DNA from: Methylococcaceae bacterium
Lineage (GTDB): Bacteria > Pseudomonadota > Gammaproteobacteria > Methylococcales > Methylomonadaceae
Assembly (NCBI GenBank): GCA_030627265.1
Contig: DAOUSK010000005.1
Span: forward strand, 1 to 44,258
DNA length: 44,258 nucleotides
Direction: 5' to 3'
Part shown: one piece after another, positions 1 to 44,258 of the stretch
How the letters are laid out: each line of letters starts with the position of its first letter
Numbering within the stretch: the stretch's first letter is position 1
The notes under the pieces: model-generated
Seen by the model: only the letters and a program-made list of their open reading frames with translations
What the model was told of the DNA's origin: nothing
Database searches by the model: none
Made by a program: the position numbers and the translations under genes

Positions 1-192
1 ATTAAAAGATCATATTTAAAAATGGCAGTTACACAGAATTATTTACAGTCTCGCTGTGGAGCTAAATCCAGAGCAAAATAAAGAAGCAGCTTAAAACTTT
101 AAGCGACAACTACCTTGCAAAACACCGAAAACTTACCATTATGAAAATAAATACTTTTATTTCAATTAATTTTTTCAAACTTAGCTAGCTCA

Positions 193-696
193 ATGTCTAT
201 TAAAAAATGGTTATATATTTTTGTTATAACCATTAATATTAGTTTTATAGTAAGCGATGTGTTGTTTTATAACTACATTATGAACAATACATCACCTGAA
301 TTGATGGAACATTACCGATTATGGAAAACATTTCGAGTAATATTTTTCTTCATTTTTAGCTTTTTTTTCTATGGCTTAAGCAATTCTATAATAAGTTTTT
401 TTTTCATACTAGGGGTAAAAAAACAGAAAACATATATTTTTTTATTAGTACTGCAAAGTATTATAAATATAATTCCATTGTATATCTTATATAAATTTGC
501 GAATGGTGATGTTTTATCTATGGGAGTGTATTCACCTTCAAATCTTCGCTTCCCATATGAAACAGTAGATGCCCCATACCAAATAATGCATATAATAATG
601 CAACCATTCTTATGGTTTTGCATTATTTTAAATTCACTTGTTTTAATTCAAGAATTTATTTTCTTTATCAAAGTACGTCATCAATTTTTAGCCTAA
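193..696 (+). CDS. hypothetical multi-pass membrane protein
   Basis: 167-aa ORF with several hydrophobic segments; stop codon lies inside a GCCTAACAA motif (691-699). Confidence 0.55.
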   Translation: MSIKKWLYIFVITINISFIVSDVLFYNYIMNNTSPELMEHYRLWKTFRVIFFFIFSFFFYGLSNSIISFFFILGVKKQKTYIFLLVLQSIINIIPLYILYKFANGDVLSMGVYSPSNLRFPYETVDAPYQIMHIIMQPFLWFCIILNSLVLIQEFIFFIKVRHQFLA

Positions 697-736
697 CAAT
701 GTGTTATACCAATCCCAATAAATAATGACGGTTATT

Positions 737-782
737 CCCGAAATATTTAATCGGGACCCTCATAGGTTCCTGCTAGGAACCT
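737..782. repeat. pair of small hairpins (CCCGA-N9-TCGGG and AGGTTCC-TGCTA-GGAACCT)
   Basis: direct inverted complementarity at 737-755 and 764-782. Confidence 0.5.
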
Positions 783-893
783 TTAGGAGCACTATGCCTG
801 CATTAGCTGTTGCTAAGACGTACAAGCAAAAATACGGACACTTACCGCCAGCAGATGCTCCACGACCTATGGAAACGGTCAGCTGGGTTTTTG

Positions 894-1174
894 TTATAAG
901 CGATCTTCTTTGTGATGCCATATCCTTAAAATATCTACATTCTTAGAACGTATTAAATAGCGAGCAATCTAGTTATCAATAATTAAATCTCGAACCATCT
1001 TTGGATTTGGTGCTTGCTCTACTTCCACCCCTAAATATGGGAACATTTTTAGCTGACTTATCCCTTTTAATATTGAGGCTGCGACCGCTGGGCAGCTAAC
1101 GGATTTTTTACCTCAATGAATTCTCTAAGCTTCTTTAAATCATCTATTGATTCTGGTGTATATGAAATCCTCAT
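894..1174 (-). pseudogene. ParE/RelE-family toxin remnant (one frameshift, one in-frame TAG)
   Basis: Minus strand reads MRISYTPESIDDLKKLREFIEVKNPLAAQR / frameshift / VAASILKGISQLKMFPYLGVEVEQAPNPKMVRDLIIDN*IARYLIRSKNVDILRIWHHKEDRL*; the LRIWHHKEDR end is typical of ParE/RelE; ATGA overlap with the antitoxin stop. Confidence 0.8.
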
Positions 1175-1437
1175 AGACTTGGCGGTTCAACCTCATTATC
1201 CATACCCCAGCTTTCAAGCCAGTTAATGACTTCTTTTTCTTCAATCAATTTTCCAGACTTGACAGAATCAATCGCTTCAATAGTTTCAACCCACCTTTGA
1301 TCCTCAAGAGATTTTCTAGCCAGAAACTCCTTAATTGCTTGGTTAATAAGGTAGCTCTTGCTTCTATCAAGTTTTTTTGACAAGTCCTCCAGAGGATTTT
1401 CAATTTCAGGTTGTAACCTTACGCTTGTAACACCCAT
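1171..1437 (-). CDS. CopG/ribbon-helix-helix family antitoxin
   Basis: 88 aa, TSVRLQPEIENPLEDLSKKLDRSKSYLINQAIKEFL RHH signature; coupled to a downstream ParE-like ORF. Confidence 0.8.
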   Translation of the reverse strand: MGVTSVRLQPEIENPLEDLSKKLDRSKSYLINQAIKEFLARKSLEDQRWVETIEAIDSVKSGKLIEEKEVINWLESWGMDNEVEPPSL

Positions 1438-1595
1438 AACAGCCTCTATAAAATATTTCTTTGTAATACATTGTAGGTTTTTTAATTGTTTTTTTCAATA
1501 TCCTGCTGATGGTTAGCTAAAGATTTAGCTTATAACTACTCACTAAATAGTCCGCATATTGACCCTTAATTCACATTTAAAACTAATCACCAGGC

Positions 1596-1628
1596 AAAAA
1601 AATGCCCCGATAAATCGAGGCATTTTCT
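1596..1628 (-). terminator. rho-independent terminator after fae
   Basis: AAAATGCC(CCGATAAATCGA)GGCATTTT inverted repeat; minus-strand T-tract. Confidence 0.75.
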
Positions 1629-1672
1629 TAAACTCTGTGTAACTTAAAGCGATTTAAAAAATCGCCGTTAAA

Positions 1673-2239
1673 TTATACTTTGTTTGCAGCAAAAGGATGC
1701 TCAGAAGTTGCTTTAGCAGCAACAACTTCAGCAGCTGTTGGTGTACCAGCTACAGCATTCTTGATTGAAGCTTTAACAGCATCGTAGTTGTTTTTCTCGA
1801 TAGCTGCGTCATCTTCAGCCATCCAGTGAATGAAAACACCAACAGAGATGAAGATATCATCAGCTTCGTCTGCAGGAATAGTTCCATCTTCAACACAATC
1901 AGCAACAGCCATTGCAACACCACGTTGAGCAGGGCCGAACATTTGAACTGCTTGCTTAGAACCTTTGATTGTTACTTTGTTGAACATAACAGTTGCAGGT
2001 CTAACCATAAGGTTAGGAGCAACAACAGCTAGAAGGCTAGAAAAACCATCTTTGTTGTTTGTTAGGCAGTTAGCAAATGCAGACTCAGCAGCAGAACCAC
2101 GAGGTCCCATCATTAAGTCAATGTGAGCAACTTCGTTACCGTCGCCGTTTAAAGATTCACCTACACGTAAGTTATTGATTTTAGCCATGTTACTTTGATC
2201 CTCAGAAAAAAATGAAAAAACTTTATCTAAAATTGACAT
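1673..2239 (-). CDS. fae: formaldehyde-activating enzyme (Fae); canonical start may be at 2188 ([12 protein letters not shown]...)
   Basis: [29 protein letters not shown]...[37 protein letters not shown] is the Fae signature. Confidence 0.95.
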
Positions 2240-2305
2240 TGAAAATGTCCCCTAATACTTCAATTTATATTGGATGACAACGACTCATAAGCCAAACAAC
2301 TTACT

Positions 2306-3154
2306 CTAACTCAATAACTGCTGTAATGTTGCCACCAAAACCGTTATTACCGTTAAATCCGCTGTTGTCCCTGGATTAATTCCAGCAGACTTGAACTCGG
2401 TATCTACATTACGTAGATAATCCTCTAATTGCTCAGGTCTTTCTGTTGTAGATAGCTTATCATCAACCAAAGCCATCGTATCCATCACCATCCTAGTGTG
2501 AAGATTGTCGTATTTTCGTTCGATATGACTATCAGGATATTTAGCCAACATTGCTGCAAATACTGCCGCCGCCGACCAACCTGTATCACCCCACCGATTG
2601 AACGCATTATTATACCTTAAAATCAGAAAATCAAAAATATCTTTATAATCCGTTACATATTGTAAGGCAATTCTATCGCGCTGACTTGCTAGCTGCATGG
2701 CTCCCTTTAATGTCACACTTGCGGCTTCGCTCACATCTTGCTCATCAGCACCACCTAAGCCACCGGGCGAAGCCAATGAAATTGCCCGAAAAACCCAGTC
2801 AGCATCTGCCACTGTTGTGCTATTTAAAATGAATGCTAACTGCTCTTTTAAGTCTTGCTCTGTAACAGACTTTTCAGCCGCTATTATTAATGGGGCTGCT
2901 AATAAAATAATGCCTAAATTAGTATTGCAACCCACCGCATCACGTGTTGCTTTGACCGCATAATAAATTCGTTCCCCTAAGGAGTATGCCGAGTTAGTCA
3001 AAGGAACTGCACTTTTTTTAGCACTAATACGAAAGTCTTCAACCGTCATATCATGCCCATCGGCATAAATACTCACATTACCCGGTTTAAACGCCTGTAG
3101 CTCTACCTCACAAGCATGCTGATATGCATCACTTAATTGCTGCTGATTTAACAT
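2306..3154 (-). CDS. CitG-like (triphosphoribosyl-dephospho-CoA synthase family) protein, H4MPT/methylofuran-associated
   Basis: ACEVELQAFKPGNVSIYADGHDMTVEDFRISA motif; co-directional with fae. Confidence 0.8.
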   Translation of the reverse strand: MLNQQQLSDAYQHACEVELQAFKPGNVSIYADGHDMTVEDFRISAKKSAVPLTNSAYSLGERIYYAVKATRDAVGCNTNLGIILLAAPLIIAAEKSVTEQDLKEQLAFILNSTTVADADWVFRAISLASPGGLGGADEQDVSEAASVTLKGAMQLASQRDRIALQYVTDYKDIFDFLILRYNNAFNRWGDTGWSAAAVFAAMLAKYPDSHIERKYDNLHTRMVMDTMALVDDKLSTTERPEQLEDYLRNVDTEFKSAGINPGTTADLTVITVLVATLQQLLS

Positions 3155-3178
3155 GGCTATCTCTCTAAATTCCTTAAA

Positions 3179-4063
3179 CTATTTGAGCTGAGTTAATAAA
3201 TCATCAACTAAAATTTCTGCTACTTTGATTCCACAGACACTTTCTAAGCCTTTCCATGCAGGGATACTATTCACTTCGATCACTTGATAGCCCCCGTCTT
3301 GCATACAAATAATATCGACACCCGCATAATTCATTTGCAATGCAGCCGTTGCTTTAATCGCAATTTCAGCCATTTCCGTACTTGCTTGCTGCTGTACGCA
3401 ACTTGCACCTCTTGCAACATTATTAAGCCAATGCACACCACAGCGCTGCATTGTTGCGATAACCTCTCCGTGCACAACAAAGACTCGCCAATCAGAATAA
3501 CCTTCACCTGCACACTTTATAAATCGCTGCAAATAATACACGCCTTGGCTATGGCTTAACCAAAGTAAATCAGTTTTCTTTTCTATGCGCCTAATTCCTT
3601 CCCCCTGGGAACCAAAAATAGGCTTACTAATTAATTGATGCCCCTGCGCTAACTCTTGCTCAGCAATTTTCAATGCTTCAACACGATCTCGTAACACCCA
3701 AGTTTGTGGTGTTGGTAGTTTTGCTTGCTGTAATAAAAAGCTAGTCATACCTTTATCAACACTACGCTCGATTGCATGCCCATCATTATAGACAGGGATG
3801 CCCATTATTTTTAGCGCATGAAGAATATCTAAATAAAGAACCACTTCTTCCAAACTTCCCCCTGGAACGCCGCGCACAAACACAGCATCAGGCAAGCTTT
3901 CTTCAAAATGAGGTATATATAAAGGCAAGCATTTATCTTGCAGTTGAATCCTGCATTCCGTCAAGGAGACATAAGTTGCCTCATACGCTTTGGCTGCAAA
4001 AGCCTGGCTTAATTGCTTACCATGCCACCCTGGATCGTCCGTAAAAATCGCTATTCGTCCCAC
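3179..4063 (-). CDS. RimK/MptN-like ATP-grasp ligase
   Basis: ATP-grasp motifs (LISKPIFGSQGEGIRRI, YLQRFIK, DWRVFVV, AGVDI, EVNSIPAWKGLE). Confidence 0.8.
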   Translation of the reverse strand: MGRIAIFTDDPGWHGKQLSQAFAAKAYEATYVSLTECRIQLQDKCLPLYIPHFEESLPDAVFVRGVPGGSLEEVVLYLDILHALKIMGIPVYNDGHAIERSVDKGMTSFLLQQAKLPTPQTWVLRDRVEALKIAEQELAQGHQLISKPIFGSQGEGIRRIEKKTDLLWLSHSQGVYYLQRFIKCAGEGYSDWRVFVVHGEVIATMQRCGVHWLNNVARGASCVQQQASTEMAEIAIKATAALQMNYAGVDIICMQDGGYQVIEVNSIPAWKGLESVCGIKVAEILVDDLLTQLK

Positions 4064-4213
4064 AACACTCTAAATTTTGTTATCAAAAAATGCTATTATA
4101 CCGCTATTAATCACATCGTTTATTGATATAGCTAGACACAAAAAATTTAGCGCCTTCAATAACCTACTATTTTAGTATAGAATAGCCAAAAACGCATAGG
4201 TTTCCTAATCATT

Positions 4214-4918
4214 ATGAGCACTGAAAACGTACATCTACACGAAATTAATAAATTTGGCTCTCAAGCTGAACGCTGGTGGGACAGAAATGGAGAGTTTAAA
4301 ACGCTGCATGATGTCAACCCATTACGTATTAAATTTATACAGCAATTTATTAATTTACAAGATAAACGTATGGTTGACGTGGGCTGTGGCGGCGGAATCT
4401 TAACCGAAGGTCTGGCTAATAAAGGGGCCAACATTACAGGTATAGACCTTAGCCAAGAATTACTCGATGTTGCTGATTTACATGGTTTAGAATCAGGCTC
4501 TACAGCGAAATACCAAAAAATCAGCGCCGAATCCCTTGCTGATATTGAAGAAGCAAGCTTTGATCATATTGTTTGCATGGAGATGCTAGAGCACGTTCCT
4601 GAACCTGGGTCAGTCATCGCTGCCTGCGCAAAAATGGTCAAACCTGGTGGTTACGTGTTTTTCTCAACACTTAACCGTCAACCTAAAGCCTATTTAATGG
4701 CGATTGTTGCTGCTGAACATGTATTAAAAATGCTACCGGCTGGCACACATGATTACAAAACGTTCATTAAACCTTCTGAGCTTAGCCAATCTGCACGTAA
4801 TGCTGGTTTAGAGCTAGTTGATATGATTGGTATTCAATACAACCCTTTAACTAAAAGCTTTAGCTTAGGGAAGAATATAGATATTAATTACATCGCCGCT
4901 TATAAACGCCCTGAATAA
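4214..4918 (+). CDS. ubiG: 3-demethylubiquinone-9 / 2-octaprenyl-6-hydroxyphenol O-methyltransferase
   Basis: VDVGCGGGILTEGLA SAM motif, EHVPEPGSVIAACAKMVKPGG, NRQPKAYLMAIVAAEHVL. Confidence 0.95.
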   Translation: MSTENVHLHEINKFGSQAERWWDRNGEFKTLHDVNPLRIKFIQQFINLQDKRMVDVGCGGGILTEGLANKGANITGIDLSQELLDVADLHGLESGSTAKYQKISAESLADIEEASFDHIVCMEMLEHVPEPGSVIAACAKMVKPGGYVFFSTLNRQPKAYLMAIVAAEHVLKMLPAGTHDYKTFIKPSELSQSARNAGLELVDMIGIQYNPLTKSFSLGKNIDINYIAAYKRPE

Positions 4919-4923
4919 TTAAT

Positions 4924-5610
4924 ATGCACACTGATTTCCCACTAGCGGCTGTTTTTTTTGATTTAGATGGCACATTGCTCAACACCGCACCTGACTTAAT
5001 AACCGCCTTAAATAAAGCGCTATTAAATTTTGGTTTTTCAAGCGTGGGAGAGGCTGAGATTACGCCTTTCATTTCTTACGGTGCTTTAGCAATGATTGAG
5101 CAATCTGTGCCTGCTCATACCGATGAAAACAGAAAAAATGAAATATTAAACTGGCTCATTGATTATTATGAACTTCATATTGCTGACTTTACTCAGCCTT
5201 ATGAAGGTATGCTAACTATTTTAGAGACTTTAGATACACATGAAATTCCGTGGGGAATTGTGACTAATAAACGGGAACGCCTTGCCATTCCTCTAATGAA
5301 GGCTTTGAATTTATTTGAGCGGTCAGCTTGCCTTATTTGTGGTGACACCACTGCACATAGCAAGCCACACCCAGAGCCTATGCTTGCAGCTTGCAAGCAA
5401 GTTGAAGTGTCCGCCAAGCAATGCCTCTATATTGGTGACGCACAGCACGACATAACGGCAGGGAATTATGTCAATATGAAAACATTTGCTGCCACTTACG
5501 GTTTTTTAAAGGCTGATGATACGCCTGAATCATGGGGGGCTGATGTTTTAATCGACCACCCTTTACAAATTTTAGACTGGATAAAAACTTATACTCATGC
5601 CTTTAAGTAA
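4924..5610 (+). CDS. gph: phosphoglycolate phosphatase-like HAD hydrolase
   Basis: FFDLDGTLLNTAPDL, TNKRERLA, YIGDAQHDITAG HAD motifs; downstream of ubiG. Confidence 0.85.
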   Translation: MHTDFPLAAVFFDLDGTLLNTAPDLITALNKALLNFGFSSVGEAEITPFISYGALAMIEQSVPAHTDENRKNEILNWLIDYYELHIADFTQPYEGMLTILETLDTHEIPWGIVTNKRERLAIPLMKALNLFERSACLICGDTTAHSKPHPEPMLAACKQVEVSAKQCLYIGDAQHDITAGNYVNMKTFAATYGFLKADDTPESWGADVLIDHPLQILDWIKTYTHAFK

Positions 5611-6325
5611 GCAAACTATTCTTATTACTGGTGCTGGCGGTGGGCTAGGAAGCATGGCCGCGCTTACTTTAGCTAAGCAAGGTGCCACAATTATCTTATT
5701 AGATAAGAACATTCCAAAATTAGAGATAATTTATGATGCCATTGTTGATAGCGGCTCACCAACCCCCACTTTACACCCCTTTGATTTAGCGGGTGCCTCT
5801 GAAGTCCAATATCATGAAATGGCAGCTGCTATTGAAAAAAACTTTGGCAAGCTGAACGGTATTTTACATTCGGCTAATGAATTTGATAGTTTCACTCCCC
5901 TATCAATCCATAAAACAATGGCATGGGGACATACAATGAATGTTAATTTGAATGCCCCCTTTCTACTAACCCAAGTTCTTTTACCCTTATTAGAAAAATC
6001 GGAGCACGCTTCAATTGTGTTTACCAGTGACTCTCATGCACGACAAGCAAAAGCTTATTCAGGTGCTTATGGCGTATCAAAAATAGCCTTAGAGAGTTAT
6101 GCAAAAATTTTAGCAGATGAACTAGAAGGCGCTAAAAAAATCCGGGTTAATACTTTAATCCCAGGACCTGTTAATTCACCCTTAAGAAAAAAAGCTTTTC
6201 CAGCAGAAAATAAAGAAAAACTCCCTGCAATGACAGAAATAGCTCCCGCTTACCTTTACTTATTTAGCGATAAAAGTATCGGTATAACAGGGCAAGCTAT
6301 TGATGCAAGAACCTTCAACCTATAA
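5597..6325 (+). CDS. SDR-family oxidoreductase (YciK-like)
   Basis: TGAGGGLGSMAA, YGVSK, NTLIPGPVNSPLR. Confidence 0.85.
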   Translation: MPLSKQTILITGAGGGLGSMAALTLAKQGATIILLDKNIPKLEIIYDAIVDSGSPTPTLHPFDLAGASEVQYHEMAAAIEKNFGKLNGILHSANEFDSFTPLSIHKTMAWGHTMNVNLNAPFLLTQVLLPLLEKSEHASIVFTSDSHARQAKAYSGAYGVSKIALESYAKILADELEGAKKIRVNTLIPGPVNSPLRKKAFPAENKEKLPAMTEIAPAYLYLFSDKSIGITGQAIDARTFNL

Positions 6326-6329
6326 GACT

Positions 6330-6878
6330 ATGTCAGAAAGAGAAATAATTACTTTAACACGCGATGTTAATGTCGTCCTTATTCCCGATGGCAACCATGG
6401 GACATTAAGTAAAGGTAAAGAAGTTACCATTCACCAAGCATTAGGAAATAACTACACCGTTGTTACTGACCATGGGCACATGGTTAGAATTTCCAGCACC
6501 GATGCTGATGCTTTAGGCAAAGAAGTTCATGAACTTAAAACATTAGTCTCAGAAACTGATTCGATTGCCGTTGAAAAAAATTGCTGGGAAGTTATGAAAA
6601 CGGTTTATGATCCCGAAATTCCCGTCAATATTGTTGATTTAGGCCTAGTCTATCACTGCAATGTTGAAAGCTTAGGTGATAATAAAAATTCCGTGCATAT
6701 CATGATGACGCTAACAGCTCCTGGTTGCGGTATGGGGCCAGTTATTCAGGGCGATGTAGAAAAATCAATCCGTGCATTAGAAGGGGTAGAAACGGTTAAT
6801 GTCGAAATTGTATTAGATCCGCCTTGGTCTCGCGACATGATGTCTGAAGTCGCACAAGTACAACTTGGATTATTTTAA
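6330..6878 (+). CDS. sufT: SufT-like DUF59/MIP18 family Fe-S maturation protein
   Basis: CWEVMKTVYDPEIPVNIVDLGLVY and LTAPGCGMGPVIQGDVEK with N-terminal SufT extension; start chosen at ATG 6330 within the longer ORF 6300. Confidence 0.85.
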   Translation: MSEREIITLTRDVNVVLIPDGNHGTLSKGKEVTIHQALGNNYTVVTDHGHMVRISSTDADALGKEVHELKTLVSETDSIAVEKNCWEVMKTVYDPEIPVNIVDLGLVYHCNVESLGDNKNSVHIMMTLTAPGCGMGPVIQGDVEKSIRALEGVETVNVEIVLDPPWSRDMMSEVAQVQLGLF

Positions 6879-6906
6879 TTTAAACTGCTCTGCTAGGTAA
6901 GCTCTC

Positions 6907-7659
6907 ATGGGATCATTTAAAAAAATAGCTTTATTACTTATGTTAAGTTTACCTAGCGTCAGCTATGCGGCTGATTTTAATCGCGAACAGATTATTAAAT
7001 TATTAAAACAAGCGAGTAAAGATCAGCCAGCAAATTTAAGGCGAAAAGACCTAAAGGGTCTTAATTTGTCTAAATTAGACTTTCGCAATGCTGATTTATG
7101 GGGTGCAGATTTACGTGGCGCTGATTTAAGCTATAGTAATTTATCAGGCCTCGTTTTAGACCTAACGGTTATGGTTCGAATTAATCTATCCCATGCTAAC
7201 CTTTCTAACGTGAGCATTTTTGGCGTTAGCATGATGCACTCTGACCTAAGCTATGCAAATTTTAGCGGTAGCCGTGTCATTGCTAATTTAGATTACTCCA
7301 ATATGCGTTCAGCTAATTTAACTAACGTAAAATGGGGCGCTGATATGAAAAATCAGCCGATGGGTTTAATGCATGTTAGCTTAAATAAAGTAAATTTGAG
7401 TCACGCTAATTTAAATAATGCTGATTTAAGTCGGAGCACGCTTCGGTTTGCAAATTTAACCAGTGCTAATTTAAATAATGTAAACTTACTCTCAAGTGAT
7501 TTAACTGCGGCGGATTTTACCAAAGCGAACTTAAATAATGCTAACTTAACATCAACAAAAATTTCAGATGCTAACTTTACTGGTACCACAGTAAAAAACA
7601 CTAAGTTTAATAAAGTCCAAGGCTTAGAAAGCAGCAGAGGTTTAAAGAGTAACCCTTAA
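6907..7659 (+). CDS. secreted pentapeptide-repeat protein
   Basis: signal peptide MGSFKKIALLLMLSLPSVSYA then A(D/N)LXX repeats. Confidence 0.9.
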   Translation: MGSFKKIALLLMLSLPSVSYAADFNREQIIKLLKQASKDQPANLRRKDLKGLNLSKLDFRNADLWGADLRGADLSYSNLSGLVLDLTVMVRINLSHANLSNVSIFGVSMMHSDLSYANFSGSRVIANLDYSNMRSANLTNVKWGADMKNQPMGLMHVSLNKVNLSHANLNNADLSRSTLRFANLTSANLNNVNLLSSDLTAADFTKANLNNANLTSTKISDANFTGTTVKNTKFNKVQGLESSRGLKSNP

Positions 7660-8702
7660 CTTCCAGATTTACTGTCCCAATGAGCTTTAATTTCTAAAAT
7701 CTCAACTTTTATTGAAATAAATAAATCAACTAGACGCTTATCAAAGTGACTACCCGCATCTTTTTCTAAAATAGAAAATGCTTTATCTATATGCCATTCA
7801 TCTTTGTAAGGACGAGACATGGTTAATGCATCAAAGACATCAGCAATCATCACAATTCTTGCTGCTTCAGAAATAGCTTCGCCTTTTAGGCCTTTAGGGT
7901 AGCCACTACCATCCCATTTTTCATGATGTGCATAAGCCACTTCAGCCGCCATTTGAAATAAGGGCGTATCACTCACTGTTAAAATTCCATAACCAATTTC
8001 AGCATGTGTTTTCATCACTTCCCACTCTTCAGCAGTCAGCTTTCTCGGCGCTTTAAGGATAGAGTCAGGAATGCCAATTTTCCCTGTATCATGCATAGGC
8101 GCTGCAAGCTCTAATAACTGAGATTGTTCAATAGGCCATTGTGCGGCTCTTGCTAAGGCTGAAGAATATTGTGCCATCCGCCAAATATGCACACCGGTAT
8201 CTTTATCATTATAGTGCCCCGCTCTACCCAGCATGGTAATCGCATCTTTTTGGCTTTTGGCTAATTCTTTTGTTCTTTCCTGTACTATCAATTCACAAGC
8301 ACGCTGCTGATCGGCTAATATTAGTTGCGATTTAACACGAGCCATCACTAAGGCAGGCTTTATCGGTTTAGTAATATAATCCACAGCCCCTAAATCAAAA
8401 CCTACTTGTTCATCATGTGCTTCAGCCATTGCAGTCACAAATATAATAGGAATATTAGCTGTTGCACTATTTGATTTCAAAATCTTACAAACTTCGTGCC
8501 CATCCATACCAGGCATTATGACACCTAATAAAATAATATCAGGCGCCTGCTTAGCAATAATTTTTATTGCTAGCTCTCCACTGGTTGCAATTTTAACGGC
8601 ATAAGTCGGTGTAAGAACATCTTTCAATAAATCAATATTAGCAAGCGCATCATCAACTACTAATACCGTTTGTAAATTATTATCAAGCCCTGAATTATTC
8701 AT
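7656..8702 (-). CDS. response regulator with HD-GYP phosphodiesterase domain
   Basis: REC domain plus MHDTGKIGIPD, HHEKWDGSGYPKGLKG, DVFDALTMSRPYK; REC phospho-acceptor position reads LLGVIMPG. Confidence 0.93.
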   Translation of the reverse strand: MNNSGLDNNLQTVLVVDDALANIDLLKDVLTPTYAVKIATSGELAIKIIAKQAPDIILLGVIMPGMDGHEVCKILKSNSATANIPIIFVTAMAEAHDEQVGFDLGAVDYITKPIKPALVMARVKSQLILADQQRACELIVQERTKELAKSQKDAITMLGRAGHYNDKDTGVHIWRMAQYSSALARAAQWPIEQSQLLELAAPMHDTGKIGIPDSILKAPRKLTAEEWEVMKTHAEIGYGILTVSDTPLFQMAAEVAYAHHEKWDGSGYPKGLKGEAISEAARIVMIADVFDALTMSRPYKDEWHIDKAFSILEKDAGSHFDKRLVDLFISIKVEILEIKAHWDSKSGS

Positions 8703-8707
8703 ACCAA

Positions 8708-9853
8708 TTAACTCAACTCCAATAAGGTCATATCATCAAAATCCTCAGGTGTATTAGCAAATAAACTAATAGAATTTAAAAGCTCATCTAATGGTTTATT
8801 ATTTTCTTTATTTTTAAGCAAAGCTTCTTTTAAGCGCTCTACACCATACATTTCATTACTATTTTCAATATCAAACGCTTCAGTGATACCATCGGTTAAT
8901 AAATAAATAGACTGTATCTCTTGAAAAGAAAATTCATAATGCGCCGCGCCATCAACCTCAGATAAAATACCTAACGCTAAATCTTTAGAACTAAGATCAC
9001 TCCAGCTATCAGCAGACTTATGTATTAATATATCTTCCATTCCATAATTCCACAGCTTAATAGCGTCCCTAGCTGCTGATATATCTACCGCTAAAAGCCC
9101 CATAAATATATGTGTGGGTAACAGTTTTTTTAAGACACTATTCATTTCCATAATAATATCACTTAACAGGACACCTGCTTTTACTCGAGCATAAAAGATA
9201 TACGTAACCAAGGGAGCACCAATGGCGGCGGGTAATCCATGTCCAGTGAAATCAGCAACAACAGCATAATGCCTACCTTCGGGTGTAAAAGCAGATAATA
9301 GTAAATCACCACTATTTACCTCAGCAGACTTACTAGAGTAACGAATATTTTTATCATTAAACTCACTATTGGAGCGCATTTTTAAAACAATTTGCTCTAA
9401 GCCTTCCCGTTCTTGGGATATTTTATTATGCGCCTGCTCTAGCGCCTGTCTTGTTGATGATAATAATAATTGGTTTTTAACTCTCGCCAATAAAATTGCC
9501 GTAGAAATAGGTTTGGTAATATAGTCAATTGCGCCAGCTTCTAGCCCCACTAGCTCATCATTCATCTTAGACCCTGCCGATACCATAATAATGGGAATAT
9601 GCATTGTTTTAGGGTTTTTCTTTAATGCTTGGCAGGTTTCATAGCCATCTATCCCTGGCATCATAACATCTAATAAAATTAAATCAGGCAACTGCTTTTC
9701 GGCAATTTTTAATGCAACCTCTCCCCGTGTTGCTAATTTAATATCGTAATCAGCGGCTAGCGTTTCTTTAATTATATCTAATATCTCGGGGGCATCATCA
9801 ACAGCTAAGATAACCGCTCGTGTTCTATTATTCATCCTTGCTCCGGATAACAA
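8708..9853 (-). CDS. response regulator with SpoIIE/RsbU-type PP2C phosphatase domain
   Basis: REC (LILLDVMMPGIDG) then YAVVADFTGHGLPAAIGAPLV, LLTDGITEAFD. Confidence 0.9.
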   Translation of the reverse strand: MLSGARMNNRTRAVILAVDDAPEILDIIKETLAADYDIKLATRGEVALKIAEKQLPDLILLDVMMPGIDGYETCQALKKNPKTMHIPIIMVSAGSKMNDELVGLEAGAIDYITKPISTAILLARVKNQLLLSSTRQALEQAHNKISQEREGLEQIVLKMRSNSEFNDKNIRYSSKSAEVNSGDLLLSAFTPEGRHYAVVADFTGHGLPAAIGAPLVTYIFYARVKAGVLLSDIIMEMNSVLKKLLPTHIFMGLLAVDISAARDAIKLWNYGMEDILIHKSADSWSDLSSKDLALGILSEVDGAAHYEFSFQEIQSIYLLTDGITEAFDIENSNEMYGVERLKEALLKNKENNKPLDELLNSISLFANTPEDFDDMTLLELS

Positions 9854-12800
9854 TTATTTAATTCAATGAGTGCTTGTTCAAAATCATAATTTTCAATTGC
9901 ACTCGCGACTTTTTTAAGTTGCTGTTGCTCTTCTTCTCTGACGACAGCATTACTAAGCGCTAAAAATGAAGTTTCTGAATTGGAATCATAATTCTCCAAA
10001 TTTTCTCTTACCGATTGTAATAATTCATTAAATTCTTCAGCAGAAATTTCATTTTTTTGCTTTATACCTAAATCATTATTAATTGTCGTATTACTGCTTA
10101 AAAAATCATCAATTTCAATTAATACATTATCTAAGGAAGTCTGAATATCAGGCAATAATTTTTGTGCTTGTTCAAACTCTTCAGAATAACAATATTTTTC
10201 AACTTTTGCTGCCAGTTCATGTAAAGAGATAGTTCCAATATTGGCAGCGGTGCCTTTTATTGTGTGCGCTAAACGAGTCGCTTGCTCAATATCACTAACA
10301 TTTAACAAGTTAGATAACTCAATACCCGCGTCAGCAAAGCTTTCTTTAAAACGCCTTAATAAACGAATATAGAGGTCTTTATTGCCACTTAACAGTTTCA
10401 AACCCGCGTGAATATCTAGGTGTGCATTCTTTGTTACGTCATAACTATTATTGTTATTATCTTGCTCGTCAATAATTTCAGAATTTGATTCTTCACTGCT
10501 AACTTCAAGGCTTACATTACCATTCCCCCTCCTTAAAGCCCACTGGTCAATTGTCGCCATCATTGCATTAACATTAATAGGTTTAGCAATATGATCATCC
10601 ATGCCTGAATTTTTGGCACGCTCAAGATCATCCGCCATAACATTGGCAGTCATTGCAATAATCGGCAAATCAGCGCCCCATTCAGCTCTGATTTTTTGGG
10701 TTGCCGTATAACCATCCATTATTGGCATTTGGCAGTCCATCAAAACAATATCATAATTATTATTTTTAGCGACTAACTCCACCGCTTCATGACCGTTTTC
10801 TGCAAGATCGGCAGTCATGCCTCGCATTTCCAATAATTCTAGTGCTAGTTCTTGATTAAACTGGTTGTCTTCTACCAATAAAACATGCACACCTTGCAAT
10901 GACGTAGGTTTATTGTTGGCAACTTCTTCGACTATTTTCTTAATATTTTGTACGCTACCTAAGCAGTTATTTAACACACCCCATAAAGCGGATGCACTAA
11001 AAGGTTTGGTTAAAATATTAGCCGCTATCAAGCCTTGTTCATCCATCTCATTTTCAAGGTCGTGGCTGTCATAAGCCGTTGCCATAACAACAAAAGGCGA
11101 ATGACTTAAGTGCAATGAATTAATCTTTATTAAGGTTTCAATGCCATCCATTTCTGGCATTTTCCAGTCCATGATAATGGCATCAAATATTTCTCCTCGT
11201 GTCAGGCAAGCTAATGCTTGTTTACCACTAGCAACAACCTCTACATCAAAACCTTGTGCAGCAACTTGCCTTTCTATAATTTCTCGGCTGGCATCGTTAT
11301 CATCAACGACTAAAACCCGACTGCCCTCAATATGCGCAATTTTTGCTGGCACTTTTTCTGTACTTTCATCAAACGTCAAACAAAAACCAAAGGTACTACC
11401 TACCCCTACCTCAGTCTTGACGCTAACTTCCCCACCCATTAAGCCCACTAACTGCCCTGTAATAGCAAGGCCTAAACCTGTTCCACCATATTTTCGTGTC
11501 GTTGAAATATCTGCTTGAGAAAAGGCTTTAAATAAGCCATTTTTCTGCTCTTCAGTCATCCCAATACCGGTATCTTTAACTGAGAAAGATAAGGTCACTT
11601 GGCTATCTTTTTGCTCTTTTAAAGCCACAGAAATAACAACATCACCTTTTTCAGTAAACTTAATAGCATTATTTGCAAAATTAACAATGGATTGCCTTAA
11701 CCTTAGCTCATCCCCCATTAACGCATTGGGAATTGAAGGATCAATATCAACTAATAATTCTAGCCCTTTTTTACTGGCGGGCAAGGCAATCAGATCAGTA
11801 ACACCCACTAATACATGGTCTAACAAAAAGTGTTCATGCTCTATATCTAATTTATTAGCCTCAATTTTAGAAAAATCTAGAATATCATTAATTAAGTTAA
11901 GTAGTGCTTCAGCGCTACTATTCACTTTATTAATGTAATTTTTTTGTTTTTCATTTAAATCTGTTTGTAATGCCAAATAACTCATCCCAATAATGGCATT
12001 CATTGGAGTACGAATTTCATGACTCATATTGGCCAAGAATAAACTTTTCGCCGTATTGGCAGACTCAGCACTAATCGCCGCATCTTTCGCTCTTTGCAGT
12101 GCTTTATCTAACGCCTCTTGCTGTAATCTGAGTGCGGTTATATCTTGAAAAGCAATCACTCCACCTTGTAATGCATCACCTTCATAAATTGGCACTGCTG
12201 AAACATACACAGGCATTTGACTCCCGTCTTTACGAAAAAAGACTTCTTTATCGGTATGGAAAGCCGCTTTATCTAATAATGATTGAGAAATAACACAATC
12301 ATGCACAGGCAGTGGGGTTCCTTTTTCATCTTGGTAATGCATTAATTCATGCATCTTTTTACCTTTCATTTCAGCTAAACTGTAGCCCAATAAATGCTCA
12401 GCTGTTGGATTTGCATAAGTACATCGCCCCTCAGCATCTTGCGCATAAACACCTTCTGCAAGTGCTTCAGTAATTGATGTATAAAAAGCACGCTCTGCTC
12501 TAATTTTTTCTTCTTCTATTTTTCTAGCCGTAATATCGGTACGAATAGACATATATTCTATCGGTTTCCCCCCCTCCCCAAGCAAAGGAACAATGGTTGA
12601 ACGAGTCCAATAAAAACCACCCTGCTTATTTTTATTTTTAATTTCTCCATGCCATGTTTCTCCTTTAGCGATCGTTCGCCACATAGTTTTAAAAAACTCG
12701 GCATCATGCGCATCTGATTTTACAAGTCGATGATTTTTACCCAGTAACTCTTCTTCTAAGTAACCAGTAATTTCACAAAACTTATCATTCACATAAGTAA

Positions 12801-13815
12801 TATTACCTTTAACATCTGCACTTGAAACAATGGCATGCTGGTTTAATACCTGTTGCTGAAAATCAAATGAACGCGCTGCTTTTTCTAATTTACTGGTAAC
12901 GGCTGACATTCTGTACAGGGTATATGCAATAAAAAACGCCATAATTAGTGCTAATGACACCCACGCCAGCTGGTAATAACGCGCTTGAATTATTTTTTGC
13001 GTATAAAAAACATCGTAGTTACTAGCTAATTGCTGAATATTATCCGTTAATTCGTCATGAATTATTTTATAAACAACAATATTTATTTCTTTGCTATGTT
13101 CTATAAAAATAGTGCCATGAGTTAAAAGTGCATCAAACATATCCAATAACTCTACTGGTACTTTATCTCGTGCTGTGCGCAACGCCTCAATCGTTTTAGC
13201 ACCTGAGTTATTAGTCATACTGTCATCGACTAACGCTAACAAAGAGTTATTCACTTTATCCGTTAAAAACCTAACATCTTCATTATCTATATAAAGTTTA
13301 GATTTAAACTCCCCTGCTAAAAATGAGCGATTAACTTTTTTCGTTAAAAATTTAACATTTTCATTATCTATATGAAGTTTAGCTTTAAATTCTCTTGCTA
13401 AAAAAGGAAAATAATATTTTGAATTTCTTAGAATGGCTAAATGTGACTTATACTGTTCTAAAAGCTGTTCTCGCTGCTCAATAGAATTAGCGAGGACAGT
13501 TCTTGGAGCAGATAAAACTTTCCGTGTTTCTAAATCAAGGTTATCAAAATAATGTTTTTGAATATGTATAAGTTTATTCATTTGCATCACTAAATCATCA
13601 TAATCTAGTCTCAAGCCAAGTCGTATTCCTAATACCGCTTCTTTAGACAAAGAATTAGCATTTTTTAATTCTGAATGATCCTTGGTTATTTTGTCATGTA
13701 CCGTACTGGAAAGCCCCTCTCCTTTCATATATAAAAAAACAGCTAAAACAGCCAGCGCAATGATAATAAATATATTTCTACCCTTTGAAGGTGGCATCGA
13801 TAATTTAGTTTGCAT
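9832..13815 (-). CDS. BarA-like hybrid sensor histidine kinase (TM, 2 PAS, HisKA, HATPase, 2 REC, Hpt)
   Basis: NMSHEIRTPMNAIIGMS H-box, GGTGLGLAI, DWKMPEMDG and MDCQMPIMDG receivers, AHTIKGTAANIG Hpt. Confidence 0.95.
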   Translation of the reverse strand: MQTKLSMPPSKGRNIFIIIALAVLAVFLYMKGEGLSSTVHDKITKDHSELKNANSLSKEAVLGIRLGLRLDYDDLVMQMNKLIHIQKHYFDNLDLETRKVLSAPRTVLANSIEQREQLLEQYKSHLAILRNSKYYFPFLAREFKAKLHIDNENVKFLTKKVNRSFLAGEFKSKLYIDNEDVRFLTDKVNNSLLALVDDSMTNNSGAKTIEALRTARDKVPVELLDMFDALLTHGTIFIEHSKEINIVVYKIIHDELTDNIQQLASNYDVFYTQKIIQARYYQLAWVSLALIMAFFIAYTLYRMSAVTSKLEKAARSFDFQQQVLNQHAIVSSADVKGNITYVNDKFCEITGYLEEELLGKNHRLVKSDAHDAEFFKTMWRTIAKGETWHGEIKNKNKQGGFYWTRSTIVPLLGEGGKPIEYMSIRTDITARKIEEEKIRAERAFYTSITEALAEGVYAQDAEGRCTYANPTAEHLLGYSLAEMKGKKMHELMHYQDEKGTPLPVHDCVISQSLLDKAAFHTDKEVFFRKDGSQMPVYVSAVPIYEGDALQGGVIAFQDITALRLQQEALDKALQRAKDAAISAESANTAKSLFLANMSHEIRTPMNAIIGMSYLALQTDLNEKQKNYINKVNSSAEALLNLINDILDFSKIEANKLDIEHEHFLLDHVLVGVTDLIALPASKKGLELLVDIDPSIPNALMGDELRLRQSIVNFANNAIKFTEKGDVVISVALKEQKDSQVTLSFSVKDTGIGMTEEQKNGLFKAFSQADISTTRKYGGTGLGLAITGQLVGLMGGEVSVKTEVGVGSTFGFCLTFDESTEKVPAKIAHIEGSRVLVVDDNDASREIIERQVAAQGFDVEVVASGKQALACLTRGEIFDAIIMDWKMPEMDGIETLIKINSLHLSHSPFVVMATAYDSHDLENEMDEQGLIAANILTKPFSASALWGVLNNCLGSVQNIKKIVEEVANNKPTSLQGVHVLLVEDNQFNQELALELLEMRGMTADLAENGHEAVELVAKNNNYDIVLMDCQMPIMDGYTATQKIRAEWGADLPIIAMTANVMADDLERAKNSGMDDHIAKPINVNAMMATIDQWALRRGNGNVSLEVSSEESNSEIIDEQDNNNNSYDVTKNAHLDIHAGLKLLSGNKDLYIRLLRRFKESFADAGIELSNLLNVSDIEQATRLAHTIKGTAANIGTISLHELAAKVEKYCYSEEFEQAQKLLPDIQTSLDNVLIEIDDFLSSNTTINNDLGIKQKNEISAEEFNELLQSVRENLENYDSNSETSFLALSNAVVREEEQQQLKKVASAIENYDFEQALIELNNCYPEQG
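13246..13406 (-). repeat. 81-nt (27-aa) tandem duplication in the hybrid kinase periplasmic region
   Basis: protein LAREFKAKLHIDNENVKFLTKKVNRSF / LAGEFKSKLYIDNEDVRFLTDKVNNSL; CGTTAAAAA recurs at 13261 and 13342. Confidence 0.85.
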
Positions 13816-14776
13816 TTAACTCTCCATTTAAACTATGGAGAAATTTTACAATTTCAGTCGTTTCTTTCTCTGTAATAATTCGGCCCAATTGATGTTTAGC
13901 CATTATTTTTACAATTTCATCTAATGTTTCTATGGACCCATCATGTAAATAAGGCGCAGTTCGTGCAACATTTCTTAAACCGGGCACCTTGAATTCAAAT
14001 TTATCTTCTTCTATAAAGCTTATTTGATAGCGGCCTAAATCCTGCTGTATAGCAGGGTCTTCTTTAAAATAGGGAATAACCACCCCTAATTTTTCATAAA
14101 AATTTCCGCCAACAGCGACACCTTGGTGGCAAGACACGCAACCAAATGACTTAAATAATTGATACCCTCGCTTAGTTGGCATATCAATAGCCCCTTCATC
14201 ACCTTTTAGGTAGCGATCAAAAGCCCCATTCGGTGTTAATAAACTTCTTTCAAACTCAGCAATGGCGTGTGAAACTGTTGTTTTCGTAGCATCGCGCCCA
14301 TAGCTTTCACTAAACGCTTTTTTATAGAGTGCATTAGAGCGAATATAATGTAATGCATCCTTCCAGTTTCCTGCCATTTCAGCGGGGTTAGTTAAAGGTT
14401 CTGAAACTTGCTCTTCAAGAGTGGTTACCCTTCCATCCCAAAATTGTCGATATAAAAGGCTACTATTTAATACGGTTGGTGCATTTCGATTGCCTTTTTG
14501 TCCATTAATACCAACTGAAACCGTTAAAGCGTCCACCCCATCATTGGCTAATGCATGACAGCTAGCACAAGAAACGGTACCGTTAGCTGATAAATTTGCA
14601 TCGTGAAACAATCGTTTACCCAACGCTACTTTTTTTACATCAAGCCCTGTTACATTAGGTATAGGGAAAATCGGTTCGTTTTTTAACCAGTGTGATTTAT
14701 CTTCCGCATAAGCTGTCAAAATAATTTGCATACTTAGACAGCATAATAAAAAAAACTTCAGAACCCCATTCAACAT
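13805..14776 (-). CDS. MauG/cytochrome c peroxidase-family di-heme protein
   Basis: CASCH and CVSCH haem sites, NAPTVLNSSLLYRQFWDGRVTTLEEQ, signal peptide. Confidence 0.9.
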   Translation of the reverse strand: MLNGVLKFFLLCCLSMQIILTAYAEDKSHWLKNEPIFPIPNVTGLDVKKVALGKRLFHDANLSANGTVSCASCHALANDGVDALTVSVGINGQKGNRNAPTVLNSSLLYRQFWDGRVTTLEEQVSEPLTNPAEMAGNWKDALHYIRSNALYKKAFSESYGRDATKTTVSHAIAEFERSLLTPNGAFDRYLKGDEGAIDMPTKRGYQLFKSFGCVSCHQGVAVGGNFYEKLGVVIPYFKEDPAIQQDLGRYQISFIEEDKFEFKVPGLRNVARTAPYLHDGSIETLDEIVKIMAKHQLGRIITEKETTEIVKFLHSLNGELNAN

Positions 14777-14924
14777 TACCCATCCCTTTAGATTTATTCC
14801 CTAGATTTCATAAAAATCGCTTTATTCACACTATCAATCAAGCTCAGGATACTAATCTCGACATAGCCGACATTAGTATCGTATTTTCTAGCAACAGAAA
14901 TTTTTAATTAATTTATTATACGAA

Positions 14925-15413
14925 TCAAAAGGGAATATCATCATCAAAATCTTCATAAGCTGCGGGCGGTGGAGAGGATGGCGCTGCCTGAGCAGGTTTT
15001 GCCGGTGTATTTTTTGTTGTTGAAGGTGCTGCTTGATAAGATTGATCAGCAGGCGCATTATTTCCCATCGGGGCAGTTCCCCCACTACGGCTTCCCAGCA
15101 TTTGCATTTCAGTTGCAACAATTTCAGTGGTATAGCGGTCTACTCCGTCTTTATCTTGCCATTTTCGAGTTTGTAAACGCCCTTCGACATAAACCTGACT
15201 ACCTTTTTTTAAATATTCACCCACAACCTCTGCGAGGCGATTAAAAAATACAATTCGGTGCCATTCAGTTGCATCCTTACGCTCACCAGAATCACGATCC
15301 TTCCAACGTCGAGTTGTTGCTAAGCTAATATTTGTAACTGCGCCACCAGTAGGCATATAGCGCACTTCAGGGTCAGCCCCTAAATTACCGATTAATGTTA
15401 CTTTATTTAGCAT
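14925..15413 (-). CDS. ssb: single-stranded DNA-binding protein
   Basis: [19 protein letters not shown], acidic tail DDDIPF. Confidence 0.97.
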
Positions 15414-15634
15414 TCCACACTCCCAAGTATTAATTTAAATTCCATGAGAATTTTAACACCTTTAATCAGTTTTAATATTCTTATCGTCACTAGCAGTAAG
15501 CTGTAACATATAAGTTTTATAAAACTTCGAAAAATGCTTCACCAATTTCCTCATGAGTAGATGTCTTAAGTAAAAAAAACAACAAACTACTGTAATTATT
15601 TTATAATGAATTGATTAGCACTTAATAATATAGG

Positions 15635-16342
15635 ATGTATACCATGATTTTCAAACAGCTATTTGATGCCGATACCTACACTTATACTTACCTGTTAGCA
15701 TGCGAAGAAACGAACAAAACCATCTTAATTGATACTGTTGCCAGCAATATTGAACAGTATATTAATTTACTTTCTGAATTAAACTTAAATCTTATTTACA
15801 CGCTAGAAACTCACGTTCACGCTGACCATATCACCTGCGCGCACTTATTGCGTGAAAGGCTTAACAGTAAAAGTATTGTTCATCGTGATGCGGGTGCAAT
15901 GTGCGCTGATTTATTAGTGACTGACGGTGTTGAATTGCAAGTTGGCACTACTTTAATTAAAGTCATACACACTCCTGGGCACACTAGCGGCTGTATTAAT
16001 TACCTCATTGGTGATCGAATTTTTACTGGAGACTCTCTATTAATTAATGGCTGTGGTCGTACTGATTTTCAACAAGGCGACTCTAGCACGATGTACCAAA
16101 GTGTCACTAAAAAACTCTTTACTCTTCCAGCCGACACCTTAGTTTATCCAGGACACGATTATAATGGTTATCATGTTTCTTCCATTGCTCAAGAAATGGC
16201 ATTAAATTCACGTTTAAATTCCACTATATCCGAGCCAAAGTTTATCGAAATCATGCAAAATCTGAACTTACCTTACCCAAAATATATTGATAAAGCACTA
16301 CCAGCTAATCAATCCTGCGGTAGTACATCGAGACAAGGATAG
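15635..16342 (+). CDS. ETHE1/persulfide dioxygenase-like MBL-fold protein
   Basis: THVHADHITCAHLL, HTPGHTSGCINYL, GRTDFQQGD, YPGHDYNG. Confidence 0.88.
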   Translation: MYTMIFKQLFDADTYTYTYLLACEETNKTILIDTVASNIEQYINLLSELNLNLIYTLETHVHADHITCAHLLRERLNSKSIVHRDAGAMCADLLVTDGVELQVGTTLIKVIHTPGHTSGCINYLIGDRIFTGDSLLINGCGRTDFQQGDSSTMYQSVTKKLFTLPADTLVYPGHDYNGYHVSSIAQEMALNSRLNSTISEPKFIEIMQNLNLPYPKYIDKALPANQSCGSTSRQG

Positions 16343-16346
16343 AGCA

Positions 16347-17243
16347 ATGTTAATCATTAGTTTTTTAGCCATTATTATTGGTATTTTATTAGGGTTGCTC
16401 GGTGGCGGTGGTTCTATTTTGACTGTCCCTGTACTCATTTATTTAGCTGATATACCCGCAAAAAATGCGATTATTACTTCTCTTTTTGTCGTAGGCTCTA
16501 CCAGCTTAATCGCCACTATTACCCACGCATCTAAAAAGCATGTTTGCTGGAAAACTGGCGGTATTTTTGGTTCCGCTGGAATGCTTGGTGCATTTTCAGG
16601 CGGGCGATTAAACGCTTATATTCCTGATGCTTTACTTCTTATTTTACTGGCTATTGTGATGCTTTTTGCGGCATTATCTATGCTACTAAAAAAACAAAAA
16701 ACCACTTCTTTAGCAGCACAAAAAGAGCTTTCTTTTTGTCCGCTTGAACTGCCTATTATTGCCATTTTATTAGATGGTTTTTTTCTAGGCCTAATTACTG
16801 GTTTAGTGGGAGTCGGTGGTGGTTTTTTACTTGTACCTGCTCTTATGCACTTAGCACAACTCCCTATGCATGCAGCCATTGGGACTTCACTATTTATTAT
16901 TTGCTTACAAAGCTTTGCTGCACTGATGGGACATGCCGCCCATATCTCTATCGACATACCACTAACAGTGTCAATCAGTTTCTTAGCGATTATAGGGAGT
17001 TTCATTGGTGCAAAATTAGCCCTTCACTTTCCTCCTGCTTTATTAAAGAAAAGTTTTGGCTACTTTGTTTTAACTTTAGGCAGCGCTCTACTTTACAAAG
17101 AAGCTAACCAGTCAATGATTAACCAATTACACCTATTAATAGCTGAAAATCAAGCCTTTATCTCGGGTGCATCATCAGCTATCATTGTTGCGCTGTTATA
17201 CCGCGTCTGGCTATGGCTACATACAAAAACCAATAAAATATAA
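16347..17243 (+). CDS. TauE/SafE-family sulfite exporter / TSUP permease
   Basis: GILLGLLGGGGSILTVPVLIY and GLITGLVGVGGGFLLVPAL duplicated TSUP motifs; start chosen at ATG 16347. Confidence 0.9.
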   Translation: MLIISFLAIIIGILLGLLGGGGSILTVPVLIYLADIPAKNAIITSLFVVGSTSLIATITHASKKHVCWKTGGIFGSAGMLGAFSGGRLNAYIPDALLLILLAIVMLFAALSMLLKKQKTTSLAAQKELSFCPLELPIIAILLDGFFLGLITGLVGVGGGFLLVPALMHLAQLPMHAAIGTSLFIICLQSFAALMGHAAHISIDIPLTVSISFLAIIGSFIGAKLALHFPPALLKKSFGYFVLTLGSALLYKEANQSMINQLHLLIAENQAFISGASSAIIVALLYRVWLWLHTKTNKI

Positions 17244-17267
17244 CGCTTTGTTTCCATCAAAAAAACT

Positions 17268-17936
17268 ATGAAAATTTATTCCATAATTTATTTCGTGTTA
17301 TTTTTTATAAGTAGTACACCTAATTTAGCTTTTGCAGAAAATATCGACCTTACTTTAAGCCAACTAACATCATCCCCTAGCTTTTTAAAAACTAAAACAA
17401 TCGCTAACACCAACCTACAATCTTGCCAGTCTGATTTTTATGTCTATGACCCAGTCATATCTAATGGCATAACAGGTAATACAAAAAACAAAACCTCACT
17501 TATCTACCTAAATAACACTGTTAAAGCCCAGTTAAAAAAAATGAGTTCTGGTGTTTTTCGGCACGTTACTATGGAAGTTGCCGCGTCACTATTTAGTTTC
17601 AATAGCGATGCTTTATCCCCAGAAAGCATCGCCAAACATATTACGGCTGGTACTCAAGGTTTTTTACCTTTTATTTATGCTAACGGCGTTACCATTACAC
17701 AAGTCATATCAAAAGGAAAAACCATTATTTACAGAACAGAAATGCCTATTACAAAAAACAATAGGCACGTTGCTGAGCTTGCCGCCGCCGGCAGAGAGTT
17801 TTCTATTTCAGCCGTTTGTGATGACTTGGATAAAATTAATGACCTATTGGAGCAAAAAATTATTATTCAATATGACTATTATGATTCAACCGGAGCATTT
17901 TACAGCTCCTTTTCCCTCAATGGCTATTCTGGGTAA
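17268..17936 (+). CDS. hypothetical exported protein
   Basis: 222-aa ORF with signal peptide; no recognised family. Confidence 0.6.
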   Translation: MKIYSIIYFVLFFISSTPNLAFAENIDLTLSQLTSSPSFLKTKTIANTNLQSCQSDFYVYDPVISNGITGNTKNKTSLIYLNNTVKAQLKKMSSGVFRHVTMEVAASLFSFNSDALSPESIAKHITAGTQGFLPFIYANGVTITQVISKGKTIIYRTEMPITKNNRHVAELAAAGREFSISAVCDDLDKINDLLEQKIIIQYDYYDSTGAFYSSFSLNGYSG

Positions 17937-17993
17937 CAACAAAAAACACTCAGGGTTCTTTTAATTATCCAGTCTTAACAATAAAATCTGCCC

Positions 17994-18413
17994 TTATTTT
18001 TGCTCTAGCATCTCAAAATCATGGGTAATTTCAACAGCCTTTTCTAACATAATAGAAGCTGAGCAATATTTTTCTGCTGATAATTTAACGGCTCGCGCAA
18101 CTGACGCTTCCTTTAAGTTTTTTCCTGTCACCACAAAGTGCACATGAATTTTACTGAAAACCTTAGGCACTGTGTCAACACGTTCCGCAGTAATCTCTGC
18201 AACACAATCAGTGACATTCTGGCGACTTTTTTGCAAAATTTGCATCACGTCAAATGACGTGCACCCGCCCATCCCTAACAACAATAACTCCATAGGGCGA
18301 ATACCTAGGTTTTTTCCACCTAATTCAGGCGGGCCATCCATGACAACTGTGTGCCCACTTCCTGACTCACCGAGGAACATCATATCTCCCACCCACTTAA
18401 CTTTAACTTCCAT
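17994..18413 (-). CDS. OsmC-family protein (YhfA-like)
   Basis: MELLLLGMGGCTSFDVMQILQKSRQ, KYCSASIMLEKA. Confidence 0.88.
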   Translation of the reverse strand: MEVKVKWVGDMMFLGESGSGHTVVMDGPPELGGKNLGIRPMELLLLGMGGCTSFDVMQILQKSRQNVTDCVAEITAERVDTVPKVFSKIHVHFVVTGKNLKEASVARAVKLSAEKYCSASIMLEKAVEITHDFEMLEQK

Positions 18414-18454
18414 TATTTTTACCTTTTATTCTTTAATATTGGCCTTTGGCATTA

Positions 18455-19756
18455 TTATGCATAAAGACTGAGTAGGCCATTACTTGCAACAGCACGACCT
18501 AAGTTAATTTCATCAGCAAGACTATCACTTTCTGAATTATTTTCACCTAAATGATCTAGCTTACCCACATTTTCTTTATTATGCTCTTGTTGAGCATCTT
18601 CCATCGCTTGTCTTGCATTATTTTGCCCCTGTTGTTGCTGAGAAACGTTAACATCAGCTAAAGCAATTTGCTGTGCATTTAACATTTCACGTAACCTAGG
18701 TAAAGCTGATTCAACCGCATCACGTACTGTCGCATTATGCACATTAATAGCAATATTAGCCTGTTGCTCAGCATCCATTTTAATACTGATTGAAACAGGC
18801 CCTAAATTATTAGGGTTGATTCTAAGTTCTACACTAGAAACGCCCTTATTTTGCATCCAAATAATACGATCACTAAACTCTTGCTTCCATTCAGGATGAT
18901 TCAATGGCTTTGTCATAGCAGGCACTTCTTGCTTGCTTGCTTGCATCGATTCAACTTGTCTGTTTAAGCTTGCTAAATCAGCTACTATATTTTTGTTAGC
19001 TGAATTATCATTCCCTTGTAATTGTGTCGAAAGCGATAAATCAGGCAGCTTTGTTACCAGTTTATCTGAAGGTAAATCACTCGTTACTAACTCCGACCTA
19101 ATAGATGAATTTAAAGTGGATAACTTAAGTTCATTCTTTGCACCTAATTCTTTAGCAAGCTCTGAATAACCTTTATTTCCATTATCTATTTTCTCTGGTT
19201 TAAATAAAACCGAAGCTGCAACTTCAACCCTATCTGACAATGTTTTTGCTTGCTCAGCAACCGTAGAAATTTGATTCGTAGCTTTTTGTTTTTCAGCCGC
19301 ATTTAACAAAGCCTGCGTTGCCGTATTAAGACCAATATTCTCTGATTTGCTACCTAGTTGCTTATCTAATTGTGCTTGTGCATTTTGTAATGGAAAATGA
19401 TTATCTAGCAAATCAAGCTTTTCAGTATCACCTAATTGCGCAACTATATCCTTTAGCGCATCAATGGTTCCATCTAAATCAATATTTTCTGGTTTTATTT
19501 CTGAAAGTGAAAGCGGCAAAATATTATAATCTAAAGCGGAACTTTTCTGCCCTACTTGATCACTACCCTGTTCAGGCTCATTATGCGGTTCATTTTCAGT
19601 TTGGGCGTCATTTTGTATCGCATTAAGCTCTTCATTTAATGACTCAGAAAACGGTTCATCAGCACCAGAAGTTTCTACTTCTCTTTTACTTGGCTGTGCG
19701 GCATCATTCGCTTTCGGGTTTACTTTAGGGGCTGAATGTATAACTGTAACTGACAT
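18455..19756 (-). CDS. fliK: flagellar hook-length control protein
   Basis: C-terminal SSVELRINPNNLGPVSISIKMD domain; flagellar gene context. Confidence 0.85.
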   Translation of the reverse strand: MSVTVIHSAPKVNPKANDAAQPSKREVETSGADEPFSESLNEELNAIQNDAQTENEPHNEPEQGSDQVGQKSSALDYNILPLSLSEIKPENIDLDGTIDALKDIVAQLGDTEKLDLLDNHFPLQNAQAQLDKQLGSKSENIGLNTATQALLNAAEKQKATNQISTVAEQAKTLSDRVEVAASVLFKPEKIDNGNKGYSELAKELGAKNELKLSTLNSSIRSELVTSDLPSDKLVTKLPDLSLSTQLQGNDNSANKNIVADLASLNRQVESMQASKQEVPAMTKPLNHPEWKQEFSDRIIWMQNKGVSSVELRINPNNLGPVSISIKMDAEQQANIAINVHNATVRDAVESALPRLREMLNAQQIALADVNVSQQQQGQNNARQAMEDAQQEHNKENVGKLDHLGENNSESDSLADEINLGRAVASNGLLSLYA

Positions 19757-19797
19757 TTCCTTTTCCTCATTATAGAGTCATGTATCGCTTCTATAAT

Positions 19798-20250
19798 TTA
19801 ATAAGCAGCATTTGTGCCAGATCTTTTCTTTCTAGCCGTCCTTTCATCCATTTCTAGTTGCTCTTTTTTTTCTAGCTCTTTTTGCTCAGAAACTCTTGCC
19901 TTAAATTGAATTTTTTCAATGTTTTTAGTATTTAAATGCGCTTTTTCCCATTGCTTTTTTAACTCATTAACTTGATTAGCCATTTGTTCTAATGCTTGTT
20001 TTTCACCTGTAATGGCTTTATCCATTTTTTCAAGAAATGCTTTAAATTCAATCAACCGAAACACTGAAATTCCGTTTTCTAACTGCTCTGCATTTTTATC
20101 TAAGTAGTCTTTCCGGTAGTTTGTAAGATTATCTACTTGGCTTTCTTTTTGCTGTTTCTCAGTCTGCTTCAACCCTAACGCTTCTAAGTATTTTTTTTCT
20201 TCTCTTGCTTTTAAATCAATAATGACTTGTAATCGTTGCGATTTTTTCAT
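19798..20250 (-). CDS. fliJ: flagellar export chaperone
   Basis: coiled-coil 150-aa protein between fliI and fliK. Confidence 0.8.
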   Translation of the reverse strand: MKKSQRLQVIIDLKAREEKKYLEALGLKQTEKQQKESQVDNLTNYRKDYLDKNAEQLENGISVFRLIEFKAFLEKMDKAITGEKQALEQMANQVNELKKQWEKAHLNTKNIEKIQFKARVSEQKELEKKEQLEMDERTARKKRSGTNAAY

Positions 20251-20254
20251 TAGT

Positions 20255-21622
20255 TTAAGTACCTATTAATAATGCATCAAGTTCACTTAAACTACGACTA
20301 ATGTCAACAGCATCATTCATACCTTGCTGTAGAAAATCAAGTATGCTTTTATTTTTCATAATCGCTGCATCAATTCTTGAGTCACTCCCTGGCTGATAAG
20401 CGCCTACACTAATTAAGTCTTTATTTTGTTGATACAAAGAATATAAGCTTCTCAACTCTCGTGCTTTTAACATATGTTGCTCATCAACCACATCAGGCAT
20501 AACTCGGCTAATTGAAGCCTCTATATCAATCGCGGGAAAATGCCCAGATTCAGCTAAACTTCTTGATAAAACAATGTGCCCATCTAAAACGCCACGCGCA
20601 GAATCAGCAACAGGATCATTATTATCATCCCCTTCGGTTAATACAGTATAAAAAGCGGTAATTGAACCACCGCCCTCATCTCCATTACCTGCACGCTCAA
20701 CTAAAGCAGGTAATTTCGCAAAAACTGAAGGCGGGTAACCTTTTGTTGCAGGAGGTTCATCAATCGCTAAAGCGATTTCTCGATGCGCTTGTGCAAAACG
20801 CGTTAAGGAATCCATCAATAACAAAACGTCTAAACCTTGAGCCCTAAAATATTCTGCAATACTCGTTGCGAGCATTGCACCATGAACTCGCATTAAGGGA
20901 GGATCATCAGCTGGGGTTGCAACAACAACAGCTCGACTCATTCCTTCTTCACCAAGAATTTTTAGTACAAATTCGTTAACCTCTCTCCCTCTTTCACCAA
21001 TTAGCCCGACTACGACAACATCAGCACTGGTAAATTTTGTCATCATCCCTAATAAAACACTTTTACCGACCCCCGTTCCGGCAAATAACCCCATACGCTG
21101 ACCTCTGCCAACACTAAGTATTGAATTAATTGCACGCACGCCAACATCTAAAGTATCGCGTATCGGTTTACGTAAAAGCGGGTTAATAGACTCACCCGTT
21201 AATAATCGAGTCGCTTCAGTCTTTAAGGGTCCTTTGCTATCTAAGGCTTTTCCTGAACCATCTAGTACTCGACCTAACAAACCAAAGCCCACTTTGATCA
21301 AGCTATTTTTGCCTAATGGAATAACTCGACAACCAGGCTCTAACCCATGTGGGTTTCCTGTCGGCATCAAAAAAATACGCTCTCCAGAAAAGCCAACAAC
21401 TTCAGCTTCTATAAATAAACCTTTTTTAGTTTCAATTTTGCACAGCGACCCGATAGAGGCGCGACAGCCGACAGCTTCTAAGGTCAAGCCAACCATTCGA
21501 GATAACCGCCCTTCAATGACTATTTCTTGCTCTATTGCTGCTCGGTTTATATAGGGTGAAAGCCGTGTAAGCCATTGCTTTTTTCGCTGCACATTCGGAA
21601 TAGTAGCATCACTATCACTCAC
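20255..21622 (-). CDS. fliI: flagellum-specific ATP synthase
   Basis: GLFAGTGVGKSVLLGMM Walker A, GLIGERGREV. Confidence 0.97.
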   Translation of the reverse strand: MSDSDATIPNVQRKKQWLTRLSPYINRAAIEQEIVIEGRLSRMVGLTLEAVGCRASIGSLCKIETKKGLFIEAEVVGFSGERIFLMPTGNPHGLEPGCRVIPLGKNSLIKVGFGLLGRVLDGSGKALDSKGPLKTEATRLLTGESINPLLRKPIRDTLDVGVRAINSILSVGRGQRMGLFAGTGVGKSVLLGMMTKFTSADVVVVGLIGERGREVNEFVLKILGEEGMSRAVVVATPADDPPLMRVHGAMLATSIAEYFRAQGLDVLLLMDSLTRFAQAHREIALAIDEPPATKGYPPSVFAKLPALVERAGNGDEGGGSITAFYTVLTEGDDNNDPVADSARGVLDGHIVLSRSLAESGHFPAIDIEASISRVMPDVVDEQHMLKARELRSLYSLYQQNKDLISVGAYQPGSDSRIDAAIMKNKSILDFLQQGMNDAVDISRSLSELDALLIGT

Positions 21623-22335
21623 TCAGGATCTTCCACTGAATCTTGATCTAAGATGAATGCAGCCATTTCAGAGATTCTAGTCTCAATCGTTTGATCAATT
21701 TGGGAAATATCTGCCTTTACTAAACACCCCCCTCGAGTAATTGAAGCATCCTCAATTAATCTCCACTGCTCAAGATCTTCTTCTTTAACAAATCCTTCTT
21801 TAACTATTTCTGCATCTTCTGGATGCAAGCTAATGGATACTTTGTTATTAGCGACAGGTAATACATTAAGCGTTTTTTTGACTACTTCGAGGATTTTTTC
21901 AGGCGATTGTTTTAACTCGCCATTAATGACTTGTTTTGCAATTAATAGACTTAATTGTACAAGTGACTTCTCTACTTCTTCATCTATATATTCAAAAGGT
22001 TCGCTTAAAGATTTTAGTAGCTCAGTGAATTTTTCTGCTCTCTCTTCAAGTAAATGTTTTCCTTCTGTATGCCCTAATTTTTTTCCTTCTTCAAAGCCTA
22101 GTTTTTTCCCTTTTTCAAAGCCTAGTTTTTCACCTTTTACATAGGCTTCTTGATACGCTTGTTTCTGTACCACATCAATATCTTTTGCGGTTAAAACAGT
22201 CGACTCAGCTTCCTCTAAAGTAATATCCTCAGATGTTCCAACCGAGACATCTGGCACATCCCATAGACTTAAAGTACCCAGTTCATCGTCAGAAAAAACA
22301 CTAGAGGATCTTTTAGACGAGCTCATCTCCTCCAC
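21619..22335 (-). CDS. fliH: flagellar assembly protein FliH
   Basis: position in the operon and N-terminal GxxxG repeat tract. Confidence 0.88.
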   Translation of the reverse strand: MEEMSSSKRSSSVFSDDELGTLSLWDVPDVSVGTSEDITLEEAESTVLTAKDIDVVQKQAYQEAYVKGEKLGFEKGKKLGFEEGKKLGHTEGKHLLEERAEKFTELLKSLSEPFEYIDEEVEKSLVQLSLLIAKQVINGELKQSPEKILEVVKKTLNVLPVANNKVSISLHPEDAEIVKEGFVKEEDLEQWRLIEDASITRGGCLVKADISQIDQTIETRISEMAAFILDQDSVEDPE

Positions 22336-23323
22336 CTCCGCCGCCTAACATAATTTCTCCAGCATCCGCTAATTTTCTAGCAACCGCTAAAATATCTTTT
22401 TGTGCTTGTTCAACATCACTTAATTTAGTTGGTGGAGCAGCCTCTAAATCATCCCTTAACATTTCTGCTGCTCTGCTAGACATATTGCTAAAAACCTTTT
22501 CTTTTAGCGCATCTTCTACACCACGCAGGGCAAGTAGTAGTTGATCAGTAGAAATCTCACGTAAAATAACTTGGATCCCACGATCATCAACGTCAACAAG
22601 ATCTGCAAAAACAAACATTTTTTCTTGTATTTTATCACTAAGCTCAGTGTCTATCTCACCTACCTCAGTCATGACAGATTCACTCACTGAACCTTCTAAA
22701 AAGTTCAAGATATTGGCAGCTGCATCAATTCCTCCAATAGCTGATGCTTGAACATTATCGCTTCCAGTGAGTTGTTTTTCCATAATACTATCAAGCTCTT
22801 TTAATGCCGCTGGCTGCACGCCATCAAGTGTTGCTATACGCATTAAAATATCAGAGCGCATATTTGCGGGTAGTAGCCCTAAAACCTCCGCAGATTGATC
22901 AGCATCTAATAAAGATAAAATGATAGTAATAATCTGTGGATGCTCTAAACGAATTAAATCTGCCACAGCACGAGCATCCATCCATCTTAACTGCTCTATT
23001 CCTTTGCTATTTTTTCCTAGTAAAATTCGGTCAATTAAACCACCCGCTTTCTCTTCACCTAAAGCGCTAGTCAGCATATCCCGAATATAATCATCCGAAT
23101 CCAAACCCACTGCCGTTTGCATTTTTATGGTCACAATAAATTCTTCGAGAACTGAATCCATCATCTCACCAGAAATATTGCTTAAATTAGCCATTGTCGC
23201 GCCAATGATCTGGACCTCTTTAGGCCCTAAGTTTTTTAATACGCTGGCTGCCTTATCTTGTCCCATTGCTAGCAGTAATAGCGATGCTTTTTCCGTTTGC
23301 GTATATTCCTCACTATTTGACAT
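22313..23323 (-). CDS. fliG: flagellar motor switch protein
   Basis: TEKASLLLLAMGQDKAASVLKNLGPKEV, EHPQIITIILSLL. Confidence 0.96.
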   Translation of the reverse strand: MSNSEEYTQTEKASLLLLAMGQDKAASVLKNLGPKEVQIIGATMANLSNISGEMMDSVLEEFIVTIKMQTAVGLDSDDYIRDMLTSALGEEKAGGLIDRILLGKNSKGIEQLRWMDARAVADLIRLEHPQIITIILSLLDADQSAEVLGLLPANMRSDILMRIATLDGVQPAALKELDSIMEKQLTGSDNVQASAIGGIDAAANILNFLEGSVSESVMTEVGEIDTELSDKIQEKMFVFADLVDVDDRGIQVILREISTDQLLLALRGVEDALKEKVFSNMSSRAAEMLRDDLEAAPPTKLSDVEQAQKDILAVARKLADAGEIMLGGGGGGDELV

Positions 23324-25043
23324 CAGAACTCACCCACGTTTTGATTACTTGAGCCACTAATTTAGGGTCATCATCTACCAATTTTTGTACATACTCTAAG
23401 CGTTTTTCATAACTTTGAGGAGACTCTAACAACAGTAAATCTTCTCCATCTGCACCAACATTAGATTGGCTATCACCTTTAATAGCAATGGCATTCCCAT
23501 CGCCATCATACCTAACTGCAATAGGTGCGCCATTTTCATCTTTAATTTCTAAAGGCTTATCTTTAGCAACTAAGCCTCGCATAGTAGGGCGCAAAACACC
23601 GAAAATAATAAATAATACAACTAAAACTGCGGCGACTTGTTTTAATAGATCAAGAAGCCACGATTGTTCCCACAAAGGAATTTCTGGCAAAATTTCCAAC
23701 TCATCAGGGGTCCTGAAGGCAATATTAGTTAGCGTCACTATATCGCCACGCCGCATATCATAACCAATTGACTGCTTAACTAAATCTGTAAATCGATTTA
23801 AGTTCTCTTGTGAAAATGGTAAATAATTAACATTACCTGTATTAGAAAATAGTTTTTGGTTATCTATCACGACTGCAACTGATAAACGCCTAATAACACC
23901 CGTCGCTAATTTAGTATGGGTAATGGTTTTATCTAGTTCAAAATTTCGTGTTGCTGTTTTACTGATAGATCCTGACCTTCCCCCGTCGCTTGCTTCATCT
24001 CCTTCTGCCTCACCTGTCGCGACTTCGGGAGCAATTCCAGCTGGTGGAGGCTGATTAGATAAAGCACCTGGCACACCTTGTAAAGCCGACGAAGAATTTT
24101 GATCCTCCGTTGTTTGCTCACTTCTTAAAGCAGGTAAATCAGGATTAAACATTTCCTGGGTTTTTTCTGTGACAGTAAAATCAACATCAGCAGAGACCTG
24201 AACGCGCATACCATTTTGCCCAACAATGGGCATCAGGATATTTTCTATACGTGTCATAAGGTGCTCTTCTAGCTCATTCTTGTAATCAAATTGTTTCGTC
24301 GTTAAAGAAAGCTCGGAATTCGCATCTTTAGAATTTAGTAAGCGCCCAGTCTGGTCAACAACGGTTACCTGCGATGCTTCCATTAACGGCACACTAGAAG
24401 CAACCAAATAAATAATGGCTTCAATCTGACCTTTGTCTAAACTACGCCCGCGGTATAAATCAAGAATAACAGAAGCACTCGGTTTTTTTTGCTTGCGTAC
24501 AAAAACGGACTGCTTGGGTAGTGCTAAAAGAACTCTCGCTTTTTTAACGTTTTGAATACTACTGATGGTACGGGAGATTTCCCCTTCTAAAGCACGTTGA
24601 AATCGCTTTAATTCTACATTTTTACTGGTCGTAAAACTGGTTTCTTTATCCAGTAATTCATAGCCTAAACTACTACTTCTTGGTAAGCCTTGTGCAGCTA
24701 ACTTTAATTTAATCTCTCTAACTGCCCCAGCCTTGACCATAATGGCACCAGAACGCTCATCAATTTTATATGCAAGCTCTAATTGCCCTAAAACCTCCAA
24801 AACTTCTGCTGCATCTTGCTCGGCTAAACTCGGAAATAAAAGGTCGTACGAAGGAGATTGCGACCATAAAACAACGGCAACACCAACTGCAACGCTAAAT
24901 GCTAAACCTAGCATTAAGCCAACTTGTTTTACAATACTTAGATCAGAAACCCCTTTAATTGCAGGGTGTACAATAGGAGGCTGTCCTGTTTCGCTAGGCA
25001 ATCCTGCCTCAGCTAAACTACGGCTTGCTTCTTGCTCACTCAT
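23313..25043 (-). CDS. fliF: flagellar MS-ring protein
   Basis: LPRSSSLGYELLDKETSFTTSKNVELKRFQRALEGEISRTI. Confidence 0.96.
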   Translation of the reverse strand: MSEQEASRSLAEAGLPSETGQPPIVHPAIKGVSDLSIVKQVGLMLGLAFSVAVGVAVVLWSQSPSYDLLFPSLAEQDAAEVLEVLGQLELAYKIDERSGAIMVKAGAVREIKLKLAAQGLPRSSSLGYELLDKETSFTTSKNVELKRFQRALEGEISRTISSIQNVKKARVLLALPKQSVFVRKQKKPSASVILDLYRGRSLDKGQIEAIIYLVASSVPLMEASQVTVVDQTGRLLNSKDANSELSLTTKQFDYKNELEEHLMTRIENILMPIVGQNGMRVQVSADVDFTVTEKTQEMFNPDLPALRSEQTTEDQNSSSALQGVPGALSNQPPPAGIAPEVATGEAEGDEASDGGRSGSISKTATRNFELDKTITHTKLATGVIRRLSVAVVIDNQKLFSNTGNVNYLPFSQENLNRFTDLVKQSIGYDMRRGDIVTLTNIAFRTPDELEILPEIPLWEQSWLLDLLKQVAAVLVVLFIIFGVLRPTMRGLVAKDKPLEIKDENGAPIAVRYDGDGNAIAIKGDSQSNVGADGEDLLLLESPQSYEKRLEYVQKLVDDDPKLVAQVIKTWVSSDVK

Positions 25044-25062
25044 TATTTTCTATTAGCCGCTG

Positions 25063-25377
25063 TTACAGTGGCATATTCATAACTTCTTTGTAGGCATCGG
25101 ATAATTTATTCCGCACCTCTACCATTGCCTGAAAAGAAACACCTGCTTTTTGTACCGAAACCATTACTTCAGCCAAACTTGCATCTGATGTGCCTTTTTC
25201 AAAATCTGTTGTCATTTTTTGCGCTGTTTTTTGGGTTTTATTAACACTATCTATTGAATCCTTTAATAGTGAAGCAAAGTCCTCACCTGATGTTGCAACA
25301 GGTTTCGGCTTATTAGTCGCCTCTACAGACATTGCCCGCATCTGTGCTAGTACTTGATTTACGTTAACGTCACTCAT
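25063..25377 (-). CDS. fliE: flagellar hook-basal body protein
   Basis: FASLLKDSIDSVNKTQ...SLAEVMVSVQKAGVSFQAMVEVRNKLSDAYKEVMNMPL. Confidence 0.95.
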   Translation of the reverse strand: MSDVNVNQVLAQMRAMSVEATNKPKPVATSGEDFASLLKDSIDSVNKTQKTAQKMTTDFEKGTSDASLAEVMVSVQKAGVSFQAMVEVRNKLSDAYKEVMNMPL

Positions 25378-25451
25378 GGTCTTATCTCAGTTAATTTTCG
25401 ATTAAGTATCAAAAATCTAATCATCTCTAATTGTTATTTAAAGAAATACTA

Positions 25452-25468
25452 TACATTTTTCAAGCCAA
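25452..25468 (-). promoter_or_regulatory. candidate sigma-54 promoter upstream of fliE
   Basis: minus strand TTGGCTTGAAAAATGTA matches the GG/G -24/-12 spacing; GT instead of GC at -12. Confidence 0.35.
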
Positions 25469-25485
25469 AAAATTAAAGACATAGT

Positions 25486-26862
25486 TTAACATGGAATTAG
25501 CACCCCTTCGTCTTTCATTCGCGCTATTTTATAGCGTAAAGTCCTTGGGCTGATACCTAATTTTTCTGCCGTTAATTTACGGCTCCCATTCAACTCTAAT
25601 AAAGTATTTAAAATTATTTTTTCTTCTGCCGAACGTAAGCCACTGCCTAAGCTTAGGGCTGCATCAGCTGTTTCTTCTGGGCTGTGAATCCCTTTAGCCA
25701 TTATTTTATCAGTTGCCGCGCCACTATTAGCAATAATTTCAGAACCTTCAAAAATCAATTGCTCTTCTGAAATCGTCTGTTCAACTTGTAAAATGAGCGC
25801 TCGCTGAATAACATTCTCTAATTCACGCACATTTCCAGGCCAATGGTAATCAACAAGGCGCTGCCCTGCTTTCTGCGTTAATAGAGGAATATTATTGCCA
25901 GTTGATACATATTTCTTAAGTAATTCATTTGCCAGTGGCAAAATATCCGCTTTTCTCTCTTTGAGAGTCGGTATTAAAAGAGGAAAAACATTGAGTCGAT
26001 AATATAAATCCTCACGAAATCCCCCTTCTTGTACACATTCTTTTAAACGCCGGTTTGTTGTCGCCAAAATTCTGACTTTTAATTTTATTTTTCGCTGACT
26101 ACCAAGCCGTTCAACTTCTTTTTCCTGAATAACTCGCAATAACTTCGCTTGTAAATTAACATCCATTTCAGAAATTTCATCTAATAACAAAGTCCCGCCT
26201 TGTGCCATTTCAAATTTACCGGGTACTGCTTGCGTAGCGCCCGTAAAGGCACCTTTCTCATAACCAAACAATATTGATTCCAGCATAGTCTCAGGAATAG
26301 CAGCACAATTAATTGCAACGAACGGCCCTTCTTTAAAAGGAGAGTTTTGGTGGATATATTGCGCTAAAACCTCCTTACCTGATCCACTTGCCCCTTGAAT
26401 AAGTACCGATACATCCGTTTGCGCTACTTTATTCGCCAGAGCATAAAGCTTTTTCATGGAATCATCAGCGAGAACCGCCTTATCACTATCGACACGTCTA
26501 TTAGCAAGTAAATAAACCACCTTCAGTACCAACTCATTCGCATCAAAAGGCTTGACTAAATAATCAGCAGCCCCCGCATGAATTGCATCAACAGCCTTGG
26601 GAACGGTGCCATAAGCAGTCATCAAAAGGACAGGTATATCAGCATATTCACGCTGAATTTGATGCAATAATTGAATACCATCCATAACCGGCATTTGCAC
26701 ATCACTAACAACAAGTTTTACATTATGTTTTGCTAACTTAATTAAAGCATCCGTACCATTTGTTGCAGAAATAATTTGATAACCTTCTAACTCCAATGTA
26801 TCGCATAGAGCCTCACATAGGGCCTCATCATCTTCAACAATTAAAACATCATAAGCTTTCAT
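25486..26862 (-). CDS. flrC: sigma-54-dependent flagellar response regulator (FleR/FlrC-like)
   Basis: REC + AAA+ with GAFTGA + Fis-type HTH. Confidence 0.9.
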   Translation of the reverse strand: MKAYDVLIVEDDEALCEALCDTLELEGYQIISATNGTDALIKLAKHNVKLVVSDVQMPVMDGIQLLHQIQREYADIPVLLMTAYGTVPKAVDAIHAGAADYLVKPFDANELVLKVVYLLANRRVDSDKAVLADDSMKKLYALANKVAQTDVSVLIQGASGSGKEVLAQYIHQNSPFKEGPFVAINCAAIPETMLESILFGYEKGAFTGATQAVPGKFEMAQGGTLLLDEISEMDVNLQAKLLRVIQEKEVERLGSQRKIKLKVRILATTNRRLKECVQEGGFREDLYYRLNVFPLLIPTLKERKADILPLANELLKKYVSTGNNIPLLTQKAGQRLVDYHWPGNVRELENVIQRALILQVEQTISEEQLIFEGSEIIANSGAATDKIMAKGIHSPEETADAALSLGSGLRSAEEKIILNTLLELNGSRKLTAEKLGISPRTLRYKIARMKDEGVLIPC

Positions 26863-28055
26863 TCAGACTTCTCACTGGATAAGTTTGCTGCAAAATTTTG
26901 CTCGATACATTTTAATTGCAGCGTAAATTCGGTTCCTGCTCCTAGTTCGGAGGCACAAAATATTTTTCCTCCATGCGCTTTAACGACACTATCAACAACC
27001 GCTAAACCTAAACCCGTTCCTGCCGTTCGCGTGGTGAAAAAAGGTTCAAAAATTCGTTTTAATTGCTGCTCATCCATTCCTATACCTGAATCCCTTATCT
27101 TTATTTCTATTTGCTGCTTATCAGTCTGTGCAACGATACATTCGATATGCCCTTCTTCAGGAATCGCCTCTAGCCCATTATTAATCAGATTCATAATAGC
27201 ACCATGCAAAGCATCAATATTGCCATCCATCCTATCAATGGGACAATTATTTTCTATATGAAACTGAACCTTTCCGGCGGATAAGGTATCCAACATCGAC
27301 ACATTAAGCTGATTAATTAAATCCTGTAAAGAAAAAACTTCCATTGCTAAACGACCTTCTTTAGCAAACACCAACATGTCATTTACTTGACGTTCCAAAT
27401 AATGCAGTCGCTCTAATATTCTTTTTGAAAAGCGCTGTCGTTTTTCTTCTGTAACGGCGGGATGGCTAAGCTGTGAAGCATATAAAATAGCTGTTGATAA
27501 AGGTGTTCTTACTTGATGCGCCATACTAGCAACCATCTCCCCCATCGCAGACAGGTGCTTTTTTTGATTTAAGCTTTCTTGCAAGGCATTCATTTCACTC
27601 ACATCACTTAATACGATCACTTGCTCTTTTGTCTCAGGCAAGGAGCTACTAATAATATTAACGCGCAAGCCATTTAATAGCTGCCGCTCCAAAGGATTAT
27701 CCAACACGGATAGCAATCGCAATTGCGCCAGCTCTTCCCACTGCTGCCCAACCAAAGAATCGCCTAAAAAGTTATTAGCCTGTGCATTGCAGTCAACAAT
27801 TTCTCCCTGAACATCCAAGATTACAATTGCTGCTGGCAAAGCGCCCAATAATTGCTGCAATCTTGCGGCTAAAGCTTCTTTTTCATCCAGTGTTTTTAAC
27901 CGTTCTGAGCGCGCTGCAGCAAGCTCTTGATGCAGTTTCTCAACCTGCTCTTCCAAGCCTTGATAGGAATTCGTTAAATCTTCTGATAATTGGTTAAATG
28001 CACGAAAAGCATCGGTTAATTGCTCGGCATTAAGTGACTTTTTTGTTTCATTCAT
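26859..28055 (-). CDS. flrB: flagellar sensor histidine kinase (FleS/FlrB-like, no TM segment)
   Basis: PAS, MAHQVRTPLSTAILYASQL H-box, GTGLGLAVV; overlaps flrC. Confidence 0.9.
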   Translation of the reverse strand: MNETKKSLNAEQLTDAFRAFNQLSEDLTNSYQGLEEQVEKLHQELAAARSERLKTLDEKEALAARLQQLLGALPAAIVILDVQGEIVDCNAQANNFLGDSLVGQQWEELAQLRLLSVLDNPLERQLLNGLRVNIISSSLPETKEQVIVLSDVSEMNALQESLNQKKHLSAMGEMVASMAHQVRTPLSTAILYASQLSHPAVTEEKRQRFSKRILERLHYLERQVNDMLVFAKEGRLAMEVFSLQDLINQLNVSMLDTLSAGKVQFHIENNCPIDRMDGNIDALHGAIMNLINNGLEAIPEEGHIECIVAQTDKQQIEIKIRDSGIGMDEQQLKRIFEPFFTTRTAGTGLGLAVVDSVVKAHGGKIFCASELGAGTEFTLQLKCIEQNFAANLSSEKSE

Positions 28056-28131
28056 ACTAGATAAAATTCATTATTGAATGCGCGTTGATCATATTGACTC
28101 AGGCTAAGCTCTTAGTTAATTGCATTTAAAA

Positions 28132-29790
28132 TCACTGGGGTCTTAATAAGCGAAAACCCACATAACTAAATTTATCTTCTGGGTTAGACCGATAACGTGC
28201 CGCTGTACGCCCCAACTCACCCATGCTAAACCAACCGCCACCACGGACAACACGGCTAGACCCTGTTGCTGCACCTTGCGGATCATTTTTCGGGCTATCT
28301 TCGTAGTACCCATGTTGATACCAATCGCCCCCCCATTCCGCGACATTCCCCGTCATATCATGCAAACCAAATGCATTGGCTTGTTTTTCACCAACCGCAT
28401 GCGCCTTATTATTAGAATTATCATCATACCAAGCAACATTAGCAATCGAATCCCCACCACAGTACTGTTGGTTTTTCTTGGCTCTGCATGCATATTCCCA
28501 CTCAGCTTCCGTTGGCAAGCGGTATTTTAATCCTGTTTCCTCATTTAATTGCTTAATGAAGCTTTGCACATCATCCCAACTGACACCTTCTACAGGGTTA
28601 TTCGCTGCTTTAAATTTTGCAGGATTATTGCCCATTACTTTTTGCCATTGTGCCTGAGTGACCTCGTATTTTCCTATTTCATAATCCTGACTGATGCAGA
28701 CGTGGTGCTTAGGCACTTCATCACTTAATTCTTCATCGCCGCCCATTTGAAAGCAAGCCGATTGAATTTTAACTAATTCCATATTTAAGAAGGCATCTTT
28801 TACCACCGACTGCTGCTTATTATTTTTTTGCACTGCTTTTTGAGGTGCCTTTACTTTTTCTATCGACTTTTTTTTCTGCTTTGACTGATCTTTGTATTGT
28901 TGTAATTTTAAATTAGCTAAAGCAACATAATTTCCTTTAGGGTACTGCTTTAAATAACTTCTAAAAAAGCTAGCTTGCGTTTCGCTTTGAATACTTGCCC
29001 AAAAAATATTTTCACTATTTTTAGAGCCGTCTTCTACTTTTTTTAATTTACTTTTAGAGAAATAAAAATCACCCAAAATAACACCCGATTGCCACGGTAG
29101 CTGTCTTTTACCTGAGTCATTAAATACTTTATTAGCGGTAATTTTAAATACTTTTTCAACCGGCTGATGCGATTGCTCTATTGCCTTTAATAAGTGCTGC
29201 GTAAATAAACCATTTCTACCTGCGCCATCCGCCGCCACATCCCCCGGTGAAGTTGCATAAAGGATTAAAGAGCCTTTAGGCGGATCAATGCGCGCCAAAC
29301 CTTTACTGGCAGAACGAAAGCTTCTTGCATAAGGATTATTACGACAAGCATCCAAAATAATCAAATTTAAGTTATTTCCCGATGCCTCCATGCCCCCCAT
29401 GACTCTTCCTGAATCAACACCTTCATAAGGTACATCCGCTTCACTTTGAATATTAGCACCAATAGGGATTAGAAAATTATGCCCATCCACTTCTATTCCA
29501 TGCCCAGCAAAAAAGAATAAACCCATCGAGTCTTTTTCCATCAACTGCTTAGTAAATTCGTTAATACCTGACTTCATTTCACGCTGAGTTGCATTGGTTA
29601 AAATACTAACGGTAAAGCCTTTTTTCTTTAATAAAGCCGCCATATCTTGTGCATCATTAACTGGATTCCTTAAATCACCAATTTCTTTTCCGTAGAGACT
29701 ATTACCAATCACTAATGCATAACGCTTTGCATATACAGCACTTGTAGAAAAAAATAAGGCTAAAGAAGTGAGCAATATAAATTGTCGCAT
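28132..29790 (-). CDS. exported caspase-like (C14) / formylglycine-generating-enzyme-fold fusion protein
   Basis: signal peptide; FFFAGHGIEVDG and LIILDACRNNP dyad; FGE fold (EVTQAQWQKVMG, YRLPTEAEWEYACR, MTGNVAEW, RVVRGGGW, VGFRLLRP). Confidence 0.92.
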   Translation of the reverse strand: MRQFILLTSLALFFSTSAVYAKRYALVIGNSLYGKEIGDLRNPVNDAQDMAALLKKKGFTVSILTNATQREMKSGINEFTKQLMEKDSMGLFFFAGHGIEVDGHNFLIPIGANIQSEADVPYEGVDSGRVMGGMEASGNNLNLIILDACRNNPYARSFRSASKGLARIDPPKGSLILYATSPGDVAADGAGRNGLFTQHLLKAIEQSHQPVEKVFKITANKVFNDSGKRQLPWQSGVILGDFYFSKSKLKKVEDGSKNSENIFWASIQSETQASFFRSYLKQYPKGNYVALANLKLQQYKDQSKQKKKSIEKVKAPQKAVQKNNKQQSVVKDAFLNMELVKIQSACFQMGGDEELSDEVPKHHVCISQDYEIGKYEVTQAQWQKVMGNNPAKFKAANNPVEGVSWDDVQSFIKQLNEETGLKYRLPTEAEWEYACRAKKNQQYCGGDSIANVAWYDDNSNNKAHAVGEKQANAFGLHDMTGNVAEWGGDWYQHGYYEDSPKNDPQGAATGSSRVVRGGGWFSMGELGRTAARYRSNPEDKFSYVGFRLLRPQ

Positions 29791-29860
29791 AATTAAAATC
29801 AGGGCTAAAAGTTAAGAAACTTAGTTTTTATACGGACATTTTAGCAGAATACATATAGGG

Positions 29861-29890
29861 CCTTGAGAAAATAACGACGTATTTTCAAGG
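29861..29890. repeat. hairpin CCTTGAGAAAATA-ACGA-(CG)TATTTTCAAGG
   Basis: near-perfect inverted repeat in the caspase-grxD intergenic region. Confidence 0.5.
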
Positions 29891-30046
29891 AGTCGGTGGG
29901 GCTTATACTTTAGGTTTAGCCAAAACCCACTTAATGGTGAAATTATTTATGCTGAAAAACAGATAACGACAAATAAAGAAAATAAAAGCTCACCAGTAAT
30001 ATCACCGGATAAACCTATGATTGAAATCAGGGGTTAACAAGATAAT

Positions 30047-30088
30047 AAATTCCCTCCAAACAAGAAATTTGCAGGGAATTTAGATTTT
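30047..30088 (-). terminator. terminator-like hairpin after grxD
   Basis: AAATTCCCT...AGGGAATTT inverted repeat directly after the stop. Confidence 0.55.
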
Positions 30089-30412
30089 TTACGCTTTTAC
30101 ACAGTCAACAGACGCTAACATAGTTTGTAATTCACCTTTATTATATAAATCCATAATAATATCGCAGCCACCGACTAACTCACTATTAATATATAACTGA
30201 GGATAAGTTGGCCATTGTGAATATTCTTTTAATGCTTCACGCACATCAGAATCTTCAAAAATATTAAATGACGCATACTCTGCATTACAAGCACGCATGA
30301 CTTGCGCAACCTGCCCAGAAAATCCACACTGAGGAAAATCAGGGGTTCCCTTCATAAACAATACAACTTTATGACACCCTAACTGCTCTTTAATTCTTTC
30401 TATAACATCCAT
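30089..30412 (-). CDS. grxD: monothiol glutaredoxin Grx4
   Basis: KGTPDFPQCGFSGQ CGFS active site. Confidence 0.95.
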   Translation of the reverse strand: MDVIERIKEQLGCHKVVLFMKGTPDFPQCGFSGQVAQVMRACNAEYASFNIFEDSDVREALKEYSQWPTYPQLYINSELVGGCDIIMDLYNKGELQTMLASVDCVKA

Positions 30413-30581
30413 AACTCTACCTCTTTTGTAAGCTTAAAAATAAATACCTAGTAATCTTATCAAGATTTATCTAACAAACAAACTATTGCTGTAAATTCAT
30501 TTTTTTCTTGCTCATTAAATATTACCTCCCTATAATCAGCGCTTTTTTAAAAAAGAGTTTAGGGGATGTTTCCTTATTTCT

Positions 30582-31754
30582 ATGTCTAGTCATATCATGC
30601 CTACCTATGGGCGATTACCCGTTACTTTCACCAAAGGTGAAGGCGCGTGGTTATGGGACCAAAACAATAAACGCTACCTAGATGCTTTATCCGGCATTGC
30701 TGTCTGTAATTTAGGGCACGCTCACCCTGCCATACATGAGGCCATATCTAAACAAAGCCAGACCTTATTACACACCTCTAATTTATACGGCATAGAACCG
30801 CAAGAACAATTAGCGACACAGCTGTGCCAGTTAAGCGGTATGGATAATGCTTTTTTCTGCAATTCAGGTGCCGAAGCAAACGAAGCCGCTATAAAAATAG
30901 CCCGCCTTTATGGCCATGAAAAAGGCATAGAAAACCCCGCTATTTTAGTCATGAAGCAAAGCTTTCATGGCCGCACCATGGGAACCTTATCGGCAACAGG
31001 AAACCCAAAAATACAAGAAGGATTTAGCCCGTTATTATCTGGTTTTATTCATGTTAATTTTAATGACATTAAGGCAATCAAAAACACATTAAAATTGCAC
31101 AATAATATTGTTGCACTCTTTTTGGAGCCTATTCAGGGTGAAGGCGGAGTCAACATCCCAGCCAATAATTACTTAAATGAAGTCCGCGCAGTTTGCGATC
31201 AAAACGATCTATTAATGATGTTAGATGAAGTTCAAACCGGCATTGCCAGAACGGGCGCTTGGTTTGCTTTTCAGCACAATAATATTACCCCAGATGTCTG
31301 CACTCTTGCTAAAGCACTAGGCAACGGTGTACCTATTGGTGCTTGTTTGGCGCGCGGTAAGGCGGCTCATTTATTAACCGCCGGTAAGCATGGCTCCACA
31401 TTTGGCGGTAATTTTTTAGCCAGCAGTGCAGCATTAGCAGTTTTAAAGACTATTAAAGAACAAGATATTTGCCAACAAGCTTTTGATAAAGGCTTACTCA
31501 TCAACCAGAAACTAAGCACTGCTTTAAAAAACAATGAGCACTTAGTTGATATTCGTAATAAAGGCATGATGATCGGCATAGAGTTAAATATGCCATGTAC
31601 ACAACTAGTTCAACTGGCTTTAGAGGCTGGCTTATTAATTAATGTAACCAATAATTCAACTATTCGCTTACTACCTCCACTTATTATCAATAGTGAGCAA
31701 ATAGACCTACTTGTCGATACCTTATCGAAGCTTATCGATCAGCACATACAATAA
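30582..31754 (+). CDS. argD: acetylornithine aminotransferase
   Basis: class III aminotransferase motifs; [26 protein letters not shown]; next to argF. Confidence 0.92.
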
Positions 31755-31767
31755 TAAAAACAATAAA

Positions 31768-32667
31768 ATGAACCCTAGACACTTTATCAGCTTACTAGAC
31801 CTTTCTAGTGATGAATTCCGCGCTTTAATTCAGCGAGCAATTGATCTAAAAAACAATCGCAACCCTGACTTCACCCCTCTTAAAGGGCAAGCCTTAGCCA
31901 TGATTTTTGAGAAATCTTCAACCAGAACTCGCATCTCTTTTGAAACGGGAATGACTCATTTTGGTGGTAGCGCCATATTCTTATCACCCCGAGATACGCA
32001 ACTTGGGCGCGGAGAGCCCATTAGCGATAGCGCTAAAGTCATTTCCAGCATGGTAGATGGTATTATGCTTCGTACTAACGACCACGCCACTGTCACTGAA
32101 TTTGCTAAACATTCAAGTGTTCCTGTTATCAACGGCCTAACCGATTTATTACACCCTTGTCAGTTACTTGCTGATATGCAAACCTATTTTGAGCATCGCG
32201 GTGACATCAAAGGCAAAACCGTTACTTGGATTGGTGATGGTAATAACATGTGCCATTCTTATGTTAATGCAGCCATACGCTTAGGCTTTAATTTAAATAT
32301 TGCTAGCCCTGAAGGCTACTTACCTGATGCGGAAATAGTCAAATCAGCAGGCGAGCAAGTCAAACTATTCGACAATACTTTAGATGCATCGGAAAAATCA
32401 GACCTTATTGTCACCGATGTTTGGGCAAGCATGGGGCAAGAAGAAGAGCAGCAACTACGTGAAATTGCCTTTAAAGATTTCCAAGTAACACAAACGTTAA
32501 TGGATGTAGCCAACCCAGATGCATTATTTATGCACTGCCTACCTGCGCACAGAGGCGAAGAAGTCACATCAGAAGTGATTGACGGTAAACAAAGTGTTAT
32601 TTTCAATGAAGCAGAAAATAGGCTACATGCACAAAAAGCGCTGTTAGAATTGCTAATGTGTGCGTAA
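31768..32667 (+). CDS. argF: ornithine carbamoyltransferase
   Basis: [39 protein letters not shown]; start chosen at ATG 31768. Confidence 0.95.
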
Positions 32668-32767
32668 CTTCGTAAACTGATAACTTTAATTCAGCAATGC
32701 TTACGAAAGCCTTGTAAATACCTGAGTTTTCAATACCCTTATCATCAATCATAAATTAGGATTTTTT

Positions 32768-33439
32768 GTGAAATATATTGCTTATTTTATTCTTACTCTA
32801 CTTAGTAGTAATGTCGCTTTTGCAAAGTCAGTTTATGTCACTGACACCATGAAATACACATTACGCAGTGGCCCGAATAGCACATATAAAGTGATTCGTA
32901 TGCTGCCTAGCGGTACCCGCCTTAAATTACTAGAAATAGATGAGGCAACAAGTTATAGCAAAGTGGAAACTAACTCTGGTGTCATTGGTTACATCCCAAG
33001 TCGTTTTACTCTTAAACAACCTATCAGCCGCTGGTTCTTAGAAAGAGCAAATAAAAAAATTGAGCAAATCGATGCTGAAAACAAACAATTAAAAGCTGAT
33101 TTATCTAGTTTACAATCTAACAATCAAACCTCCTTATCCAGCAATAAATCACTAGAAAAAGAGCGTAACCAGTTAGATAAAGAATTAAATGATTTACGTA
33201 AAACAGCCTCTAATGCAATTCAACTACAACGTCAGCGAAATGAACTACAAGAACGCGTTGTGCATGTTGAACGTGAATTACAGCAGTTAAAACGCAAAAA
33301 CCAAGCCTTAGAGGACAGTTCAAATCAAGATTGGTTTTTATATGGCGGCATCCTTTCTTTCCTTGGTATTTTCTTTGGTTTATTAATTCCAAAAATTCGT
33401 TGGCAACGTAGATCACAAAGCAACTGGGATACATTCTAA
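32768..33439 (+). CDS. SH3-domain periplasmic/membrane protein (YgiM-like, TIGR04211)
   Basis: signal peptide, SH3b, coiled coil, C-terminal TM. Confidence 0.85.
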   Translation: MKYIAYFILTLLSSNVAFAKSVYVTDTMKYTLRSGPNSTYKVIRMLPSGTRLKLLEIDEATSYSKVETNSGVIGYIPSRFTLKQPISRWFLERANKKIEQIDAENKQLKADLSSLQSNNQTSLSSNKSLEKERNQLDKELNDLRKTASNAIQLQRQRNELQERVVHVERELQQLKRKNQALEDSSNQDWFLYGGILSFLGIFFGLLIPKIRWQRRSQSNWDTF

Positions 33440-33483
33440 GAAGCGTGGGCTTATTGAATTCTCGTTCCTAAATACCTATTTCT

Positions 33484-33503
33484 CCCCTAATTCACCTTAG
33501 GGG
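33484..33503. terminator. CCCCTAA-TTCACC-TTAGGGG hairpin between the SH3 gene and ilvD
   Basis: perfect 7-bp inverted repeat in the intergenic region. Confidence 0.45.
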
Positions 33504-33537
33504 AACTTCTATTATTTTAAGAAAACAGCACAAAATC

Positions 33538-35223
33538 ATGGCAAACGATAAAAATACTCGACCTTTTTCCTCACAAGTTGTAGATGGTATGGAACGCGCA
33601 CCTAGCCGTGCAATGTTACACGCAGTAGGTTTTAGTAATGAAGATTTCAAAAAACCTCAAATAGGCATTGCCTCGACATGGAGCATGGTCACACCTTGCA
33701 ATATGCATATCAACAAATTAGCTGATGATGCGGCAGCGGGTGTTAATGCTGCTAATGGTAAAGCGGTTATTTTCAATACGATTACAATTTCTGATGGTAT
33801 CTCTATGGGTACTGAAGGAATGAAGTATTCATTAGTTTCTCGCGAAGTCATCGCCGACTCAATTGAAACGGTAGTCGGTTGCCAAGGCTTTGATGGTGTT
33901 CTTGCGATTGGTGGCTGTGATAAAAACATGCCGGGCTGCATGATTGCTATTTCACGTTTAGATCGCCCTGCTATTTTTGTTTATGGTGGAACCATTCTTC
34001 CAGGCTGCCATAAAGAGAAAAAATTAGATGTTGTTTCTGTTTTTGAAGCCGTTGGTGCACGTGCAAATAATCAAATTGACGATGAAGAATTAGCGGCAAT
34101 TGAAGCAAAAGCAATTCCTGGCGCGGGTTCTTGTGGTGGTATGTATACTGCAAATACTATGGCATCTGCTATTGAAGCACTTGGCATGAGTTTACCAGGT
34201 AGCTCGGCACAAGCGGCTGTTTCTGATGAAAAACGTCAAGACTGTCATCGTGCAGGTGAAGCTCTTTTAGAGTTAATCGCTAACGGCACCAAGCCTAGCG
34301 ATATTATGTCTAAAAAATCTTTTGAAAATGCGATTACCGTTATTATTGCTTTAGGTGGCTCAACCAATGCTGTTTTACATATGCTAGCAATGGCCAATGC
34401 AGCTAACATTGATTTACAACTAGAAGACTTCACTCGCATTGGCGCTAAAGTTCCCATGGTTGCTGATTTGAAACCAAGTGGCCGTTACCAAATGGCGGAA
34501 TTAATTGAAATTGGTGGCATTCAACCACTGATGAAGATTTTACTTGAGCGCGGGCTTTTACATGGTGATTGCTTAACAGTTACCGGTAAAACATTAGCAG
34601 AAAACCTCGCTTCAGTTAAGCCTTATCCAATTGATCAAGATATGATCTTACCTTTAGATCACCCTATTAAAAAAGACAGCCATTTGGTTATTTTACATGG
34701 TAACTTAGCGGCTGAAGGCTCTGTTGCAAAAATCACAGGTAAAGAAGGCCTACACTTTACGGGTACAGCTAAAGTTTACGATGCTGAAGAACAAGCATTA
34801 CAAGGTATTCTTAATGGTGACATCGTAAAGGGTGATGTTATTGTGATTCGCTATGAAGGCCCTCAAGGCGGCCCAGGTATGCGTGAAATGCTATCCCCTA
34901 CTTCTGCCATTATGGGCAAAGGTTTAGGTAAAGAGGTCGCATTAATTACCGATGGTCGCTTCTCTGGTGGAACACATGGCTTTGTTGTCGGGCATATCAC
35001 TCCAGAAGCACATGTAGGTGGTCCATTAGCCGTAGTGAACAATGGTGATAAAATTAGCATTGATGCTGAAGCAAGAACACTGACTTTACATGTAGAAGAT
35101 TCTGAAATTGCTGCACGTTTAGCAAAATGGCAACAACCTGCCCCTAAATATACACGTGGTGTTTTAGCTAAATACGCTAAATTAGTCAGCTCTGCTTCGA
35201 CTGGCGCAGTAACAGATAACTAA
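33538..35223 (+). CDS. ilvD: dihydroxy-acid dehydratase
   Basis: [27 protein letters not shown], full-length IlvD signature. Confidence 0.97.
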
Positions 35224-35239
35224 GTATCTGTGCCCCCTC

Positions 35240-35484
35240 GTAGGCTGGATGAGCTTATCTAGCGTAGCGATGATAACGAAATCCGGCATTTTTGATATCA
35301 TGAGATGTCGGATTTCGTTTTTTAATGCTCCGCAATAAAAAATCTCATCCAACCTACGCAGAAAGCTGCGAAACCCATCAAACCAGGCACAACATGAATC
35401 ATCAGCCCTTGAGAATTAATAATCATGGGTTGGTGGGTTTCATTACGCACCAAAAATCCGGTGCTGCATTCTACCTACCCTACG
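35240..35484. repeat. nested REP/BIME-like palindromic block
   Basis: GTAGGCTGGATGAG (35240-35253) vs CTCATCCAACCTAC (35344-35357); inner ACGAAATCCGGCA vs TGTCGGATTTCGT; further GAAACCCATCA...TGGTGGGTTTC. Confidence 0.75.
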
Positions 35485-35562
35485 AATTTTCGTGTGTTGC
35501 CGGAATGCCCTTACTTTAATTCCCACCTCTGCTACGCCTACAGTTCCAACTCTATACAACCT

Positions 35563-36774
35563 TTAAAAATGATAGCTCAACTCCATTCTAAAGTGGCTAT
35601 CTTGTCGTAAAAAATACGCAGGATCCTTTGGAGGCGCTCCATTAAAAAAGCGAGCTTCTATCTCAAATTTAAAGCTATCAAAAAACCGTCGACTGGCTTC
35701 AATATTATAAAACTGCGCGCCACTCACTCTATCGACCATTACACCCGCTAATAACTGACTGTCTTGAATATCATTTAAAGCCAATCGCGAGCCAATAAAA
35801 AAATCATCTTGGGTTAAACTAGGTGCAGTCGTTCCTCGGCTATCATATAAATACTCTGATAATAAACCGATATCTATGCCACTACTCAGTATATTGAAAA
35901 ACGTATATTCAAAGCCTACCGTGCTTGCAAAAGCCGTTTCGGTATTACTGACACGTACAATCGCTTCCCACTTTAAAAGCAGGCTATCTAAGGTTGCTTG
36001 AATATCTAAACCTGTTTGATTAATATTTTGATAATAGGGGATTAAGTTAACAGCGCCGCTATCAGCCGTTTTTAATAAAAAAACAGGGTCACGACTGGTT
36101 CCATAAAAGTGAGATAAACCCATATCCCAATCTCCCATGGAATGCGCCCAACGTACTGCATAAGCCACTTGGCGCTGATAGCCATTTTTATCATATTCAG
36201 CCAAATGCCCACTAACGGCAAGTTCTGGGCGTAAACGCCCTTCTTCACCGGCATAAGTGCGTGGTCTAAAGCCAGGCAAGATAAATAAATCAACCGTACC
36301 CCAGTCTTGAATTAAAGCTAAATTCATCATTGGCTGGCCTAACTTATCTTCACCATCCGCATTTTCCACCGTATCACGCTGATTAATCACATCAACTAGG
36401 TGATTAGATTCCGTAACCCCCCAAAAGACTTTACGAATACCTAAGCGTAACTCCCAAGTATCCGCTGCTTTTAACCAAGTTAATTCCCGTATATCAAAAT
36501 GGGTACGATTACTATCATGTTGCGAACCTCTAAAGTAAGGCACAAAAGCAAAGCTTTGCGTGCCATTGTCCCACTCATGGTATAACTCAGCTTCAATAAC
36601 CCCTGAGATATAGTGCTGATGCTGCTCTTTATATAAAGGTTCTTGAATAAAAGCGAGGCTCTCTAATCCCACATAACCTGATAGTTCCCATGCACTTAAT
36701 AAAGAAGAATAAATAAGCCCAAAAAACAGGAAAAAAGAGTAAATAATGCAGCGCTTTAGTCTGCACAAAATCAT
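35563..36774 (-). CDS. outer-membrane beta-barrel protein (DUF1302-like)
   Basis: signal peptide, alternating barrel strands, C-terminal YHF. Confidence 0.7.
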   Translation of the reverse strand: MILCRLKRCIIYSFFLFFGLIYSSLLSAWELSGYVGLESLAFIQEPLYKEQHQHYISGVIEAELYHEWDNGTQSFAFVPYFRGSQHDSNRTHFDIRELTWLKAADTWELRLGIRKVFWGVTESNHLVDVINQRDTVENADGEDKLGQPMMNLALIQDWGTVDLFILPGFRPRTYAGEEGRLRPELAVSGHLAEYDKNGYQRQVAYAVRWAHSMGDWDMGLSHFYGTSRDPVFLLKTADSGAVNLIPYYQNINQTGLDIQATLDSLLLKWEAIVRVSNTETAFASTVGFEYTFFNILSSGIDIGLLSEYLYDSRGTTAPSLTQDDFFIGSRLALNDIQDSQLLAGVMVDRVSGAQFYNIEASRRFFDSFKFEIEARFFNGAPPKDPAYFLRQDSHFRMELSYHF

Positions 36775-36776
36775 TA

Positions 36777-37586
36777 TTAACGTGATCTTTTCAAACTATT
36801 TTTATCAAATTGACGAGCCGTTAAGCCATTAGAAAATTTATAGTTATGCCAAAATAATTGTGTACTTTTTCCTGTTACATGGTTTGTCATCATCAAATCA
36901 TCAGCACGCCAGTACTTATCTAAATATTGCTGATAATTATTAAATGTCTGAGTTTTGAGTAAGGTATTTTTACGATCATAATAATCAATTTTTATGGGTA
37001 TATATCGCGCTTTATCAACCCAAACAATCGTGCGTGTATAACCTGAGTATTCATACTGAGGCTCATTTTCAATCACAAAACAGTCCATACTATCTAATAG
37101 CTCATCTCTTAAATAAGTATATTTATATTTTTCTAATTCAAATGAACTTAAATCTTCAAAAGCAATCTCACTGCCTAAAAAAGGGCCTGATTTATTGCTC
37201 GATGAAATACGTTTAACTCTTTTTAAAGCGGGTAAATACAGCCATTGCTCATCTGCATCTAAGGCATGTGTAAAACTTAAAAAAGCGGTTCCTTTAACAT
37301 CTCTAGGACTATTAAAAACACTTAAACTTTTATCACCATCGTCTTTAATTTCTAAAACTTTCATCGCTAATTTACGTCTATGCTCATCACCATTATTATT
37401 GGTGAGCACCATTTCTAAATCAGCTGTCATATCCTTCCAGCCAGTATTGCGAAATTTAACTTCTTGCATAATTTCTATGCCAGTCTGTAATTCTGCCATA
37501 CAGATAGAAGCAATCATGCTTAGACATAAACCCAATAAAACGTTCTTCATACTTATTTGTCCTAAATTTAAAATATTTACACTCAT
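36777..37586 (-). CDS. LolA-like outer-membrane lipoprotein-sorting protein (start possibly 37550)
   Basis: KVLEIKDDGDKSLSVFNSPRDVKGTAFL...WLYLPALKRVKRISSSNKSGPFLGSEIAFEDL. Confidence 0.85.
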   Translation of the reverse strand: MSVNILNLGQISMKNVLLGLCLSMIASICMAELQTGIEIMQEVKFRNTGWKDMTADLEMVLTNNNGDEHRRKLAMKVLEIKDDGDKSLSVFNSPRDVKGTAFLSFTHALDADEQWLYLPALKRVKRISSSNKSGPFLGSEIAFEDLSSFELEKYKYTYLRDELLDSMDCFVIENEPQYEYSGYTRTIVWVDKARYIPIKIDYYDRKNTLLKTQTFNNYQQYLDKYWRADDLMMTNHVTGKSTQLFWHNYKFSNGLTARQFDKNSLKRSR

Positions 37587-37600
37587 GATAAAAAAAAATC

Positions 37601-39916
37601 CTAAGCTTTCTTTTTATTATCTTTTTTATCTTTATCTAAAGCCATCAAAATCGGTGGTAAAAATAAGAAGTCCATCCATAATGCAACTGCAATTGTAATC
37701 GCTGTCATTAAGCCCATACCGCTATTCATTTGAAAGCTAGATTGAGCCAACACTACAAAACCACACACTAAAACTAATGATGTCACCCACAATGCAACAC
37801 CCACAGTAGAAAAAGCATACCTTACCGCTTCTTCTGAGGATAAGCCTTGTTCAATTCTTGCTCGACGGTACTTACTAATAAAATGCACCGTGTCATCAAC
37901 CACAATACCTAACGTCATCCCTGTTACAACGGATAAACCCAAGCCAACTCGGCCATCAACTAGCCCCCAAATACCAAAAGCAACACCCGCTGGTATTAAA
38001 TTAGGAATTAAGCTGATTAAGCCTAATTTCCATGAACGAAAAGCAGCAATCAATATAAAAGAAATTAACACTAACGCGGCTAAAGAACCCACTAGCATAC
38101 GCACAATATTTCTTTGTCCTATATGAGAAAACATCAAGACTGGGCTTGCTGCATTAACTTTATATTTTGATAAATTTGTGCCAATCCAGTCTAAAATTCG
38201 CCTTTCTACATCTAACATTTCATTAGTGCTTAAATTTTTTAAACTAGTGATAATGCGAATGCCCGATTTATCAATATTTATTTGATCATTTAAATCTAGG
38301 CCATAAGGCAGAGACATTTCATATAATAATAAATACTGTGCCGCTAGATCACGTTCTTCAGGTAATTTATACCATTCAGCTTGGTCAGCATGCATGTTCA
38401 TATTAAGTCGCTTAAAAGTATCACTAATACTATTGACATGTACGACCTCTGGCTGATTTTCTAACCATTGTTTAAATGAGTCCATTTTTTGCAGAAATTC
38501 AGGTTCACTAATCCCGCCTGTTTCCTGCGTATCAATAGAAAACTCTATATTATAAATACCCCCTAAATTTTCATTTAGGAAGTCACTAGCACGCCGAAAC
38601 TCAATCGTCTCATCAAAATATTTAACGAACTCATCATTAATTTCATTTTTTGGAATAAAACTCATTAATAGCACGGCAATAACACCGTTAGCGATTAACA
38701 GCATTTTTCGTTTATTAATCACAAAATCAGCAAGCCATTGCATGTCTGTACTTTTTTCACTTACCTTTGCCTTGCTTCGTACTGGCAAAATCATCATGAG
38801 AGCTGGCAGTAATGTTACCGATAATATAAAAGCGAACAATACACCTAAAGCAACAATATTGCCTAAATCTCTAAAAGGAGGCGCATCACTGAAATTAAGG
38901 CTCATAAAACCAATAGCAGTGGTTGCACTGGTTAATAAAATAGGCTGAAAATTAATTCGCAAACTCTCTTGCATTGCTTGCTTTTTCTCGTGCCCTAAGC
39001 GCAGATTATGTAAAAAAGTAATCAATAAATGCACACAATCAGCAACAGCCATGGTCAAAATAATGGTGGGAGCCCCTGCTGATGTTGGCGTTAATTTAAC
39101 ACCAAAATAAATAGACAGACCTAATGCAGACACGATTGAAAAGACGATTAAAACCACAACAGAAATCGTTGCGCTAACAGATCTAAAACACAGAAATAAT
39201 ACCAATAATACGATGCCATACATTACCGGTAACAAAGAGGCATTATCTTTTAATGATGCTTCGCCAAAAGCATTATTCATCATAACAACACCGCTTAAGT
39301 GCAGCTGAATATGAGGGTACTTAAGTTTGAAATCCTCTGTTACTCGCCTAACTTCTTCTGCAATTTCCATTGCCTCCATTGGGTTAGTACCTGGGAGCTG
39401 CATAGTCACATTAACAGCAGCAACATGTCCTGTTGCTGAAATAAGCCTGTTTTTTAATAAAGGTTCATTTAAGGCGACTTTTTTTACCTGTTGTATTTCT
39501 TTAGCACTCATTTTTAGCGGATGCCTAACCAAACCACCCACATTTAAATCATCTTCAATCGCAATCGTATGTTGAAAATTTGTAATTGAATCGACGCGGC
39601 TAGAATAAGGCAGTTGCCAAGCAAGTTTAGTCAATTCAGCAATGACTTGTAAATTCTCTGCAGTAAAAATATCGCCATTTTCAGGCTCTATGGCGATCAT
39701 GACATTGTCACTTTTACTATAGGTCTTTTGTAAGGTATCAAACGCTATTAGCTGAGGGTTATCCTCGCTAAAATAGACTCTATAATTATTAGTAAACTCC
39801 AAGTTTCTTACACCTGAAGCACTACCAGCCACAACCAGTAATGTAATCAATAAAACTCGCCACGGGTGATTAACAATAAACGCTCCTAAACGAGAAAGCA
39901 TTGATGTTTTCTGCAT
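37601..39916 (-). CDS. RND/MMPL-family transporter
   Basis: two 6-TM blocks with large loops; MTLGIVVDDTVHFISKYRRA. Confidence 0.9.
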   Translation of the reverse strand: MQKTSMLSRLGAFIVNHPWRVLLITLLVVAGSASGVRNLEFTNNYRVYFSEDNPQLIAFDTLQKTYSKSDNVMIAIEPENGDIFTAENLQVIAELTKLAWQLPYSSRVDSITNFQHTIAIEDDLNVGGLVRHPLKMSAKEIQQVKKVALNEPLLKNRLISATGHVAAVNVTMQLPGTNPMEAMEIAEEVRRVTEDFKLKYPHIQLHLSGVVMMNNAFGEASLKDNASLLPVMYGIVLLVLFLCFRSVSATISVVVLIVFSIVSALGLSIYFGVKLTPTSAGAPTIILTMAVADCVHLLITFLHNLRLGHEKKQAMQESLRINFQPILLTSATTAIGFMSLNFSDAPPFRDLGNIVALGVLFAFILSVTLLPALMMILPVRSKAKVSEKSTDMQWLADFVINKRKMLLIANGVIAVLLMSFIPKNEINDEFVKYFDETIEFRRASDFLNENLGGIYNIEFSIDTQETGGISEPEFLQKMDSFKQWLENQPEVVHVNSISDTFKRLNMNMHADQAEWYKLPEERDLAAQYLLLYEMSLPYGLDLNDQINIDKSGIRIITSLKNLSTNEMLDVERRILDWIGTNLSKYKVNAASPVLMFSHIGQRNIVRMLVGSLAALVLISFILIAAFRSWKLGLISLIPNLIPAGVAFGIWGLVDGRVGLGLSVVTGMTLGIVVDDTVHFISKYRRARIEQGLSSEEAVRYAFSTVGVALWVTSLVLVCGFVVLAQSSFQMNSGMGLMTAITIAVALWMDFLFLPPILMALDKDKKDNKKKA

Positions 39917-40043
39917 GTTTTTTACCTAAAAATTTAAGTTTAAAAAATATTTTTTGATCGCCGCTATTATAATGATATTCCCCAAAATAGTGCAGCCTGT
40001 TTAGTGGTAAAATATAGCATTACCAACTAACATACAAGATGCC

Positions 40044-41030
40044 GTGCCAAAAAAAATTCACCGTATTGCTTTAACCTCTGGCGAACCCGCTGGAATTGGC
40101 CCTGATTTATGCATCCAGCTCGCACAAAATCAACTAGACTGTCAGCTTATTACCCTCGCTGACCCAGAATTATTGGCACAGCGTGCCGCACTATTAAACC
40201 TCCCTCTCAGTATTAAAATTTTTAACCCTGAAAGTGAAATAGTAGGCCATACCCCAGGTGAGTTAGTTGTTTTACCCTGTTATTTACCCGAGCAATGCAT
40301 CGCTGGGCAATTAAACAAAAATAACAGCAGCTATGTTTTAAAAATGATAGAAATTGCTAGTAAAGGCTGTCTATCCCAGCTTTTTTCGGCCATGGTAACA
40401 GCCCCAGTACATAAGGGCATTATTAACGATACGGGGCTTGAATTTACGGGGCATACTGAATATATTGCCGATATCACCGGCGGCCACCCCGTTATGATGC
40501 TTGCAACAGAAGGCTTACGGGTTGCATTGGCAACAACACACCTACCTTTATCTAAAGTTAGCGCTGCTATTACACAATCTAGCCTTAACACGGTTATTGA
40601 ATTATTAAATAATGATTTACAAAGCAGATTTGGACTTAAAAACCCCAACATATTGGTTTGCGGATTAAACCCACATGCAGGCGAAGATGGTCATTTAGGC
40701 CACGAAGAAATTGAAACAATTAACCCTGTTTTAGATCGATGTAAAAAATCTGGCATGAATGTGCAAGGCCCCTTTCCAGCCGATACTGTGTTTACCGAAA
40801 AGTATCTAAAAGATGCGGATGCCGTTCTCGCAATGTACCACGACCAAGGACTGCCTGTTTTAAAATACAAAGGTTTTGGCAATGCAGTTAATATCACTTT
40901 AGGCTTACCTATTATTAGGACATCTGTTGACCACGGGACCGCATTAGATCTTGCAGCAACTGGGAAAGCAAATGTTAATAGCTTAGTTTTCGCCTTACAA
41001 ACCGCCATTGAAATGGCAAACAACTCATAA
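40044..41030 (+). CDS. pdxA: 4-hydroxythreonine-4-phosphate dehydrogenase
   Basis: TSGEPAGIGPDL, TAPVHKGIIND, CGLNPHAGEDGHLG, MYHDQGLPVLKY. Confidence 0.96.
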   Translation: MPKKIHRIALTSGEPAGIGPDLCIQLAQNQLDCQLITLADPELLAQRAALLNLPLSIKIFNPESEIVGHTPGELVVLPCYLPEQCIAGQLNKNNSSYVLKMIEIASKGCLSQLFSAMVTAPVHKGIINDTGLEFTGHTEYIADITGGHPVMMLATEGLRVALATTHLPLSKVSAAITQSSLNTVIELLNNDLQSRFGLKNPNILVCGLNPHAGEDGHLGHEEIETINPVLDRCKKSGMNVQGPFPADTVFTEKYLKDADAVLAMYHDQGLPVLKYKGFGNAVNITLGLPIIRTSVDHGTALDLAATGKANVNSLVFALQTAIEMANNS

Positions 41031-41039
41031 GATACCACT

Positions 41040-41840
41040 ATGGCACATAGAGCACGCAAACGTTTTGGACAAAATTTTTTACATGACCACTACATTATCG
41101 ACAATATTTTAGGCTCCCTTGGCTACACCAAAGACCAGCATTGGGTTGAAATTGGCCCAGGGCAAGGTGCTTTAACTGAACCGATGCTTGAAAGTGGTGT
41201 TTTGCTCGATGTTGTTGAGCTAGATCGAGACTTAGTGAAATTTCTTGATTATAAATTTGATAAATTTGATAACTTAACCATTCATAGCTCCGATGCTTTA
41301 CGTTTTGATTTTGCTAGTTTATCCGTTGAAAATGAAAAACTGCATATTTTAGGTAATTTACCGTACAACATATCCACACCGCTAATGTTTCACTTATTAA
41401 GTAATATCCCTCGTATTGCGGATATGACTTTCATGTTACAAAAAGAAGTCGTTGATAGGATCTGCGCTGAGCCAGGTAGCAAAAAATACGGTCGCTTAAG
41501 TGTAATGATCCAATATTACTGCCATACCGAACATTTATTTGATGTACCGCCCGAAAGCTTTGATCCTGCCCCTAAAGTGATGTCTTCGATTGTACGTTTA
41601 GAGCCGTTTGAAAAGCCTCCTGTAGAAATCAATTCAGTAAAGTCACTGAATACCGTGGTAACCGCTGCCTTTTCACAGCGCCGTAAAACTTTACGCAATT
41701 CTTTACGAAAATTGATTTTAGAAGAACATATTATCCAATTAGGCATAGACCCTAAAGTGCGTGCAGAAACTATTTCTTTAGCTGATTTTGCCAAGCTAAG
41801 TAATTTTGTTGATGAAAACCCATTAGCAATAGAAGAGTAA
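41040..41840 (+). CDS. ksgA: 16S rRNA dimethyladenosine transferase
   Basis: RKRFGQNFLHD, VEIGPGQGALTEPM, LGNLPYNISTPL. Confidence 0.97.
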   Translation: MAHRARKRFGQNFLHDHYIIDNILGSLGYTKDQHWVEIGPGQGALTEPMLESGVLLDVVELDRDLVKFLDYKFDKFDNLTIHSSDALRFDFASLSVENEKLHILGNLPYNISTPLMFHLLSNIPRIADMTFMLQKEVVDRICAEPGSKKYGRLSVMIQYYCHTEHLFDVPPESFDPAPKVMSSIVRLEPFEKPPVEINSVKSLNTVVTAAFSQRRKTLRNSLRKLILEEHIIQLGIDPKVRAETISLADFAKLSNFVDENPLAIEE

Positions 41841-41841
41841 A

Positions 41842-42627
41842 ATGCTTAAATTTACCGCTAACTTAAGTTTATTATTTACTGAGTACCCTCTCATTGAACG
41901 ATTTAAAGCGGCAAAAGAACAGGGATTTAAAGCGGTAGAAATTCAATTTCCTTATGAGCTTGATGCCCAGGTATTACGCAATGAACTCGACAAGCAGCAA
42001 TTAAAACTGGTTCTTTTTAATGTGGCTGCCGATGATTTATTACAAGGCGGCGAAGGTTTAGCCGCTGTTCCTGAAAAGCAGCAACAATTTCAAGAAGCAC
42101 TTGCCACTGCTGTTGAATATGCCAAAATTTTAAAGCCAGAAGCGATTAATATTTTACCAGGCTGCTGTTTTGATGAGGAAAGGTTAATAGCTTACCAAGA
42201 TACATTCAAAACAAACCTTAAATCAGCATTAGCGACTTTTTCACCCTTAGGTATTAAAACCGTCTTTGAAGCAGTCAATACGTATGATATGCCGCACTTC
42301 ATCATTCATAATAGTGAACAAATGCTAAGTATTCTCAGCGAGATAAATCACCCCGATTTATTCATGCAATATGATATTTATCACCTTTATAAAATGCATG
42401 AAGACCCCGAGCATTTTATTTCAACTTATGCCGACAAAATCGGCCACATTCAGTTTGCGGATAGCCCAAATAGACATGAGCCAGGCACAGGGGGAATTGA
42501 TTTCAACGCGATATTCAATAGCATTGAAAAATCTAATTATAACGGTTGGGTGGGTGCGGAATATAAACCTCTGCACTCAACTGAGGAATCTTTAGGCTGG
42601 TTAAATTTTCAAAGAACTCTAAATTGA
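41842..42627 (+). CDS. hyi: hydroxypyruvate isomerase-like TIM-barrel protein
   Basis: MLKFTANLSLLFTEYPLIERFKAAKEQGFKAVEIQFPYE, GHIQFADSPNRHEPGTGGIDF. Confidence 0.9.
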   Translation: MLKFTANLSLLFTEYPLIERFKAAKEQGFKAVEIQFPYELDAQVLRNELDKQQLKLVLFNVAADDLLQGGEGLAAVPEKQQQFQEALATAVEYAKILKPEAINILPGCCFDEERLIAYQDTFKTNLKSALATFSPLGIKTVFEAVNTYDMPHFIIHNSEQMLSILSEINHPDLFMQYDIYHLYKMHEDPEHFISTYADKIGHIQFADSPNRHEPGTGGIDFNAIFNSIEKSNYNGWVGAEYKPLHSTEESLGWLNFQRTLN

Positions 42628-42641
42628 AAACGAGGAAAATC

Positions 42642-42720
42642 GTAGCCCGTATGGAGGTACGGAATACCGGATAAACAGCGCATCGAATGCCCCGCATTAC
42701 GCAAGCTTCATACGGGCTAC
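42642..42720. repeat. REP/MITE-like palindromic element
   Basis: terminal inverted repeat GTAGCCCGTATGGAGG...GCTTCATACGGGCTAC. Confidence 0.75.
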
Positions 42721-42762
42721 TTGCTGGATTTTTTGGTTCCGCGTGCAAGCAATTGTTAGATC
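42721..42762 (-). other. truncated integron attC site (R''/L'' half only)
   Basis: minus strand ATCTAACAATTGCTTGCACGCGGAACC immediately after the endonuclease gene; abuts the REP element; no partner GTTAG found. Confidence 0.6.
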
Positions 42763-42777
42763 AATTTTTTGATGAGT

Positions 42778-43509
42778 TTATGTCCACATTTTACGAGGTT
42801 TCTTTTTCTGGGTGTGGATGTCACCACTAGCTATGCGATCCCAGAAACGCCCGCCCACCTTTTGTTCCACATCGTAGGTCACTACTAGATAGTCCTCTAG
42901 ATTTCCGCTTAGCTGTTTATTTTCCATTTCGAATGTCCATAATTTCAGACGACCACGGCTGTCTTCAGCTAGTACACTTTTGACAAATGCATGAGGGATT
43001 GGAACATCGATACCATGTTTTTCCGTTTCGTCCCCAATAGTTTCGATCTTCTGATCAAAGTAGAATACAGGTGCAGTTAAAACGTAGGTCTCCAGAATGC
43101 TTTTCTTTTTGTTGAGATCACGTATTGCCATTTCTAGGTCACGCCACATTCTTCGGTTAAAGTTTGGTTTTTGAGGTGACATATTTGACAATAGAAAGGT
43201 TTCGCTATTTTGAATCTCTAATTCATCTTGATTTGCGCTTGCGGCAAGATGCCCACGGTCAAAACCACTGCTCGCATAGGCTTTTAGGCCTGCTCGAAAT
43301 CTGCGAGGGACACGAATATCTGCACGAAAATTATCACGACGCTCCACCTCCCACTCAAAAATCGCATTGGGATTGATGATCTCTAACACCCATTTAGCCT
43401 GCCTGAAATACCACGAGTAACCGATAGTGAAATATCTCCCAGTTAATATTTCATCACATACTGGTGCGCCATACCTAAGCTCGCGCTGCATCTGAAATGG
43501 ATCGCTCAT
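42778..43509 (-). CDS. DNA/RNA non-specific endonuclease (NUC family), integron cassette gene
   Basis: GFDRGHLAASANQDE (DRGH motif), LSNMSPQKPNFNRRMWRDLE; RBS AAAGGAGAAAGTTATG; flanked by attC-like sites. Confidence 0.9.
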   Translation of the reverse strand: MSDPFQMQRELRYGAPVCDEILTGRYFTIGYSWYFRQAKWVLEIINPNAIFEWEVERRDNFRADIRVPRRFRAGLKAYASSGFDRGHLAASANQDELEIQNSETFLLSNMSPQKPNFNRRMWRDLEMAIRDLNKKKSILETYVLTAPVFYFDQKIETIGDETEKHGIDVPIPHAFVKSVLAEDSRGRLKLWTFEMENKQLSGNLEDYLVVTYDVEQKVGGRFWDRIASGDIHTQKKKPRKMWT

Positions 43510-43551
43510 AACTTTCTCCTTTAGTTAAGTGCTGATGATGAAGTTTTTTTA

Positions 43552-43648
43552 TCTAACGCCTGCATCAGCTGCCGCCGAAAGTGGCTTAGCTTTTGCGCAT
43601 AGCAAAAGATATAACGCTTTCGGCGGTCAGCTGGATGCAATTGTTAGC
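43552..43648 (-). other. integron attC recombination site
   Basis: minus strand GCTAACAATTGCATCCAGCTGACCGCCGAAAG...CTTTCGGCGGCAGCTGATGCAGGCGTTAGA: imperfect palindrome with two unpaired bases and terminal RYYYAAC/GTTRRRY boxes. Confidence 0.9.
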
Positions 43649-44043
43649 TCTTTAGTTTTATTCAATATTTCAGATCCACATTCTATAGAAAACAGTTTGA
43701 AATTTATTTTCAACTTATCATTTGATGTCTGAAATTCATATACATAAGGCCCGTAAAATCTATTTTCAGGGTATCCATAATCCAGCATTTTTACTACTTT
43801 ATTGATTTCATTCCACTATAAAGATTTCGTTGAGAAGAAACCAGTACTACTTAATTTATGCTCGTCAAATTTTACTTTAAACCTTAAACGTATAATTAAC
43901 AGTAATAAAATAACAGCAACCCCAAGTACAGTCATACCCGGTACATTCCCATAAATTCCGCTATAAATTGATAACAAAGAAAGAAAAGTCAGTATAACTG
44001 TTAGTCCAATCATGCTTTTAAATGTTGCTGTGTATTCTTTCAT
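43627..44043 (-). pseudogene. cassette gene for a small two-TM protein, interrupted by an in-frame TAG at 43816-43818
   Basis: the same frame continues after TAG for 62 codons (WNEINKVVKMLDYGYPENRFYGPYVYEFQTSNDKLKINFKLFSIECGSEILNKTKELTIASS) and stops within attC. Confidence 0.7.
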
Positions 44044-44053
44044 ATTTTCTTGA

Positions 44054-44136
44054 GAGATAACGATTTAAGTAAGGGGCTGGCGCGTAGCGACAGTCCCAGC
44101 GACCAACGGGAGCGAACTTGACTTGTTTGTTATGTG
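44054..44136 (-). other. integron attC recombination site
   Basis: minus strand CATAACAAACAAGT...GCTGGGACTGTCGCTACGCGCCAGCCCCTTACTTAAATCGTTATC; terminal boxes and GGGACTG/CAGCCCC core. Confidence 0.85.
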
Positions 44137-44191
44137 TTGATTGCATCAAAATACCTCAATATCTGTTTGTGACCGATGATTGGCGTTTAAT

Positions 44192-44258
44192 TTAAGTATG
44201 TGTTAACTGAAAAATAGCACTTGAGATAGCCCCAACAAAAAATAATAAAACTACGATA
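44192..44258 (-). CDS. C-terminal fragment of a further cassette gene (runs off window)
   Basis: minus-strand ...IVVLLFFVGAISSAIFQLTHT* just upstream of the attC at 44054-44136. Confidence 0.35.
   Translation of the reverse strand, partial: IVVLLFFVGAISSAIFQLTHT

Follow-up and report, generated by a model that had tools for sequence, protein, structure and literature searches.

Genes and sites at the right end of the contig

The window (the whole stretch of 44,258 nucleotides analysed here) corresponds to contig C155 in a draft assembly of 2.3 Mb and 182 contigs (~92% complete, contamination estimate 3%), and its right edge is the contig end. The chromosomal left border of the region is a hyi-like gene on the plus strand (41842–42627), assigned by synteny and by a match to TIGR03234 (3.3e-83) that lies below the model cut-off. 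To the right of hyi are two minus-strand open reading frames (ORFs), 42778–43509 (243 aa) and 43816–44043 (75 aa), followed by the 3′ end of a third minus-strand cassette (44137–44258), which is cut by the contig end. Each of the two ORFs is followed by an attC site or its remnant, with one gene per attC and the gene lying upstream in the same orientation. This right end of C155 is an integron gene-cassette array, i.e., genes separated by folding recombination sites, which is a known kind of system. An earlier note on this DNA had proposed both the cassette layout and an array running off the right edge, and both descriptions hold. Its integron reading is likewise supported, by matches to an attC model and by sites that either fold or match the attC type of relatives.

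attC sites

The attC at 43552–43648 (type 1, minus strand) forms the 3′ end of the small-membrane-ORF cassette and the start border of the nuclease cassette. The features first claimed for it are all present, i.e., the terminal boxes GCTAAC/GTTAGA, the inner hairpin CTTTTGC/GCAAAAG, and an L arm with extrahelical bases. The folds of the two strands reach −30.7 and −34.4 kcal/mol, whereas shuffled sequences average about −14.4 and −15 (z = −7.1 and −8.3, the latter for the stable hairpin of the bottom strand), and none of 200 shuffles was as stable. One or more extrahelical bases in the L″/L′ stem, on the R″–L″ arm, are a criterion for attC sites (PMC2727003); such bases were found by a descriptor in both sites of the window and are clear in the folds of 43552–43648. 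An Rfam search of 40000–44258 gave no match up to E = 1, and BLAST of this attC against its own genome returned the site itself as the sole match, sequence search being too weak for attCs.

A covariance model (R1) was built from a MAFFT alignment of ten similar sites, of which nine lie on intI-bearing loci in relatives. Compensatory changes were observed in 15 of the 29 pairs of this alignment (A1). In addition, 95.5% of its cells pair, vs. 77% in shuffles, and the signal is lost when the partners are slid, a control that covers only partly the tendency of MAFFT to misalign palindromes. The site scores 102.6 bits on the minus strand vs. 53.2 bits on the plus strand, so the attC is oriented as the genes are; since the site is among the ten training sequences of R1, the 102.6 bits taken by themselves are in part a circular result. 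Neither the fold test nor the occurrence of a very similar site beside intI in a relative (G019, L020:3805–3901) is circular.

The half site claimed at 42721–42762 (minus strand) consists of the R″/L″ arm only, CTAACAATTGCTTGCACGCGGAACC, and has GCAATTGTTAG in common with the intact attC at 43552–43648. The claim can thus be refined to a remnant of the attC ending the nuclease cassette, beside a repetitive element. R1 gives a weak match at 42695–42760 (14.9 bits, E 0.009), which runs into a 79-bp palindromic repeat on the plus strand (42642–42720, GTAGCCCGTAT...ATACGGGCTAC). This MITE/REP-like repeat abuts the remnant in place of the missing arm, and the genome holds 15 near-full-length copies of it including that of the window, the others being 84–94% identical. 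We infer, also as regards the order of events, that 42721–42762 is an attC truncated beside, or by, the 79-bp repeat.

The second attC (type 2, minus strand), claimed at 44054–44136, has its core at 44055–44135 and forms the 3′ end of the third cassette, which runs off the window. Its boxes, ACATAAC and CGTTATC, are each one position off the consensus RYYYAAC/GTTRRRY. Plain folding gave z = 0.0 on the minus (cassette) strand and −1.9 on the plus (bottom) strand, for which 6 of 200 shuffles were as stable. The site is outside the training set of R1 and was missed at default filters; with the filters off, it ranked fourth in 2.26 kb (11.3 bits, E 0.09). A strict R/L descriptor matches it with an R of 5 bp and an L of 7 bp with one bulged base, for which the chance expectation is ~0.05 per 610 bp.

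The decisive support for this predicted attC is the comparison with relatives. When 301 genomes of the order were searched at the DNA level, 14 genomes besides this one gave matches, almost always to a single 29-nt core. The core is present in 10 of the 11 loci fetched, with one to three differences (28/29 at best), and most copies are flanked by CTAAC and GTTA boxes. In the L stem of the window site, read by eye, AGT/ACT replaces AGC/GCT; this change is compensatory and adjoins the same bulged C. A comparison of this site with plasmids gave no match. Two attC types are therefore combined in the array, which would be expected of cassettes derived from different integrons; attC structure has been linked to the host taxon (PMC8352920).

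It is extremely improbable that these sites are unrelated REP/MITE palindromes between ordinary genes. A repeat of such a kind is indeed present at 42642–42720; however, the same site architecture occurs near intI in relatives, with covariation and with R boxes, there are two attC types, and the genome has an intI.

Integrase and attI at another locus

No intI was found in the window. Four tyrosine recombinases were found in the genome, and the one that scores as an integron integrase lies on C180 (575–1561; TIGR02249, 450.8 bits vs. a cut-off of 265), beside yggS–pilT. Its catalytic motifs (R, K, H..R, H, Y) are present as GLRISE, GKG, HTFRH, LLGH and TMIYTH. The integrase is 91% identical in a related genome, G015, with which the order intI–yggS–pilT is shared. 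The attI core is a 28-base block upstream of intI, TAACTATTACTTCTAAAGTAACTTCGCC, which is identical in G015; the arrays of the two genomes diverge just past its TAAC, as expected for attI. A minus-strand acyltransferase ORF starts ~20 bases beyond the attI border and is likely the first cassette of this intI-bearing integron.

An integron integrase and further attCs are thus present in the genome, on other contigs. As for the right of the window, where the earlier note had suggested looking for intI, synteny points to panD rather than intI beyond the array.

The panD side of the array

In three relatives (G015, G007 and G006), the gene after hyi is panD, whereas the panD of this genome is on another contig, C120. 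The C120 end carries an attC at 4942–5039 (78.2 bits) and a weaker one at 4321–4448 (28.5 bits) with an ORF between them. The attC orientation agrees with that on C155, and over 190 nt the end shares 85% identity with the integron of G015. These observations are most simply read as a single array lying between hyi and panD, of which C155 and C120 would be the two ends. No contig-end overlap of C155 with C120, C180, C173 or C102 was found, and the last 105 bases of C155 have no significant match to any other contig.

Several further features were observed on C120 (L058) and elsewhere. A 76-bp diverged piece of hyi (C120 4007–4081; 89% nucleotide identity to window 42415–42489) is found on the panD side, with a GTPase gene pair on one flank and the attC array on the other, i.e., a partial hyi duplication flanks the array. 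The two adjacent GTPase genes (L058:1004–3756; DUF697/MMR_HSR1) between panD and the array have weak LeoA/LeoBC matches in PADLOC, and no such pair was seen in the hyi–panD interval of G015. A ~90-bp palindromic element with no obvious ORF occurs next to attI in G015 and beside an attC of the same array (L030:7249–7338 and 13386–13475), as well as at the end of C120; it is perhaps part of a gene-less cassette. On C6 (L060, 14968–15696), weak attC-like sites (20.5 and 29 bits) flank a YefM/YoeB toxin–antitoxin pair, which is possibly a lone toxin–antitoxin cassette. On C173 (L059), a lone attC at 9949–10044 (72.3 bits) lies 260 bases from the contig end and has an HNH endonuclease gene next to it.

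The definition of a CALIN used by IntegronFinder (PMC9024848) asks for at least two attC sites with no intI nearby. Two attCs are present in the window, with one strong and one weak on C120, in a draft assembly, and draft assemblies inflate CALIN counts (PMC9024848). The intI and attI adjoining the array in a complete integron were not found at the window, the stretch between C155 and C120 being unassembled and able to hold anything, including intI. Because synteny puts panD at the far side, CALIN is a better name for the window array than the tail of an intI-bearing integron.

The window array could instead be the distal end of a complete integron whose intI is that on C180, with more cassettes in the gap and with C120 as a further array split off by rearrangement. 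The orientation of the minus-strand cassettes, right of hyi and left of attI, fits C180, and assemblies tend to break at cassette arrays (PMC9024848). However, panD, the expected neighbour of hyi, is on a contig that ends in an attC array of matching orientation with a partial hyi beside it, and an extra rearrangement is needed to join C155 to C180. We regard this arrangement as unlikely.

The reading that we consider probable is that the hyi–panD cassette cluster is a CALIN, possibly served in trans by the IntI of the other locus. Against this reading stand the draft state of the genome, with its 3% contamination estimate, and a terminal site of which only a remnant is left. The right end of the window would then be where the cluster, inserted between hyi and panD, borders on hyi; all attCs and the two readable genes share one orientation, which would run from the panD side toward hyi. 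Its cassettes would have been captured via IntI recombination at folded single-stranded attC sites, and the cluster, with no adjacent integrase in the available assembly, would count as a CALIN. The intact IntI with its attI at the yggS–pilT locus could excise or shuffle the window cassettes in trans, and these sites may thus be recombined by the genome's own integrase.

Cassette genes

The cassette gene at 42778–43509 (minus strand, 243 aa) encodes a DNA/RNA non-specific endonuclease similar to EndoG. The match to Endonuclease_NS (PF01223; 5.5e-34, 118.2 bits vs. a cut-off of 23) is nearly full-length, and solved relatives are PDB 3s5b (1.2e-26) and 4qn0. The DRGH active-site motif of the family is present and is conserved in all 21 aligned sequences. 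The window protein differs from the family in having no obvious signal peptide, in lying in an integron cassette, and in being 72–87% conserved across phyla. Its presumed activity is nucleic-acid cleavage, possibly anti-phage or competitive; in PADLOC, the nuclease matches no defence model.

Copies of 72–87% identity occur in five phyla, Pseudomonadota (Thiotrichaceae, Xanthomonadales), Bacteroidota (Flavobacteriaceae), Verrucomicrobiota (Verrucomicrobia), Planctomycetota (Planctomycetes) and Cyanobacteriota (Cyanobium), whereas other matches in 251 genomes of its own order are only ~50% identical at the threshold used. Sequence identity of this pattern points to spread of the gene by wide lateral transfer. 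DNA similarity extends no more than ~15 bases past the ends of the gene, or breaks off within it, and the nuclease tree resolves few forks. Among plasmids and phages, only matches below 60% identity were found, so the vehicle was not found there. In L041, from an unclassified bacterium, a remnant of an IntI C-terminus (4674–4760, 69% identity over 29 aa) lies upstream of the nuclease homologue and a weak attC-like site (14.7 bits) just downstream, suggesting that integron carriage there is plausible. This site was the sole match, and a weak one, when the attC model was run with filters off on the other nuclease loci, none being found in the remaining loci searched. It is distinctly doubtful that the nuclease is a stand-alone, cross-phylum cassette gene with its own selected function, spread largely by integrons; such a function could be, for example, the destruction of phage or competitor DNA with no known partner.

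The second cassette gene (43816–44043, minus strand) is a membrane-type ORF of 75 aa for which no family match over the cut-off was found. Beyond an in-frame TAG, the same frame continues without a stop into the attC, suggesting that this ORF is probably a broken gene of ~130 aa.

This TAG bears on whether the cluster is a decaying CALIN, whose cassettes are fossils with no working recombination that degrade by point mutation and repeat insertion, an account that agrees with the preferred one on anatomy and differs from it on activity. The truncation of the terminal attC beside the repeat and the weak fold of the second attC also fit decay. However, the site at 43552 is in full consensus, intI is intact, and the nuclease is intact and close to its homologues in other phyla. 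On balance, decay is rather unlikely.

Comparison with known systems

A CALIN possibly served in trans, the preferred reading, resembles described CALINs (PMC9024848) in that attCs alternate with cassette genes of one orientation, two attCs being on C155 and at least one strong attC on C120, and in that intI is absent from both contigs. It differs in having an intI elsewhere in the genome and an array split over contigs; moreover, the attCs were called here by R1, folds, descriptor and comparison, whereas the CALIN definition is based on IntegronFinder. About half of Xanthomonas genomes have CALINs at a distance from the intI locus, and their mobilisation in trans has been stated as possible (PMC12444791). 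In Methylococcus strain Mc7, a complete integron occurs together with a separate attC cluster and a stand-alone integrase (PMC8527097). Sedentary chromosomal integrons (Vibrio, Xanthomonas; Mc7, PMC8527097) share with this genome a chromosomal intI with attI beside housekeeping genes and an attC type common to the integrons of relatives. In contrast to them, the window array is at another locus and mixes two attC types.

The conservation of the nuclease across phyla matters as a probable case of wide lateral transfer of a gene with only a putative role. The array also adds a genus that has an intact integrase together with attC clusters at other chromosomal sites, and the mobilisation of CALIN cassettes in trans thus becomes testable.
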